Shown one piece after another: positions 1-64,000 of a stretch of DNA of 64,000 bases. Source of the DNA: an uncultured Alphaproteobacteria bacterium (GTDB lineage Bacteria; Pseudomonadota; Alphaproteobacteria; Rhodobacterales; Rhodobacteraceae). The notes under the pieces were generated by a model, which saw nothing but the letters and a program-made list of their open reading frames with translations, was not told the origin of the DNA and ran no database searches. Positions within the stretch are counted from its first letter, which is position 1; every line of letters begins with the position of its first letter. The position numbers and the translations under genes were made by a program. The stretch covers positions 367,213-431,212 of the forward strand of contig CACGWW010000001.1 of the NCBI GenBank assembly GCA_902576905.1. The letters are read 5' to 3'.

Positions 1-1
1 A

Positions 2-232
2 CTTATTTGCTTTGCTGGACCAAGAGTGATAGAGCAAACAATTAGGGAAAGACTACCAGAGGGATTTCAGAGATCGGAATATTTGTTAGACCACGGAATG
101 CTTGATAAAGTGGTGTCGAGAAAATTTCTGAGAGAAGAGCTGATAAAATTAATCTATCTATTAAAAAATAAACCTCCACCTATTAGGGGAAATATTACAG
201 AGTCTGATGGGCCTAATGGACGAGATTTTTAA
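2..232 (+). CDS. accD: Acetyl-CoA carboxylase carboxyltransferase subunit beta, C-terminal fragment (5' end outside window)
   Basis: Frame open from base 2 ([40 protein letters not shown]), the typical AccD C-terminus; followed by folC as in many alphaproteobacteria. Confidence 0.9.
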
Positions 233-1511
233 AAGGCTGGAATTACTTCACCCCAAAATAATCGATCTTAAATTAGACAGAGTAAAAAGACTCTTGAGGA
301 AATTGGGTAATCCCGAAAGGTCGATACCTCCTGTAATACATGTCGCTGGAACTAATGGGAAAGGTTCCACCATTGCTATGATTAAATCCGGGTTGCAAAG
401 AAGTGGGTTTAGGACACATACCTATACCTCACCACATTTGGTGAGCTTTAATGAGAGAATTGAGATAGGGGACAAAAGAATAAGTGAAATTGCATTAAAA
501 GAAGTTCTTAATGAATGCGAAAAGGTAAATAACTCTCAGCCAATAACATTTTTTGAAATAACTACCTGTGCTGCTTTTCTTGCATTTTCAAGAGCATCTG
601 CTGACTATACACTTTTAGAGGTTGGACTGGGCGGAGAGTTTGATGCTACCAACGTTATTAAAAACCCTGTTGCCTCAATTATTACTCCAATATCCTTCGA
701 TCATAAGGAGTATTTAGGAAGTTCAATAAAAAAGATTGCTGCCGCTAAAGCTGGTATAATTAAGAAAAATACTCCTACCATAATCTCAAACCAATCTCCA
801 ACAGTAAAAAGAATACTTGATGAAAAATGCGCATCAAATAATAGTGATGTTATCTGGTCGGCGGAAAGTTTCACCGTTTCTAGTTCAAGGAAATCGATTA
901 TTCAAAAACTCAGCAAAAAAAGTATCGAATATCCTTTTCCTAACTTAATTGGTACACACCAAATCAGCAATGCAATGACTGCTATTTCGACACTTACTTA
1001 TTTAAAGGTTCCCGAAAAACACATATGTGAGGGGTTAACATCTACTTACTGGCCAGCTAGGCTCCAAGAGATAAATAACGGAAGTCTATATGCATTGATA
1101 AAAAAGTATAACATTAATAACAAATTATGGGTCGATGGAGGCCATAATGAAGACGCTAGCATTCAACTAAGTAAGAGTGTGGGTTTTATGAATAAAAAAA
1201 AACTCCATATCATTTTTGGTTGCCTTGAACATAAAGATCATAGATCTTTTCTAAGAAATTTAGTGCCCGTAGCTTCGTCTCTGAATATTGTTGAAATTGA
1301 TAATCAACCCTCATCAATAAATAAAACAGTGGCCATTTCAAGTGCTAAAGAAGTAGGTTGGAAAAAAATCTATTCAGCGTATAGCATTCGAGATGCTATT
1401 AAAAATATTTGTTCCCGGGATGAAGGTTTAGCCCAACAAGTTTCAATTCTAATTTGTGGTTCGTTATACTTGGCAGGACAAGCTTTGAAAGAAAATGGGG
1501 TTGAAATCTAG
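207..1511 (+). CDS. folC: Bifunctional folylpolyglutamate synthase/dihydrofolate synthase
   Basis: [11 protein letters not shown]-loop and HxxYLG-type Mur ligase motifs; downstream of accD. Start may be the ATG at 216. Confidence 0.93.
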
Positions 1512-1828
1512 GTGCTTTCGTCAATCCAGTTTTTTAAATCTGTCTTAGGTGCCGCCCCAATTTTAGATGAGATCATTTCTCCATCTTTAAATATAAAGAG
1601 TGCTGGAATACCTCTTACACCCAATTTGCTTGGACTATTTGGGTTTTCATCAACATTGATTTTTGCAATCTTAATTTTTTCTCCATATTCCTCAGACAAT
1701 TCTTCCAAAGCTGGTCCTATTTGTTTACATGGCCCACACCACTCCGCCCAAAAATCAATTACTACGGGAACCGAGCTCTTTATCACTTGCTCTTCAAAAG
1801 TCTCATCCGTTACGTTAAATGTTGCCAT
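1508..1828 (-). CDS. trxA: Thioredoxin
   Basis: [17 protein letters not shown] active site; 106 aa. Confidence 0.97.
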
Positions 1829-1845
1829 GGTTTACTCCTAGTTTT

Positions 1846-3267
1846 TTATTTTTTTTGATAATAAGTTTCTTTAAAATAATTTCTGATATCATTAAGTTCA
1901 AAAACAAATTCTCTAACGTTAGTATTAGAGTCGTTTTCAATAATTTCAATCTCTTTGTCAAAATCGTCACAAGTTTTCCATTTTTCTTTATTAGTACTTG
2001 TTAATTGATCTTCAACCGTGCGCTCAATTTTGTCTCTTATACTCAATGGTAGTGTTTGAGGGCACTCCTCATAAATAAGCCTCAGCCCAAAATAAGAAAA
2101 ACGTTTATCAGAAAATTCCTGGCATAATTTATATCTATTTGACCAATTCTCTTTCTTAAACTGTTGTTTCAGTTTTTGGTCTTTATGGCTTGGAAATCCA
2201 CCAATATACAATGTTTCCTCTGCCATAATATCTTCTTGTGATCCGCTTAATTCTTTTTCTTGTTTATTTTCCTCTGCAATATCCAAAAGCATTGATGCTA
2301 AATTTTGTTTGAAAAAAGAGGCATTCTCTAAGACCTCAGATCTTTTTTGAAATTCATTTATATTTATTGAGTTGAAAAACCAACTATCTTCAACTTGGGT
2401 TTTTTTTAGCAATATTGGACCTTTGTTTGGTTTTACAAATTTAAGAAATTTTTGACCGGAAATATAAATATCTCTCAAATCCTTTAAATTTAATTCAATT
2501 AAATCCTGAGGGTCGTAATTTAGATCAAAGAGAACAGGGAAATTATAAACGGGATGACTAAACAGAAAAGTTCCTGAAATTGGTATTGTTTTTCCGTAAA
2601 ATGTTTGGCAAAGAAATACTATTTTCTCTTCCGAAAGGATATTGTACACCCGTGATTTATTTGCGCCATCTAAAAATGATCGCCAAAAACTGGGTTTTCT
2701 TTTGGATATTAGTTGTGCCAGTTGTTTTGTAGCCATAACATCACCAAACGCATCATGGGCAAGGTGATTAATGGCATTTGCTGGTGCTATTTGATCTAGC
2801 TTAAAAGTCTTTTTCTTTTTTTCATTGATAGGGACATTAATAATATTCGGGAAAAAAAAATCAACGGTTCGTAATAGCTCTAGTAAATCAGCCCTATGGT
2901 TATTATTCCTACTTGTCAAATATGGGTCAAGAAGCGCCCTGAATAATGAGTGTCTTAAGAATTCCTCATCAAAATTTATGCTGTTATAACCAATAAATAT
3001 AGAGGGTGACCATTTAGTGAACTTTTCTTCTAGTTTTCTAAGCATCTCGTAGTGCGAACATTCCGTTTTTAATAGTTTGGCATAATCGGTGTTGTTTACT
3101 GCGAGAGCGAAAGGGCTTGGTATTAGTCCAGGCTTCAATCTACATCTATATTCAAATGCCTCTATCTCTTTGAACTCTTTGGAGACTTTCGTTGCTCCGA
3201 CCTGAAGAATTTGATCCCAATGTGGATCTCTACCAGTTGTTTCAAAGTCAAAAAAAATTAAATCCAT
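1846..3267 (-). CDS. sbcB: Exodeoxyribonuclease I-like (SbcB family, DnaQ-like fold)
   Basis: DFETTG (ExoI), YNSINFDEEFLRHSLF (ExoII), HDAFGDVMAT (ExoIII); 473 aa, close to the length of E. coli ExoI. Confidence 0.85.
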   Translation of the reverse strand: MDLIFFDFETTGRDPHWDQILQVGATKVSKEFKEIEAFEYRCRLKPGLIPSPFALAVNNTDYAKLLKTECSHYEMLRKLEEKFTKWSPSIFIGYNSINFDEEFLRHSLFRALLDPYLTSRNNNHRADLLELLRTVDFFFPNIINVPINEKKKKTFKLDQIAPANAINHLAHDAFGDVMATKQLAQLISKRKPSFWRSFLDGANKSRVYNILSEEKIVFLCQTFYGKTIPISGTFLFSHPVYNFPVLFDLNYDPQDLIELNLKDLRDIYISGQKFLKFVKPNKGPILLKKTQVEDSWFFNSININEFQKRSEVLENASFFKQNLASMLLDIAEENKQEKELSGSQEDIMAEETLYIGGFPSHKDQKLKQQFKKENWSNRYKLCQEFSDKRFSYFGLRLIYEECPQTLPLSIRDKIERTVEDQLTSTNKEKWKTCDDFDKEIEIIENDSNTNVREFVFELNDIRNYFKETYYQKK

Positions 3268-3278
3268 GTTTTCTTATT

Positions 3279-3803
3279 TTAAATATTTTGCTTATCAAAA
3301 TGTCTACTACCAAGTAAAGCACCAATCAAATCATCCCACCCATCTCCGAAAAATGCAACTTCAACGTTTCTATACTTTTTTAGCTTTTTTGTTTCTAGTA
3401 TTTTTATGCTTACATACCGAGAAAGGCTTTTATTTTCTAAAATTTCTGGCCATTCTAAAATAGTAATCTGACTATCAAAGATATCTGGAATCCCCAACTC
3501 GAATAGTTCCAGCTCACTTTTAACCCTGTAAAGGTCAATGTGTGAAATTTTACGACTCTTAAATTCATAGCTTTGGATCAAAGAAAACGTTGGTGACGAA
3601 ACTTCTTCAATATCTATATTTTCCTTTTTCGCGTTCGCTTTAATTAATAGTCTAGCAAACTCTGTCTTTCCAGCACCGACCTTGCCAGAAAGAAGTAGCA
3701 AGTCACTATTTTGTGTATTTTCTGCAAAAATTTTTGCTATCTCACCTAAATCAAGGAGTTCCAAATCAAATGAATGTAATTTAACAAAGGGCTCAGCTAA
3801 CAT
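3279..3803 (-). CDS. tsaE: tRNA threonylcarbamoyladenosine biosynthesis ATPase TsaE
   Basis: LSGKVGAGKTEFAR P-loop, SPTFSLIQSYE, HIDLYR, EWPE motifs. Confidence 0.92.
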   Translation of the reverse strand: MLAEPFVKLHSFDLELLDLGEIAKIFAENTQNSDLLLLSGKVGAGKTEFARLLIKANAKKENIDIEEVSSPTFSLIQSYEFKSRKISHIDLYRVKSELELFELGIPDIFDSQITILEWPEILENKSLSRYVSIKILETKKLKKYRNVEVAFFGDGWDDLIGALLGSRHFDKQNI

Positions 3804-5202
3804 TTCTTGGGTTCTCCTTCATTTTAGCTTTCTTGTCCCATTGCAAGACTTCGATAGATGACCTTTTCCAAGAAATCTCGACTTTTGCCCCCGTTATTCT
3901 TTTTTTACCATCATTTTCGATTTGTTTTATATTTGAGAATTTCAACCGCCCATTTGTTTTCTCCAATAAAATACTTGCTATGAATAAACCAAGGCCCATT
4001 CCTTCTTCGGATGTTCTATTTTTTACCTCCATTAAAGAGAAAGTACTTTTTTTTAGAAATGGTTCTCCAATCATATTTGTAATATCATTAGGAAACCCTT
4101 TACCATCATCGGTTATCTCTAAATTTATTTTTCTAGAGTTAGTTATTAAGTTTATATCCACATGGGATTTAGAAAATTTCAGTGCATTGTGAACAATATT
4201 TCTTATACCATGTATCAATTCAGGTTCTCTTCTAACCAAAGGTATCATTTTTTCTTTTATTGAAATGCCCTCATGAGTTTGACTTACCCCGTTAAGTCTG
4301 AAAATTATTTGCTTATCAAAATTTTTATAAGGCTGGCTAGCTTCAAAAATAAGTGCAAAAAAATCAATGATTTTCACATACTGATCATCTTTTCCAAGTG
4401 ACCCCATATCCGAAATTATTGCCTTACATCTATCAATTTGTTCGTGTATTAATTTTATATCTTGATAGATGGGGCTGTCGCTATCAATTTCATTAAGAAG
4501 CTCCGATGAGGCCAATTTAATCGTTGCTAGCGGAGAACCCAATTCGTGGCCTAAAGCGGCGACTACACCTGTCAAGGCCGTAAGTTTTCTTTCTTTCTCT
4601 AAAGCAAATTGAGTGGCCTGGAGGGCTTTATTCATGTTTGAATTATCCAAAAATATTCTTCTCACATAACTGCCTAAAAACGTCACGGTAATTATTAATG
4701 AAGCTGAGAAACCGACTAATAAAATCTCAGGAGGCGTTAATACATCTCCTGAGCTGTCAAGTATAGAAAAATTTTTAAAGCTCAATAGCAATATGCATAA
4801 AAATGTCATTACACCAAGAGCAATAAGATAGATTATTGGCAGCGAAGATGCGGATACAATGGCTGGTACAATGATAAGCATTGAAAAGGGATTACTTATT
4901 CCACCGGAAAAATAAAGTAATAACGAAATTTGAGACAAGTCAAAAGAAAGAAATAAAAATGTCTTCAAAGCTGATAATCGCTTTTCTGTTCTGAAGTAAA
5001 TGCTACAAGTAAGGTTAACAATACAAGCAAATAAAATTATTGTGAGACATGCCTCAACATTAAAGGTTAGGCCTAGTACCATATCAGTTACTGCTATCGC
5101 AACACCTTGCCCAACTATCGCTAGCCAGCGTAAATTTACTAGAGTTTTAGGCTTAATCCAACTTGCATCTAAATAGATTTGCCTTTTAATTAAATTCATC
5201 AT
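3793..5202 (-). CDS. regB: Redox sensor histidine kinase, RegB/PrrB family
   Basis: Multiple TM helices; GGISNPFS quinone-site motif; HELGSPLATIKLA H-box; conserved Cys in QIDRCKAI; GLGLFIA G-box; divergent from regA. Confidence 0.92.
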   Translation of the reverse strand: MMNLIKRQIYLDASWIKPKTLVNLRWLAIVGQGVAIAVTDMVLGLTFNVEACLTIILFACIVNLTCSIYFRTEKRLSALKTFLFLSFDLSQISLLLYFSGGISNPFSMLIIVPAIVSASSLPIIYLIALGVMTFLCILLLSFKNFSILDSSGDVLTPPEILLVGFSASLIITVTFLGSYVRRIFLDNSNMNKALQATQFALEKERKLTALTGVVAALGHELGSPLATIKLASSELLNEIDSDSPIYQDIKLIHEQIDRCKAIISDMGSLGKDDQYVKIIDFFALIFEASQPYKNFDKQIIFRLNGVSQTHEGISIKEKMIPLVRREPELIHGIRNIVHNALKFSKSHVDINLITNSRKINLEITDDGKGFPNDITNMIGEPFLKKSTFSLMEVKNRTSEEGMGLGLFIASILLEKTNGRLKFSNIKQIENDGKKRITGAKVEISWKRSSIEVLQWDKKAKMKENPRNVS

Positions 5203-5314
5203 TTTTTAAAGCTGAAGTATTGAATACTAAATAATATCTAACATACTCTTTCTAAATTTCTTGTAAAATTAATTGGTATCACTAAATGCTTCATAAGAAT
5301 ACTGAGGAAAATGT

Positions 5315-5349
5315 TTGACGGAGAGTAATTTTGGAACATATTATCCACA
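5315..5349 (+). promoter_or_regulatory. Candidate regA promoter (TTGACG-18 bp-TATTAT) overlapped by a perfect DnaA box (TTATCCACA, 5341-5349)
   Basis: Read directly: -35 TTGACG 5315-5320, -10 TATTAT 5339-5344, DnaA box 5341-5349, regA ATG at 5367. Confidence 0.45.
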
Positions 5350-5366
5350 AAGAGGGGCACATGTAG

Positions 5367-5921
5367 ATGTTGGATGAAACTAATTACAAAATTGACGAGA
5401 ATAATTCTCTACTAATCTTGGACGATGATCAACCATTCTTAAAAAGATTAAGTGTGGCAATGGAAAAGCGAGGTTTCAACGTTTTTCCTGCCAGTTCTAT
5501 GGCAGAATTTAGTAGAATTATCGAAAGTAACTGTCCAAACTATGCGATAATTGACCTTAGGCTTGGCGATGGAACTGGATTAGATGCTGTCGAAAGTATA
5601 AGAAATGTAAACCGAAAATCGAAAATCATAGTACTTACCGGCTATGGTGCAATAGCTACAGCTGTTGCTGCAGTCAAAATAGGTGCGATTGATTACCTGT
5701 CAAAGCCAGCAGACGCAAACGATATTTTGAATGCTCTTATATTTAGTGACCAGAGTAAGCCTCCTCCGCCAGTCAACCCGATGTCAGCAGATAGGGTAAA
5801 GTGGGAGCATATCCAAAGGATATTTGAGTTGTGCAACAGAAATGTCTCTGAGACGGCTAGGAGATTGAACATGCATAGACGAACTCTACAAAGAATTTTA
5901 GCAAAAAGAAGTCCTAGATAA
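5367..5921 (+). CDS. regA: Response regulator, RegA/PrrA family (Fis-type HTH)
   Basis: Receiver with DDD, IIDLRLGDGTG, VLTGYG, SKPAD; C-terminal NVSETARRLNMHRRTLQRILAKRSPR. Confidence 0.95.
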   Translation: MLDETNYKIDENNSLLILDDDQPFLKRLSVAMEKRGFNVFPASSMAEFSRIIESNCPNYAIIDLRLGDGTGLDAVESIRNVNRKSKIIVLTGYGAIATAVAAVKIGAIDYLSKPADANDILNALIFSDQSKPPPPVNPMSADRVKWEHIQRIFELCNRNVSETARRLNMHRRTLQRILAKRSPR

Positions 5922-5926
5922 TACCT

Positions 5927-7162
5927 TTATTGTTTGAGAAGCTCAGGGAGATTTCCGTACTCACCTGCCGCCTCCTTTACAAAAAAACTCTTTAACAGAT
6001 CAGATTTATCAATAACGTTCATACCAAGTTCTCTCAGAGTTTTCAGATAAAAATTGTCATTCGAGAAAAGCGTGTTTATAATATCCGTATAGGTTGCAAG
6101 AGATATCCTATCGAATGATCTCCATGATTCATATTGTTTTAAAAGGTCATTGCTTCCAAGATCTAAACCTAATTTTTTTCCTTTTAAAAGGATATCAACC
6201 AAAGAGGCAACATCTCTAAAACCTAGATTCAGACCCTGTCCGGCGAGTGGGTGAATTGCTTGAGCTGAGTCTCCAATAAAAACTTTTCTATTATCAATAG
6301 TGTCTCTTAGAAACCTTAGATAAAGCGGGAATGTTTTTTTTTCACCTATCAACGCAAGGTTTGTTAAAGTATCTCCAATGTTATCCTTTAAATAGTCTAT
6401 AAATTTTTCATCATTAGATTTGCTTATTTTTTCTCCAAGTTCTATTGGCAGACTCCAAACAAAAGTTGTCCGTTTCCCTTTAAGAGGAAGTATTGCTAAC
6501 GGGCCACCTGACAAAAATAATTGATGGGCAACAAATTTGTGCTCATTTTCATGGGACAGGTTTCCAACTATCGCTAATTGATTATAATTTTTTTTAAAAA
6601 AAGTTTTATTTAAGCGTTTTGCAAAGCTCGACTCTCGACCATCACTAATAATAAATATTTCAGTACTAATCAACGATTTGTCAGAAAGCATGATTTTTGT
6701 TTCAAAACTATTTGTCTGATCCTCAATTACTTCTGTGGAGTTAATCAATTGAATTTTGATATTTCTGTTAAGCTCTGATTCAAGCACTTTTCTTAAGTAA
6801 AAGTCTTCTATCATGTAGCTCGAAGGCCCAACCTCGTGGGGCTCTTTATTAAACTCTACCAAGTGCCGTTTCGTTTCACCAGAATTCTTTCTTGTAGAAA
6901 GCATGATATTTTCTATAGGACTTACCTTTAATCTTTTTGGGTCCCATAGACCGAGATTAATTAATAAATTTTTTGAGGTTCTTGATAGAGCATAGGTTCG
7001 TCCTTTATTTCTCTTTATTCGATCCTCCTCTGAGGTTCCATCAACAACTGTTACGTCTAATCCCTTTGATGCAAGCGCTATCGCCATTGTACTTCCAATT
7101 AAACCCGCTCCTGCTATAACAATTTGTCTTTTTTTTGAAATTTTCATGATCAGATCAGTCAC
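5927..7162 (-). CDS. ubiH: FAD-dependent ubiquinone biosynthesis hydroxylase (UbiH/UbiF/COQ6 family)
   Basis: GAGLIGSTMAIALA dinucleotide motif; GDSAQAIHPLAGQGLNLGFRD FAD motif; C-terminal REAAG-like end. Confidence 0.85.
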   Translation of the reverse strand: MTDLIMKISKKRQIVIAGAGLIGSTMAIALASKGLDVTVVDGTSEEDRIKRNKGRTYALSRTSKNLLINLGLWDPKRLKVSPIENIMLSTRKNSGETKRHLVEFNKEPHEVGPSSYMIEDFYLRKVLESELNRNIKIQLINSTEVIEDQTNSFETKIMLSDKSLISTEIFIISDGRESSFAKRLNKTFFKKNYNQLAIVGNLSHENEHKFVAHQLFLSGGPLAILPLKGKRTTFVWSLPIELGEKISKSNDEKFIDYLKDNIGDTLTNLALIGEKKTFPLYLRFLRDTIDNRKVFIGDSAQAIHPLAGQGLNLGFRDVASLVDILLKGKKLGLDLGSNDLLKQYESWRSFDRISLATYTDIINTLFSNDNFYLKTLRELGMNVIDKSDLLKSFFVKEAAGEYGNLPELLKQ

Positions 7163-7248
7163 CAGTTGGATTTAAAAAATAATGTATTTAGTAAACAATG
7201 TAACTAGTTTATTATATCAAAAAGTAAATAAAACCAACCGACAAAGAA

Positions 7249-8580
7249 ATGGACTTTGAAGATTTTAAAAATAAAAAAATTAATGATATCAGTAGATTAG
7301 TTGGGAACGGGCAGATATGCCCGGAGGAACTCACTCGTTTCTATTTACAAAGAATATCAAGTGACCCTAGATCGGAAGAAATATTTACTGAAGTCTATAA
7401 AAAATCTGCTCTAGCCTCAGCTAAAGAATCAAAACAAAGAGCTAAAGTCGGGTTAAGAAAAGGAGTTCTTGATGGAATTCCAATATCAGTAAAGGACTTA
7501 GCCGATATAAAAGGAAAACTAACAGGCGGTGGATCGTCTCTAACTAATAGAGAAAAAGCGAGGAATAACGCTACTTTTGTAGATAATTTACAAAACCAGG
7601 GAGCAATCATTTTGGGTAAGACACATATGACTGAGCTTGCTTTTTCAGGCCTTGGTCTAAATCCTATCACAGCGACTCCTACTAACCCATTTAATGAAGA
7701 GCTTGTTTCTGGAGGATCTTCCTCGGGGTCGGCAGTATCTGTTTCTAGGAATTATTGTTTTGCGTCAATTGGTTCAGATACTGGGGGGTCTGTTAGAATT
7801 CCTGCAGCCTGGAATAATCTAGTAGGATTGAAAACAACTCATAATCTAATTGACTTAAAAGGTGTTTTGAAACTTTGTCCTAGCTTTGATACCCTAGGAC
7901 CTATTTGTAGAAATGTTGATGACGCCAATTTGCTTTTTAACGGAATGATTAATGGAAAGCTTCAAAAACTAAGAAAGTATAGGCCTGAAAACTTTAAGTT
8001 TTTAATTATAAAAAATATGTTTTTTGAAGACATAGATAGTGACATAAATGATAGCTTTAATATCACTATTGATAAGATAATTAAAAGCGGTTCACGTGTA
8101 GAATATAGGAACATCACAGAAATTGATAGTGCATTTGAAATCAGCAAAACTGTTTTTCCAGCTGAGGCATATGGGATGTGGCAACATAAAATTGAAAAAA
8201 ATCCAGAAAAAATGTTTACCCCTATTCGAGAAAGATTTCGTAGTGGAAGGAAGATCTTAGCGCATGATTATGTGTATTCCCTACAAAAATTATTTGAATT
8301 GAGGATGAGTTTCCTAGAGAAAGTTATTGGGTTTGACGCTATATTGGCACCAACCTCACCCATAAAACCCCCAAGCATTACACAATTATTAGATAGTCAT
8401 AAATTCTTTACTGAAAGGAATTTATTAGCTTTGCGCAACACTAGAATTGCAAACTCATTAAATTTATGTGCGTTAACATTGCCAACTGACACAGATTTTT
8501 CTGGTTTAATGCTTATGGGACGTCCTAACAATGAATTTGATCTAATGAGTATTGGATTAGCCATCGAGAAAATAAAATAA
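7249..8580 (+). CDS. Amidase (GatA/amidase signature family)
   Basis: Ser-Ser-Lys amidase signature: GIPISVKDL and GGSSSGSAVSV..GSDTGGSVRIPA. Confidence 0.92.
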   Translation: MDFEDFKNKKINDISRLVGNGQICPEELTRFYLQRISSDPRSEEIFTEVYKKSALASAKESKQRAKVGLRKGVLDGIPISVKDLADIKGKLTGGGSSLTNREKARNNATFVDNLQNQGAIILGKTHMTELAFSGLGLNPITATPTNPFNEELVSGGSSSGSAVSVSRNYCFASIGSDTGGSVRIPAAWNNLVGLKTTHNLIDLKGVLKLCPSFDTLGPICRNVDDANLLFNGMINGKLQKLRKYRPENFKFLIIKNMFFEDIDSDINDSFNITIDKIIKSGSRVEYRNITEIDSAFEISKTVFPAEAYGMWQHKIEKNPEKMFTPIRERFRSGRKILAHDYVYSLQKLFELRMSFLEKVIGFDAILAPTSPIKPPSITQLLDSHKFFTERNLLALRNTRIANSLNLCALTLPTDTDFSGLMLMGRPNNEFDLMSIGLAIEKIK

Positions 8581-8676
8581 TCAAATAAAAAGTCTAATCT
8601 TTACCTAGATGACAAAAAAAAGTATCATAATCGAAAAATATATCTTGAAATAACCAAGAAAATACGAGCAGAAAAA

Positions 8677-11130
8677 ATGTCTTTTTTAGAAAAAGTTGAC
8701 TATCCAGAATCAGCTATAAAGGAGTATTCAAAAAAGTTTTTACTATTCATTTTTATAAAAACTCTTGGAATTTTACTATTTTTTTCATCATTCTTTGTAT
8801 TGCTATCCGTGATCACGTACTCCAAAAATGATCCTAGCTTCCGAAATGCCAACGACGGAGAAATTGCAAATCTATTTGGTAAATTTGGCTCATATTTAGC
8901 AGACTCTCTTCATGTAGCAGTTGGAGTCGCTATGCTTACATTACCTATATTCCTATTTGCATGGTCGAGTAGATTTCTCTTTAGTAACGGTCCGATTTAT
9001 CTTTTCAAAAGAATAATTTTGCTACCTTTGTTTATTGGCTTTTTCTCAGTATTTTTATCAACAAATACTCCCCCAAACTACTGGTCTTTTGAATATGGTC
9101 TAGGTGGAATATTTGGTGATACATTTTTGAAGAAACTACTACTTTATCAACCTATTGAAATAAATCAGTGGCTTCAATTAATTGCAATAATCTGTCTATC
9201 CTTTTCTATTTTTTTGTTTTTTCTTGTTGCTGGTTTTAAAAAGCATGAGATTTACTCATTGACAAGAAATAGAGTTCGGCATTTAAAGCTTTTTCTGGTG
9301 GGATCATATAAAGTTTTTAAGATTCTCTTAAAAACTTTATCTCAATCCAGGAAAAAGAGTTTAGAGACAGATGACCATAAGGATGCTTCAATAAAGCTAT
9401 ACGACCCTGCAATAAAAAATAACGACTATCAAGATACAAATAACAATTTTTCTGCTTCTAGGGACAATGAAAAAGATCTTTTTAATGGAATTTATAATAG
9501 GCCTGCTATTAGTATTTTTGGTAATGGAAGGATAAAAGCAAGATCTAACAAAATTAAGAGTAGTAGCAGAGCTGCTTCTGAAGCGCAGCCATCACTAGAT
9601 TTAACTCAAAATAAAGAAAATTATCGTTATCCCCCTTTAGCTCTGCTTAGAGATTATACATATCAATCAGTAAGCTCTGTGAGCGCTGTTTCTTTAAACG
9701 AAAATGCAAAAATGCTTGAAGCCGTATTAGAAGATTATGGGGTAAAAGGTAATATTATTTCTGTCAAGCCCGGTCCTGTAGTAACTCTTTACGAGCTAGA
9801 GCCAGCTGCGGGCTTGAAAGCTAGCCGAGTAATTTCTTTATCTGAAGATATAGCGAGGTCAATGTCTGCTTTGGCAACTAGAGTCTCTACAATACCGGGT
9901 CGATCCGTTATAGGAATTGAACTACCAAACTCAAGCAGAGAAAAAGTTTTTTTAAAAGAACTTTTGTCATCGAAAAGTTATGAAGATTGCCGTTTTCAAT
10001 TACCACTGGCCTTGGGTAAAGATATAGGTGGAGAGCCCGTGATAGCAAATCTGGCTAAAATGCCCCATCTCTTGATAGCAGGAACAACTGGGTCAGGAAA
10101 ATCGGTTGGTATCAATACAATGATCCTATCCCTTTTGTATAGACTTACTCCAGATCAATGTAGACTGATAATGATTGATCCTAAAATGCTAGAATTATCT
10201 GTTTATGATGGCATACCTCATCTGCTTAGTCCGGTAGTCACTGATCCTAAGAAAGCAGTTGTAGCTCTAAAGTGGGCGGTATTAGAAATGGAAGATAGAT
10301 ATAAAAAGATGTCACGGATGGGGGTTCGAAATATAGAAAGCTTTAACTCGAAGGTAAGCGAAGCAATCAAGAACGGAGAAACTTTCTCAAGAACTGTTCA
10401 AGTAGGATTTGATCAAAATACAGGTGAGCCGCTTTATGAAGAACAGAGCGAGGAACCCAGACCATTACCATTTATAGTCATTATAGTCGATGAGATGGCA
10501 GACCTGATGATGGTTGCAGGAAAAGAGATAGAAGGTTGCATCCAGAGATTGGCACAAATGGCAAGAGCTGCAGGTATACATCTCATTATGGCTACTCAAA
10601 GGCCCTCAGTGGATGTGATTACTGGAACAATAAAGGCAAACTTTCCCACAAGAATTTCTTTCCAGGTAACCTCAAAAATAGATAGTAGAACGATTTTGGG
10701 AGAGATGGGCGCTGAACAACTTCTTGGAATGGGCGATATGCTTTATATGGCTAATGGGGGTAAAGTTACTCGCGTTCACGGTCCTTTCGTATCCGACGCA
10801 GAGGTGGAAGAAATTGTATCTCATTTAAAGAAACAAGGCGTGCCTGAGTACCGGGAAGAAATATTGGACCCTAAAAATATTGAAAATAACGATAGCTTTT
10901 TTGATCCATCAGCTACAAATGGTAAAAGCGATGAGGAAGATCTTCTTGAAAACGCATTAGAAATCGTGAGAAGAGATAGGAAGTGCTCAACATCATATAT
11001 TCAAAGAAAATTATCGATTGGATATAACAGAGCAGCAAAGATAGTGGAAGCGTTGGAAGAGAAAGGTTTCGTGTCTCCTGCAAACCATGTTGGAAAGCGT
11101 GATGTATTAGTTCCTGAAAACAATATCTGA
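8677..11130 (+). CDS. ftsK: DNA translocase FtsK/SpoIIIE
   Basis: N-terminal TM helices; IAGTTGSGKSVGIN Walker A; VIIVDEMADLMM Walker B; C-terminal gamma winged helix. Confidence 0.97.
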   Translation: MSFLEKVDYPESAIKEYSKKFLLFIFIKTLGILLFFSSFFVLLSVITYSKNDPSFRNANDGEIANLFGKFGSYLADSLHVAVGVAMLTLPIFLFAWSSRFLFSNGPIYLFKRIILLPLFIGFFSVFLSTNTPPNYWSFEYGLGGIFGDTFLKKLLLYQPIEINQWLQLIAIICLSFSIFLFFLVAGFKKHEIYSLTRNRVRHLKLFLVGSYKVFKILLKTLSQSRKKSLETDDHKDASIKLYDPAIKNNDYQDTNNNFSASRDNEKDLFNGIYNRPAISIFGNGRIKARSNKIKSSSRAASEAQPSLDLTQNKENYRYPPLALLRDYTYQSVSSVSAVSLNENAKMLEAVLEDYGVKGNIISVKPGPVVTLYELEPAAGLKASRVISLSEDIARSMSALATRVSTIPGRSVIGIELPNSSREKVFLKELLSSKSYEDCRFQLPLALGKDIGGEPVIANLAKMPHLLIAGTTGSGKSVGINTMILSLLYRLTPDQCRLIMIDPKMLELSVYDGIPHLLSPVVTDPKKAVVALKWAVLEMEDRYKKMSRMGVRNIESFNSKVSEAIKNGETFSRTVQVGFDQNTGEPLYEEQSEEPRPLPFIVIIVDEMADLMMVAGKEIEGCIQRLAQMARAAGIHLIMATQRPSVDVITGTIKANFPTRISFQVTSKIDSRTILGEMGAEQLLGMGDMLYMANGGKVTRVHGPFVSDAEVEEIVSHLKKQGVPEYREEILDPKNIENNDSFFDPSATNGKSDEEDLLENALEIVRRDRKCSTSYIQRKLSIGYNRAAKIVEALEEKGFVSPANHVGKRDVLVPENNI

Positions 11131-11744
11131 TGCAAATGCGGGGTTTTAAAAAAAAGTTTCTCAGAACAATTTTCAGTATTTCTATAATTTTTATATTTTC
11201 AACTGATGTTGCACTTCCAAAAAACAATACCTTAAAACTAGTTAAAGACTATCTTGGAGACATTAAGACACTTCAAGCGAGATTCTCTCAAACTGATTAT
11301 ATGGGAGAAATTATGACAGGTGACCTTTTCTTGAAAAAACCAGGAAAAATTCGTTTTTCCTATGATCCTCCTAATTACTTACAAATTGTTTCAAAACAAC
11401 AGGCAATATTGATATTTGATCCTAAAAACAGTGGTACCGGTCCTCTAACATACCCCCTTTCTTATACTCCTCTGGGCTTCTTAATCAAAAATGATTTGAG
11501 CTCATTAATAAGTGAAAATGGTGAGAGTTTTGAGCTCAATGATTTGATCTTTTTGAAAATTCGAAATCCGCAATACCAACTAAGCATTGAATTCAATAAA
11601 AATCCTGTATCCATAAATGGATGGGAATTCAAAAATCAAATGGGAGAAATGATAAAAATCAGACTTAAGGATATACGAAAAAATAATTACATATCAGATG
11701 AAATTTTTAAAACTGAAAAGGATTATGAACGATTCAAAAAATAG
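11130..11744 (+). CDS. lolA: Outer-membrane lipoprotein carrier protein LolA
   Basis: Signal peptide; QARFSQTDYMGEIMTGDLFLKKPGKIRFSYDPP; adjacent to ftsK. Confidence 0.9.
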   Translation: MQMRGFKKKFLRTIFSISIIFIFSTDVALPKNNTLKLVKDYLGDIKTLQARFSQTDYMGEIMTGDLFLKKPGKIRFSYDPPNYLQIVSKQQAILIFDPKNSGTGPLTYPLSYTPLGFLIKNDLSSLISENGESFELNDLIFLKIRNPQYQLSIEFNKNPVSINGWEFKNQMGEMIKIRLKDIRKNNYISDEIFKTEKDYERFKK

Positions 11745-12519
11745 AAAGTATAGGAACGTGATCAGAAGGTCTTTCCCAGTCTCTAGCTTCTGAAAAAATT
11801 TGGACTTTGCTTAATTTAGATTTTAAATCTTGGCTTACCCATATATGATCCAAGCGTCTTCCGCGATTTGAAACCTTCCAGTCTCGTGCTCTATATGACC
11901 ACCAACTATATAATTTGCCAGACGGTTTCATTTCTCTGAATGTGTCAATCCAGTCTCCACTTTTTTTAATCTCTGATAAAAGGTCTGTTTCTATTTTTGT
12001 ATGCGAAACAACGTTTAAAAGGGCTTTATGGCTCCAAACGTCATCTGGTAAAGGGGCTATATTGAAGTCTCCAACGAGTATAGTTTTCTTTATCTTGCCT
12101 TTAAAAAATTTATTCTTAATTTCGGAAAGGAAATTGATTTTATGCTCAAATTTAGGATTTAATTTCGTATCGGGTAAATCCCCGCCTGCCGGAATATAAA
12201 GATTGTGGACCTTTACACCGTCTTCAAGCTCAATTCCAATGTGTCGAGCGTCGTCTCTACCACAAAAATTGAATTTCTCAATTTTCACTATTTTAAGTTT
12301 TGATAAAATTAAGACACCATTATACGACTTTTCCCCCCTAAAAGCTGCGAATTTATAACCCAGCTTTTCAAAGTTTTCCAAGGGAAGCTTTTCGTCAATA
12401 CATTTTGTTTCTTGGAGACACATAATGTCTGGGCAAGCTAGCTTTAAAAATCTCAACACTAGTTCTTCTCTAAGTCTGACAGAGTTTATATTCCATGATG
12501 CTACTGCAAGTGACTTCAA
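11734..12519 (-). CDS. xthA: Exodeoxyribonuclease III
   Basis: ASWNINSVR, CLQETKC, VGDFNIAP, RRLDHIWVS, SDHVPI motifs of the EEP nuclease family. Confidence 0.95.
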   Translation of the reverse strand: MKSLAVASWNINSVRLREELVLRFLKLACPDIMCLQETKCIDEKLPLENFEKLGYKFAAFRGEKSYNGVLILSKLKIVKIEKFNFCGRDDARHIGIELEDGVKVHNLYIPAGGDLPDTKLNPKFEHKINFLSEIKNKFFKGKIKKTILVGDFNIAPLPDDVWSHKALLNVVSHTKIETDLLSEIKKSGDWIDTFREMKPSGKLYSWWSYRARDWKVSNRGRRLDHIWVSQDLKSKLSKVQIFSEARDWERPSDHVPILSIF

Positions 12520-13190
12520 TTTTTCTCGCCCGTAAGTTCGTGATTCAAATAAAATCTGCCCCCTTTATTAATTATAAAATCGTTAAGAATTAGGCCTTCT
12601 TTAATTTTTTTCCTTAATCTGTAAAGGTGTGTTTCGAAAGTATGTGTTTCAATACTGGGATTTAACATCCAAACTTTTGACATTACTTCCTCTTTCGTTA
12701 TTCCTCTATCCTCAGAGTTCAGCAAAGATACAAATATATCACTTTCTTTTTCAGTTAACAAAACGGCCTGTTTATCTTTATAAATTACTTTTCTATCAGA
12801 AATTATGAAGCTTATATATCCAAGAACTTTGTTGTTCTCTCTTTTACTTTTCATTCTTTCAAATATTGGTTGCAATACTTCGACCAGCTCAACAATCCTG
12901 AATGGCCGTTTTAGGTAAATATTACCCTTTGGCAATAATTCGAACCTCTTCTGAGTAATTAATATTTTTTCTATCTCCTTAAGTTTATTTTTTTGCATTT
13001 TTGTATTTGATAAAAACTCTTTGAATTTAGTGGGATTATAATCACTTACTAAAACATCGAGATCTTCGATGTTTTCCAAAGTAAAATCTTTCACGACAAC
13101 AGCTCTCCCATTTCTGAATTTGTAACTTTCCAATAAAGTCTTTAAGCTCTCTCCAAATAACATATTTGACGTTATAATTGCTAAGTTCAC
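12516..13190 (-). CDS. OmpR-type winged-helix response regulator with divergent receiver domain
   Basis: C-terminal wHTH (LLTEKESDIFVSLLNSEDRGITKEEVMSKVW..ETHTFETHLYRLRKKI); N-terminal receiver-like fold lacks the acidic pair. Confidence 0.8.
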   Translation of the reverse strand: MNLAIITSNMLFGESLKTLLESYKFRNGRAVVVKDFTLENIEDLDVLVSDYNPTKFKEFLSNTKMQKNKLKEIEKILITQKRFELLPKGNIYLKRPFRIVELVEVLQPIFERMKSKRENNKVLGYISFIISDRKVIYKDKQAVLLTEKESDIFVSLLNSEDRGITKEEVMSKVWMLNPSIETHTFETHLYRLRKKIKEGLILNDFIINKGGRFYLNHELTGEKN

Positions 13191-13298
13191 GTTTTTTACC
13201 TTAAGTGAATTAAAATTATAAGATATACATCTATTAAAAATTTCCTTAGCATCAACTTAACATAAAAATTGAAATTCTAAACCAATTGACACAATAAA

Positions 13299-14393
13299 AT
13301 GTTTTTAAGCTCATCTGAAATATCTTCGAGGTTGGTCTCAGATTTACGATTAGGACTGCCAATCATCTTACATGATGCAAACACATATTTTTTAACAGCA
13401 GCGATAGAAACATTGTATTCAGAGAAATTAGATAAAATAATGGAGATTGCGAAAAACGAAAATTTTGAGATAGCTATAACTAATAGAAGAGCAAAGGTAT
13501 TAAAAGTTAGAATATATAATGAATCAGTTACTAGAATTTCAATAAGAGAAAAAATAAGCATACAACTCCTTCAAGCAATCGCAGATCCTTCAAAGGATCT
13601 AGATTATCCACTCAAGGGCCCATTCCAAAGCGAGAGAAATGGTAAATTCAACGTTGCTAGTGAATCACTATCACTTTGTAAGAAAGCAAGACTTTTACCA
13701 GCATCAATACTTGTAAATATACCAAAAAGCATACGGGACGAGTTAATATCTTCCCAAATATCTGAGACTGATATAGGTGATTTAAAGATTAAACGTGAGG
13801 AGACCAAGTTTTTGCCGAATTTGAGCTCGGCCCAATTGCCCATCAGTGGACAACAAAATATAAGCCTATCTGTTTTCAGAGAAGTAACAGATATAACTGA
13901 ACATTATGCGATAGTATTTGGCAATCCAAAAATTAATCAGCCTGCTTTAACACGCGTACATTCTGCTTGTTTTACAGGTGATTTACTTGGTTCAGAAAAA
14001 TGTGATTGTGGGGAGCAATTTAGTGTCTCAATGTCAAAAATGAGAAATGAGGGAAATGGGATTTTGTTATATTTAAACCAGGAAGGTAGAGGAATTGGCT
14101 TAGCTAACAAAATGAGAGCATATCATCTCCAAAATATTGGTTTTGATACAGTCGATGCTAACCATAGACTTGGTTTTGAAGATGACGAAAGAGACCTAGA
14201 GATTGCTGCAAAGATTTTAAAATCTTTAGGTGTAAGCGACATAAAGCTAATGACTAATAACCCAAAAAAAATCGAACTTTTAACTGATAATGGGATCGCC
14301 GTCAAAGAAAGAGTACCTTTGATAGTAAGTATGAATCCCAATAATGAAAGTTACTTGAAAACAAAAGCTAAAAAAAGTGGGCACCTTTTCTAA
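13299..14393 (+). CDS. ribA: GTP cyclohydrolase II with divergent N-terminal extension
   Basis: RVHSACFTGDLLGSEKCDCGEQ and YLNQEGRGIGLANKMRAYHLQ motifs; about 190 aa N-terminal region lacking DHBP synthase motifs. Confidence 0.9.
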   Translation: MFLSSSEISSRLVSDLRLGLPIILHDANTYFLTAAIETLYSEKLDKIMEIAKNENFEIAITNRRAKVLKVRIYNESVTRISIREKISIQLLQAIADPSKDLDYPLKGPFQSERNGKFNVASESLSLCKKARLLPASILVNIPKSIRDELISSQISETDIGDLKIKREETKFLPNLSSAQLPISGQQNISLSVFREVTDITEHYAIVFGNPKINQPALTRVHSACFTGDLLGSEKCDCGEQFSVSMSKMRNEGNGILLYLNQEGRGIGLANKMRAYHLQNIGFDTVDANHRLGFEDDERDLEIAAKILKSLGVSDIKLMTNNPKKIELLTDNGIAVKERVPLIVSMNPNNESYLKTKAKKSGHLF

Positions 14394-14395
14394 CC

Positions 14396-15067
14396 TTACT
14401 GCCTTAACCCAAAAATAGCCGTGCCGACTCGTACAAATGTTGCACCACAATTTATTGCTGCCATGTAATCTGAACTCATACCCATTGATAATTCCAAAAG
14501 ACCATTTTCATCAGCTAACTTTTTCAGAAGCCTAAAATGTGTTTCGGGTGCCTCGTTAATGGGTGGGATGCACATTAGACCTATAATGTTTAGATCCATA
14601 AACTTCTGGATTGTGTCCATAAACTCACTTAGCTTTTCAGGCTCAATACCGGATTTTTGCTGCTCTAAACCTGTATTGACTTGAATAAAAATTTTTGGGC
14701 AGAATCCTTTTTTTTGAGCTTCATCTGATATCTTCTCGGCTAATGAGTATCTATCTAAACTGTGTACATAATCAAATAATCCGAACACCTTTTTCACTTT
14801 ATTTGACTGTAATGGACCTAAGAGGTGCAAATTTATGGCTTTACTTTCTTTTTTTAATTCCTGCCACTTCAACACTGCTTCTTGAACTTTATTTTCACCA
14901 AAGTGAGAATGGCCCTCATCTATAACAGGTTTTATTTGATCCATGGACTTTGTTTTAGATACCGCAATTAGGTTAACAGAACCTTTTTTTCGACCTGCTT
15001 CGATTTCCTGTGATGCGATTTGGTTATTAATTATTTCTAATTTACTTATTTGTGTCACTGAATTCAT
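14396..15067 (-). CDS. yggS: YggS/PROSC family PLP-binding protein
   Basis: LIAVSKTKS, HFGENKVQEA, HLLGPLQSNKVKK, SMGMSSDY motifs. Confidence 0.93.
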   Translation of the reverse strand: MNSVTQISKLEIINNQIASQEIEAGRKKGSVNLIAVSKTKSMDQIKPVIDEGHSHFGENKVQEAVLKWQELKKESKAINLHLLGPLQSNKVKKVFGLFDYVHSLDRYSLAEKISDEAQKKGFCPKIFIQVNTGLEQQKSGIEPEKLSEFMDTIQKFMDLNIIGLMCIPPINEAPETHFRLLKKLADENGLLELSMGMSSDYMAAINCGATFVRVGTAIFGLRQ

Positions 15068-16565
15068 CCCTATATGTGTCTCTCAGCAAATTTTTCTGTA
15101 CTTTGCCCATTGAGTTTCTTGGCAGCTCTTTAATGACATGTATTTTTTTCGGCAATTTAAAAGCCGCAAGATTTTTCCTTAGAGCATCATTAAGAATATC
15201 TATATTGATGCTATGTCCTTTTTTCTCAACTATTATTGCTAAAATACCTTCACCAAAGTCTGGATGTGACACTCCAACAACTGCAGACTCTTCAACGTTA
15301 TTATCCCGGTCGATAACTGCCTCGATTTCTTTTGGATAAACGTTTAAACCTCCTGTTATTATGAGGTCCTTATTTCGTCCCACTATTGTGAGGTAGTTAT
15401 TTTGATCTAGGAAACCCATATCACCAGTAATAAAATAACCGTCATCTCTAAATTCACATTTTGTTTTCTCTGGTTTTTTCCAGTACCCCTTGAATACATT
15501 AGGGCCTTTTACCTCCACAACGCCTATACCCCCATTTTTTTTAAATTCGTCTTCAATCTCCAAGTCTGCTATTCTTATCTCAACATCTTCAAGAACTATG
15601 CCGACAGTCCCTGCTTTCCTTTCACCAATATATGGATTTGAAGTTATCATGTTTGTTTCTGTCATTCCGTACCGTTCTAAAATTTTATGCCCAGTACGAG
15701 ACTCAAATTCTTTGTGCGTTTCTGCCAATAAAGGCGCACTTCCCGAAATAAAAAGGCGCATGTTTTTCGTTATTTCCTGATTAAATTTGTTATTTTTTAA
15801 TAATCGGGTGTAGAAGGTTGGAACTCCCATCATTACCGTTGTTGAGGGAAGATTTAATATAATGTCATCTATATCAAACTTTTTAAGAAATCGAATTTGG
15901 CTGCCTGAAGCTAAGGCAACATTTGTTGCTACAAAAAGACCATGTGTATGGTAAATGGGTAGGGCATGTAACAATATATCGGAAGGAGTAAACTCCCACG
16001 CTTTTGAAAGGGTTAGGGCGTTTGAAAGCAAGTTTTTTTGAGACAGCATAGCGCCCTTCGATTGACCTGTTGTTCCTGAAGTGTAAAGAATTGCTGCTGT
16101 ATCATGTTCATCTGGTTCTTCAATAAAATCTAGAGGTTCATTTTCATTAAAATTTGAAAAAAAACTTCCTTTGTAATCAGCATCAATTGTTTCTATATTG
16201 AATCTTCTTTTTCTTTCTAACGAATCCAATTCCCTCAACATTTTTGAAGTGGTTATAAAAACTTTACATTCGCTATCATTTAAGAAATATTCAACTTCAG
16301 ACCCCGTATAGCCAGTATTTAAAGGTATAAATATTATACCTAGTTGAACACAGGCACCGTAAATTGTAAAAACGTGATGAGATTTTTCTATTTGAAGAAC
16401 TAAACAGTCCCCCTTTTCCAAACCAAATTTCTTTAGACAATTTGCCGTACACTTTATTTCATTTAGAAATTTATCATATGTAAGTGTCTTATCCAAGTCA
16501 GAAAAACTTAGAAAAATTTCTGAACCTTGGTTCTTGGCAAACAACTGATCGAATAGCGGGTTCAT
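15042..16565 (-). CDS. matB: AMP-forming acyl-CoA synthetase, malonyl-CoA synthetase (MatB)-like
   Basis: AAILYTSGTTGQSKGAMLSQKNL; ERYGMTETNM; C-terminal NSMGKVQKN; overall MatB-like length and motif order. Confidence 0.78.
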   Translation of the reverse strand: MNPLFDQLFAKNQGSEIFLSFSDLDKTLTYDKFLNEIKCTANCLKKFGLEKGDCLVLQIEKSHHVFTIYGACVQLGIIFIPLNTGYTGSEVEYFLNDSECKVFITTSKMLRELDSLERKRRFNIETIDADYKGSFFSNFNENEPLDFIEEPDEHDTAAILYTSGTTGQSKGAMLSQKNLLSNALTLSKAWEFTPSDILLHALPIYHTHGLFVATNVALASGSQIRFLKKFDIDDIILNLPSTTVMMGVPTFYTRLLKNNKFNQEITKNMRLFISGSAPLLAETHKEFESRTGHKILERYGMTETNMITSNPYIGERKAGTVGIVLEDVEIRIADLEIEDEFKKNGGIGVVEVKGPNVFKGYWKKPEKTKCEFRDDGYFITGDMGFLDQNNYLTIVGRNKDLIITGGLNVYPKEIEAVIDRDNNVEESAVVGVSHPDFGEGILAIIVEKKGHSINIDILNDALRKNLAAFKLPKKIHVIKELPRNSMGKVQKNLLRDTYRDEFSDTNK

Positions 16566-16568
16566 AGA

Positions 16569-17702
16569 TTAGGGCTTCTCATTAATGTCGCTCAATGCTG
16601 ACTTCCACTTACTTAGCCACCAGCGATACTGCTGTGGCCATTCCTTGAAATCCTTATTTTGATTTGCAATTTCTCTTGCCTGATTTGTCCAAAACGGATT
16701 AAAAAGATGCTGTCTTCCCAAAGCGATCAAATCTGCTTTTTCTTCTTGTAAGATGGTATTTGCAAAATCAAAAGTTCTAATTAGCCCCACAGCTTGTGTC
16801 TTAATACCTACCTCTTTCTTTATTTTTGCTGCAAAGGGAACTTGAAAACCAGACTTTCTTTTTTGGCCAGAAGCGGTAGCCCCTTTTGAAGAATTGCCAC
16901 CCGAAGAGCAGTCGACAACATCTACTCCCTGTTCCTTTAAAATATGGCAAAAATTAATGCTATCTTCTATAGTCCATCCTCCATCTAATCCATCTTCAGC
17001 AGATATTCGAACAAAAAGAGGAACTTTTTCTCCTATTGTTTCTCTAACTTTTTTAACAACTTCCAAAGGAAAACGCATTCTGTTCTCTATTGACCCACCA
17101 TACTCATCATTTCTTGAATTAGATAATGGAGACAGAAAGCTATGAAGAAGATATCCGTGTGCCATATGAATTTCTATGACCTCAAACCCTGCCTCTATCG
17201 ACCTCTCAGATGCCTTTACAAATGCATCTCTAACTTCACCCAACTCTTTTCTTTCCATTTTTCTCGGCTTTAACCATCCCTTATCTAAAGGCCGATCCAT
17301 AGGCGCAATTGGTTCCCATATTATATCACCTCTATCTGTATCGATGGTTGTTTGTGGACCGTTGCCGTGCCATGGTCTTTGCATGCTCGCTTTTTGTCCG
17401 GCATGTCCTAACTGTATAGCTGGAATTGATCCCAACACCTTAATCGATTGAGTGATTTCTCTTAATCCATCTATTTGCTTATCATCCCAAATGCCCAAAC
17501 ATCCATTGGTTATTCGTCCTTGTGCGGTAACCCCAGTTGCTTCAAGAAAAATGAGACCCGCTCCACCCATAGCGAGTTGGCCATAATGGGTTTTATGGTG
17601 TGTTTGGGCATACCCATCTTTAGCCGAATATTGACACATTGGAGACACCACTACGCGGTTTTTAAGATTGACATCACGGATCTTTAAATTTTCAAATAGC
17701 AT
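16569..17702 (-). CDS. NADH:flavin oxidoreductase, Old Yellow Enzyme family (YqjM/NamA type)
   Basis: MLFENLKIRDVNLKNRVVVSPMCQYSAKDG; QLGHAGQKAS; IHMAHGYLLHSFLSPLSN. Start placed at the internal ATG at 17702 rather than 17792. Confidence 0.92.
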   Translation of the reverse strand: MLFENLKIRDVNLKNRVVVSPMCQYSAKDGYAQTHHKTHYGQLAMGGAGLIFLEATGVTAQGRITNGCLGIWDDKQIDGLREITQSIKVLGSIPAIQLGHAGQKASMQRPWHGNGPQTTIDTDRGDIIWEPIAPMDRPLDKGWLKPRKMERKELGEVRDAFVKASERSIEAGFEVIEIHMAHGYLLHSFLSPLSNSRNDEYGGSIENRMRFPLEVVKKVRETIGEKVPLFVRISAEDGLDGGWTIEDSINFCHILKEQGVDVVDCSSGGNSSKGATASGQKRKSGFQVPFAAKIKKEVGIKTQAVGLIRTFDFANTILQEEKADLIALGRQHLFNPFWTNQAREIANQNKDFKEWPQQYRWWLSKWKSALSDINEKP

Positions 17703-17731
17703 TTTCTCTCCATATTTTGTAATCAAGTAAT

Positions 17732-18607
17732 TTATTCTCTTTTTAAGACAATTAATAGTATTCCAGGTGTGATCAGTAATAGGCTCAACCATCCATATAG
17801 TCCTAAAAGTTCGCCTAGTATCAGTAAACCTAAAACTGACCCAATTGGTGGAACAGAAGATAATATAGCTGATATTGAGGCAGATCCAATTTTTTGAGAG
17901 GCATACGTTATAAAAAATATTCCTATAAGATTAGGAACAAAACCTTGATACATCATTTGTAGCACTAAAATTTCGTTTGGTACTTCCGCCAAACCCTTAG
18001 GAAGGAATATGAAGTAAATAGGAAGATACAAAATTGCGTTGATCACAGATCCACAAAAAAGCAATTGGGTCATTGTAACATTCCACAACCTGCTTAAAAC
18101 AACGTAGATAGAAAAAAACATCGCTCCTATGATAAAAAATATATCTCCAATCCAAGTTTTTGAAAAATTTAGTTCTAATCCATCATAAACAGCTAGACAA
18201 CCTCCAAACAAAATTGTTGCCGCTCCAAGCATTTGCTGAAAAAATATTTTTTGTCTCAGAAGGAAAAATCCAAGTATCAAGGTAAAGAACGGCATGAGTC
18301 CGTTCATAAATATGCCTCCATGAGACGCTGGTGCGTAAATAAATCCACTAAAAACGCAAAGAATGTAAATTGGTCCAAGTAAAAAAGTAACTATTATTAC
18401 TCTGAGAAAACTCATGGTTTGCCAGGGTTTAAAATATAATACAATGGGTAATGCTATTAATGACGATAACCCATAACGAAATGCTGCAAAATCATAAATC
18501 GTTAAAGTGGAAGAAACACCCGACCTTGTAACTACCAACCAAAATGACCAGATAAAAACGACCGAGATACCAGCTATCAGTCCTAAGAAATATTCACTTC
18601 TGATCAT
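17732..18607 (-). CDS. EamA/DMT-family transporter
   Basis: About 10 hydrophobic helices with EamA repeats. Confidence 0.85.
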   Translation of the reverse strand: MIRSEYFLGLIAGISVVFIWSFWLVVTRSGVSSTLTIYDFAAFRYGLSSLIALPIVLYFKPWQTMSFLRVIIVTFLLGPIYILCVFSGFIYAPASHGGIFMNGLMPFFTLILGFFLLRQKIFFQQMLGAATILFGGCLAVYDGLELNFSKTWIGDIFFIIGAMFFSIYVVLSRLWNVTMTQLLFCGSVINAILYLPIYFIFLPKGLAEVPNEILVLQMMYQGFVPNLIGIFFITYASQKIGSASISAILSSVPPIGSVLGLLILGELLGLYGWLSLLLITPGILLIVLKRE

Positions 18608-18798
18608 ATCGCAAAAATCTCACTTATTTTACAAAAATTCTTTATAATTGAAATCACCTACATGTACGTGAGTGTCTTACTTTCTGATGAAAAGCAACAA
18701 AAATTATTATTTTAAAAGAAATGCAATTTGCCTATACTCTGAGTTTGTAAAAAGATTCTTTTTTTTTATTTAAAAAAGAACAAATTTGGGAGAAAGAA

Positions 18799-19974
18799 AT
18801 GAAAAAATTAATTACTACACTCCTAGCATTATGCCTTATGAACTCGGCGTCTTTCTCTGACGTTAAATTGGGTATAATAATAGGATTCACAGGACCGATT
18901 GAAAGTCTTGCACCTGACATGGCTGCAGGAGCTGAAGCGGCCATAGACGAAGTAAATAAATCCGGAAGCTTTTCGATGGGAAATGTCTCTGTGGTCAGAG
19001 CGGATTCTACGTGTATTGATTCCTCTGCAGCTACAGCCGCAGCAGAAAGACTGATTACATCTGATAAAATTCAGGGTATTATGGGAGCGGATTGCTCGGG
19101 CGTCACTACAGCCATATTACAGCAAGTTGCGATGGCAAATGGCATAGCTATGATTTCGCCCTCTGCGACTTCCCCAGCTCTGTCTACAGTTGAAGATAAT
19201 AATCTATTTTTCAGAACAGCACCTTCTGATGCTAGACAAGGTGAAGTGATTGCTGAAGTTTTGATGGAAAAAGGTCTTACCAATGTGGCTTTGTCATATG
19301 TAAATAACGACTATGGTAAAGGTCTTGCCGCAAGTTTTGAGAAAAACTTCAAAGCTGCAGGTGGAACCATAACATTAAGCGCTCCCCATGAAGATGATAA
19401 AGGCGATTATAGTGCTGAAGCTGGAGCATTAGCTCAAGCTGGGGGAGACATATTAGTAGTGGCTGGTTATCTTAATTCAGGTGGAAAAGGAATTATTCAA
19501 GCATCCCTTGATACGGGCGGGTTTGACCAGTTCTTTCTACCTGATGGTATGATAGGAGACTCATTGCCGCAAGATATTGGGCCGGCGCTTAATGGATCAA
19601 TTGGAACTTTACCAGGGACCGATAGCCCTGGAATGGCAAAGTATAGTGATCTTGCTTCTGCTGCAGGATTTAAACCAGGCCCATTTTCAATGGAATCCTA
19701 TGATGCCGCTGCACTCATTCTTCTTGCAATGGAAGCAACAAAATCTTCAGATAGTCAAGTTTACAAATATGCTATCGACGAGATTGCTAATGCGCCAGGA
19801 GAGATAATCTATCCGGGAGAGCTAGGAAAAGCTTTAGACCTTTTGAAAGCTGGAAAAGACATTGACTATGTTGGAGCCTCTGCCGTTGAATTAGTGGGCG
19901 GTGGCGAGAGTGCTGGTAACTACGCCATAATGGAAGTTATTGATGGCAAAAACGTTCCAGTTTCTTACAAATAA
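18799..19974 (+). CDS. Branched-chain amino-acid-type ABC transporter substrate-binding protein
   Basis: Signal peptide; LGIIIGFTGPIESLAPDMAAGAEAAIDEVN; type I periplasmic fold; upstream of liv-like genes. Confidence 0.92.
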   Translation: MKKLITTLLALCLMNSASFSDVKLGIIIGFTGPIESLAPDMAAGAEAAIDEVNKSGSFSMGNVSVVRADSTCIDSSAATAAAERLITSDKIQGIMGADCSGVTTAILQQVAMANGIAMISPSATSPALSTVEDNNLFFRTAPSDARQGEVIAEVLMEKGLTNVALSYVNNDYGKGLAASFEKNFKAAGGTITLSAPHEDDKGDYSAEAGALAQAGGDILVVAGYLNSGGKGIIQASLDTGGFDQFFLPDGMIGDSLPQDIGPALNGSIGTLPGTDSPGMAKYSDLASAAGFKPGPFSMESYDAAALILLAMEATKSSDSQVYKYAIDEIANAPGEIIYPGELGKALDLLKAGKDIDYVGASAVELVGGGESAGNYAIMEVIDGKNVPVSYK

Positions 19975-19990
19975 ATTATTGTGAAATAGA

Positions 19991-20020
19991 ACAAAGCCTC
20001 TTTATTTAAAGAGGCTTTGT
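19991..20020. terminator. Perfect 14-bp inverted repeat between the substrate-binding protein and livG-like gene (attenuator or mRNA-processing hairpin)
   Basis: ACAAAGCCTCTTTA-TT-TAAAGAGGCTTTGT; no long downstream T tract, so a partial terminator or stabilising hairpin is likely. Confidence 0.75.
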
Positions 20021-20029
20021 TATTTAATA

Positions 20030-20782
20030 ATGATAGAAATAAAAAATGTATCAAAAAGCTTTGGTGGTATTAAAGCTGTAAATAACGTGTCATTAAGTAT
20101 AAAAAAAGGATCTATAACTGGGCTTATAGGACCAAACGGAGCAGGAAAAACTACCCTATTCAATATTATCGCTGGTCTTTACAACGCAGACGTTGGAGAA
20201 ATTATTTTTGAAGACGAAAATATTTCCGGACTAAGATCAGACCAACTTTTCGAAAAGGGTGTTCTTCGTACTTTTCAGATAGCACATGAATTTGAAAACC
20301 TTTCGGTAAGGGAAAACCTAATGATGGTTCCCGGCAACCAACTTGGTGAAAATATTCTTCATACTTGGATGTCGCGAAAAAGAATAAAACAACAAGAAAA
20401 ATCAAACTACGAAAAAGCTTCTAAAGTAATAAAGTTCTTAAACCTTGATCAAGTTGAAAACGAGCGTGCTGGGAGTTTGTCAGGCGGTCAAAAAAAATTA
20501 CTTGAATTAGGAAGAACTATGATGGTGGATGCTAAGCTTGTTTTACTTGACGAGGTTGGTGCTGGCGTAAACAAAACGCTGTTAAAAAAGATTGGTCAAT
20601 CAATTAAAACTCTTAATTCTGAATTAGGGTATACTTTTTTTATGATTGAGCATGATATTGATTTCATATCATCTCTTTGTGACCCAGTTGTCGTAATGAC
20701 CGAGGGATCAGTATTAACTGAGGGCAACGTCGAAAATATAAAGAATGACGATCGAGTAATAGAAGCTTATTTAGGTTATTAA
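20030..20782 (+). CDS. livG: ABC transporter ATP-binding protein, LivG-like
   Basis: GPNGAGKTTLFN Walker A; LSGGQKKLLELGR; operon context. Confidence 0.9.
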   Translation: MIEIKNVSKSFGGIKAVNNVSLSIKKGSITGLIGPNGAGKTTLFNIIAGLYNADVGEIIFEDENISGLRSDQLFEKGVLRTFQIAHEFENLSVRENLMMVPGNQLGENILHTWMSRKRIKQQEKSNYEKASKVIKFLNLDQVENERAGSLSGGQKKLLELGRTMMVDAKLVLLDEVGAGVNKTLLKKIGQSIKTLNSELGYTFFMIEHDIDFISSLCDPVVVMTEGSVLTEGNVENIKNDDRVIEAYLGY

Positions 20783-20791
20783 AGAGAATCT

Positions 20792-21493
20792 ATGTTTCTA
20801 CATGCAGAAAATATGTTGGGCGGTTATGGAGAAACAACCATTCTTAACCGTTGCTCTGTAGGTGTGAAAAAGGGTGAAATAGCTGTGATAGTTGGACCTA
20901 ATGGGGCGGGAAAATCAACGGCCATGAAAGCTATTTTTGGGATGCTAAATTTGATTGAGGGAAGCGTTTTTTTTGACAATAATGACATAACAGCCTTGAG
21001 TCCTCAAGATAGGGTGAAACGTGGTATGGGATTTGTGCCCCAAACAAATAATGTGTTTACCTCAATGACGGTTTTAGAGAATCTGGAAATGGGTGGATTT
21101 ACTAATCAAGATAAACTAGCGAATAATATAGCGGAAGTATTCAAGCTATTTCCTGTTCTCGAGGAAAAAAAGAGTCAAGTAGTGGGGGAGTTGTCGGGCG
21201 GGCAAAGACAACAGGTAGCTGTCGGAAGAGCTCTGATGACCAACCCAAAGCTATTGATGTTAGACGAACCTACAGCGGGAGTATCTCCAATTGTAGTTAA
21301 AGAACTTTTCGGTAAAATTATAGATATAGCAAAAACCGGTATAGCTATACTGATGGTAGAGCAAAATGCCAAACAGGCACTTGAAATTGCCGATACTGGT
21401 TATGTACTTGTGCAGGGAGAAAATAAATTTACGGATAAAGGTTCAGCGCTACTTGCCAATAAAGAAGTACGGAAAGCTTTCTTAGGTGGATAA
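20792..21493 (+). CDS. livF: ABC transporter ATP-binding protein, LivF-like
   Basis: GPNGAGKSTAMK; LSGGQRQQVAVGRALM; LDEPTAGVSP. Confidence 0.92.
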   Translation: MFLHAENMLGGYGETTILNRCSVGVKKGEIAVIVGPNGAGKSTAMKAIFGMLNLIEGSVFFDNNDITALSPQDRVKRGMGFVPQTNNVFTSMTVLENLEMGGFTNQDKLANNIAEVFKLFPVLEEKKSQVVGELSGGQRQQVAVGRALMTNPKLLMLDEPTAGVSPIVVKELFGKIIDIAKTGIAILMVEQNAKQALEIADTGYVLVQGENKFTDKGSALLANKEVRKAFLGG

Positions 21494-22504
21494 ATGGATT
21501 ATGTGAACGCTTTAGCAATTATAACGAATTTTATATTATTACCTGGATTGACTTATGGTAGTCAGTTAGCGCTTGGCGCAATGGGCGTTACGCTTATTTA
21601 TGCAGTGTTAAGATTTTCTAATTTTGCGCATGGTGAAATTATGTCTTTTGGCACAATGGTTTGTATCCTATTTACCTGGCTTGGCCAGAGCTATGGGCTA
21701 TCCTTGGGATTTCTACCTACAGCAATCTTGTTTATACCAGTGGCTATGTTCTTTACAGTTCTTTACTGTCTGCTAATTGAGAAATATGTTTTTTCTTATT
21801 ATAGAGAGAAAAAATCCAACCCAATAATTTTTCTTATAGCTTCAATTGGAGTAATGTTTTTCACTGCTGGGCTAATTCGTTTCATTATAGGGCCGAGTGA
21901 CCAAAGCTTTAATGATGGTGTTCGCTTTATATTTAATGTGAGAGAATTTAAAGCTTTCACAGGATTGAATGAAGGTTTTGGACTGAAGACATCACAAGCA
22001 ATAACATTTTTAATGACCATTATTTTGTGTGCACTGCTCTTCTTCTTTTTAAATAGGACAAGAACTGGAAAATCAATGCGAGCTTTTTCTGACAATGAAG
22101 ATCTAGCTTTATTATCTGGTATCGACCCCAACAAAGTGGTTTTACTTACTTGGATAATAGCTGGTGGGCTCGCAACTTTTGCCGGCGTGTTATATGGGTT
22201 GGATAAAATTTATAAGCCTTTTATTTTTTTACAAATGTTACTACCAATTTTCTCTGCAGCAATAGTGGGAGGAGTTGGGAATCCTCTAGGTGCCTTTTTT
22301 GGAGGTTACATAATTGCCCTTTCTGAACTTTTTGTTACCTTTGCATATAAAAAAGTCTTAGGATATATTTTACCAGAAAATCTAGAGCCTAGCAGCATGA
22401 TGCAGTTTTTAGCAACTGATTACAAATTTTCCGTTTCTTTTATCATTCTCGTAATTGTACTAATAATTAAGCCTACAGGCTTATTTAATGGAAAAACTAT
22501 ATGA
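21494..22504 (+). CDS. livH: ABC transporter permease, LivH-like
   Basis: Polytopic; GAMGVTLIYAVLRFSNFAHGEIM; GGVGNPLGAFFGG. Confidence 0.92.
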   Translation: MDYVNALAIITNFILLPGLTYGSQLALGAMGVTLIYAVLRFSNFAHGEIMSFGTMVCILFTWLGQSYGLSLGFLPTAILFIPVAMFFTVLYCLLIEKYVFSYYREKKSNPIIFLIASIGVMFFTAGLIRFIIGPSDQSFNDGVRFIFNVREFKAFTGLNEGFGLKTSQAITFLMTIILCALLFFFLNRTRTGKSMRAFSDNEDLALLSGIDPNKVVLLTWIIAGGLATFAGVLYGLDKIYKPFIFLQMLLPIFSAAIVGGVGNPLGAFFGGYIIALSELFVTFAYKKVLGYILPENLEPSSMMQFLATDYKFSVSFIILVIVLIIKPTGLFNGKTI

Positions 22505-23808
22505 CTGACGTACAACGAAGATTTAGTATATTTTCTACCTTCTTTCTTGCCTTGATTTTTATTGGATTTTTTCAAAGTTGGAATGTGGCTCTGGGAATTT
22601 TTAATTTGTGCCTTATTTCAGCCACAATGGCATTAGGCGTTAATATACAGCTTGGATACGCTGGTATATTCAATGCTGGAGTGATGGGGTTTGCGGCTTT
22701 GGGTGGTTTATCTGCTGTTTTGATAGCACATCCTCCAGTCTCAGAAACAATTAAATTAGGGGGTAAAGGAATCCTATTTGCTTTTATGGTATTGGCAGTT
22801 GGCTCTGCGATTATCATATTTATTTACAAATCTAACCAGACTAGCCGATTTAAAAAAATAACCATTCCATTGATAATTTTAATCTTACTAGTCCTCTTTA
22901 ATTTAATAGGGTCACCTGCGATAAAAAGAGTTGAGGCGTTTGAACCGGCAGCGACTGGGTTTTTAGGTGGTCTGGGACTTCCAATATTATTTTCATGGCT
23001 AGTGGGAGGCGTTTTGGCCGGTTTTGTAGCCTACTTCATTGGGAAATTAACACTAGGTCTCAGAAGTGATTATTTGGCAATAGCTACACTGGGCATTGCA
23101 GAGGTGATTATCTATTTTCTTAAAAATGAAAACTGGCTTACTAGAGGTGTCAAAAATGTTAACGGTTTACCCAGACCAGTACCTTATGAAGTTGATCTCC
23201 AGGGAAACAAATGGTTCATTGAAATATGCGAGAGATACAACTTTCCCTTAATTGAAACGTCATCGATAGTAGTAAAAATTAGCTATTGCTTATTGTTCTC
23301 AGGAGTTTTAATTACACTTTTTATATTATCTGAAATAGCACTTAAATCACCTTGGGGCAGAATGATGAGAGCAATTAGAGATAATGAAATTTCTGCCAGA
23401 GCTATGGGAAAAAATGTAAAAGCTCGACATTTAGAGATATTTATTATCGGTTCAGGAATTGTCGGTCTTGCTGGAGCAATGCTTACTACTCTTGAAGGTC
23501 AATTTACGCCAACCACATATCAACCCCTTAGATTTACTTTTACAGTATGGGTTATGGTGATTATTGGTGGGACAGGAAATAATTATGGATCTCTCATTGG
23601 AGGTTTTCTCGTTTGGTTCTTGTGGGTTGAAGCAGAGCCATTAGGCCTCTATTTGGTTGAATTACTCACATCGCCTTTGAGTGACACGAACCCTCTTAGA
23701 ATACAACTTACAACTAACGCCGCTCACATGAGGTACATTATGATGGGTCTTTTATTATTATTGGTTTTACGTTTTGCGCCAAAAGGTATTTTCCCAGAGG
23801 GCAGATAG
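22501..23808 (+). CDS. livM: ABC transporter permease, LivM-like
   Basis: NIQLGYAGIFNAGVMGF; LRSDYLAIATLGIAE; GGTGNNYGSLIGGF; C-terminal RFAPKGIFPEGR. Confidence 0.92.
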   Translation: MTDVQRRFSIFSTFFLALIFIGFFQSWNVALGIFNLCLISATMALGVNIQLGYAGIFNAGVMGFAALGGLSAVLIAHPPVSETIKLGGKGILFAFMVLAVGSAIIIFIYKSNQTSRFKKITIPLIILILLVLFNLIGSPAIKRVEAFEPAATGFLGGLGLPILFSWLVGGVLAGFVAYFIGKLTLGLRSDYLAIATLGIAEVIIYFLKNENWLTRGVKNVNGLPRPVPYEVDLQGNKWFIEICERYNFPLIETSSIVVKISYCLLFSGVLITLFILSEIALKSPWGRMMRAIRDNEISARAMGKNVKARHLEIFIIGSGIVGLAGAMLTTLEGQFTPTTYQPLRFTFTVWVMVIIGGTGNNYGSLIGGFLVWFLWVEAEPLGLYLVELLTSPLSDTNPLRIQLTTNAAHMRYIMMGLLLLLVLRFAPKGIFPEGR

Positions 23809-23816
23809 GATATTAA

Positions 23817-24725
23817 ATGAGAAAAAAAATTATACTTCTTGATGGGGGCATGGGGCAGGAACTTATAAAAAATTCAAAGTCAAAGCCTCATCCTCTTTGG
23901 TCGACATACGTTATGTCAGAGGAACCAGAACTCGTGAAAAAAGCACATGTAGATTTTATCGAAGCAGGGGCTAGCGTTATCACACTTAATACCTACTCGA
24001 CGACACCGGAGAGATTAGAAGCTAACGGTTTATCAGAGAAATTCGGTTTTTTCCATAAGAGAGCTATTGATTTGGCCAGAGAGGCAATTGACCACACAAA
24101 AAAGAATGTACTTATTGCCGGGTGCCTTCCTCCTTTAGTATGGAGTTATCGGCCAGATAAAGCTCCTGATTATGAAAAATGTGTCGACTTGTATTTACAA
24201 ATAGTTAGGGAACAGGAAGAAGACGTTGATCTTTTCATTTGCGAAACCATGGCATCATTAAAAGAGGCGAAGGCTGCAGTTTCGGCCGCAAAGACCAGCG
24301 GAAAACCTATTTGGTGCGGATTAACACTTGAGGATAATGAAAATTGTGAATTGAGATCAGGTGAAAAATTACTGGACAGTGTAATTGCGTTACAGTCTTT
24401 TGGACAAGAAGAGTTTTTACTTAATTGCTCATTTCCTGAAGTCATCAACAAGGGAATTGACATTCTAAGCAAAAACACTACCTTCTTCGGTGGCTACGCA
24501 AATGGTTTTACATCAATAGAGCCCTTGAAGACTGCCAGCAATGTATCTGTATTATCAGCTAGAACGGATTTGGGGCCTGAAGAGTACTCTAAATACGCAT
24601 TAAATTGGGCTAAACAAGGCGCGTCCGTGGTTGGAGGTTGTTGTGAGATTGGACCAAGCCACATAAAATATTTACATGATATTTTAATCGAAAAAGACTT
24701 TGAGATAGTTACTTCTTTAAGCTGA
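23817..24725 (+). CDS. mmuM: Homocysteine S-methyltransferase family protein (MmuM/BHMT-like)
   Basis: LLDGGMGQEL; Zn-ligand motifs LLNCSFPE and GGCCEIGPSHI; FICETMAS. Confidence 0.85.
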   Translation: MRKKIILLDGGMGQELIKNSKSKPHPLWSTYVMSEEPELVKKAHVDFIEAGASVITLNTYSTTPERLEANGLSEKFGFFHKRAIDLAREAIDHTKKNVLIAGCLPPLVWSYRPDKAPDYEKCVDLYLQIVREQEEDVDLFICETMASLKEAKAAVSAAKTSGKPIWCGLTLEDNENCELRSGEKLLDSVIALQSFGQEEFLLNCSFPEVINKGIDILSKNTTFFGGYANGFTSIEPLKTASNVSVLSARTDLGPEEYSKYALNWAKQGASVVGGCCEIGPSHIKYLHDILIEKDFEIVTSLS

Positions 24726-26207
24726 AATTCTCGTTCTTCCTACTGCTTTTTTCCAACCCTCATATTTCTTATCGCGTTCTTCTGGAGAAAGTTTTGGAGA
24801 AAACTTCTCCTTGAGAGTCCACTCTTCTTCAAATGCTTCCAACTGATTATATAGACCTATTTTCATACCTGCCAACCATGCTACCCCTTTTGCAGTAGAC
24901 TCCTGTATCTCAGGTGTATTGATCTCTACTCCTGTAAGATCAGCCAAGATTTTCATGGTTAAACTTGATTGGGTCATCCCACCATCTACGCGCAACTTTA
25001 TATGCCCTCTTTCCATCCCATCTACATCTTTTATCATGGCTTCTAGTAAGTCTCTTGTTTGAAAACCAACACTCTCTAGAGCTGCCAAAACAATCTCTTC
25101 TCTCCCTGTATCTCTCAATAATCCAAAAATCGCCCCACGTGCATTTGGGTCCCAATACGGTGCGCCCAACCCCGTAAAAGCTGGAACAAAATAAATATCT
25201 TGATCTTTTGCTTCCGATGCAAGCTTACCCACTTGGTCTGCTTTATCTATAATTTTAATCGAGTCTCTAAGCCATTGGACAACGGCGCCGGCAATGAATA
25301 TTGACCCTTCTAGAGCATAACAAATCCTCCCATCTATTTTATACGCTATAGTTGACAAAAGCTTATTTTTACTAATTACGAATTGATCTCCTGTGTTTAG
25401 TAGCGCAAAACACCCTGTTCCATAAGTGGATTTAATCATGCCCTTTTGAAAGCATGCTTGGCCTATTGTTGCGGCTTGTTGATCACCGGCAACTCCTTTA
25501 ATCGGTATTGGGGAACCAAGTATTTCTAACGCCATAACTCCAAAATCATCAGCACACTCTTTTACATTTGGAAGAATTTTTTTTGGCACATTTAGATCAC
25601 TGAGAATATCACTGTCCCATTCTAAACTCTCGATATTAAATAACATGGTTCTGGATGCATTGGTTATATCAGTTGAATGAATTTTTTTATTTGTAAGCCT
25701 CCAAATCAAATAGCAATCGATCGTACCAAATAATAATTTTCCAGAATTTGCCATAGTCCGTTCAGGGTCATATTTATCTAGAAGCCACTTAACTTTTGTT
25801 GCGGAAAAATACGGGTCGATGAGTAAGCCTGTCTTTTGTTGATAAACTCTCTCTTTCCCAATTTTTTTTAGTTCATCGCAAAATTCAGCAGTACGCCTAT
25901 CCTGCCACACTATCGCTTTAGAAAGTGCTTTACCAGTTTCAGCACTCCATATAGCTGTAGTTTCTCTTTGATTGGTAATCCCAATACTTAGAATATCTTG
26001 CGAAGATATTTTTGCCCCTTTTACAGCATTGCGTACTGTAGCAATGACAGTTGCATAAATTTCTTCTAGATCATGCTCTACCCACCCAGCAAAAGGAAAA
26101 AATTGCTCTATTTCCTTTTGAGATGATGCCACTATTTGTAAATCTTTGTCGAAGACTATAGCTCTAGTTGATGTTGTCCCCTGGTCAATCGCTAGAACGT
26201 AACTCAT
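24717..26207 (-). CDS. glpK: Glycerol kinase
   Basis: AIDQGTTSTRAIVFD; AGWVEHDLEEI; GVAGDQQAATIGQACF; FVPAFTGLGAPYWDPNARG. Confidence 0.98.
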   Translation of the reverse strand: MSYVLAIDQGTTSTRAIVFDKDLQIVASSQKEIEQFFPFAGWVEHDLEEIYATVIATVRNAVKGAKISSQDILSIGITNQRETTAIWSAETGKALSKAIVWQDRRTAEFCDELKKIGKERVYQQKTGLLIDPYFSATKVKWLLDKYDPERTMANSGKLLFGTIDCYLIWRLTNKKIHSTDITNASRTMLFNIESLEWDSDILSDLNVPKKILPNVKECADDFGVMALEILGSPIPIKGVAGDQQAATIGQACFQKGMIKSTYGTGCFALLNTGDQFVISKNKLLSTIAYKIDGRICYALEGSIFIAGAVVQWLRDSIKIIDKADQVGKLASEAKDQDIYFVPAFTGLGAPYWDPNARGAIFGLLRDTGREEIVLAALESVGFQTRDLLEAMIKDVDGMERGHIKLRVDGGMTQSSLTMKILADLTGVEINTPEIQESTAKGVAWLAGMKIGLYNQLEAFEEEWTLKEKFSPKLSPEERDKKYEGWKKAVGRTRISA

Positions 26208-26220
26208 AGTAAGACTTTCT

Positions 26221-27723
26221 CTAATTTAATTTTTTTATGTAGGAACTGAGTTCCCTTATCTGCTTGCTCGACAATCGTAACCCAAGCTTACTTCTTCTCC
26301 AAATCAAATCCTCAACACATCTGGTATGCTCTTGATTAATATACCAAAGTACTTCCCTTTCCGTTAGATCAGATCCGAAATTCCTACCTAAGTCTTGTTT
26401 TGCTTTAGCCTTGCCTAAAACTTTGTCAACATCTGTGCCAAATGTTTTAAATAATCTTTCTGCCCAATCTCTATTTAAGAATTTGTATTTTTTCAATAAG
26501 CCTACAATAAGTTTCTCTTTATCCTCTAATTTGAAATCGCCACCTGGTAAGTGTTTTGTGGCAGTCCATTCCTTTCTTTTTAAATTTAATAATGCTGTGA
26601 TTTTAGAAACAGCTTTTTCAGCCAGTTTTCGATATGTTGTGATTTTCCCTCCATAAACGGTAAGGAGTACCGCTCCTTCCTTTTCTTCAATTTGAAAGGA
26701 ATAATCTCTACTGGCATTTCGCGCTTCTACATTTTTGTTTTCGTATAAAGCCCTCACTCCAGAGTAATCCCAAACAATATCTTTTTCTGTTATTTTTTTT
26801 TGAAAATATCCTGAAGCAAAATTACACAAATAATCTTTTTCTTCATCGGAACACTTAACTTCGTTACCCATTTTGTGCTCAACTTCAGTTGTTCCAATTA
26901 GGGTGAAATCGTTTTCATAGGGAATGCTAAATATTATTCTACCATCTTTTCCTTGGAATATATATGCACTATCGTGATTAAAAAGCTTTTTTACGACTAT
27001 GTGACTTCCTTTTATTAATCTTACCATTACTTGATTATTTTTATTTTTTTCAAGTTGACTCAGAGAATTGACCCAAGGACCCATAGTATTTATTAAGACC
27101 TTAGTTTTTACCTCGAATGACCTATCCTTTGATTTAATCGAAACAAGCCAATGACCATTTTTTCGTTGAACGTTAGTTACTCTGGAATAAGAGAATGCTT
27201 TTGCTCCTTTTTTTTCTGCATCCAAAATATTTAGTAGCACTAATCGCGAATCTTCTACCCAGCAATCTGTATATGCTAGTCCTCTTGTGTAAGATTTATC
27301 CAAACAACTACCAACTGTATTATTTCGCAAATTAATACCGACACTTTTTGAAAGTTTCGTTGAACCCGCCAAGAGATCATAGATATATAATCCAAGCCGT
27401 AAAATCCAATAGGGTCTCAGGTTTTTGTTGTGGGGAAGTATAAATTTTACTGGCCAGCTTATATGAGGCATGAGATTAAGAAGCAAGTCACGTTCACGAA
27501 GAGACTCTTTTACAAGCCTAAACTGATAAGACTCTAAGTATCTCAATCCACCATGAAGTAATTTTGTGGATGAGGAGGACGTTGCTGAGCCAAAATCACC
27601 CATATCGGCCAAACCACACTTATACCCACGGCCTGCAGCGTCTCTTAAAATTCCTGCACCATTTACTCCGCCACCTATAACAAAAATGTCAAAGTCGTTT
27701 TTATCCAATGTTCTTTTCTTCAT
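26221..27723 (-). CDS. glpD: FAD-dependent glycerol-3-phosphate dehydrogenase
   Basis: VIGGGVNGAGILRDAAGRG; ATSSSSTKLLHGGLRYLE; VYGGKITTYRKLAE. Confidence 0.97.
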   Translation of the reverse strand: MKKRTLDKNDFDIFVIGGGVNGAGILRDAAGRGYKCGLADMGDFGSATSSSSTKLLHGGLRYLESYQFRLVKESLRERDLLLNLMPHISWPVKFILPHNKNLRPYWILRLGLYIYDLLAGSTKLSKSVGINLRNNTVGSCLDKSYTRGLAYTDCWVEDSRLVLLNILDAEKKGAKAFSYSRVTNVQRKNGHWLVSIKSKDRSFEVKTKVLINTMGPWVNSLSQLEKNKNNQVMVRLIKGSHIVVKKLFNHDSAYIFQGKDGRIIFSIPYENDFTLIGTTEVEHKMGNEVKCSDEEKDYLCNFASGYFQKKITEKDIVWDYSGVRALYENKNVEARNASRDYSFQIEEKEGAVLLTVYGGKITTYRKLAEKAVSKITALLNLKRKEWTATKHLPGGDFKLEDKEKLIVGLLKKYKFLNRDWAERLFKTFGTDVDKVLGKAKAKQDLGRNFGSDLTEREVLWYINQEHTRCVEDLIWRRSKLGLRLSSKQIRELSSYIKKLN

Positions 27724-27728
27724 AAATC

Positions 27729-28334
27729 TTAGAGAATATGTAAAAGCTCAAACCAACCATCAACAAGCATCTTTATGGTTAGATAGACCAAGAAAATAAG
27801 TCCAATCCACGAAAGCCATGGGAACTTCGTCATTACACGCATTATAATAGTTGCAAAAAACGCCATCAGTACTATAGCTAAAACGAGCCCAAACACTAAT
27901 AATGCCGTATCTTCTCTTGCTATAGCAGCAACAGCTACAACATTATCTAAAGACATTGAAATATCAGCAACCGCAATTGTGAATAACGCTTGCGAAAATT
28001 GTTGCTTTTCAGTCAGCTTTTCTGACAAATTAGACTTAATTTCTGGATCGGTTTTTTGGCCTGCATGACGAATTTCTTTAAAAAACCGCCAACAAACAAA
28101 AGCCAAAAGTAGTCCGCCAAAAATTAATATTCCAGGTATTTGAATTAAAAAAGATGCTATAGCTGCAAAGATAATTCTGAACCCTGCTGCTAATGCTAAC
28201 CCCCAGAAAATTACCCTTTTTCTAAACTTCTCTGATAGGCCAGCTGCAGCCATACCTATAATAATTGCATTATCGCCAGATAAAAATATATCAGCTAAAA
28301 TGACTTGAGCCAGTTCGACTAGAGAAAAGTTCAT
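27729..28334 (-). CDS. TerC family integral membrane protein (YjbE-like)
   Basis: LSGDNAIIIGMAAAGL and MSLDNVVAVAAIA paired acidic TM motifs. Confidence 0.9.
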   Translation of the reverse strand: MNFSLVELAQVILADIFLSGDNAIIIGMAAAGLSEKFRKRVIFWGLALAAGFRIIFAAIASFLIQIPGILIFGGLLLAFVCWRFFKEIRHAGQKTDPEIKSNLSEKLTEKQQFSQALFTIAVADISMSLDNVVAVAAIAREDTALLVFGLVLAIVLMAFFATIIMRVMTKFPWLSWIGLIFLVYLTIKMLVDGWFELLHIL

Positions 28335-28359
28335 TGTGAATTAATTTTGTTTATTACTT

Positions 28360-28388
28360 TTGACACTTTCGGTTTAGTGGCTTATCGT
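28360..28388 (+). promoter_or_regulatory. Candidate sigma70-type promoter for the downstream FMN oxidase gene
   Basis: TTGACA (28360-28365), 17-bp spacer, TATCGT (28383-28388); gene ATG at 28428. Confidence 0.4.
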
Positions 28389-28427
28389 CAATATTTCAAA
28401 TAAAATCTTCTACAAACACAAATTTTT

Positions 28428-29543
28428 ATGAAAAAAAGCTCTATACATAGTATGCAAGATGCTCGTCTTCTAGCAAAGAAAAGACTTCCTTCAATGATCT
28501 TTGATTATGTCGATGGAGTAGCACTTGAGGCAGACGGTTACTACTCCAATGCTGAGTACTTTAAATCACTTAAGCTATCACAAAATGTGCTGGCTGGTGG
28601 CGGCGCTAAAAAAATTTCCAAACGAATATTAGGTAAATCATATGACCTACCTTTTGGTGTAGCGCCAATGGGTATGTGTAATCTTGTGAGTTCAAAAGCG
28701 GATTATGCAATTGGAAAATTAGCAAAAAAGTTTAATATTCCTGTTTGCTATTCTACAATGGCTTCCACACCACTAGAGAAAACTCTCAAAATCACTGGTG
28801 ATTTAGGCTGGTTTCAACTCTATGTTTATGATGATTTAAAATCAGGGTTACGTTTAGCCGAAAGAGCACAAATCGCTGGTTACAAGACACTGATACTGAC
28901 AGTTGATGTACCTGAATTAGGCCGCAGACCAAGAGAATTAAAACATAATTTTTCAGCGAAGTTTAGACCAAATTATAAACAAATTTTTGATTGCGCAATG
29001 CATCCCAAATGGAGTTTAGATCTTTTGGCCAATGGTATTCCGAGACCTCAAAACTTTGAAAAAGATTTGAAGATAGACAGGAATAAACCAAGGGGAGCAG
29101 CCGATTGGAAATTTCTTAAAGACTTAAGAGCGCTTTGGAAGGGGAAATTAGTTATAAAAGGAATCCTTAACCCGAAAGATGCAAAAAAGGCAGAAAGTCT
29201 TGGAGTGGATGCCATTTATGTATCCGGCCATGGCTCAAGACAATTTGATAGCAGCCCAATCCCTATACATCAAGTATCGAAAATACGTAAGTCTTTAAGT
29301 AAAAGTACAGTCTTGATATATGATACTGGGATAAGAAATGGAGAAGATATTCTTAAAGCGCTTTGTTTGGGGGCAGACTTCGTAATGATTGGAAAGTATG
29401 CACTTTTTTCTATAGCAGCTGAAGGATTTGATGGCCTAGTCCAAATGACTAACAATCTAAAAAAAGAAATAGAAATAGCAATGGCTCAAATGGGTACTTT
29501 TGATATAAACAAATTGAATTCCGAATACTTAGATGACTTCTAA
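28428..29543 (+). CDS. FMN-dependent alpha-hydroxy-acid oxidase/dehydrogenase family protein, divergent active-site loop
   Basis: FDYVDGVALEADGYYSN, PFGVAPMGM, WFQLYVYDD, KGILNPKDAKKAESLGVDAIYVSGHGSRQFDSSP. Confidence 0.85.
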   Translation: MKKSSIHSMQDARLLAKKRLPSMIFDYVDGVALEADGYYSNAEYFKSLKLSQNVLAGGGAKKISKRILGKSYDLPFGVAPMGMCNLVSSKADYAIGKLAKKFNIPVCYSTMASTPLEKTLKITGDLGWFQLYVYDDLKSGLRLAERAQIAGYKTLILTVDVPELGRRPRELKHNFSAKFRPNYKQIFDCAMHPKWSLDLLANGIPRPQNFEKDLKIDRNKPRGAADWKFLKDLRALWKGKLVIKGILNPKDAKKAESLGVDAIYVSGHGSRQFDSSPIPIHQVSKIRKSLSKSTVLIYDTGIRNGEDILKALCLGADFVMIGKYALFSIAAEGFDGLVQMTNNLKKEIEIAMAQMGTFDINKLNSEYLDDF

Positions 29544-29575
29544 GAGATAATCCTCATTTTTATATGCGGATTTAA

Positions 29576-30088
29576 TCAGTCTAAAGAAAGACCCACTTTT
29601 ATTTGGATTTTAGAGCCTATCTCATAATAACGCCCTGTTAAGCTTGAACCTGTAAATCCATTCCAACTATATATCACTCTGTAACTTTCTACGGCACTTC
29701 GCTGACTGACCAGCTGGACAATTTCACATCTTTGTTCTGTATTGTAACCAACGACTTTTGTTGTTGTTTTCTTTTGTTGTTCGGCTGCTACGACTCCTCC
29801 CATTACAGCTCCGACCCCAGCAGCATTGTTGTCGTTTGTTAAGGCTTTACCGATAAGAGCTCCAACCACCATTCCTCCTAACACATCAGCGCCTGATGCG
29901 CCGTTACCACTGACAACCTTTCCGTAGACTGGTACCTTTACATTTCTGCAACGTGTCTCAGGTGTGTAAATATTCGTACTTGAATAAACTGGCTCAACTG
30001 ATTGCACAGTACCTGTCACATAATAAGTCTCGGCAAATAAATTTGAGAAATAAAATAGAGCTAGGATTGCTGTGATTAATTTTAACAT
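29576..30088 (-). CDS. Glycine-zipper (SlyB/2TM-like) envelope protein
   Basis: Signal peptide MLKLITAILALFYFSNLFA; GADVLGGMVVGALIGKALTNDNNAAGVGAVMGGVVAAE glycine zipper; start at 30088 preceded by a GGAG RBS. Confidence 0.8.
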   Translation of the reverse strand: MLKLITAILALFYFSNLFAETYYVTGTVQSVEPVYSSTNIYTPETRCRNVKVPVYGKVVSGNGASGADVLGGMVVGALIGKALTNDNNAAGVGAVMGGVVAAEQQKKTTTKVVGYNTEQRCEIVQLVSQRSAVESYRVIYSWNGFTGSSLTGRYYEIGSKIQIKVGLSLD

Positions 30089-30138
30089 TCTGGTCTCCAC
30101 TGATAGTTATTATGTTTGACAATATACACCAAAATTAT

Positions 30139-30173
30139 AAAAAAAAAAGCCGAACAAAAATTTGCTCGGCTTT
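30139..30173 (-). terminator. Rho-independent terminator
   Basis: Minus strand AAAGCCGAGCAAA-UU-UUUGUUCGGCUUUUUUUUUU. Confidence 0.85.
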
Positions 30174-30240
30174 AGTCAACAGGGAGGTATGAACATGAAA
30201 AAATTTCATGCTCTACCCAAATTGCAATTCGCGTACCAAT
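30139..30240 (-). ncRNA. Candidate small RNA or structured 3'UTR: stem-loop, exposed ACCUCCCU motif, then Rho-independent terminator
   Basis: Terminator stem 30146-30173 with U tail; upstream stem 30191-30213; CCUCCC between them; each stem has a G-U pair on the minus strand that would be an A-C mismatch on the plus strand. 5' end is not determined from sequence. Confidence 0.5.
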
Positions 30241-30265
30241 TTAAATTAACAATTGAAAATATAAG

Positions 30266-31456
30266 TCAACTGCCCTTAATTACTTTATCGCTAAGCAATC
30301 TATCAACTTCCAATTCTGTAAAGCCTAATCCTGAAAGAACTGACTTAGTATGCTGACCAAGTGTTGGAGCTGACAAATTGTCATCCTTATTGGTTACAGA
30401 AAAGCTAGCCGCTAACCTAGACTGCCGTATCTTTCCCGCGATAGGGTGTTCAGAAATTTTTATTATATCATTTGCAACTACTTGCTCATTCTTTATCATT
30501 TTTTTTCTTGTCAATACGGGTGCGCAAGGAACATCTTTAGCCGTAAGTAATTTCAACCATTCATCAGATGTTTTTTTCTTAAGCTCATATTGTATCAATT
30601 CTAGTCTTTCATTTATATTCTGATGCCTTAATTCCGCCGTCAAAAACCTCGGGTCACTTAACCACTCTTTCTTATTAAATGCATCGCAAATATTAAACCA
30701 TTCTTTATCGGACTGAACTGCAACAGATATAAAGCCCTCTTTAGTTTCATATATTAGATCAATAAAACTCTGTGCGGTCTCCTTTTCAAGTTCGTCTCCA
30801 ACAAAGGTATGCCCTCCCATATCGGAACCCCACAAAAAAGAAATTACAGTATCTAGCATTGATATTTTGACTTCCTGACCCTCACCTGTTTTTGCCTTAT
30901 GAAACAGTGCCGCTGTTATCGCTTGAGCGGTAGCGAACCCAGTAAGCTTATCAGGAAGTATCGTTCGCATAAGCCTGGGTCTCTCTTCATCTGATCCTGC
31001 TTGTACAGTGGTTAGACCGGATAGAGCTTGAATAAGAGGATCGTAAACTGGTTTATTCTTATAAGGGCCAGTAAAACCAAAGCCACTTATGGAAACATAT
31101 ATAATGTTAGGACTTATCGCGCGAACATCACTATATCCGAAACCTAACCTATCCATTACCCCTGGTCTGAAGTTTTGTACTAAAACGTCCGCCGTTCCAA
31201 TTAGCTTTTTAAGGATATTTTTTCCTTCCTTCACTTTTAGATCAATACACACAGATTTCTTATTTCTATTATTGTTAAGGTAAGCGGCCGAAATTCCAGA
31301 TCTCTGGGTGCTGACAATCCTGGTATAATCTCCAACTGAAGTATTTTCAATTTTTATGATTTCAGCATCCTGGTCTCCTAGTATCATAGTTGCACTTGGA
31401 CCTGAAATCATCGATGTTAAATCGATTATTCTTATCCCTTTTAAAGCACCAGCCAT
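30266..31456 (-). CDS. CaiB/BaiF family (class III) CoA-transferase
   Basis: GIRIIDLTSMISGPSATMILGDQDAEIIKIE; NRNKKSVCIDLK; VQNFRPGVMDRLGFGY. Confidence 0.95.
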   Translation of the reverse strand: MAGALKGIRIIDLTSMISGPSATMILGDQDAEIIKIENTSVGDYTRIVSTQRSGISAAYLNNNRNKKSVCIDLKVKEGKNILKKLIGTADVLVQNFRPGVMDRLGFGYSDVRAISPNIIYVSISGFGFTGPYKNKPVYDPLIQALSGLTTVQAGSDEERPRLMRTILPDKLTGFATAQAITAALFHKAKTGEGQEVKISMLDTVISFLWGSDMGGHTFVGDELEKETAQSFIDLIYETKEGFISVAVQSDKEWFNICDAFNKKEWLSDPRFLTAELRHQNINERLELIQYELKKKTSDEWLKLLTAKDVPCAPVLTRKKMIKNEQVVANDIIKISEHPIAGKIRQSRLAASFSVTNKDDNLSAPTLGQHTKSVLSGLGFTELEVDRLLSDKVIKGS

Positions 31457-31560
31457 AAAAACCTCCAGAAAAATATTTACACTAAAATATGAGCTGTTAA
31501 CCTTGAAGATGCAACTTAAATTTAAGAAGCTTAAAAAGACACCCTAGGAAGAGTTTAAAC

Positions 31561-32448
31561 ATGACACCAGAAGAAATTTTATCTTATCCACCCAAAATCT
31601 TAACTCAGGAGCAGAGAGAACATTATTTTGAGTTTGGGTTCGTGGGAATAAAAGACTTGGTTCCGTCAGAATTACTTAAACGTATCAAAAAAGTTACAAG
31701 TGAGTTCGTTGATAAAAGTCGCGAAGTCAAAGAGTCAAATAATGTTTTTGATATCGGTCCAGGACATTCTTACGAGAATCCGGTTCTTAGAAGATTAAAG
31801 AGCCCAGATGAGAATCATGAGGAGTATTGGAATTTCTCAAAGGGTCTTATGGCTGACGTTGCTAGTGACCTCGTTGGTCCTAATGTGACATTTCATCACT
31901 CAAAATTAAACTTTAAGTGGTATGATGAGAGCGATACTGTTAAGTGGCATCAGGATATCCAATTCTTTCCTCATACAAATTACAATGTTTTGACAATTGG
32001 GTGTTATTTAGAGGATACAGACATGAATAATGGGCCTTTAGCCGTGTTAAAAGGTTCACATAAAAATGACCTATATGATCAGTACGACAAAAATGGTAAT
32101 TGGACAGGAATGTTAAGCGATGAAGATGCAGATACTGTTGATATGTCGATGGTTGACTATCTTACGGGAAATGCTGGATCTATAACAATACATAACGCAC
32201 GAGCACTTCATTTCTCACCATCTTCGAAATCTAAAAATCCCAGACCACTTTTACTCAATTGTTATACATCTGCTGACGCTAAAGCCTATACACCTCACCC
32301 ACAACCAACCGTGAACACGTATAAAATTGTGAGGGGAGAGCAGGTAAAATGGGCACACCATGATCCAAGACCTTGCCAGATGCCCCCCGACTGGTCAGGA
32401 GGGTACACTTCTATTTACGCGGCCCAAGCAGGCGAAGATAAAGCTTAA
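31561..32448 (+). CDS. Phytanoyl-CoA dioxygenase (PhyH) family Fe(II)/2OG oxygenase
   Basis: KWHQDIQFFPH (HxD) and distal His (TIHNARALHFS) plus NPRPLLLN. Confidence 0.9.
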   Translation: MTPEEILSYPPKILTQEQREHYFEFGFVGIKDLVPSELLKRIKKVTSEFVDKSREVKESNNVFDIGPGHSYENPVLRRLKSPDENHEEYWNFSKGLMADVASDLVGPNVTFHHSKLNFKWYDESDTVKWHQDIQFFPHTNYNVLTIGCYLEDTDMNNGPLAVLKGSHKNDLYDQYDKNGNWTGMLSDEDADTVDMSMVDYLTGNAGSITIHNARALHFSPSSKSKNPRPLLLNCYTSADAKAYTPHPQPTVNTYKIVRGEQVKWAHHDPRPCQMPPDWSGGYTSIYAAQAGEDKA

Positions 32449-33380
32449 GTGCATAGTTCGTCCAAAAAATCCTTGAAAAGCACGAAAGACCTACGAGTCT
32501 CTATTAAATCTGTTTCGAGCTGAAAATCATGCCATAGGTCTTTCCAGGTTTTTATTACCACTTTGACTTTTTGCTTTTTTAGGCGTTTTAAAAACTGTCC
32601 AATCTGGACTGAAAGAACCTCATTTTCTGCATATTGGATCATAATTGGTGGTGAATTTTTAAAGTCGCCAAATAAAGGAGAAATGAAGGGATTTTTATGA
32701 TCTGATGGATTGCAATAGAGATAAGATAAAGGACCAGAACCTGTTTCTTTTGCACGTTTTATAAATGGTCCTATAAGTACATCACTTTGACAGCAACTAT
32801 CTGGATATTCTGCCATTATAGCAGTTGGATAAACCCAAGGAGAAATACAGAATATTCCTTTTGGTTTCTTTGATTTGTCTCTTTTCAATGCTAACAATAA
32901 TGCTAGTGCTAAATTGCCACCAGCTGAATCACCAGCGAGGATAATATTGGATTTTTCTTTTTTTCCTAAAAGAAAAGAGTATGCTTTTTTCGCATCTTCT
33001 AATTGGCTTGGATACTTTGACTCAGGACTGAGTTTATATTCGACAAATATAATTTCTCTGCCGAGGATCTCCGCTAAAAAAGATGCATAACTTCGATAAA
33101 TTTTGAAGTTACCAACAAAGAACCCACCCCCATGAAAGAATAAGATCTTTACTTTATCAAAAATCTTATTTGGTATAATCCGATATAGCTCAAGCTGATC
33201 TAAAGATATTTTTTTCACGACGACATTGTTTACGCTTGCTCTTCTAAAGGATGCAAATAAAACAAGAAATCGAATTATTTTAATCTGAAAATGGCTAAGG
33301 CTTCCAGGTTTAATTAAAGCCACAAGTCTCATAACAAAAGATATGACTTTTTTTCTGTTTCTAGCCTTTCTACTTATCAT
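32445..33380 (-). CDS. Alpha/beta hydrolase, HSL-type esterase
   Basis: FFHGGGFFVGN oxyanion motif; LAGDSAGGNLALAL nucleophile elbow. Confidence 0.92.
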   Translation of the reverse strand: MISRKARNRKKVISFVMRLVALIKPGSLSHFQIKIIRFLVLFASFRRASVNNVVVKKISLDQLELYRIIPNKIFDKVKILFFHGGGFFVGNFKIYRSYASFLAEILGREIIFVEYKLSPESKYPSQLEDAKKAYSFLLGKKEKSNIILAGDSAGGNLALALLLALKRDKSKKPKGIFCISPWVYPTAIMAEYPDSCCQSDVLIGPFIKRAKETGSGPLSYLYCNPSDHKNPFISPLFGDFKNSPPIMIQYAENEVLSVQIGQFLKRLKKQKVKVVIKTWKDLWHDFQLETDLIETRRSFVLFKDFLDELCT

Positions 33381-33395
33381 AAATTATTGAGATAT

Positions 33396-34349
33396 TTATC
33401 GTCTATATATTAATTTTCGCGATGAACGCATTGAACTTACTTGCTTTTCTCTCAATGATACAAAAATACCAGAACACATTATCAAAATTATACCTAAAAG
33501 AGAAAGTCTATCTGGGATTTCGTTCCAAATTAAATAGGTAGAAATAACTGCAATAACTAAAGCCCCATATTCAAATGGCGCTAAAAAAGATGCCTCATGA
33601 TTCTTATATGCATAAGAGACAAGAATACCTCCTATCGAGATTGGGAAGGCTATACCTACAAAAATGTGTAACAAATCAAAAGTATTGACTGAAACCCATG
33701 AGCCCGTCAAAAATATCAAAGCATTGCTCTGTCCAACATTAAGATCAGCTAGGTAAAAGCCTGTAGCAAATGTAAGGCTTGTGACAAGAAAACATATTTG
33801 GATATAAAAACCCATCGTGATCGGATTTTCTTGCGCCCCATACTTTCTAGTAATTATATGTAGAGCTGTATAAAAAAGAGCAGCGATTAAAGGAAATAAT
33901 GAAATTAATTCAAACGAAATTGTACCTGGCTTTATAATGAGTAACATGCCCAAAAATCCGATAAAGCAGGCCAAGCTTCTACGTATACCCACTTTCTCTT
34001 TCAAAAAAAATACAGCAAAAATTGTAATCAAAACTGGTGCTATAAAAAATATTGCTGTTGCCTCTGCCAACGAAAGCTCTGCTATGGATATGAAGAAGAA
34101 AGTATTCGCCCCAACAACAGCTAATCCCCTAAATACATGAAAAGTAGGGTTATTGGTATTAAGGTATTTAAAGCCACCGTAAAAAGGTAGAACGAAAAAA
34201 AGTAAAATTGAAATGGCAAAAATAGCTCGAAAAAACATGAGCTGATGCAGTGGCATATCAGTACTGAAAAGCTTAACCGATATGTCATTTATTGAGAAAC
34301 AAATTGTACCCAAGACAATTGCCAATATTCCCATATAATTATTATTCAT
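33396..34349 (-). CDS. EamA/DMT-family transporter
   Basis: 10-TM hydrophobic pattern; two EamA-like halves. Confidence 0.87.
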   Translation of the reverse strand: MNNNYMGILAIVLGTICFSINDISVKLFSTDMPLHQLMFFRAIFAISILLFFVLPFYGGFKYLNTNNPTFHVFRGLAVVGANTFFFISIAELSLAEATAIFFIAPVLITIFAVFFLKEKVGIRRSLACFIGFLGMLLIIKPGTISFELISLFPLIAALFYTALHIITRKYGAQENPITMGFYIQICFLVTSLTFATGFYLADLNVGQSNALIFLTGSWVSVNTFDLLHIFVGIAFPISIGGILVSYAYKNHEASFLAPFEYGALVIAVISTYLIWNEIPDRLSLLGIILIMCSGIFVSLREKQVSSMRSSRKLIYRR

Positions 34350-34436
34350 GCATTGCCCAAAAAAACTTCAACTAACCTACATTTGCTATAATATCAATTG
34401 GAGTAAATTACAAATTCTTTTATGGATAGATAGAAA

Positions 34437-35144
34437 ATGGACATAGCGAATAAAAAAGCCCTCGTATTTGGTGGAACTTCTGGAATTGGGCTCTCTACAT
34501 GTGAACAATTAATTGAAAAAGGTGCAGACGTTATTGCCATCAGCAGAGACCCAAGCAAGGCGACCAGTGTTAAACATAACAAACTATCCTTTGAAAGCTG
34601 TGATGTAAGAATTGAAGAGGAAGTAAAAAATATTTTTGAAAAGCATGCTCCCTTTGAAATATTGGTAAGTGCTGCAACTGGAGGAAGCAGAGCTGCTGGC
34701 CCATTTCTAGAAATGGATATGACTGGATTTAAAAACTCTTTTGACAAATTATGGGGTTACGCGAATGTTGTACGCTATGGCACACACTATTTAAGCTCGG
34801 ATGGAACAATAGTTTTGGTCAGTGGTGCACCTGCTAGGCGAATGAAGCCTGGACAAATTGCTCTTTCTGCTGTTGGAGGCGCAGTTGAGAACCTAGTCAG
34901 AGGTGTTGCAAACGAAATTGCTCCAAAGAGAATAAATGCTGTAGCGCCAGGCTTAATAGATACGCCTATGTTTTCACAAGAAGGCGAGGATAGACGAATA
35001 TTTCTAAGTTCAGCCACAGCATCTCACTCAATAAAGCGAGCTGGAAAACCGGATGAGGTTGCAAAAGGAATTATCTTTGTTATTGAAAATGATTTTGTTA
35101 ACGGAACCACTGTTGATGTTGATGGTGGATGGATAAACTCTTGA
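34437..35144 (+). CDS. Short-chain dehydrogenase/reductase
   Basis: VFGGTSGIGLSTCEQL; NAVAPGLIDTPMF; GTTVDVDGGW. Confidence 0.88.
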   Translation: MDIANKKALVFGGTSGIGLSTCEQLIEKGADVIAISRDPSKATSVKHNKLSFESCDVRIEEEVKNIFEKHAPFEILVSAATGGSRAAGPFLEMDMTGFKNSFDKLWGYANVVRYGTHYLSSDGTIVLVSGAPARRMKPGQIALSAVGGAVENLVRGVANEIAPKRINAVAPGLIDTPMFSQEGEDRRIFLSSATASHSIKRAGKPDEVAKGIIFVIENDFVNGTTVDVDGGWINS

Positions 35145-35191
35145 ACTTAAGACTAATGAGTGGAGTTATGATAAATAGAGAAAAGGTAGAG

Positions 35192-35599
35192 ATGAAAGGA
35201 TTCACCGGAAGCTGCTTATGTCGAGCTATAACGTATAATAGTAATACTGCACCATTAAGGACTTTTAACTGTCATTGCGAGGACTGCAGAAAATGTAGTG
35301 GTGCCCCTTATCTTACCAATATATTTGTGAAAGAAAGCGATTTATATATTCAAGGGACTTTAAAAAGCTACATACATCAATCAGAAAGTGGCAACAAAAT
35401 AACTAAAAAGTTTTGCGAACAATGCGGTTGCCAGATGTTCTCCTTAAATGAAGGTAGACCTGGATTAGTGAGGATACATGCAGGAACTGTAAATGAATTA
35501 GAGGTGATAAAACCACAAGGAGACGTTTGGGTATCAAAAAAAATACCCTCAATTAAAATAGATGAAAGTTTAGATCAGTTTCAGAAAAACTTCTCTTAA
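35192..35599 (+). CDS. GFA family (glutathione-dependent formaldehyde-activating enzyme/CENP-V fold) protein
   Basis: GSCLCRAITYN; CHCEDCRKCSGAPY; FCEQCGCQMF Zn motifs; RBS before the ATG at 35192 favours this start over 35129. Confidence 0.9.
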   Translation: MKGFTGSCLCRAITYNSNTAPLRTFNCHCEDCRKCSGAPYLTNIFVKESDLYIQGTLKSYIHQSESGNKITKKFCEQCGCQMFSLNEGRPGLVRIHAGTVNELEVIKPQGDVWVSKKIPSIKIDESLDQFQKNFS

Positions 35600-35618
35600 A
35601 TAGGAAGGAATAGACAAA

Positions 35619-36017
35619 ATGGCACAAAAAATTGTAAAACATGTAAAAGATATGGTGGCTGAAGCAAATAAAGAGGTTGAAATAACACCTGTAGTTGATG
35701 CCTCAAAATATTTCGAAGATAGTAAGTACGTTTTTGTAGATATAAGAGACCCTAGGGAAATACAAAGAGAAGGAAAGATTCCAAATTCGTTCTCTTGCCC
35801 GAGAGGAATGCTCGAATTCTGGATAGACCCTGATAGTCCCTACCACAAAGAAATTTTTAACCAAGACAAGAAATATGTTTTTTATTGTGCTGCAGCTGGC
35901 CGATCTGCTCTTGCAGCCAAAGCAGCACAAGACATGGGTCTAAGCCCTGTATCTCATCTAGAGGGAGGATTTGCCGCATGGAAAAAATCTGGAAATCCTA
36001 TTGAAACGAAAGAATAA
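35619..36017 (+). CDS. Rhodanese-domain protein
   Basis: FVDIRDPREIQREGKIPNSFSCPRGMLEFW; active-site loop YCAAAGRSA; LEGGFAAWKKSG. Confidence 0.93.
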   Translation: MAQKIVKHVKDMVAEANKEVEITPVVDASKYFEDSKYVFVDIRDPREIQREGKIPNSFSCPRGMLEFWIDPDSPYHKEIFNQDKKYVFYCAAAGRSALAAKAAQDMGLSPVSHLEGGFAAWKKSGNPIETKE

Positions 36018-36020
36018 ACT

Positions 36021-37376
36021 ATGAATGAAACGTGTTGTGGTCCTGGATATTCGTCCCCTGCAGAAGCTGTAAGAGCACCGAGGGAGAAACTTTTATATAC
36101 AATTGCAATATATACAGGAACGGGAATACAAAAGCCTGACTATTTAGCTACAGTCGATGTTGACCCCGATAGCCCTACTTATTCGAAAGTTATACATAGG
36201 TTAGAAATGCCCGGCATTGGTGATGAACTTCATCATATGGGATGGAATGCGTGTTCATCTTGCCATGACGACTCCAGCATGACCCGCAAATATCTTTTAC
36301 TTCCAGGAGTGAGGTCAAATAATATTCACATAGTGGATACTGCGACCAATCCTAGAATGCCCACTCTCCACAAAGTTATTGACGGAGCAGACATTAAATC
36401 AAAAACCAACTTAAGTGGCCCACATACCGTCCATTGCCTGGGCTCAGAAATAATTATATCTATGCTGGGTGATGCAAAGGGAGAAGCACCTGGAGGATAT
36501 TTGCATCTGGATAAGAATTTCGAAATTATAGGAAGATGGGAAAACTCAATGGGAGATATACCATTTGGGTATGATTTTTGGTATCAACCAAGACACAATA
36601 TAATGGTTTCATCGGAGTGGGCCGCTCCCAACACATTTATGCCGGGCTTTGATTTAGAAGAAGTTGGGCACCTCAAGTATGGAAGACAACTCCATTTCTG
36701 GGATTTCAAGGAACGCAAGCCAATTGAAACTATGTATTTGGGTGAAGACGGTCTCGTTCCTTTAGAAGTAAAGTTTCACCATAATCCAGATAGCAGTCAT
36801 GGGTTTTGCGGTGCAGCACTAAGCGCAAACGTCATACATTGGTGGAAAGACAAAAACGAAAAATGGCAATGGGAAAAAATTATTGATGTAGAAAACCAAC
36901 CACACCCGGACTGGCCAATTCCTATCCCAGGTGTGATGTCAGCAATTCTCGTTTCAATGGATGATAAATATTTATATCTTAATAATTGGCTGCACGGTGA
37001 TATGAGGCAATATGATATTTCAGACCCTCACAAACCAAAACTTACTGGTCAAGTTTGGATGGGTGGTCTACTGGGAAGAGCTCCTGAAGTTAATGGTCTT
37101 AAGATTGCTGGGGGACCACAAATGTTTCAGCTCAGCCTAGATGGGAAAAGACTGTACGTAACAACTTCTCTATTCTCTACTTGGGATAATCAATTTTATC
37201 CAGATATAAGGGAAAAGGGTGGTGTATTGATTATGATTGACTGTGACCCAGTAAACGGAGGGATGAAAATTAATACTGATTTTATGGTAAATTTTGGGGA
37301 AGAACCAAATGGTCCAAGCCGCTGTCATGAAAGTAGGTATCCTGGTGGTGATTGCACCAGTGATATATGGCTGTGA
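36021..37376 (+). CDS. Selenium-binding protein 56 family, methanethiol oxidase (MtoX/SELENBP1)-like
   Basis: MNETCCGPGYSSPAEAV; HHMGWNACSSCHDD; GPHTVHCLGSEIIISMLGD; PRHNIMVSSEW; LDGKRLYVTTSLFSTWDNQFYP. Confidence 0.93.
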   Translation: MNETCCGPGYSSPAEAVRAPREKLLYTIAIYTGTGIQKPDYLATVDVDPDSPTYSKVIHRLEMPGIGDELHHMGWNACSSCHDDSSMTRKYLLLPGVRSNNIHIVDTATNPRMPTLHKVIDGADIKSKTNLSGPHTVHCLGSEIIISMLGDAKGEAPGGYLHLDKNFEIIGRWENSMGDIPFGYDFWYQPRHNIMVSSEWAAPNTFMPGFDLEEVGHLKYGRQLHFWDFKERKPIETMYLGEDGLVPLEVKFHHNPDSSHGFCGAALSANVIHWWKDKNEKWQWEKIIDVENQPHPDWPIPIPGVMSAILVSMDDKYLYLNNWLHGDMRQYDISDPHKPKLTGQVWMGGLLGRAPEVNGLKIAGGPQMFQLSLDGKRLYVTTSLFSTWDNQFYPDIREKGGVLIMIDCDPVNGGMKINTDFMVNFGEEPNGPSRCHESRYPGGDCTSDIWL

Positions 37377-37741
37377 AAATATTTAAGGTTGAAATATCAA
37401 ATAGACGCGGTAAATCCTATAAAGTTGAAGATAAGCGTCCATTGCTTGATAGCTTAAAGGAACAGGGTGTCGATCTCCCCTATGGTTGCAAATATGGTGG
37501 ATGTATCACGTGTGCTGCAAAACTTATTGATGGAGAAGTAGATCAAAGAAGGCAGGTGGCACTTAATAATAGACAGATAAATGATGGATACATTATACTT
37601 TGCGTTGCAAGACCTTTATCGAACCTTATTCTTGAAATTGGTGTTGAGAGTCATGACAAGCTTTATAGAAATCCATTTTTAGATCCATTAAAGCCTCATG
37701 AACTAAAGAAAGATATTGCAACGAAAGAAAGAGAGAAGTGA
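37367..37741 (+). CDS. Plant-type [2Fe-2S] ferredoxin
   Basis: LPYGCKYGGCITC (Cx4Cx2C) plus distal ILCVARP. Confidence 0.92.
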   Translation: MAVKIFKVEISNRRGKSYKVEDKRPLLDSLKEQGVDLPYGCKYGGCITCAAKLIDGEVDQRRQVALNNRQINDGYIILCVARPLSNLILEIGVESHDKLYRNPFLDPLKPHELKKDIATKEREK

Positions 37742-38205
37742 TGCCTGAAGCTGATGTAGACCATATATATGATTATCCTAAAGGTTATATCGAAGACATT
37801 CTAAAATCTGTAAAAACAATTGCCATGGTTGGGGCTAGTGGGGATAAGACAAAATTTAGCTATGGTGTTTTAAGGGTGCTGCATGAAACTGGATATAAAA
37901 TGTTACCTGTTAACCCAAATCCGAATATTAAAGAGATTAGAGGTCTTAAGGTCTTTCACAGTTTAAAGGAAATAGATAAGCCAGTTGATATGGTACAGGT
38001 ATTTAGAAGAAAAGAAGAGTTTTTATCGGTAGCAAAAGAAGCAATTGAAATAAAAGCAAAAGTACTTTGGGGCCAAATAGGAGTGTATGATGACGAAGCT
38101 GCAGAGATAGCAAAAAATGCAGGTTTAAAAGTTGTCATGAACAGATGTCCTAAAATTGAATTATTTCGTCCTTTTTGGAAGCCCAGATTAGACCTTAAAA
38201 TTTAG
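37738..38205 (+). CDS. CoA-binding domain protein (YccU-like)
   Basis: IAMVGASGDKTKFSYGV; MLPVNPN; VDMVQVFRR; VLWGQIGVYDDEAAEIAKNAGLKVVMNRCPKIE. Confidence 0.9.
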   Translation: MMPEADVDHIYDYPKGYIEDILKSVKTIAMVGASGDKTKFSYGVLRVLHETGYKMLPVNPNPNIKEIRGLKVFHSLKEIDKPVDMVQVFRRKEEFLSVAKEAIEIKAKVLWGQIGVYDDEAAEIAKNAGLKVVMNRCPKIELFRPFWKPRLDLKI

Positions 38206-38217
38206 AAAGAGTACCGC

Positions 38218-39369
38218 ATGGAATATCTAACTATTGACGATTTAAGATACAAAGCAAAGAAAAAAGTACCCAAAGCGTTCCATGACTACGTAAGATCTGG
38301 ATCTTGGTCTGAAACCACTTTAAAAAATAATAGTAATGATTTTCAAAAAATTTCATTTAGACAAAGAGTTGCGGTCGATATATCTAATAGAACCACTAAA
38401 AAGAGTTTGTTAGGCGTTGAATATAAAATGCCAATTGCTCTTGCGCCCGTCGGTTCACTTGGTATGCAAAGAGCCGATGGTGAGATATTGGCGGCTCAGG
38501 CTGCTGAAGGCTTTGGCGTTCCTTTCACTCTCTCTACGATGTCAATATGTTCGATAGAAGAGGTTGCAAGGAATACATCAAAGCCTTTCTGGTTTCAGCT
38601 CTATGTCATGAGAGACCATGATTTTGCTAAGCGATTAGTTGAAAGAGCAAAAGCGGCGCAATGCTCTGCGCTAGTACTTACTTTAGACTTACAAATACTA
38701 GGTCAAAGGCACGCTGACATAAGAAACGGTTTATCAATACCATTGAAGATAAAATTGTCTAACCTTTTCGACTTATTGTCGAAACCTAGCTGGTGCTATC
38801 AAATGGCTAGAACAAAAAACAGGACGTTTGGAAATGTTATGGGTCATGTAAAAGATATCACTAATTTAAACTCTTTAACCAAATGGGTTCAAGATCAATT
38901 CGATACAAGACTTAATTGGGACGACGTAAAAAGAATTAAAGACTGGTGGAGAGGCAAACTAATAATTAAGGGTATAATGGACCCAGATGACGCTAAAATG
39001 GCACAGAAGTGTGGTGCAGACGCTTTAGTGGTTTCTAATCATGGTGGCCGGCAATTAGATGGGGTAAATAGCTCAATTTCCACGCTTCCTCAAATAAAGA
39101 AAGCAGTATCCAATATGGAGGTTTTAATGGATGGTGGAATTTCATCTGGACAGGATATCCTCAAGGCTATCGCCTTAGGAGCTGAAGGTGTAATGATTGG
39201 TAGGTCCTTTGTTTACGGACTATCAGCCGGAGGAAAAGAAGGAGTTACAAAATCTTTGGAAATTCTCAATAAGGAACTTGATATGACAATGGCGCTGTGC
39301 GGAAGACGAGACATAAAAGACGTTGGTAGAGATATCATTAAAGATTGTCCTTTTTTTGAGAAAAACTAG
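38218..39369 (+). CDS. FMN-dependent alpha-hydroxy-acid oxidase (LldD/glycolate oxidase family)
   Basis: FHDYVRSGSWSETTL; PIALAPVGSLGM; FWFQLYVMRD; VVSNHGGRQLDG; VLMDGGISSGQDILKA. Confidence 0.93.
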   Translation: MEYLTIDDLRYKAKKKVPKAFHDYVRSGSWSETTLKNNSNDFQKISFRQRVAVDISNRTTKKSLLGVEYKMPIALAPVGSLGMQRADGEILAAQAAEGFGVPFTLSTMSICSIEEVARNTSKPFWFQLYVMRDHDFAKRLVERAKAAQCSALVLTLDLQILGQRHADIRNGLSIPLKIKLSNLFDLLSKPSWCYQMARTKNRTFGNVMGHVKDITNLNSLTKWVQDQFDTRLNWDDVKRIKDWWRGKLIIKGIMDPDDAKMAQKCGADALVVSNHGGRQLDGVNSSISTLPQIKKAVSNMEVLMDGGISSGQDILKAIALGAEGVMIGRSFVYGLSAGGKEGVTKSLEILNKELDMTMALCGRRDIKDVGRDIIKDCPFFEKN

Positions 39370-40445
39370 GCCACAAATTTTTTCCTTTCGTCCAATTCCA
39401 AAAATCTTGCTTTTTTGCTTAAGGAATTAAATATACCCACCTCCGTTCCTGAAATAAAAAACTGGCTTTCCAAAGATAACAGTTCTGAAAATAAATTTTC
39501 TTTACGTACTTCATCCAAATGAGCTGTTATCTCATCCAAAAGCATTATGGGAGAAACTTTGTGCTGTTCTTTAATCAATTTTGCATTGGATAAAATAATG
39601 GAAATTATCGAAAGCTTTTGCTCACCTGTAGAAGAGTATTTTGTATCTATTTCCTTTTCTAAATAAAACCCTTGTAGATCATCTGTATGGGGGCCAAAAC
39701 TTGTTCTGCCAGTTATTAGGTCTTGCCCTCTTTGGTTCATTAAATTTTTTAAGAACGCTTCTTCACTTTCGATAGGATCGTCTTTCAGATTAAGCTTTAT
39801 CAACGGAAAATAAATATTCTTTTCGATTAAAACTGTATTAAGCTTTTCAATAAAATCTCGTCTACAATTATCTATTTCAAATCCAAGTATGGCCATTTCC
39901 TTTTCGATGGCGAAATACCAAGAGCTGTCTGCTATACGATCTTTTAGTAACCTATTCCTATCTCTTAGAAGTTTTTCATATTGAGAACATCTTTTTGCAT
40001 GGTTAATATCTAGGCTAAATACCATTCTATCTAAGAATTTTCTTCTGTCCTTTGAGGTTTCCATCCAGATCCTGTCCATTGGAGGTAAAAACCATAGAAT
40101 TTTTAGACTCGAACTAAGATTATTCTGTGGCACTTTTTTTCCATCTATTCTCACAACTCTTCCATTTCCGTCACTAGAAGTCTCGATTTCAAAAAGATTA
40201 TTGTTTCTGTGAGCTAAAGCCTCAACTTTCCAGGAAATATTATTAGATAGATTTATCATATCATGAAAGCTAGACCTTCTTATCCCTTTACCTGGGTATA
40301 AGAGTGATATAGCTTCTAAAAGGTTTGTTTTTCCAACTCCGTTCTTCCCATAAATAACGGTCGGATTTGAATCAAAGGAAAGTTCTAAAATTTTATACGA
40401 TCTGAAATTACTTATTTTGAGTTTTTCTATTCCGGCAGCACTCAT
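39366..40445 (-). CDS. recF: DNA replication and repair protein RecF
   Basis: FRSYKILELSF; YGKNGVGKTNLLEAISLL; PMLLDEITAHLD; downstream of dnaN. Confidence 0.95.
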   Translation of the reverse strand: MSAAGIEKLKISNFRSYKILELSFDSNPTVIYGKNGVGKTNLLEAISLLYPGKGIRRSSFHDMINLSNNISWKVEALAHRNNNLFEIETSSDGNGRVVRIDGKKVPQNNLSSSLKILWFLPPMDRIWMETSKDRRKFLDRMVFSLDINHAKRCSQYEKLLRDRNRLLKDRIADSSWYFAIEKEMAILGFEIDNCRRDFIEKLNTVLIEKNIYFPLIKLNLKDDPIESEEAFLKNLMNQRGQDLITGRTSFGPHTDDLQGFYLEKEIDTKYSSTGEQKLSIISIILSNAKLIKEQHKVSPIMLLDEITAHLDEVRKENLFSELLSLESQFFISGTEVGIFNSLSKKARFLELDERKKFVA

Positions 40446-40460
40446 TTTAATATAAATTGT

Positions 40461-41579
40461 TTATACACGCATAGGCATAACAACATAAACCGCAGTGTCG
40501 TCATTATTGTCCTTCATAAGTGCAGGATCACCAACGTCATTAAATAAGAAAATTGCTTCGCCGCTTTCAACCTGATTTGAAATTTCTTGGAGATATTTAG
40601 CATTAAATCCAATTTCAATTTCCTCTCCCTCATAAGCAACAGGAATTTCCTCCATTGCTAATCCTGTCTCTGGAGCATTTACAGATAATATGAGCTTTTC
40701 TTTACTTAGACTCAGTTTAACTGCCCGAGCACGCTCTGAAGAAATAGTTGCTACTCTATCTACTGACTTGGCAAATTCTGAGGCATCAATAACCAATTTT
40801 TTAATATTATTTTTTGGTATAACTCGATCGTAATCAGGAAATGATCCATCCACTACTTTAGATGTTAAAGATAAGGTCGAGTTTGAAAAACGTATTTTCG
40901 TTTCTGATACAGAAACATTTACTGTGTCTTCCGTCGTTTCATATATCATTCTCAATTCAGAAACTGTTTTTCGTGGCACAATCAGTCCTGGCATTCCGCT
41001 AGCATTGTCAGGTAGTGGTGAGTCTATTTTTGCTAGTCTATGACCATCTGTGGCAACCGTACGTATAAGCTTGGTTTCTTGATCAACGAACTCATGGAAA
41101 AAAACACCGTTAAGATAAAATCTTGTTTCTTCCATGGACATAGCAAACTTTACTTTTTCGAATAACCTCTTTAGCTCTTCAACCTTTATAGAGAATGAAA
41201 AGTCGTATTCCGAAGATGCCATTAATGGAAAGTCATCAACGGAAATTGTTGTTAATGAAAAAGTGGAACGTCCAGCTTTAACATTTATTTTCTGATTCAA
41301 AGGATCAAGGTCTATTAAAACTCTCGAACCATCTGGAAGTTTTCTAAGGATCTCATAGAAGGTATGCGCACCAACTGTTACGGCTCCCTCTTTTTCGACT
41401 ACAGCTTTTATGGAGTCCAATAATTCTATATCTAAATCAGTAGCTCTTAGGGTTAGACGGTCTTCTCTGGCTTCAATTAAAACATTCGATAGAATGGGAA
41501 TAGTAGTTCTTCTTTCAACTATGGCTTGAGCTCGGCTCATTGACCTTAGCAAATCACTTCTTTCTACACTAATCTTCAT
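40461..41579 (-). CDS. dnaN: DNA polymerase III beta sliding clamp
   Basis: Full-length clamp; ERRTTIPILSNVLIEA; C-terminal VVMPMRV. Confidence 0.98.
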   Translation of the reverse strand: MKISVERSDLLRSMSRAQAIVERRTTIPILSNVLIEAREDRLTLRATDLDIELLDSIKAVVEKEGAVTVGAHTFYEILRKLPDGSRVLIDLDPLNQKINVKAGRSTFSLTTISVDDFPLMASSEYDFSFSIKVEELKRLFEKVKFAMSMEETRFYLNGVFFHEFVDQETKLIRTVATDGHRLAKIDSPLPDNASGMPGLIVPRKTVSELRMIYETTEDTVNVSVSETKIRFSNSTLSLTSKVVDGSFPDYDRVIPKNNIKKLVIDASEFAKSVDRVATISSERARAVKLSLSKEKLILSVNAPETGLAMEEIPVAYEGEEIEIGFNAKYLQEISNQVESGEAIFLFNDVGDPALMKDNNDDTAVYVVMPMRV

Positions 41580-41653
41580 TTTCGCTTCATACCAATAAAT
41601 ATGTAGGGTGCATGATATCCTTTTTTATAATAAAATAATAGCGAAAAAGCTTT

Positions 41654-43018
41654 TTATGCCTCAAGTGTTCTGCGTAAGATTTCCACCTCGTCTGCCACCT
41701 GTACATTAACAAGTTTTAATTCTTCAATTTTCTTAACCGCATGAATAACAGTGGTGTGATCTCTTCCACCGAATTTTCTTCCAATTTCTGGCAAAGATTT
41801 TGAAGTCAGACTTTTAGATAAAAACATAGCTATCTGTCTAGGTCTAGCTACCACCCTTGCTCTTCTCGCAGATATCAAGTCTGTCATTCTAAGATTGTAG
41901 TGTTCAGCAACTTTTCTGATTATCTCTTCAATAGTAACTTTTCTCTCTGAAGTTCTAAGAATATCTGATAGACATTCCTGTACTAAATCAATGGTTATTT
42001 CTTTTCCAACTAAAGATGCGAAAGCGAATAACCTTGTCAGAGCTCCCTCTAGTACCCTAACATTTGAAGAAATTTTATGGGCTAAATACTCTAAAATACC
42101 TTCATTAATCTTAACGTCTCTATTCAGTTCCATTTGTATTTCAGCTTTTGCCTGTAAAATTCCTAGGCGTAATTCATAGTCTGTCGGGTGCACATCGACA
42201 ACCAGACCCCAAGCAAGTCTAGATTTAATCCTTTCTTCCAAACCATCGATTTCACCAGGAGCCCTATCAGCTGATATGACTATCTGTTTTCCCTGCTCTA
42301 TGAGAGCATTAAAGGTATGAAAAAATTCATCTTGTGTTGAATCTTTCCCTGCTATGAACTGAACATCATCTACCATCAAAACATCGACTGACCTAAATAA
42401 CTTCTTGAACGCATGCATATCCTTAAATCTTAAAGCTTGGACAAACCTATACATAAACTGTTCAGCTGAGAGGTATAGTATTCGCGCTTTTTTATTTTTT
42501 TCTTTGGTAGACCAAGCAATAGAATGCATTAGATGCGTTTTTCCTAGACCCACTCCTCCGTACAAAAATAATGGATTGAAAGTTACCTTTCCCCCATCTG
42601 AAACTCTTTTTGCAGCTGCATGTGCCAACTCATTTGGTTTCCCAACCACAAATTTATCGAAGGTAAACCTGGCATCAAGTGGTGAACTGGGTAGATCAAG
42701 CTGAGATTCTTGAGATTTTTGGTCGGTTCTTTTCAGTGCACTTTTCTCTGAAACATTTTTTTTGCCTGCTGATTTATCTGACGATGCAATAAACTCAAGT
42801 CTATCTATACTTAGTTTTTGATTCTTAAATCCTTGGATAATGTGATCTCCGTAGTTCCTATGAACCCAAGTACCAATAAATCTTGTTGGCACTTTAAACT
42901 TTGCAACAGAACCATTTATCTCCTTTAGCTCAATGGGCTGTATCCAGTTTGCGTGAGCACTTTCGCCTATATTACTCTTCACAAACTCTTTTACCTTTGA
43001 CCACTCATCTTTGTTCAT
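41654..43018 (-). CDS. dnaA: Chromosomal replication initiator DnaA
   Basis: FLYGGVGLGKTHLMHSI; VLMVDDVQFIAGK; domain IV GGRDHTTVIHAVKKIE. Confidence 0.99.
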   Translation of the reverse strand: MNKDEWSKVKEFVKSNIGESAHANWIQPIELKEINGSVAKFKVPTRFIGTWVHRNYGDHIIQGFKNQKLSIDRLEFIASSDKSAGKKNVSEKSALKRTDQKSQESQLDLPSSPLDARFTFDKFVVGKPNELAHAAAKRVSDGGKVTFNPLFLYGGVGLGKTHLMHSIAWSTKEKNKKARILYLSAEQFMYRFVQALRFKDMHAFKKLFRSVDVLMVDDVQFIAGKDSTQDEFFHTFNALIEQGKQIVISADRAPGEIDGLEERIKSRLAWGLVVDVHPTDYELRLGILQAKAEIQMELNRDVKINEGILEYLAHKISSNVRVLEGALTRLFAFASLVGKEITIDLVQECLSDILRTSERKVTIEEIIRKVAEHYNLRMTDLISARRARVVARPRQIAMFLSKSLTSKSLPEIGRKFGGRDHTTVIHAVKKIEELKLVNVQVADEVEILRRTLEA

Positions 43019-43455
43019 TAAATAACTCTACTCCAGGGCAAGCCCAAGTTCTTCCATCCGGTTGGGTTTTGTGGATAGACTGAATGCTGTTCATATCCCT
43101 CGAATCCATCCTCTATGTTAAAACACATACCATTATAATTACCGGATTTAAACGATTCTTCCACAGTTAATGCAGCGAAATTTGATCTAATTCCAGATCT
43201 ACATATAAAAAGATACTTTCCTTTGCCATGATGACTTAAATTTTTGTTAAAATCGTTTAAAAAGCGCTTTCCTGACCCCGGTAAGATCGAGTTTCTCCAT
43301 TCTATTTTAAAGGTATCTTTGCCGATATCTCTCAGATCAGGTATTCCAACTTCCAAATGTTCTTTATTGGTTCTTACATCAATCAATACAGCATTTTTAT
43401 CTTCTTTTAAAAGATCAAAAGCTTCTTTTGAATTTATATTTTCAACCAAATTCAA
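43018..43455 (-). CDS. Rhodanese-like protein, stop codon overlaps dnaA start (TAATG)
   Basis: VLIDVRTNKEHLEVGIPDL; active-site loop CRSGIRS; GWKNLGLPW. Confidence 0.9.
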   Translation of the reverse strand: MNLVENINSKEAFDLLKEDKNAVLIDVRTNKEHLEVGIPDLRDIGKDTFKIEWRNSILPGSGKRFLNDFNKNLSHHGKGKYLFICRSGIRSNFAALTVEESFKSGNYNGMCFNIEDGFEGYEQHSVYPQNPTGWKNLGLPWSRVI

Positions 43456-43560
43456 ACCTGTTTAAGAGACGTTTTTACCAATCAATTTAAAAAATGGAGT
43501 CTTAGTCATACGATAACCTTAGCATAGGGTTATAGCAACTAACTAAAAACCATTCAGGCG

Positions 43561-43833
43561 CTAACTTGCTTTTTTTAAGCCTTTTACTTTGGAATTTAAT
43601 CTTGATATTTTTCTACTCGCCGAATTCTTATGAAAAACACCTTTTGTAACGCCTCTCATGATCTCCGACTGCGCTGTCCTAAGAACTTCATTAGCAGTGA
43701 CTTGATCACCCTTAACTATAGCTTGCTCAACTTTCTTAACAAACGTTTTAATCCTGGTTTTTCTATTCTTATTTTCTGTCGTCTTTTTAACCGTTTGTCT
43801 TAGTCTTTTTTTAGCTGAAGCTTTATTTGGCAT
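43561..43833 (-). CDS. rpsT: 30S ribosomal protein S20
   Basis: MPNKASAKKRLRQTVKKTTENK; KGVFHKNSASRKISRLNSKVK. Confidence 0.98.
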   Translation of the reverse strand: MPNKASAKKRLRQTVKKTTENKNRKTRIKTFVKKVEQAIVKGDQVTANEVLRTAQSEIMRGVTKGVFHKNSASRKISRLNSKVKGLKKAS

Positions 43834-43896
43834 CTTTGTTATACTCCTTAGGCAATCAATTACACAATGCGGTTATAAATGTCAATAAGCGAACTG

Positions 43897-44685
43897 CTAT
43901 TTATCTTCGAACTTGGGTGTTCTTTTTTCTATGAAAGCGGACATACCTTCTTTTTTATCTTCAGTTGAAAAAAGCGCATTGAATATTCGCCTTTCAAACA
44001 ATAAACCCTCTGACATTCCAATTTCGAATGAACGATTTATTGATTCCTTTATTCCCATAGTGGACAACATAGACTTTTCTGCAATTTTATAAGCTACAGC
44101 CTTAGCTTCCTTTAAAAGATCCTCAGCAGGAACAACCCTACTGACTAGACCAGACCTTTCGGCCTCTTCAGCATCCATATTTCTACCAGTTAAGTGCATC
44201 TCCATTGCTTTAGATTTTCCAACAAATTTCGACAGCAGCTGCGTTCCTCCAAAACCTGCCATAACGCCTAAATTTATTTCCGGTTGTCCAAATTTTGCAC
44301 TGTCTGCAGCTAAGATAAAGTCGCACCTCATTGCAAGCTCACATCCTCCTCCTAGCGCATATCCAGCTACAGCAGCTATAATTGGTTTTCTAGTTGCTTG
44401 AATTCTATCTAAATCATTAGAAAAAAAGTTTTTGTAAAACATATCTACAAAAGACTTTGATATCATCTCCTTGATATCCGCACCAGCAGCAAAAGCCTTT
44501 TCAGAACCAGTTAAAATAATTGTTCTAACAGAGTCATTATTATCTGCATCTGTTAGAGCGCTGTTTAGTTCCTCCAACAGCTTACTGTTCAGAGCGTTCA
44601 ATGCATTTGGCCTATTGAGTTTTATAATTAATATAGGTTCTTCATGCTCTATGATGAGCGTCTCGTAAGCCATCCGATTCTCCAA
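43897..44685 (-). CDS. Enoyl-CoA hydratase
   Basis: KAFAAGADIKEM; GYALGGGCELAMRCDFILAAD; KFGQPEINLGVMAGFGGTQ. Confidence 0.95.
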   Translation of the reverse strand: MENRMAYETLIIEHEEPILIIKLNRPNALNALNSKLLEELNSALTDADNNDSVRTIILTGSEKAFAAGADIKEMISKSFVDMFYKNFFSNDLDRIQATRKPIIAAVAGYALGGGCELAMRCDFILAADSAKFGQPEINLGVMAGFGGTQLLSKFVGKSKAMEMHLTGRNMDAEEAERSGLVSRVVPAEDLLKEAKAVAYKIAEKSMLSTMGIKESINRSFEIGMSEGLLFERRIFNALFSTEDKKEGMSAFIEKRTPKFEDK

Positions 44686-44744
44686 AAAATTTATCTGCTC
44701 AAACTTTTAATTTTCTTATTAAGATTTATCAAGAAAATAATGAA

Positions 44745-45578
44745 TTACTTCTGACAGGTTGCGCAATAAAATGTACTCCTCCCACTAATTATAATTTTCC
44801 CAACAGCACCCTTACATTTATCCCGAAAACATGCTTGACCCTCTTTCCCATAAACCTGCAGTTTGTTCTGAAAATATCCTACCTCTCCACCAACCTGTCG
44901 GAAATCTTTTAAAGTAGTACCACCAAATTTAATCGCCCTATTAAGAACTTTCTTAATTGATGCAACTAGTCTTTCACATTCAATTAGAGACATTTTTTTT
45001 CCAATCCTAGTCGGTTTGATTCGACAATCCCACAAAGCCTCACTGACATATATATTTCCCAAGCCAGCTACAACTTTCTGATCCATTAAAATATTTTTTA
45101 AAGATCTTGAAGAGTTTTTGATTTTGGACCACAGATGTTGTTTATCAAATTTTTTGGAAAGAGGTTCTATTCCTATATATTTGAACCTTTGATAATCTGC
45201 ATAGTCACCTTCTATAGTTTCAATAAAACCAAACCTTCGAGGATCATTATATATAAGCAGGAATTGATTATCGAATGAAATTATCAGATGATCGTGTTTC
45301 TTTGGTTTGTATTTATTTTTACTTTCTTTACTCAAGTTTATCCTTCCTGACATCCCCAGATGTAGGACTATCGTTGTTTTCTTATTTAGAAAAAAAAGAA
45401 GGTATTTTGATCGCCTACCAACCCTTAAAACTCGTTTTTTCAGGATCAATTTTTCAAAGTTCTCTTCGATAGGGAACCTTAGGTCTCGTCTAAATATTTT
45501 AGTTGAGATGATGGCACTACCTAGAACTGTCTTTTCTATGCCTAATTTAACTGTTTCTATTTCTGGAAGTTCTGGCAA
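44745..45578 (-). CDS. mutM: Formamidopyrimidine-DNA glycosylase
   Basis: MPELPEIETVKLGIE; GLGNIYVSEALW; C-terminal zinc finger CFRDKCKG..STFYCATCQK. Confidence 0.98.
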   Translation of the reverse strand: MPELPEIETVKLGIEKTVLGSAIISTKIFRRDLRFPIEENFEKLILKKRVLRVGRRSKYLLFFLNKKTTIVLHLGMSGRINLSKESKNKYKPKKHDHLIISFDNQFLLIYNDPRRFGFIETIEGDYADYQRFKYIGIEPLSKKFDKQHLWSKIKNSSRSLKNILMDQKVVAGLGNIYVSEALWDCRIKPTRIGKKMSLIECERLVASIKKVLNRAIKFGGTTLKDFRQVGGEVGYFQNKLQVYGKEGQACFRDKCKGAVGKIIISGRSTFYCATCQK

Positions 45579-45659
45579 AAATCTATTTATAAAAATGAAC
45601 TGGCTATTGATCTAAAAGACTATACTATAGTTCATTATAAAAATATCATTAGATTTATT

Positions 45660-45905
45660 ATGCTTACAGAAGACGAGATAAAAGGCCTTAAATTTGAAGA
45701 GGGGCTGAAGAAATTAGAGGAATTGGTAACTCATCTAGACGATGGGAATCTGAGCTTGGAAGAATCAATTTCTTACTACGAAATAGGAATTAAACTGAAA
45801 AGCCATTGCGAAAAACTTTTGAAGACAGCAGAATTGAAAATTTTAAAAGTATCTGACAAAGAGAAGTTGGTGACGGAAGACTTAAGAGCAGACGATAATG
45901 AATAA
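45660..45905 (+). CDS. xseB: Exodeoxyribonuclease VII small subunit
   Basis: FEEGLKKLEELVTHLDDGNLSLEESISYYEIGIKL. Confidence 0.94.
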   Translation: MLTEDEIKGLKFEEGLKKLEELVTHLDDGNLSLEESISYYEIGIKLKSHCEKLLKTAELKILKVSDKEKLVTEDLRADDNE

Positions 45906-46803
45906 AGCCTATAGTGAGTTTGACGAGACTTACTTTAGAACAATGCTCGATAATAACGCTCTTTATTTTAATCAACATTTAACAAAATTTTTAAAAACAA
46001 AAAATTTTGGGATATTAAAAAAACCAATTGAGTATTCGATTTTGGGGCAGGGAAAAAGATTGAGGCCGTTGCTGTGTATGGAAACGTCAAAGGTTTTCAA
46101 TATTGCAAATGAAGTGGCTATATTCTGTGCGATCGCGATTGAATGCATTCATACGTACTCTCTTGTGCACGATGATCTTCCATCGATGGACGATGATGAT
46201 TTGAGAAGAGGTCTACCAACTATTCATATGAAATGGAATGAGGCAACAGCCATTTTGGTTGGAGATGCACTACAAAGTTTAGGCTTCGAGGCACTAAGTG
46301 GAAAAAAATTTAAAGTTAATGATAGAGTAAAAAATAAATTGATCTTGAGTTTAGCCAGAAATTCTGGGGCCTCTGGTATGGTTTTGGGTCAAGCATTAGA
46401 TATAGACGCTGAGACTTCCCAAAAGGAGCTTAAAATAAATGAGATTTCGAAAATACAAGAATATAAAACTGGGAAGTTGATATCCTGGTCCTGTGAGGTT
46501 GGACCGATAATTGCTGAAGAAAACACTGAACCCTTCTCTTTATACGCTTCTAAAATAGGTTTAGCTTTTCAAATTATTGATGATATCTTAGATGTTACTA
46601 GTTCTTCCAAAACGTTAGGAAAAAAGGTAGGTAAAGATAAGGAGAAAAACAAGGCCACTTTTGTTTCAAAGCTAGGTCTTGATAATTCTAAAAAGAAAGC
46701 CCTGGAGTTAGTAGCAGAAGCTTGTGACGCTATTTCAGGTTTTAAAGACCGATCAAGAAATCTTTGTCAAATTGCTTACTTTATAGTCAGCAGACAATTT
46801 TAA
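45898..46803 (+). CDS. ispA: Polyprenyl (farnesyl/geranyl) diphosphate synthase
   Basis: GQGKRLRPLL; LVHDDLPSMDDDDLRRG; FQIIDDILDVT; next to xseB. Confidence 0.95.
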   Translation: MNKAYSEFDETYFRTMLDNNALYFNQHLTKFLKTKNFGILKKPIEYSILGQGKRLRPLLCMETSKVFNIANEVAIFCAIAIECIHTYSLVHDDLPSMDDDDLRRGLPTIHMKWNEATAILVGDALQSLGFEALSGKKFKVNDRVKNKLILSLARNSGASGMVLGQALDIDAETSQKELKINEISKIQEYKTGKLISWSCEVGPIIAEENTEPFSLYASKIGLAFQIIDDILDVTSSSKTLGKKVGKDKEKNKATFVSKLGLDNSKKKALELVAEACDAISGFKDRSRNLCQIAYFIVSRQF

Positions 46804-46831
46804 CCTTTTATTGAAGAATCTAGAGAACCAA

Positions 46832-47857
46832 CTATTGTTCTTTTTTTAAAACTTTATTTCCTAATAACTCGGCGATTTGCACTGCATTTAGAGCAGCGCC
46901 TTTTCTAAGATTATCAGATACACACCATAAATTCAAACCATTCTCCGTTGTAGAATCTTGTCTTATTCGACTAATAAAAGTCGCATAATCGCCTGCACAC
47001 TCTATTGGTGTTGTGTAACCTCCTTCTTCTCTTTTATCTACCACAATTATTCCTGGAGATTGTCTCAAAATTTCTCTAGCTTCTTCTTCATCCAAAAAAT
47101 CTTCAAACTCAATATTTACTGCCTCAGAGTGGCCCACAAAAACCGGCACCCTGACACATGTAGCTGTCAATTTTATCTTCTTGTCTAAAATCTTCTTTGT
47201 TTCAGCAACCATTTTCCACTCTTCTTTTGTTTGCCCATCATCAAGAAACACATCTATTTGAGGAATTACATTAAAAGCGATTTGTTTGGGATAAGCTTTT
47301 GGATCTACTTCCTGACCTGGCACATATAAACCTTTTGTTTGAGCCCACAGCTCGTCCATTGCTTCCTTACCTGAACCAGAAACTGATTGAAAAGTTGTTA
47401 CTACGACTCTTTTTATTTGTGCTCTATCGTGTAACGGTTTTAATGCTACAACCAATTGGGCAGTTGAACAGTTAGGGTTTGCAATAATATTCCTTTTATC
47501 GAAATTTAGTATCTCCTCAGGATTAACCTCAGGGACTATTAGGGGGACATCTGGGTGGTAACGAAAAACAGATGAATTGTCTATCACTATGCAGCCACTA
47601 TCAGTCGCTTTTTTCACATATTTTTTTGTTGCTTCTGAACCAACTGCAAATAGTGCGATATCTATTCCTTTAAAATCAAAAGTATCTAAATCTTTAGTCT
47701 TTAGAACTTTATCTCCAAATGAACATTCGGTCCCCAAAGATCTTCTACTTGCTAAAGCAATCAGCTCGTCAACTGGAAACAGGCGCTCAGCCAATATATT
47801 AAGCATTTCTCTTCCTACGTTACCAGTGGCACCGCAAACAGCAATGTTATATCCCAT
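46832..47857 (-). CDS. asd: Aspartate-semialdehyde dehydrogenase
   Basis: VCGATGNVGREML; IIANPNCSTAQLVVALKPL; TFQSVSGSGKEAMDEL. Confidence 0.96.
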   Translation of the reverse strand: MGYNIAVCGATGNVGREMLNILAERLFPVDELIALASRRSLGTECSFGDKVLKTKDLDTFDFKGIDIALFAVGSEATKKYVKKATDSGCIVIDNSSVFRYHPDVPLIVPEVNPEEILNFDKRNIIANPNCSTAQLVVALKPLHDRAQIKRVVVTTFQSVSGSGKEAMDELWAQTKGLYVPGQEVDPKAYPKQIAFNVIPQIDVFLDDGQTKEEWKMVAETKKILDKKIKLTATCVRVPVFVGHSEAVNIEFEDFLDEEEAREILRQSPGIIVVDKREEGGYTTPIECAGDYATFISRIRQDSTTENGLNLWCVSDNLRKGAALNAVQIAELLGNKVLKKEQ

Positions 47858-47868
47858 ACTTTTCCTTT

Positions 47869-48768
47869 TTAATTTTTTGAAAAGTGATCTTTGAGCTTTG
47901 GTAATTCGGCAAAATTGCCTTCGGTATTGTCTTTATAGGATCGAAATCCTTCCATCAACTCGGATTGGCTCAGCATCGATGCATTCCACATATTAATCCA
48001 ATCCAATCCCTCATCGATGGTATGGTCACGTGCAAAGTCAATAACTTTCTTACAACCAAAAACAGCAGCCGGAGAATTAGAAGCTATTTCTTTAGCAATC
48101 TCTAATGCGCCTTCGATAAGAGCCTCATGGCTGTCATATAATCTATTTACAAAACCATAATCTTTGGCCTCTTGAGCAGAAAAATTTCTTCCTGTAAACG
48201 CTAATTCCTTAACAATACCTTCAGGGAGTAATTTTACAATTCTAGGGAATGTACCCACGTCCGCTACCATTCCAATCTTTGTCTCTCTTATTGAAAAAAA
48301 AGCATCGTTCGTCGCTAATCGTATATCTGCGGAACAGATTAGATCTACACCTCCGCCTATACAGCCACCCTGTATTGCACAAATAACGGGAATTCTAGCT
48401 TTTTGTAATGATGAAATAGAGTCTTGTAAAAAAGACAAAAAGTTCATGAAGTTCTGAGGCGTTTGCAGCTCTTTTTCATTCTTTTTATCTGTACTAGAGC
48501 TCGAAAAGACGTCTTGACCAAATAGGCTTAAATCCAAACCGGCTGAAAATACGGGGCCATTTGAAGATAAAACAACACATCTCGCACTAGAATTTCTATC
48601 AATGTCTCCAATTATCCTTGGTAGATCTCTCCAAAAATCCCAGTTCATGGCATTCCTTTTTTCCGGCCTGTTAAGCTTTATGTGAGCAACATGCCCGAGA
48701 AACTCAATAGAAAAATAATTTGATTGGTATTGGTTTTGGTTTTGATTGGCAACTTCTATTTTATTCAT
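47869..48768 (-). CDS. Enoyl-CoA hydratase/isomerase family protein
   Basis: GPVFSAGLDLSLF; AIQGGCIGGGVDLICSADIRLA; MVADVGTFPR. Confidence 0.92.
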   Translation of the reverse strand: MNKIEVANQNQNQYQSNYFSIEFLGHVAHIKLNRPEKRNAMNWDFWRDLPRIIGDIDRNSSARCVVLSSNGPVFSAGLDLSLFGQDVFSSSSTDKKNEKELQTPQNFMNFLSFLQDSISSLQKARIPVICAIQGGCIGGGVDLICSADIRLATNDAFFSIRETKIGMVADVGTFPRIVKLLPEGIVKELAFTGRNFSAQEAKDYGFVNRLYDSHEALIEGALEIAKEIASNSPAAVFGCKKVIDFARDHTIDEGLDWINMWNASMLSQSELMEGFRSYKDNTEGNFAELPKLKDHFSKN

Positions 48769-48805
48769 TTTATATCCTACCTTTGCAATGCGTTAAGTAT
48801 AATAC

Positions 48806-49696
48806 TTACGAATAGTATTTAAAGCCTTTAATAAGAGAGATTAGCTTATCTGGTTGCTCCATAGGGAAAAAGTGACTACCTCCCCTTATTCTTTCAACTT
48901 GTTTTAAATGCTTAAGCTTTTTAAATGAACTAATTGAAGCCGTTGTGCTCCCAAACTCAGCGACCAGTAGCAACGTCGGTACATTAATATTTTTAACAAT
49001 ATTGGGTGTAGTAATTTTCTCAGTATTTATGAAACTTGCAGCCTCAGTTTCAGGGTTACAGGACAAATGTACGCCATTTTTATCTTTCTTTGTTCCACCT
49101 ATTAAATAATCATACAAAAACCCTTCCTTCCATGTTTTAAAAATTCCTCTATTTGTGTAGGATTTCAATACTTCATCAAAGCTATTCCATTTGCTTCTCT
49201 TTTTTAAGGCCTGACGATAAAGTTTTACAGTATTGCTATCATAGCCAAGCGGACCAAAGAATTTTGTAAAATATTTGTAATAATAGTTAATCACAACTGG
49301 GTCCGCTAAAACTAAACCATTAACTTTATCATTCAAGTGTTCGCTTGCCATTATACTTAATGATCCACCAATAGAGTGTCCGCCTAAAACTATTTTGCTT
49401 TTATGTTTCTTGTAAAGTTCTGTTATCAAGGCAGCTAAATCTTTTGAATATCCTAAAACTGGGTTGACTGCATCATAGTAACTTCCTGTTTCAGACATTC
49501 CGTATCCAGGTGTATCCCAAGCATATATATTATATTTTGACGTTAACTTATTTAGAATTCTGCTGTATGTTTGCCCATTAAAGCCATTTGCGTGGGCCCA
49601 GTGCAATACTGGCCCTTCTTTTGGTCCTTTCCAAAAGCAAGTTGAAATATCACCCCTTGCCGTTTGTACTCTAATTCTTTCCATATATGGTAACAA
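48806..49696 (-). CDS. Alpha/beta hydrolase
   Basis: WAHANGFNGQTY; LGGHSIGGSLSIMAS nucleophile elbow; SHFFPMEQPD. Confidence 0.9.
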   Translation of the reverse strand: MLPYMERIRVQTARGDISTCFWKGPKEGPVLHWAHANGFNGQTYSRILNKLTSKYNIYAWDTPGYGMSETGSYYDAVNPVLGYSKDLAALITELYKKHKSKIVLGGHSIGGSLSIMASEHLNDKVNGLVLADPVVINYYYKYFTKFFGPLGYDSNTVKLYRQALKKRSKWNSFDEVLKSYTNRGIFKTWKEGFLYDYLIGGTKKDKNGVHLSCNPETEAASFINTEKITTPNIVKNINVPTLLLVAEFGSTTASISSFKKLKHLKQVERIRGGSHFFPMEQPDKLISLIKGFKYYS

Positions 49697-49736
49697 TTTT
49701 ATTTATTAAAGCCTAAGTACGATATATAACTCTATA

Positions 49737-51185
49737 ATGCAAAAATCGATACTGGACACTGATTTTTCTTTTAGATTGTTCGGATCCAAAAAATCTAAGC
49801 TAATTGATTGCAAGGTGTGTGAAAAATTTGCGAAGCCAATCTTGCTTATGCTAAGAGCTGCTGAAGCAGCCAAAAAGTTCCTTATTAAAGAAAATGCAAA
49901 AACAGTCACTATTTTTATAGGAAAAGGGAATAACGGTGAAGATGGGCTTTGCCTGGCAGCCCTTTTGAGAATTGAAAACATTGAGACTCATATAATTGAC
50001 CTAGACTATAAAGATCGTCCTGAGACCCAAGCTTACAGACTCTGCCTTGATCTTGAAATCAAAATTCAGAAATATAATACAAAGAAAATACCAAAAGCTG
50101 ATTGGTATGTTGACGCCATATTTGGTATAGGTCTAAATAGAAACCTTACAGGCGACTATCTCAGCGCTGTTAATTATCTGCAATGTACAAAGTCAAAGAA
50201 AATATTATCTCTAGATATTCCGAGTGGCCTTCACGGTTCAAGAGGAAATATTTTTAATAAGACAGTTAAAGCAACAACTACCATCTCCTTTCTTACCTTA
50301 AAGCCTGGACTATTTTTTGATGACGCATCTGATTACGTAGGCGATCTTTATTTTGACGATTTAAGCATAAATAAAACTTTCTACAATCCAGATATGACTG
50401 CTATTTCAAGAGAGAAAACTCATTTCCCTATTTTATCTCGCTCTGCTCACAAAGGCTCAAGAGGATCATTAATTTGTCTGGGCGGCTCTAAATCAATGGA
50501 GGGTGCAGGAATATTGGCATGCATTTCCGCTTTACGATCCGGGGCAGGTAAAGTCTTTTGGGCTTCAGATACCGACAAACTGCAAAGGCCTCCAGAACTG
50601 ATACAAATAGAACCATGTATTGATGACATACAATCAATCCTAAATAAAAAAAATATGCGTATTGCAATTATTGGTCCAGGGCTAGGAAAGAGGTTCGATA
50701 AAGAAATTGAATTCTTATGGAATACTGATCTCAATATTATTCTAGATGCCGACGGCTTGGATTGGTTATCAAGAAAAAAGCCAAAAAAGAGAGAAGCGGC
50801 GTGGGTCGGCACTCCTCATATTGGTGAGATGAAAAAGCTTTTAAAAGATGACTTCTCGGATAAATGGTCCAACATCATTAAGCTTAAGAAGAATTATGGA
50901 GGCGAATGGATATTAAAGGGTCCTGGAACCCTTGTTTCAGAAGATAAGCAGCTCTGGCTAAATTTATATTCAAATGGATGGTTAGGAACTGCTGGAATGG
51001 GTGATGTTTTAGCAGGTATTATTGCAGGCCTTTGGAGCTCCGGATCCAAAACACCCTTTAGAAGTGCTGTTTACTTACAAACTCAGTGCGCCAAACATTT
51101 TTTGTCTGAGGAAGGCGCTGGCCTGACAGCTGGAAAACTGTCTGAACTTATTGGATTTAATATTGGTTTAATACATAAAGCCTAA
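49737..51185 (+). CDS. nnr: Bifunctional NAD(P)H-hydrate epimerase / ADP-dependent NAD(P)H-hydrate dehydratase
   Basis: GKGNNGEDGLCLA; SLDIPSGL; HKGSRGSLICLGGSKSMEGAGILA; GTAGMGDVLAGIIAGL. Confidence 0.93.
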   Translation: MQKSILDTDFSFRLFGSKKSKLIDCKVCEKFAKPILLMLRAAEAAKKFLIKENAKTVTIFIGKGNNGEDGLCLAALLRIENIETHIIDLDYKDRPETQAYRLCLDLEIKIQKYNTKKIPKADWYVDAIFGIGLNRNLTGDYLSAVNYLQCTKSKKILSLDIPSGLHGSRGNIFNKTVKATTTISFLTLKPGLFFDDASDYVGDLYFDDLSINKTFYNPDMTAISREKTHFPILSRSAHKGSRGSLICLGGSKSMEGAGILACISALRSGAGKVFWASDTDKLQRPPELIQIEPCIDDIQSILNKKNMRIAIIGPGLGKRFDKEIEFLWNTDLNIILDADGLDWLSRKKPKKREAAWVGTPHIGEMKKLLKDDFSDKWSNIIKLKKNYGGEWILKGPGTLVSEDKQLWLNLYSNGWLGTAGMGDVLAGIIAGLWSSGSKTPFRSAVYLQTQCAKHFLSEEGAGLTAGKLSELIGFNIGLIHKA

Positions 51186-51212
51186 CTTATCTTTTTAGAA
51201 ACAAGTTAGGCT
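51179..51212. terminator. Perfect 10-bp inverted repeat between convergent genes; likely (bidirectional) terminator
   Basis: AGCCTAACTT-N14-AAGTTAGGCT, starting in the last codons of nnr and ending before the convergent gene. Confidence 0.65.
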
Positions 51213-51218
51213 CTGTAT

Positions 51219-51845
51219 TTATTGATCAGCCGGAACTGTTATCCATCCATTGTGTAACTCGCCGACTTCAGCCGCCCGACTTACAAGCGATTGAAATTCT
51301 TCAGTCATCCCCATTTGATCAAATGCTTTCCCAGAAGCTTCTAGTGAAGTTGCGCCATAGGCAATAATCATACTACTCATGTTATCTCCTGTCACTGGCG
51401 TCAAAAGTACAGGATTTACATCGACTTTTTCGCACATTCTCTTTACTTCTTCAAACATCTCCATAGCCATTGACATCTTATCTTTTTTCATAAGGTACCA
51501 CCTGAAGTTCATCACTCGATGTGTTGGCTTCATTTCTCCCGCTGCCACTCTTACCAGGTTCAATGGCATAACAATGTCACTCGCTGGGTTGTCATCCAAT
51601 CTCATTTGTACCTTTGACCACATTTCACTTGAGAAAACTTTTTGAACATCTGCCATAGCTTCAGTGAAATTTGCCGAGAAAGTGGAAAACACCAAGCATC
51701 CTGCATTCTGGCCAAAAATAACCCTAGATACTCGAGCAGTTATCCCCATATCTCCGAATGCTTTGGTTACTTCCAACATATTATTTAGTTGTAATTTTGC
51801 TTTGCCTAGATGTGGTCTTACAGTATTTGTTGCAATTACAGTCAT
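51219..51845 (-). CDS. Conserved hypothetical protein with two apparent ferredoxin-like (dimeric alpha/beta barrel) repeats
   Basis: 208 aa; two halves of similar predicted layout; good RBS context. Confidence 0.7.
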   Translation of the reverse strand: MTVIATNTVRPHLGKAKLQLNNMLEVTKAFGDMGITARVSRVIFGQNAGCLVFSTFSANFTEAMADVQKVFSSEMWSKVQMRLDDNPASDIVMPLNLVRVAAGEMKPTHRVMNFRWYLMKKDKMSMAMEMFEEVKRMCEKVDVNPVLLTPVTGDNMSSMIIAYGATSLEASGKAFDQMGMTEEFQSLVSRAAEVGELHNGWITVPADQ

Positions 51846-51904
51846 GATTCCTCCATAATATTTTTTTTATTGTAACTTAACTTAGTTCAAAATTAATACT
51901 TTTT

Positions 51905-52681
51905 TTGGTGGGCAATATGTCAAATGAGATGGGAATCAATAATCTAAGAGACCTAGGGAGTAAAAAAACATCTGAAAACACAACTATTAGAAAGGGTTTG
52001 TTTTTAAGATGTGCGGCTCCGACGGAGTGGAATGAGCAGGTTAAAAATCAATTGGTGGCACTTAAAAAACCCTTAATCATAGATTTCAGAGGCGTTCAGG
52101 AGGAAAAAAATAACCCTTCTCAGATTCCAAAAGAATTTATAAGAAAAAGAGTGCACCTACCAATTGAACCCAAAGTGACCGATTTATTAAGAAAGTTAAA
52201 TCAGGTTGATAGATCAAAAAAAATAGAAATAAATAAAATTTTTCAACAGGCGTATCGAAAATATACGATTGAAAACATTGGGACCTTTGAAGAGTTTTTC
52301 AAAATATTATTTGATAATCCAGATTCCACTATAATGTTTCACTGCACCGCTGGAAAGGATCGAACAGGCTTTGCCTCAGCTTTAATCTTATCTCTTTTCG
52401 GTGTAGCAAATGAAACAATCATGGATGATTATTTGCTCTCAAACAAAACGTATAAACCGACTCAGAAAGTCAAAGGCGAAGTTCAAAAAATTGGTATCAA
52501 ACAACTTTTGAGAGTTGATGAAAGTTGGTTGAATGCTGGACTAGAAGAGTTTTCAGAAAGAGTTGGGAATATTAGAGATTTTTGTACTAAGATTATAAAT
52601 AGCGAGAATAGGCTCAAGGAATATTTAAACTATTGCCAGAATTTAGGAGAGAAGACTTATGTCGATAATGGAAAAATTTAA
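51905..52681 (+). CDS. Tyrosine/dual-specificity phosphatase family protein
   Basis: INNLRDLGS..TIRKGLFLRCAAP; P-loop MFHCTAGKDRTGFASALIL. Confidence 0.9.
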   Translation: MVGNMSNEMGINNLRDLGSKKTSENTTIRKGLFLRCAAPTEWNEQVKNQLVALKKPLIIDFRGVQEEKNNPSQIPKEFIRKRVHLPIEPKVTDLLRKLNQVDRSKKIEINKIFQQAYRKYTIENIGTFEEFFKILFDNPDSTIMFHCTAGKDRTGFASALILSLFGVANETIMDDYLLSNKTYKPTQKVKGEVQKIGIKQLLRVDESWLNAGLEEFSERVGNIRDFCTKIINSENRLKEYLNYCQNLGEKTYVDNGKI

Positions 52682-53426
52682 GCTGGATGGGAAGACGGCT
52701 TTAGTTACGGGGTGCAGTAAAGGAATAGGGTTTGGAATTGCCAAGGGCCTAGCGGAAGCAGGAGCTGATATAATTGGTGTCAGTTCTACATTAGATATAG
52801 GTAGTGAGATAGAAAAATATGTTGAGTCGATCGGTAGAAGATTTTATTGCTTTAGCTGTGATTTTTCTCAAAGACAGAATACACATAATTTTTTACAGGA
52901 ACTTAGTGAAAAAAATTTAGAACCAAATATTCTTGTTAGTAATGCAGGTTCCTTAATTAGAACTGAGCTGAACGAACATAATGATGCCCATTGGGATAGA
53001 ATACTAGAAATTAATTTATCGTCTCAGTTTGTTCTTGCAAGGGAACTTAGTTCAAAAATGATTGAAAGAGGCTGGGGTAAAATTATTTTTACAGCATCAA
53101 TCTTATCTCATCAGGGTGGTTTATTTGTTCCAAGCTATACAGCATCTAAAGGTGGAATTGCGCAACTTACAAAAGCTCTATCAAATGAACTGGCAGATAA
53201 GGGAATAAATGTTAATTCCATCGCCCCAGGTTACGTTGTCACTGATATTACAACCGCTCTTCGCCAAGATAAAAATAGGTCAGCTGACCTGATGGCAAGG
53301 ATACCTATGAAAAGATGGGGTACCATAGACGATATGGCAGGAGCTGCTGTTTACTTAGCTTCCGATGCATCAGACTACGTCAATGGGGAACTATTAAATG
53401 TAGACGGTGGATGGATGGGCAGATAG
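52659..53426 (+). CDS. Short-chain dehydrogenase/reductase (KduD-like)
   Basis: ALVTGCSKGIGFGIAKGLAEAGAD; YTASKGGIAQL; NSIAPGYVVTD; LNVDGGW. Confidence 0.93.
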   Translation: MSIMEKFKLDGKTALVTGCSKGIGFGIAKGLAEAGADIIGVSSTLDIGSEIEKYVESIGRRFYCFSCDFSQRQNTHNFLQELSEKNLEPNILVSNAGSLIRTELNEHNDAHWDRILEINLSSQFVLARELSSKMIERGWGKIIFTASILSHQGGLFVPSYTASKGGIAQLTKALSNELADKGINVNSIAPGYVVTDITTALRQDKNRSADLMARIPMKRWGTIDDMAGAAVYLASDASDYVNGELLNVDGGWMGR

Positions 53427-53429
53427 CTA

Positions 53430-54530
53430 CTAGCCTGCCTCTAGCTCCTCTAGTATTTTTTCAGTCATCTCACTCGTTGAACAGAGACGTCCTTTGTCTC
53501 CCATCATTAGATCTGGAGTTCTGTACCCTTTCGCAAGTACCTTTTCTATACATTGCTCAAGAAGATCGGCATTCTGGGCGTCTGAAAATGAATACCTTAA
53601 AGCCATTGAAAAGCTTAAAATACAAGCTATTGGATTAGCCTTTTCCTGACCAGAAATATCTGGCGCTGATCCATGTACTGGCTCATACATAGCTCGAGGC
53701 AAGCCATTTTCTTTTTTATTTCCCAAGCTTGCAGATGGTAGCATTCCCAAACTGCCTGTTAGCATAGCGGCACAATCGGATAGTATATCTCCAAAAAGAT
53801 TATCTGTTACAATCACATCAAACTGTTTAGGATCTCTAACCAATTGCATCGCTCCATTGTCAGCATACATATGGCTGAGCTCTACATCCTGATAATCAAC
53901 ATGAACCTCATTAACAATATCCCGCCATAGAACACCACTCTCCATCACATTAGCTTTTTCCATAGAGCATAATTTTCTATTTCTTTTTAAAGCAAGTTCA
54001 AAGGCACTTATTGCAACCCTTCGTATCTCTGATTCAGTATATCTTTGTGTATTTATACCAACTCTCTCATTTGAGCCATCAGTATGAATACCACGAGGTT
54101 CTCCGAAATAAATCCCCGATGTTAGCTCTCGTACGATAACAATATCCAGTCCAGAAACTATTTCTTTCTTGAGTGACGAGAAAGAGGCCAAGGCATCAAA
54201 ACATTGAGCGGGTCGGATATTGGCAAATAAGTCAAGTTCTTTCCTAAGTCTCAATAGCGCTCGTTCTGGTTTCAAATCAAAACTCAGATTATCGTAATTA
54301 GGGCCACCGACCGCCCCCAGCAAAACAGCATCTACTCCTAGTGCTTTGTGTAAGATCTCTTCCGTAAGAGGAACACCGTGTTTATCGTACGACGCTCCAC
54401 CAACTAAACCTTCTTCAATGTCTATTTTTAAATTGCGCTTATCCTGGAACCAAGAAATAATACGCTTAACCTCAGTCATCACCTCTGGACCAATTCCGTC
54501 TCCTGGAAGAATAAGCAAAGAAAACATCAA
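53430..54530 (-). CDS. leuB: 3-isopropylmalate dehydrogenase
   Basis: [49 protein letters not shown]. Confidence 0.97.
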
Positions 54531-54540
54531 TTATACCTTT

Positions 54541-55146
54541 TTATGACCAGCTAAATTTTTCAGAATATTCTTTTTCAAATCTACTTATTTTATCCGCACT
54601 CTTGAGTGTTAATCCGATATCATCTAACCCATTTAATAAGCAATATTTCTTAAACTCATCAACCTCAAAGTCTAGTTGGTCTCCATTGTTTCGAACAATC
54701 TTCTGGTTTTCGAGATCAATTTTCATAATAGATGTTGTTTCCATTTCTGCGTCTTGTAGAAGTATTTGATGCAAATCTTCAGACACAATAATTGGAAGTA
54801 TGCCATTCTTAAAGCAATTATTAAAAAAAATGTCTGCGAAACTTGTTGATATTATGCACTTAATTCCAAAATCCTTTAAAGCCCAAGGCGCATGTTCTCT
54901 CGAAGAACCACAACCAAAGTTAGCTCCACCTACTATAATTGAGGCTTTTGAATAATGATTCTTATTTAAGATAAAATCTTTTATTTCATTCCCATTTTGA
55001 TCATAACGCATTTCAAAAAAAAGATTCTCTCCAAGACCAGTCCTTTTAATTGTTTTGAGGAACTGTTTTGGTATTAACATATCAGTATCGATATTTATTA
55101 ATGGCATTGGAGCTGCGATGCCTTCAAGTATATTAAACTTTTCCAT
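54541..55146 (-). CDS. leuD: 3-isopropylmalate dehydratase small subunit
   Basis: [39 protein letters not shown]. Confidence 0.97.
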
Positions 55147-55158
55147 CAGTGTCTTTCA

Positions 55159-56568
55159 CTAAATATCTCTCACGTCAGTCAATCGGCCAGTTATTGCTGC
55201 TGCTGCTGCCATTGCTGGGCTCATTAAATGAGTACGGCCCCCACGCCCTTGTCGTCCTTCAAAATTTCTATTAGACGTCGCCGCGCATCTTTCCTCAGGC
55301 AACAACTGATCAGGATTCATTGCTAGACACATAGAACAACCTGGCATTCTCCAATCAAAACCAGCATCTTTTAGTGAATTGGCTATTCCTTCTTCTTCCG
55401 CCTGTTTTTTCACTAATCCGGATCCCGGTACGACCATAGCCCTTATCCCACTCTTTACCTTTTTTCCCTTAACAATCTTTTCTACCTCTCTCAAATCCTC
55501 TATTCGTCCGTTGGTGCAAGAACCAATAAAAACCGCATCAACTTCTATATCTTGTAATTTCTGGCCTGGCCTTAACCCCATATATTCAAGAGATCTTTTA
55601 GCAGCTTCTACTTTACTTCCTTGAAAATTATCAGGGCTTGGTACGGAATCTGTGATAGGAAGAACATCCTCGGGGCTTGTTCCCCAGGTAACAACGGGCG
55701 CAATGTCCTCCGCCCTTAAGAAAATCTCTTTATCAAAATACGCATCTGGATCAGAAAAAAGCGTTTTCCAAAATTTTACAGCCTTATCCCATTTTTCACC
55801 TTTTGGTGAATTTGGTCTACCCTTTACATAATCTAAGGTCTTTTGGTCGGGCGCTATAAGGCCGGCTCTCGCTCCACCTTCAATAGCCATATTGCAAACA
55901 GTCATTCGTCCTTCCATAGAAAGGCTCTCAATAGCATTTCCACAATATTCGATTACATGTCCGGTGCCACCCGCTGTTCCTGTTTTTCCAATTATTGTAA
56001 GTGTAATATCTTTTGCTGTGACTCCATTGCCTAATTCCCCAGAGACCTCCACCTTCATATTTTTTGACTTCTGCTGAATTAATGTCTGCGTTGCAAGGAC
56101 ATGCTCTACTTCGGATGTTCCTATGCCGTGCGCTAATGCACCAAAAGCCCCATGCGTTGCCGTATGACTATCCCCACAAACAATTGTCATACCTGGCAAA
56201 GTCCACCCTTGTTCAGGACCAATTATATGTACTATTCCTTGCCTAATATCATCAACAGCATAGTAATGAATGCCAAAATCTCGTGCATTTTTATCCAGAG
56301 TTTCTAACTGTATACGACCTTCTTCACTGCCAAAGTTGGTCAACCGATCAGATGTTGTAGCCACATTATGATCTGGGACCGCGATTGTTTTTTCAGGAGC
56401 ACGAACTTTCCTTCCCGCTTCTCTTAGACCCTCAAAAGCTTGGGGGCTAGTAACTTCATGCACCAAATGCCTGTCAATGTATATCAGAGAAGTATCATTT
56501 TCTGATTGTATTAAATGGTTATCCCAAATTTTGTCATATAGAGTTCTACTTTTCGCCATAATTTTCAT
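55159..56568 (-). CDS. leuC: 3-isopropylmalate dehydratase large subunit
   Basis: [83 protein letters not shown]. Confidence 0.98.
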
Positions 56569-56734
56569 ATCTAAATAAATTTTTTATCAAAATCCAGAAC
56601 TTTTTACTTTATCAGATTTTTGCAAGCTTTAAGACATCAGCCACCTGTAATGGAAAACAAAATAAAAAGTCTTTTCTAGATCCATAATTGCTTGTATTAG
56701 TATGCGCATGAAGATTGATAATATAAAGGACTAA

Positions 56735-57340
56735 ATGAAACTCGATATTAATAAAATCTCGGCATCCTATTCTAAAAAGTTAGTTTTTAAAATAGTTTTA
56801 TATATTGTAATGAGTTTTTTGTTTTTGACAAAAAGTTCCTCTGGGCAGGATAATTTGCAGAAAGCTGAAAAAAGTTTTAGAGACTGGAGCGTTTTCGTAT
56901 CGAAAGAGGACCCCAAAATGTGCTTTATTGCTTCTCAGTCTATCAAAGGTGAAGCATTCAGAAATAATCAAAAGCTCTCATCGGTTAATCGAGAAAAAGG
57001 AACATTGTATATAATTAAGATATTAAATAAAGAGAGCGAATATGAGGGAACATTTTATGCTGGGTATCCTTTACAGGTCGGGTCAAAAGCAGTTCTAGAA
57101 ATTGATAATAAGGACAAGATTGTGTTTTTTGCTCATCCATCGCCTAAAGCTAAAGCAGAGAAAGACCATGCATGGGCTCAAAAATTTGATCAAAAAAAAT
57201 TAGTAACTTTTCTTAGGAAAGGTAGCAAGGCAGTAATGAGCGCTATATCTCATCGTAACACTGTTACGAAAGATACATTTATGTTAACGGGTTTTTCCGA
57301 TGCCTTATCGGAATTAGAGAAGCGGTGCAAATTAAATTGA
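56735..57340 (+). CDS. Invasion-associated locus B (IalB)-family protein
   Basis: N-terminal signal/TM; RDWSVFVSKEDPKMCFIAS and the remaining IalB-like layout. Confidence 0.75.
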   Translation: MKLDINKISASYSKKLVFKIVLYIVMSFLFLTKSSSGQDNLQKAEKSFRDWSVFVSKEDPKMCFIASQSIKGEAFRNNQKLSSVNREKGTLYIIKILNKESEYEGTFYAGYPLQVGSKAVLEIDNKDKIVFFAHPSPKAKAEKDHAWAQKFDQKKLVTFLRKGSKAVMSAISHRNTVTKDTFMLTGFSDALSELEKRCKLN

Positions 57341-58455
57341 CCTCAAAATCGATTTCTCAAGAAAGTAACATTTTAGGGCTCAGCAGAGACGAATTGTTTT
57401 CGCTCGTTTCAGACTTAGAAACTCAACCAAAAAGAGTATCTATGAGAGTAAGTCAACTCTGGTCTTGGATCTATTGTCATGGAATGAGTTCATTTGATAA
57501 TATGACAAATATAGATAAAAGTCTTCGGTCAAAACTGCAAAAAGTTTTTAATATTTCACGGCCAGCTATTGAAAAAAAAGAAATCAGCAATGACGGTACA
57601 ATAAAATATTTATTCTGTTTAGAGGACCAAAGCAAAATAGAAACGGTATTTATCCCTGAAGAAAAAAGAAGCACTCTTTGTATTTCTTCACAAGTTGGTT
57701 GTACGTTGAACTGTTCATTCTGTCATACTGGGACTCAGAAATTGGTTAGGAATCTCTCAAGTCAAGAGATTGTAGGTCAAGTCATCGCAGTTTATGATGA
57801 TCTGGGGCTTTGGGAGAAGAAGAGGGTGAACAGTAGTCATTCTTCTTGTTTCGAAATAATTACCAATATTGTTTTCATGGGAATGGGTGAACCTCTATTA
57901 AATTACGAAGAAGTAAAAAAAGCCTGTAGTATTTTGATGGACAACAAAGGATTGGATTTTTCAAGAAGGAGAATCACCTTATCAACAGCTGGTATTGTTC
58001 CTAAGATAAAGACGGCTCATGAAGAAATCGGCTGTATGATCGCTGTAAGTCTTCACGCGACAGAAAATAAGACAAGGGATATTTTAGTTCCCATAAATAA
58101 AAAGTGGAATCTAGAACAGTTGCTTGGATCCTTGAGAGATGACGTTAAGTTGCGCAATTCGGAACGAGTAACATTTGAATACGTTATGCTTGACGGAATT
58201 AACGATACAAAAGAGGACGCACATAGGTTAGTAAGATTACTACAAGGTCTTCCTTCTAAGATAAACTTAATACCGTTTAATAATTGGACTGGAAGTCAAT
58301 ATAAGCGTTCTTCCTTAGATAGAATAAAAGCGTTTAAAGATATTATTATCAAATCAAGATTACCAAGCCCAATTCGAAAACCTCGTGGAGAGGACATTAT
58401 GGCTGCGTGTGGCCAGTTAAAATCTAATTCCGTTAAAGAAAAAGCAACTATATGA
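57325..58455 (+). CDS. rlmN: 23S rRNA/tRNA (adenine-C2) methyltransferase RlmN
   Basis: CISSQVGCTLNCSFCHTG radical SAM; VFMGMGEPLLNYE; GTG start overlapping the upstream gene. Confidence 0.97.
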   Translation: MQIKLTSKSISQESNILGLSRDELFSLVSDLETQPKRVSMRVSQLWSWIYCHGMSSFDNMTNIDKSLRSKLQKVFNISRPAIEKKEISNDGTIKYLFCLEDQSKIETVFIPEEKRSTLCISSQVGCTLNCSFCHTGTQKLVRNLSSQEIVGQVIAVYDDLGLWEKKRVNSSHSSCFEIITNIVFMGMGEPLLNYEEVKKACSILMDNKGLDFSRRRITLSTAGIVPKIKTAHEEIGCMIAVSLHATENKTRDILVPINKKWNLEQLLGSLRDDVKLRNSERVTFEYVMLDGINDTKEDAHRLVRLLQGLPSKINLIPFNNWTGSQYKRSSLDRIKAFKDIIIKSRLPSPIRKPRGEDIMAACGQLKSNSVKEKATI

Positions 58456-58952
58456 AAAAAATAAGCAAAAGACGCTTTTTGTTGTTTTCAATTCTATTTC
58501 CTTTCATTTTTTTTAAACCTTCATGGAGTCATCCTAAAAAGCCAAATTTATTGGTGGTATGGAAAAAAAAGAGAGTTCTAGCTCTTTACAGAAACAGTAA
58601 AATAATAAAATCCTATCGAATTCGTTTAGGGTTCAGCCCTCAGGGTCAGAAAGAAAAAGAAGGAGATGGTAAAACCCCAGAGGGTAAATACTACATTACA
58701 CACAAAAACCCGAATAGTAAATTTTACTTAAGTCTTGGAATAAACTTTCCCAATCAATCTGACAAAAAAAGAGCTCTTCAAAGAGGCCTCAATCCTGGTA
58801 GTGACATTTATATTCATGGGCTTGGAAAAAAAAATATCCTGTTGCACTATTTTTTTGACTGGACTGAGGGTTGCATTGCAGTAACAAATAAAGAAATAGA
58901 GGAAATTTATAGTATGGTTGAACCCGGTACCATTATCTACATTTATGCTTAA
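58452..58952 (+). CDS. L,D-transpeptidase (YkuD) family protein
   Basis: N-terminal signal; GDGKTPEGKYYI; IYIHGLG; EGCIAVTN catalytic Cys. Confidence 0.88.
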   Translation: MKKISKRRFLLFSILFPFIFFKPSWSHPKKPNLLVVWKKKRVLALYRNSKIIKSYRIRLGFSPQGQKEKEGDGKTPEGKYYITHKNPNSKFYLSLGINFPNQSDKKRALQRGLNPGSDIYIHGLGKKNILLHYFFDWTEGCIAVTNKEIEEIYSMVEPGTIIYIYA

Positions 58953-58966
58953 ACCTAAACTCGTGA

Positions 58967-59467
58967 CTAAGACTTGCCAATCATCTGTACCCACCAAACT
59001 TTTCCGGTGCTATCCTGATACCAACTTAGCCCTAGATCGGTCGCAGTGGGGTCCAGAATAATTTCTCTTCCAATATTACTTTTGAACCAGACATTCAATA
59101 CATCATACTCACCCTCATACGTCTCCGAAACGTTTTCACCAAGCACTAAGCCCTCAAAACCTGCAATTTTTGCCCTATCTATTGCTGAAGATGCATCTGA
59201 ACCGTAGTTCCAGGCTCGCTGTTGTCTGGCTATGTCAAAAGCATGTGTCTTCGATGCTGCTGAAAGACTGGATGAGTACTTTAGTGAGGATCTTCCATTT
59301 TCCAGTCTTAAGGCATTAACCATTTCTAGGTGTCTTGATTTTAGAGCAGTCACGTTGAAGCTAGAAATAACCCCTGACTTAGAGTAACCATGGTAGACGT
59401 CTGTATTTGTACCAACACATCCTACTAAAATAGCCAAAAGCAATAGTTTTAATATAAAATTGTTCAT
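58967..59467 (-). CDS. CAP (SCP/PR-1) domain lipoprotein
   Basis: Lipobox LLAILVGC; VNALRLENGRSSLKYSSSLSAASKTHAFDIARQ; VLGENVSETYE; GLSWYQDSTGKVWWVQMIG. Confidence 0.88.
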   Translation of the reverse strand: MNNFILKLLLLAILVGCVGTNTDVYHGYSKSGVISSFNVTALKSRHLEMVNALRLENGRSSLKYSSSLSAASKTHAFDIARQQRAWNYGSDASSAIDRAKIAGFEGLVLGENVSETYEGEYDVLNVWFKSNIGREIILDPTATDLGLSWYQDSTGKVWWVQMIGKS

Positions 59468-59572
59468 ATATCTATAAGTCTTTTGTTCTAATGTTAGAAA
59501 TACTAAGTTAATTTTTAATTCATATGCAATTAGTTGTTTTATAGTAAATAGTTTTCAACTATTAATGTAAAA

Positions 59573-60151
59573 ATGACCAAAGCAGTCTCCAACATATTAA
59601 TATCATCGCTACTATTATTTGTTTATGCAGTAATAAGCAACCCTATTATTGCCCAGACAGCAGTAGACTTTGGTAAAGATGGAAAACCAAAACACAACAT
59701 TTTCTCATTCAGAGTACAAACTTGGCAGGATCATTTTAAGGATTTGAATAAAGGGGCAATACTCGTTGACACCAAAACGCGATCATTACATTATTGGGGT
59801 AAGAATGGAAAAGAGTATAAGGTCTTTCCAACCTCCGTCCCCCTAAATGAAGAATTGACACGACTCGGGTATACAAAAGTTACAAAAAAAGTAATTGGAC
59901 CTGAATGGAGGCCTACAAAAAAAATGAGGAAAAGAGATCCCAAGCTCCCTGAGTTTATGCCTCCAGGCCCTGATAACCCTCTGGGATCCCACGCACTTTA
60001 TCTAAGTTGGCCGAGTTATCGTATTCATGGAACAAGTGATACTAGAAAAATTGGAAGGCAAAGCTCTTCTGGATGCATAGGGCTATATAATGAACAAATT
60101 GAAGAGCTTTTCAATTTAGTCGAGATTGGAACGCCTGTTAGAATTCTATAG
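59573..60151 (+). CDS. L,D-transpeptidase (ErfK/YbiS/YcfS) family protein
   Basis: Signal peptide; PGPDNPLGSHALYLSWPSYRIHGT; SSSGCIGLYNEQIEELF. Confidence 0.93.
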   Translation: MTKAVSNILISSLLLFVYAVISNPIIAQTAVDFGKDGKPKHNIFSFRVQTWQDHFKDLNKGAILVDTKTRSLHYWGKNGKEYKVFPTSVPLNEELTRLGYTKVTKKVIGPEWRPTKKMRKRDPKLPEFMPPGPDNPLGSHALYLSWPSYRIHGTSDTRKIGRQSSSGCIGLYNEQIEELFNLVEIGTPVRIL

Positions 60152-61022
60152 AATTAATATGAATCGCAGAGAGCCCCTCTTTAAATGAGGGAAAGGTTAG
60201 CTTATATTTCAATTCATCTTTGAGCCTAGTGTTTGATACTTTTTTTTCTTCTTTGTAAAAACTTCTCGCCATTTCACTGACCAAATCACTTTCCAAACTG
60301 ACTGTCTGTGGGCATTTTTTTTTAAGTAAACTCGCAGCGAATTGTGCTACATCCAATTGCGTTGCAGGCAAATCGTCAGACAAGTTGAAAATCGTAGCTT
60401 CCGATTTAGAGCTTATAGCCATCTCGATTGCGCCTACTATATCGTCAACATGAATTCTGTTAAACAGATGAGCTGGTTTATTGACTATATAAACCCTTTC
60501 ATTTGCCAATAAACGATCAATTAGACTTCTTCCAGGCCCATATATACCTGCCAACCTGAAAATCACAGTTTTTATGGAAAAATTTTCTCCAAATATTAGC
60601 CATGATTTTTCGGCCGCAACTCTTGAAATACTTCTCTCTAGATTAGGTTCGAGCACTGTATCCTCTGTAACCCAGCCACCTTTTTTTTTATCTCCATAAA
60701 CACTAGTTGTTGATAGATATCCTGCCCATTTTATTCTTTTGCTATTTTTTCTGAATAAATACCCATAATTCTCGATAACTGGATCCTTACTATTTTCTGG
60801 CGGAGCCGTGCTCAAAATATATGAATTCTTGCTGAGGATACTCTCAATTTTTTCCTCATCATCGAAAAAAACCGGTGTGGCATTAAGTGATTTAATTTCT
60901 TCGGCCTTTTCCTTAAATCTCGTCGTACAAAACACTTCCCAATTTTTTTTTGAGAATTTCTTGCACATAAATTTGGCTGTGTATCCAAAGCCAAAAATTA
61001 ACAATATATTTTTCTTATTCAT
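60138..61022 (-). CDS. NAD(P)-dependent epimerase/dehydratase family protein (YeeZ-like)
   Basis: LLIFGFGYTAKFMCKKF; LSTTSVYGDKKGGWVTED; FRLAGIYGPGRSLID; NRIHVDDIVGAI. Confidence 0.88.
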   Translation of the reverse strand: MNKKNILLIFGFGYTAKFMCKKFSKKNWEVFCTTRFKEKAEEIKSLNATPVFFDDEEKIESILSKNSYILSTAPPENSKDPVIENYGYLFRKNSKRIKWAGYLSTTSVYGDKKKGGWVTEDTVLEPNLERSISRVAAEKSWLIFGENFSIKTVIFRLAGIYGPGRSLIDRLLANERVYIVNKPAHLFNRIHVDDIVGAIEMAISSKSEATIFNLSDDLPATQLDVAQFAASLLKKKCPQTVSLESDLVSEMARSFYKEEKKVSNTRLKDELKYKLTFPSFKEGLSAIHINSIEF

Positions 61023-62055
61023 TTTTTTTTAACTCAGAAATAGACCAAATAGCTGCTTCAGATATAAAATCTACAGAATGACTTTTAAACCCCTCCAGTA
61101 ATTTTATGTATTCTTTTTTTCCACTATTTCCCATCGCATATATTACATTTCTTAAAAATCTATCTGATCCTAATCTTTTTATTACGGTTCCACTAAAATA
61201 ATTCCTGAAGTCACCATCTGAAAAGGTTAGAGCTTTCTCCAAAGCTAAGTCAGAAAAAGTTTCTCTATAATTCTCATTTCTGCTTATTTGTGCAAATTTA
61301 TTCCAGGGACAGACAGCTAAACAATCATCGCATCCAAAAACTCTGTTGCCAATTGATGCTCTAAATTGTTTATCTATAGCGCCCTTGTGTTCGATAGTGA
61401 GATACGCAATGCATTTTCTAGCATCTAGTTTATATGGACCCTCAAAAGCATTAGTGGGACAAATATCCAGACACTTGGTACAAGATCCACAATTATCTTG
61501 CTCTGGTTCATCTGCAAGTAATGGTTTATCTATGTACATTACACCGATAAAAAACCAATTTCCCATATTTCTACTCACCAAATTTGTATGTTTGCCTTGC
61601 CAACCCAAGCCAGATAGTTGTGCTAAAGGTTTTTCCATAACAGGAGCAGTATCGACGAATATTTTTAGCTCACAGTCTAATTTTTTTTTTACCCAAGAGG
61701 CTACGATCTTTAGCTTAGATTTCACTACTTTATGATAATCTCTTTTGGTGGCATAAACTGAGATATTAGATAATTCTTTATCCATCAATTTTTTTAAAGG
61801 GTCTTCTGCTGGAGTATATTCATCTGTAAATACTAAAATTGATTTAACACTTGGCCACAAATTTTCCGGTGCTATTCGATCGTTGATCCTTTTCTCCAAC
61901 CAATCCATACCAGCATTCCAATCATTTTTAATGAAGTCCCTAAATCTTTCTTTTATTGTTTGATCAACCTTGAGAGGATCGGTTATACCAACGGCAGAAA
62001 AACCTGCATCAGAAGCTATCTGTTGAAGTTGTGATTTAAAATCCAATATTTCCAT
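61015..62055 (-). CDS. queG: Epoxyqueuosine reductase
   Basis: VDTAPVMEKPLAQLSGLGWQGKHTNLVS; two 4Fe-4S clusters CGSCTKCLDICPTNAF and CDDCLAVCPWN. Confidence 0.96.
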   Translation of the reverse strand: MEILDFKSQLQQIASDAGFSAVGITDPLKVDQTIKERFRDFIKNDWNAGMDWLEKRINDRIAPENLWPSVKSILVFTDEYTPAEDPLKKLMDKELSNISVYATKRDYHKVVKSKLKIVASWVKKKLDCELKIFVDTAPVMEKPLAQLSGLGWQGKHTNLVSRNMGNWFFIGVMYIDKPLLADEPEQDNCGSCTKCLDICPTNAFEGPYKLDARKCIAYLTIEHKGAIDKQFRASIGNRVFGCDDCLAVCPWNKFAQISRNENYRETFSDLALEKALTFSDGDFRNYFSGTVIKRLGSDRFLRNVIYAMGNSGKKEYIKLLEGFKSHSVDFISEAAIWSISELKKNE

Positions 62056-62056
62056 A

Positions 62057-62728
62057 CTAAAAATCTAAGTCACTATAGTGACCTGCCGGCACAAAGCCAG
62101 GAACTAAGTCCGTTAGCAAACCTGCATTTCTAAAAGCAGGCCTCGATTTAATTTTTGCATACCATTCTTTTATTATTGGCTTAGACTGCCAGTCAATATC
62201 TCCTACATAATCTAATGCCGAAATATGTCCGGCAGCTGAAAAATCGGCTAATGACATTTTCTCCCCAGCTACCCAATTTCTTTTTTCCAAAAGCCATTCC
62301 AAATAATCAAAATGAAACTTTATTTTCTTAAGACCTTCTTTTATTGCACCACTATCAGGTTGACCTATTTTAAAAATCTTTTTGTACACTCTCTCATTAA
62401 GTAAGTTTTTTGTAACTTCATTATAAAATTTATCATCGAACCAAGAGGTTACCCTCCGCGTCTCGAACCTGAGCTTCTTGTCGGCCGGAATAAGTTTTGG
62501 AATTGGGTGAGATTCATCCAAATACTCACATATGGGAGTGCTCTCCGTAAATACATTAGCTCCTTCTTTTAATAATGGCACTTTACCGGAAGGACTAAAT
62601 CTTATGAAATCCAATCTTTTTTCCCAAACGGGTTCATCGATCAATTCAACTTCAAGTTTTTTTTCTGCCAAAACCAGCCTTACTTTTCGACAGAATGGTG
62701 AGAGTGCTAAATGGTGGAGTTTTCTCAT
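62057..62728 (-). CDS. Glutathione S-transferase family protein
   Basis: LALSPFCRKVRLVLAEK; SGKVPLLKEGANVFTESTPICEYLDE. Confidence 0.92.
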   Translation of the reverse strand: MRKLHHLALSPFCRKVRLVLAEKKLEVELIDEPVWEKRLDFIRFSPSGKVPLLKEGANVFTESTPICEYLDESHPIPKLIPADKKLRFETRRVTSWFDDKFYNEVTKNLLNERVYKKIFKIGQPDSGAIKEGLKKIKFHFDYLEWLLEKRNWVAGEKMSLADFSAAGHISALDYVGDIDWQSKPIIKEWYAKIKSRPAFRNAGLLTDLVPGFVPAGHYSDLDF

Positions 62729-62760
62729 AGTTAATTAACCTTACTCTATACCATTTATAA

Positions 62761-63447
62761 TTATAAAAAACAGCTTGATCTGTCATCTTTTTTTAGGAAA
62801 TTGATATCTTTTTTTAATTGTGGAATTCTTACTGTAAAATTAGACTTCAGCTTTTTGGGGCTTCGAGTCTTTGGATTTGGAAGCGTCAACGCAATTCGGA
62901 TTGATTGCTCTCTGGTAAGTTTTTTTGCTGGCTTGTTATAATACTTATCTGAAGCTTGATTAACACCAAATGTCAGCATGCTTGTCTCAACGGTGTTTAG
63001 ATATATTTCGAGAATTCTTCTTTTTGGAATGATGATCTCTATCAAAAAGGTAAAGTACAATTCTATAATTTTTCTTGACCAAGATCTTCCAGACCATAAA
63101 AAAAGATTTTTAGCAAGTTGTTGAGTTATCGTTGACGCGCCTCTTTTTTCCTTTCTTGTAATTACTTTGTAAATCTCTTTTATGTCTAGTCCTAAATGGT
63201 TACAAAAATTAGAATCCTCTGTTGCAACCACTGAAAGGGCGATATTTTCGCCCATATTTGAAATTGGAGTCCAGCTGTACTCTATTTTTCTTTTAAAAAA
63301 ATTGCTCTCCGAAACCATAAAGCTCGTAAAAGGAGGATTAGAAAATCTAAGTAAAAGAACGGTTGACACGGACAGTAATATAAAGAACACACATAATATT
63401 ATGAAAATTCTAGTAGTTTTGTATGCTAAATTTTTAATGTCGCACAC
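62761..63447 (-). CDS. mtgA: Monofunctional biosynthetic peptidoglycan transglycosylase
   Basis: N-terminal TM; VVATEDSNFCNHLGLD; KRGASTITQQLAKNLFLWSGRSWSRKIIE. Confidence 0.93.
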   Translation of the reverse strand: MCDIKNLAYKTTRIFIILCVFFILLSVSTVLLLRFSNPPFTSFMVSESNFFKRKIEYSWTPISNMGENIALSVVATEDSNFCNHLGLDIKEIYKVITRKEKRGASTITQQLAKNLFLWSGRSWSRKIIELYFTFLIEIIIPKRRILEIYLNTVETSMLTFGVNQASDKYYNKPAKKLTREQSIRIALTLPNPKTRSPKKLKSNFTVRIPQLKKDINFLKKDDRSSCFL

Positions 63448-63479
63448 AAAATATTATCTAAATAGGACAATTTTTTTCC

Positions 63480-64000
63480 TCAGTCTGAGAGACTACTATA
63501 GCCCATCAATGCCATGTCTACTGATTTCGCAACTTGCCTACCTTCTCTTATTGCCCACACAACAAGAGACTGACCACGTCGCATATCACCAGCTACCCAC
63601 AATTTATCAAGAGAAGTTTTGTAAGATTTATCATCCGCCAACACATTTCCACGCTTATCCAGGGATACTTCAGTGCCTTTAAAAATCCTATCTGTAATGG
63701 GTGAAACGAAACCCATGGCCAGTAGTACCAAATCTGCTTTGATTACAAACTCAGAGTTTTCTATTTTTTCAAATTTCTCATTTACCCTAATACAATTTAG
63801 AGAACTGATTTTACCATTTTCAACCCCAAAAGATGTTGTTAATACTGAAAATTCTCTATCTGCTCCCTCTTCTTGACTCGAAGAAGTTCTCATCTTGAGA
63901 GGCCAATTTGGCCATGTTAGCATCTTGTCTTCTCTCTCAGGCGGAGCAGGCATAATCTCTAGCTGTGTGACAGACAATGCACCTTGGCGAATTGATGTTC
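63480..64000 (-). CDS. gltD: Glutamate synthase small subunit, C-terminal part (5' end outside window)
   Basis: SVTQLEIMPAPPE; LVLLAMGFVSP; LWVAGDMRRGQSLVVWAIREGRQVAKSVD; frame stays open to the window edge. Confidence 0.93.
   Translation of the reverse strand, partial: TSIRQGALSVTQLEIMPAPPEREDKMLTWPNWPLKMRTSSSQEEGADREFSVLTTSFGVENGKISSLNCIRVNEKFEKIENSEFVIKADLVLLAMGFVSPITDRIFKGTEVSLDKRGNVLADDKSYKTSLDKLWVAGDMRRGQSLVVWAIREGRQVAKSVDMALMGYSSLSD

Follow-up and report, generated by a model that had tools for sequence, protein, structure and literature searches.

The small RNAs (sRNAs) SorY (RF02651), of Rhodobacter (Cereibacter) sphaeroides, and SorX (RF02784) are under RpoHI/RpoHII control, and their known targets are transporter mRNAs (PMC8307010); SorX is 3′UTR-derived according to the title of its paper, which is cited in the same source. 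The alpha-R8 RNAs (MmgR/suhB, RF00519; SisA to SisD in Caulobacter) combine a weak hairpin, a single-stranded anti-Shine-Dalgarno core with CCUCCCU, and a Rho-independent terminator, and point and compensatory mutations established that SisA represses through its anti-Shine-Dalgarno 10-mer (PMC12559287). They are usually linked to an N-formylglutamate amidohydrolase gene, but this linkage is not obligatory, as SisB, SisC, and SisD are located elsewhere (PMC12559287). The Fla1 flagellar genes of R. sphaeroides are run by RpoN2 with FleQ and FleT (PMC7277832). Here we describe a locus in a Rhodobacteraceae genome that is very probably a SorY/SorX-type sRNA gene. The kind of RNA is known; its predicted control is new.

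The locus lies on the minus strand of the window, the whole 64-kb stretch of DNA that was analysed. The predicted sRNA (30139–30212, ~74 nt; minus-strand sequence from 30212 to 30139, AGCAUGAAAUUUUUUCAUGUUCAUACCUCCCUGUUGACUAAAGCCGAGCAAAUUUUUGUUCGGCUUUUUUUUUU) consists of a short hairpin, a single-stranded ACCUCCCUGUU, and an intrinsic terminator of 12–13 bp followed by a U run. The 5′ hairpin predicted by folding, GCAUGAAA-UUU-UUUCAUGU (30193–30211, minus strand), was seen in 16 of 16 aligned congeners, with a one-base difference in loop length in L045 and L050. The anti-Shine-Dalgarno core (30178–30188, minus strand) is mostly unpaired (probability 0.77–1.0), and the terminator, AAAGCCGAGCAAA..UUUGUUCGGCUUU plus U run (30139–30173, minus strand), is the stronger, at 12 pairs, of two terminator-like sites that a scan found in the region, against 0.5 ± 0.6 in shuffled sequences. 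For the minus-strand RNA the folding energy is −22.7 kcal/mol, compared with −8.8 ± 2.5 for dinucleotide shuffles (z ~ −5.5; none of 200 shuffles was as good), whereas the plus strand of the segment folds more weakly (−18.8). An earlier note on this DNA had proposed an sRNA read from the minus strand and bearing an anti-Shine-Dalgarno stretch, which is well supported, and had placed both stems, ACCUCCCU (30188–30181), and the terminator where we find them. The hairpin it drew at 30213–30191 needs correcting at its outermost pair, at 30213, which does not form in 11 of 16 relatives and precedes the predicted start at 30212. Its strand argument from G-U pairs also holds: among 16 relatives, six have A-U in place of the terminator G-U and two have G-U in place of a neighbouring A-U, with minus-strand pairing intact throughout. 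CCTCCCTGTT occurs at two further places in the genome; as extra copies of the sRNA these were rejected, one being a terminator-like stem and the other an apparent coding stretch.

No Rfam family matched in the window at its gathering threshold. Below the cut-offs, matches on the correct strand were recovered to SorY (36.8 bits, E 8.4e-6; gathering score 111 bits), SorX (24.7; 46.6 bits), and suhB/mmgR (22.6; 41 bits), so that the Rfam search suggested by the earlier note returned the described kind, if only at sub-threshold scores. The SorY cut-off of 111 bits was reached by no genome in a 101-genome sample, where the best family members scored 45–79 bits. The earlier note recognised no named family and compared the RNA with AbcR and CcsR; it belongs instead with SorY/SorX and alpha-R8. 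The ACCUCCCUGUUG core, the preceding hairpin, and the GCCG-stem terminator of SorY/SorX are all present. With SorY it shares the CAUACCUCCCUGUUG core, a hairpin ahead of it, a GCCGAGC terminator, and the layout of a stand-alone transcript, although SorY has GUUGGACU where the window's sRNA has GUUGACU, one G fewer. The ACCUCCCUGUUG core and the terminator are also shared with SorX, which unlike this sRNA, with its own predicted promoter, derives from a 3′UTR. The overall plan, CCUCCCU included, is likewise that of alpha-R8, whose 10-mer, UUUCCUCCCU, agrees with AUACCUCCCU of the window's sRNA at 8 of 10 letters, but the latter lies between a CaiB/BaiF-type CoA-transferase gene and a gene for a glycine-rich protein rather than beside an amidohydrolase gene. 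Because its core is of the same kind as that of SisA and equally exposed, the same action is suggested by analogy.

Conservation within the genus and the family argues for a functional RNA. The sequence ACCTCCCTGTTGACTAAAGCCG is kept in 19 of 22 incomplete congeneric genomes, including the window's own, and the three congeners in which the sRNA was not found have genomes 71–75% complete. The core ACCUCCCUGUUG and the ACU that follows are invariant in the genus and in a set of 28 sequences that also covers other Rhodobacteraceae genera, where a single base (U in one, otherwise G) separates them; that base is missing in the window's genus. Across the family the terminator covaries: both sides have changed in 26 cells, where shuffles give 9.4 (0 of 500 shuffles), and 84% of cells are paired versus at most 49% when partners are slid. 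The compensatory changes that the earlier note named as a check in relatives are found in the terminator, while the 5′ hairpin hardly covaries, being near-invariant among the 16 aligned congeners. Gene order (PhyH, CaiB, sRNA, glycine-rich protein, LldD) is conserved among congeners. The upstream neighbour, outside the RNA, is the CaiB gene (30266–31456, minus strand; PF02515), and in two divergent congeners (L045/L108 and L050/L107) CaiB is only 72% identical and the rest of the spacer has diverged, with the sRNA nearly unchanged. Its position directly behind the CaiB gene, in the same orientation, would suit a mere terminator of the CaiB transcript with no regulatory RNA, a reading we find very doubtful, since a terminator needs neither an invariant unpaired core and family-wide homology nor an invariant promoter.

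A small coding gene could also explain conservation, and the plus strand offers a good-looking start site, GGGAGGTATGAACATG, with an ORF behind GGGAGG. The earlier note had raised such a plus-strand ORF as a finding that would count against the sRNA; its length varies from 13 to 55 codons with changing ends, it is antisense to CaiB, and it is frameshifted in L045 and L050. A sense ORF within the RNA spans 10–42 codons and is also frameshifted, and coding in either form is hardly credible.

Downstream, the same minus strand encodes a small predicted exported glycine-rich protein (29576–30088), with no Pfam match and a weak NCBIfam match to PRK11280, whose gene adjoins the sRNA in every congener. 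Given this constant adjacency, the common strand, and the ~50 nt between them, the element might be a 5′ leader or attenuator whose terminator gates sigma-54 transcription into the gene. We consider this improbable: the terminator is strong and conserved, no pairing that competes with it appears in minimum-energy folds, and RNA core and terminator occur in other genera at unrelated loci. SorY-type loci of other genera have gene neighbours different from those of the window's sRNA.

Sigma-54 promoters have a −24/−12 form with GG and GC ten bases apart, and their start position is predicted by a spacing rule from the −12 GC. Upstream of the sRNA, TGGTACG-CGAA-TTGCA (30223–30238, minus strand) has this form, and the C of its −12 GC sits 12 nt before an A at 30212 (minus strand). 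This A is the predicted transcription start, where the Rfam SorY match and the conserved hairpin also begin. All 19 congeneric loci carry TGGTAYG-N3-ATTGCA unchanged, even the two whose neighbouring proteins have diverged to ~72% identity, and the distance from the start of the element to the core is fixed at 50–51 nt. The exact consensus, TGGYAYGNNNNTTGCW, has only 2 matches in the 1.69-Mb genome, against 0 for the reversed-pattern control. We also scored the 64-kb window with a matrix derived solely from eight sigma-54 sites at flagellar genes in congeners, whose leave-one-out scores are 12.6–17.7; of all positions, the sRNA promoter came out best (14.9 bits; runner-up 13.5). On these sequence grounds the promoter is, in all likelihood, of the sigma-54 type. 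A TTGACT (30269–30264) that the earlier note took for a −35 element lies in the CaiB stop-codon region, is missing from two divergent relatives, and lacks an accompanying −10; we therefore discarded a sigma-70 promoter there. The same note left the RNA as intergenic or 3′UTR-derived; since a conserved sigma-54 promoter fits here, a separate transcript is likelier than a 3′UTR product.

The likeness of this promoter to flagellar ones extends to the genomic context. In the window's own genome rpoN, detected in 15 of 22 genomes of the genus, lies near motA/motB-like and transglycosylase (SLT) genes; in congener G003 its cluster also holds fliD, fliS, fliF, fliK, fliP, and others in a Fla1-like arrangement, with sigma-54 sites before several flagellar genes and another before flhA, located elsewhere. 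In congeners, two divergent sigma-54 activators adjoin fliF, both with GAFTGA and one without a helix-turn-helix match, a combination with rpoN that resembles the Fla1 cluster of R. sphaeroides. These activators were not found in the window's 77%-complete genome, probably because they would lie beyond the end of the contig, judging from their distance in G003. The features of a Fla1-like regulon are in place, namely a promoter resembling flagellar sigma-54 promoters, rpoN in the lineage, and FleQ/FleT-like activators in congeners, and the sRNA quite probably belongs to the flagellar regulon. Nitrogen control is a common role of sigma-54 promoters, and in one congener the ribosome site of glnB is complementary to the sRNA; the same anti-Shine-Dalgarno sRNA could answer an activator for nitrogen or another signal instead of flagellar assembly. 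This is unlikely: recurrent intergenic sigma-54 sites other than that of the sRNA lie mostly ahead of flagellar genes, and the flagellar-cluster activators are the only ones among those examined to keep GAFTGA, a motif absent from both NtrC and NtrX in two congeners. A parallel to flagellar control of the sRNA, as predicted here, is CJnc230/FlmE of Campylobacter jejuni (PMC11187230), an RpoN-dependent sRNA in the flagellar programme; it is processed from flgE mRNA in a different bacterial class and targets Cj1387c and flgM, and no homology is claimed.

A further recurrent intergenic sigma-54 site, TGGCATGTRTTTTGCA (L097:4414–4490 in G007; also L099 in G003), carries a conserved hairpin, CCCCTCATAC..GTATGAGGGG, at its predicted start ~290 nt before an alkylhydroperoxidase-like gene, and may represent another structured RNA or leader under sigma-54.

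We consider it likely that the locus encodes a SorY/SorX-type trans-acting sRNA that acts under flagellar sigma-54 and blocks Shine-Dalgarno sites. Sigma-54 RNA polymerase, activated by flagellar FleQ/FleT-like enhancer-binding proteins, would start near 30212 and run to the terminator; the resulting RNA of 74 nt, probably aided by Hfq, would cover GGGAGG-type Shine-Dalgarno sequences through ACCUCCCUGUU, and the target mRNA set would be translated less while the flagellar programme is on. In this scheme we infer transcription, Hfq use, repression, and the choice of mRNAs; hfq itself was found in 11 of 15 genomes of the genus and not in the window's incomplete genome. A duplex scan of the window's genes gave no convincing target. 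The pattern ACAGGGAG-ATG occurred ~55 times in eight genomes versus 33 in the reversed control, and AGGGAGG-ATG ~473 times in 22 genomes versus 312, a modest excess. Matching ribosome sites were found before fabI (recurrent), flhA (two congeners), a sugar ABC permease gene, glnB, and rpoB, with gene names assigned by reading translations; these are candidates, and our confidence in any given target is low. Transporter genes, which the earlier note proposed, may be among the targets. For example, flhA of G003 (L101:4132–4275) has, besides its sigma-54 promoter, UUGACAGGGAG as its ribosome site, with the potential to pair with the sRNA over 11 positions; the site is similar in G011 and absent in G001 and G006.

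The promoter is what sets the window's lineage apart from the rest of the family. At 24 of 29 loci in other Rhodobacteraceae genera, an RpoH-type promoter (CTTG-N17-18-CYTAAAT-like) ends 33–47 nt before the core, as in SorY with its RpoHI/RpoHII-type promoter, and the sigma-54 element was found at none of the 29; the window's sRNA has the sigma-54 element instead, in 19 of 19 congeners. When 84,980 genomes were searched for the sigma-54 element combined with the core, there were 28 matches, comprising 19 in the window's lineage, one plausible sRNA in Meridianimarinicoccus roseus, and eight without such a terminator. In M. roseus (L210:2407–2469), a SorX-like RNA lies beside an OmpR-family gene with a perfect sigma-54 consensus (TGGCACG-N4-TTGCA) upstream, which could be an independent case or chance. 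The window also has an OmpR-family gene beside ribA (12516–14393), like the pair adjoining the SorX-like RNA in M. roseus, with no CCTCCCTGTT RNA there; its lineage may have lost a SorX-like copy. Four other family genomes matched a similar sigma-54 pattern, G414 with a weak partial RpoN match only and G259 and G271 with none. No sigma-54-controlled SorY or alpha-R8 RNA was found in the open-licence literature.

On balance, we lean towards a promoter swap that, in this uncultured marine lineage, moved a family-wide stress sRNA under flagellar sigma-54, such that building the flagellum would repress the translation of a group of GGGAGG-led mRNAs. The sRNA body is conserved and its control has apparently changed, from heat and oxidative stress to sigma-54. 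If true, replacement of a promoter would here have rewired an sRNA regulon in a clean manner, and a free-standing anti-Shine-Dalgarno sRNA would be tied to flagellar gene control, and so to swimming, in Alphaproteobacteria.
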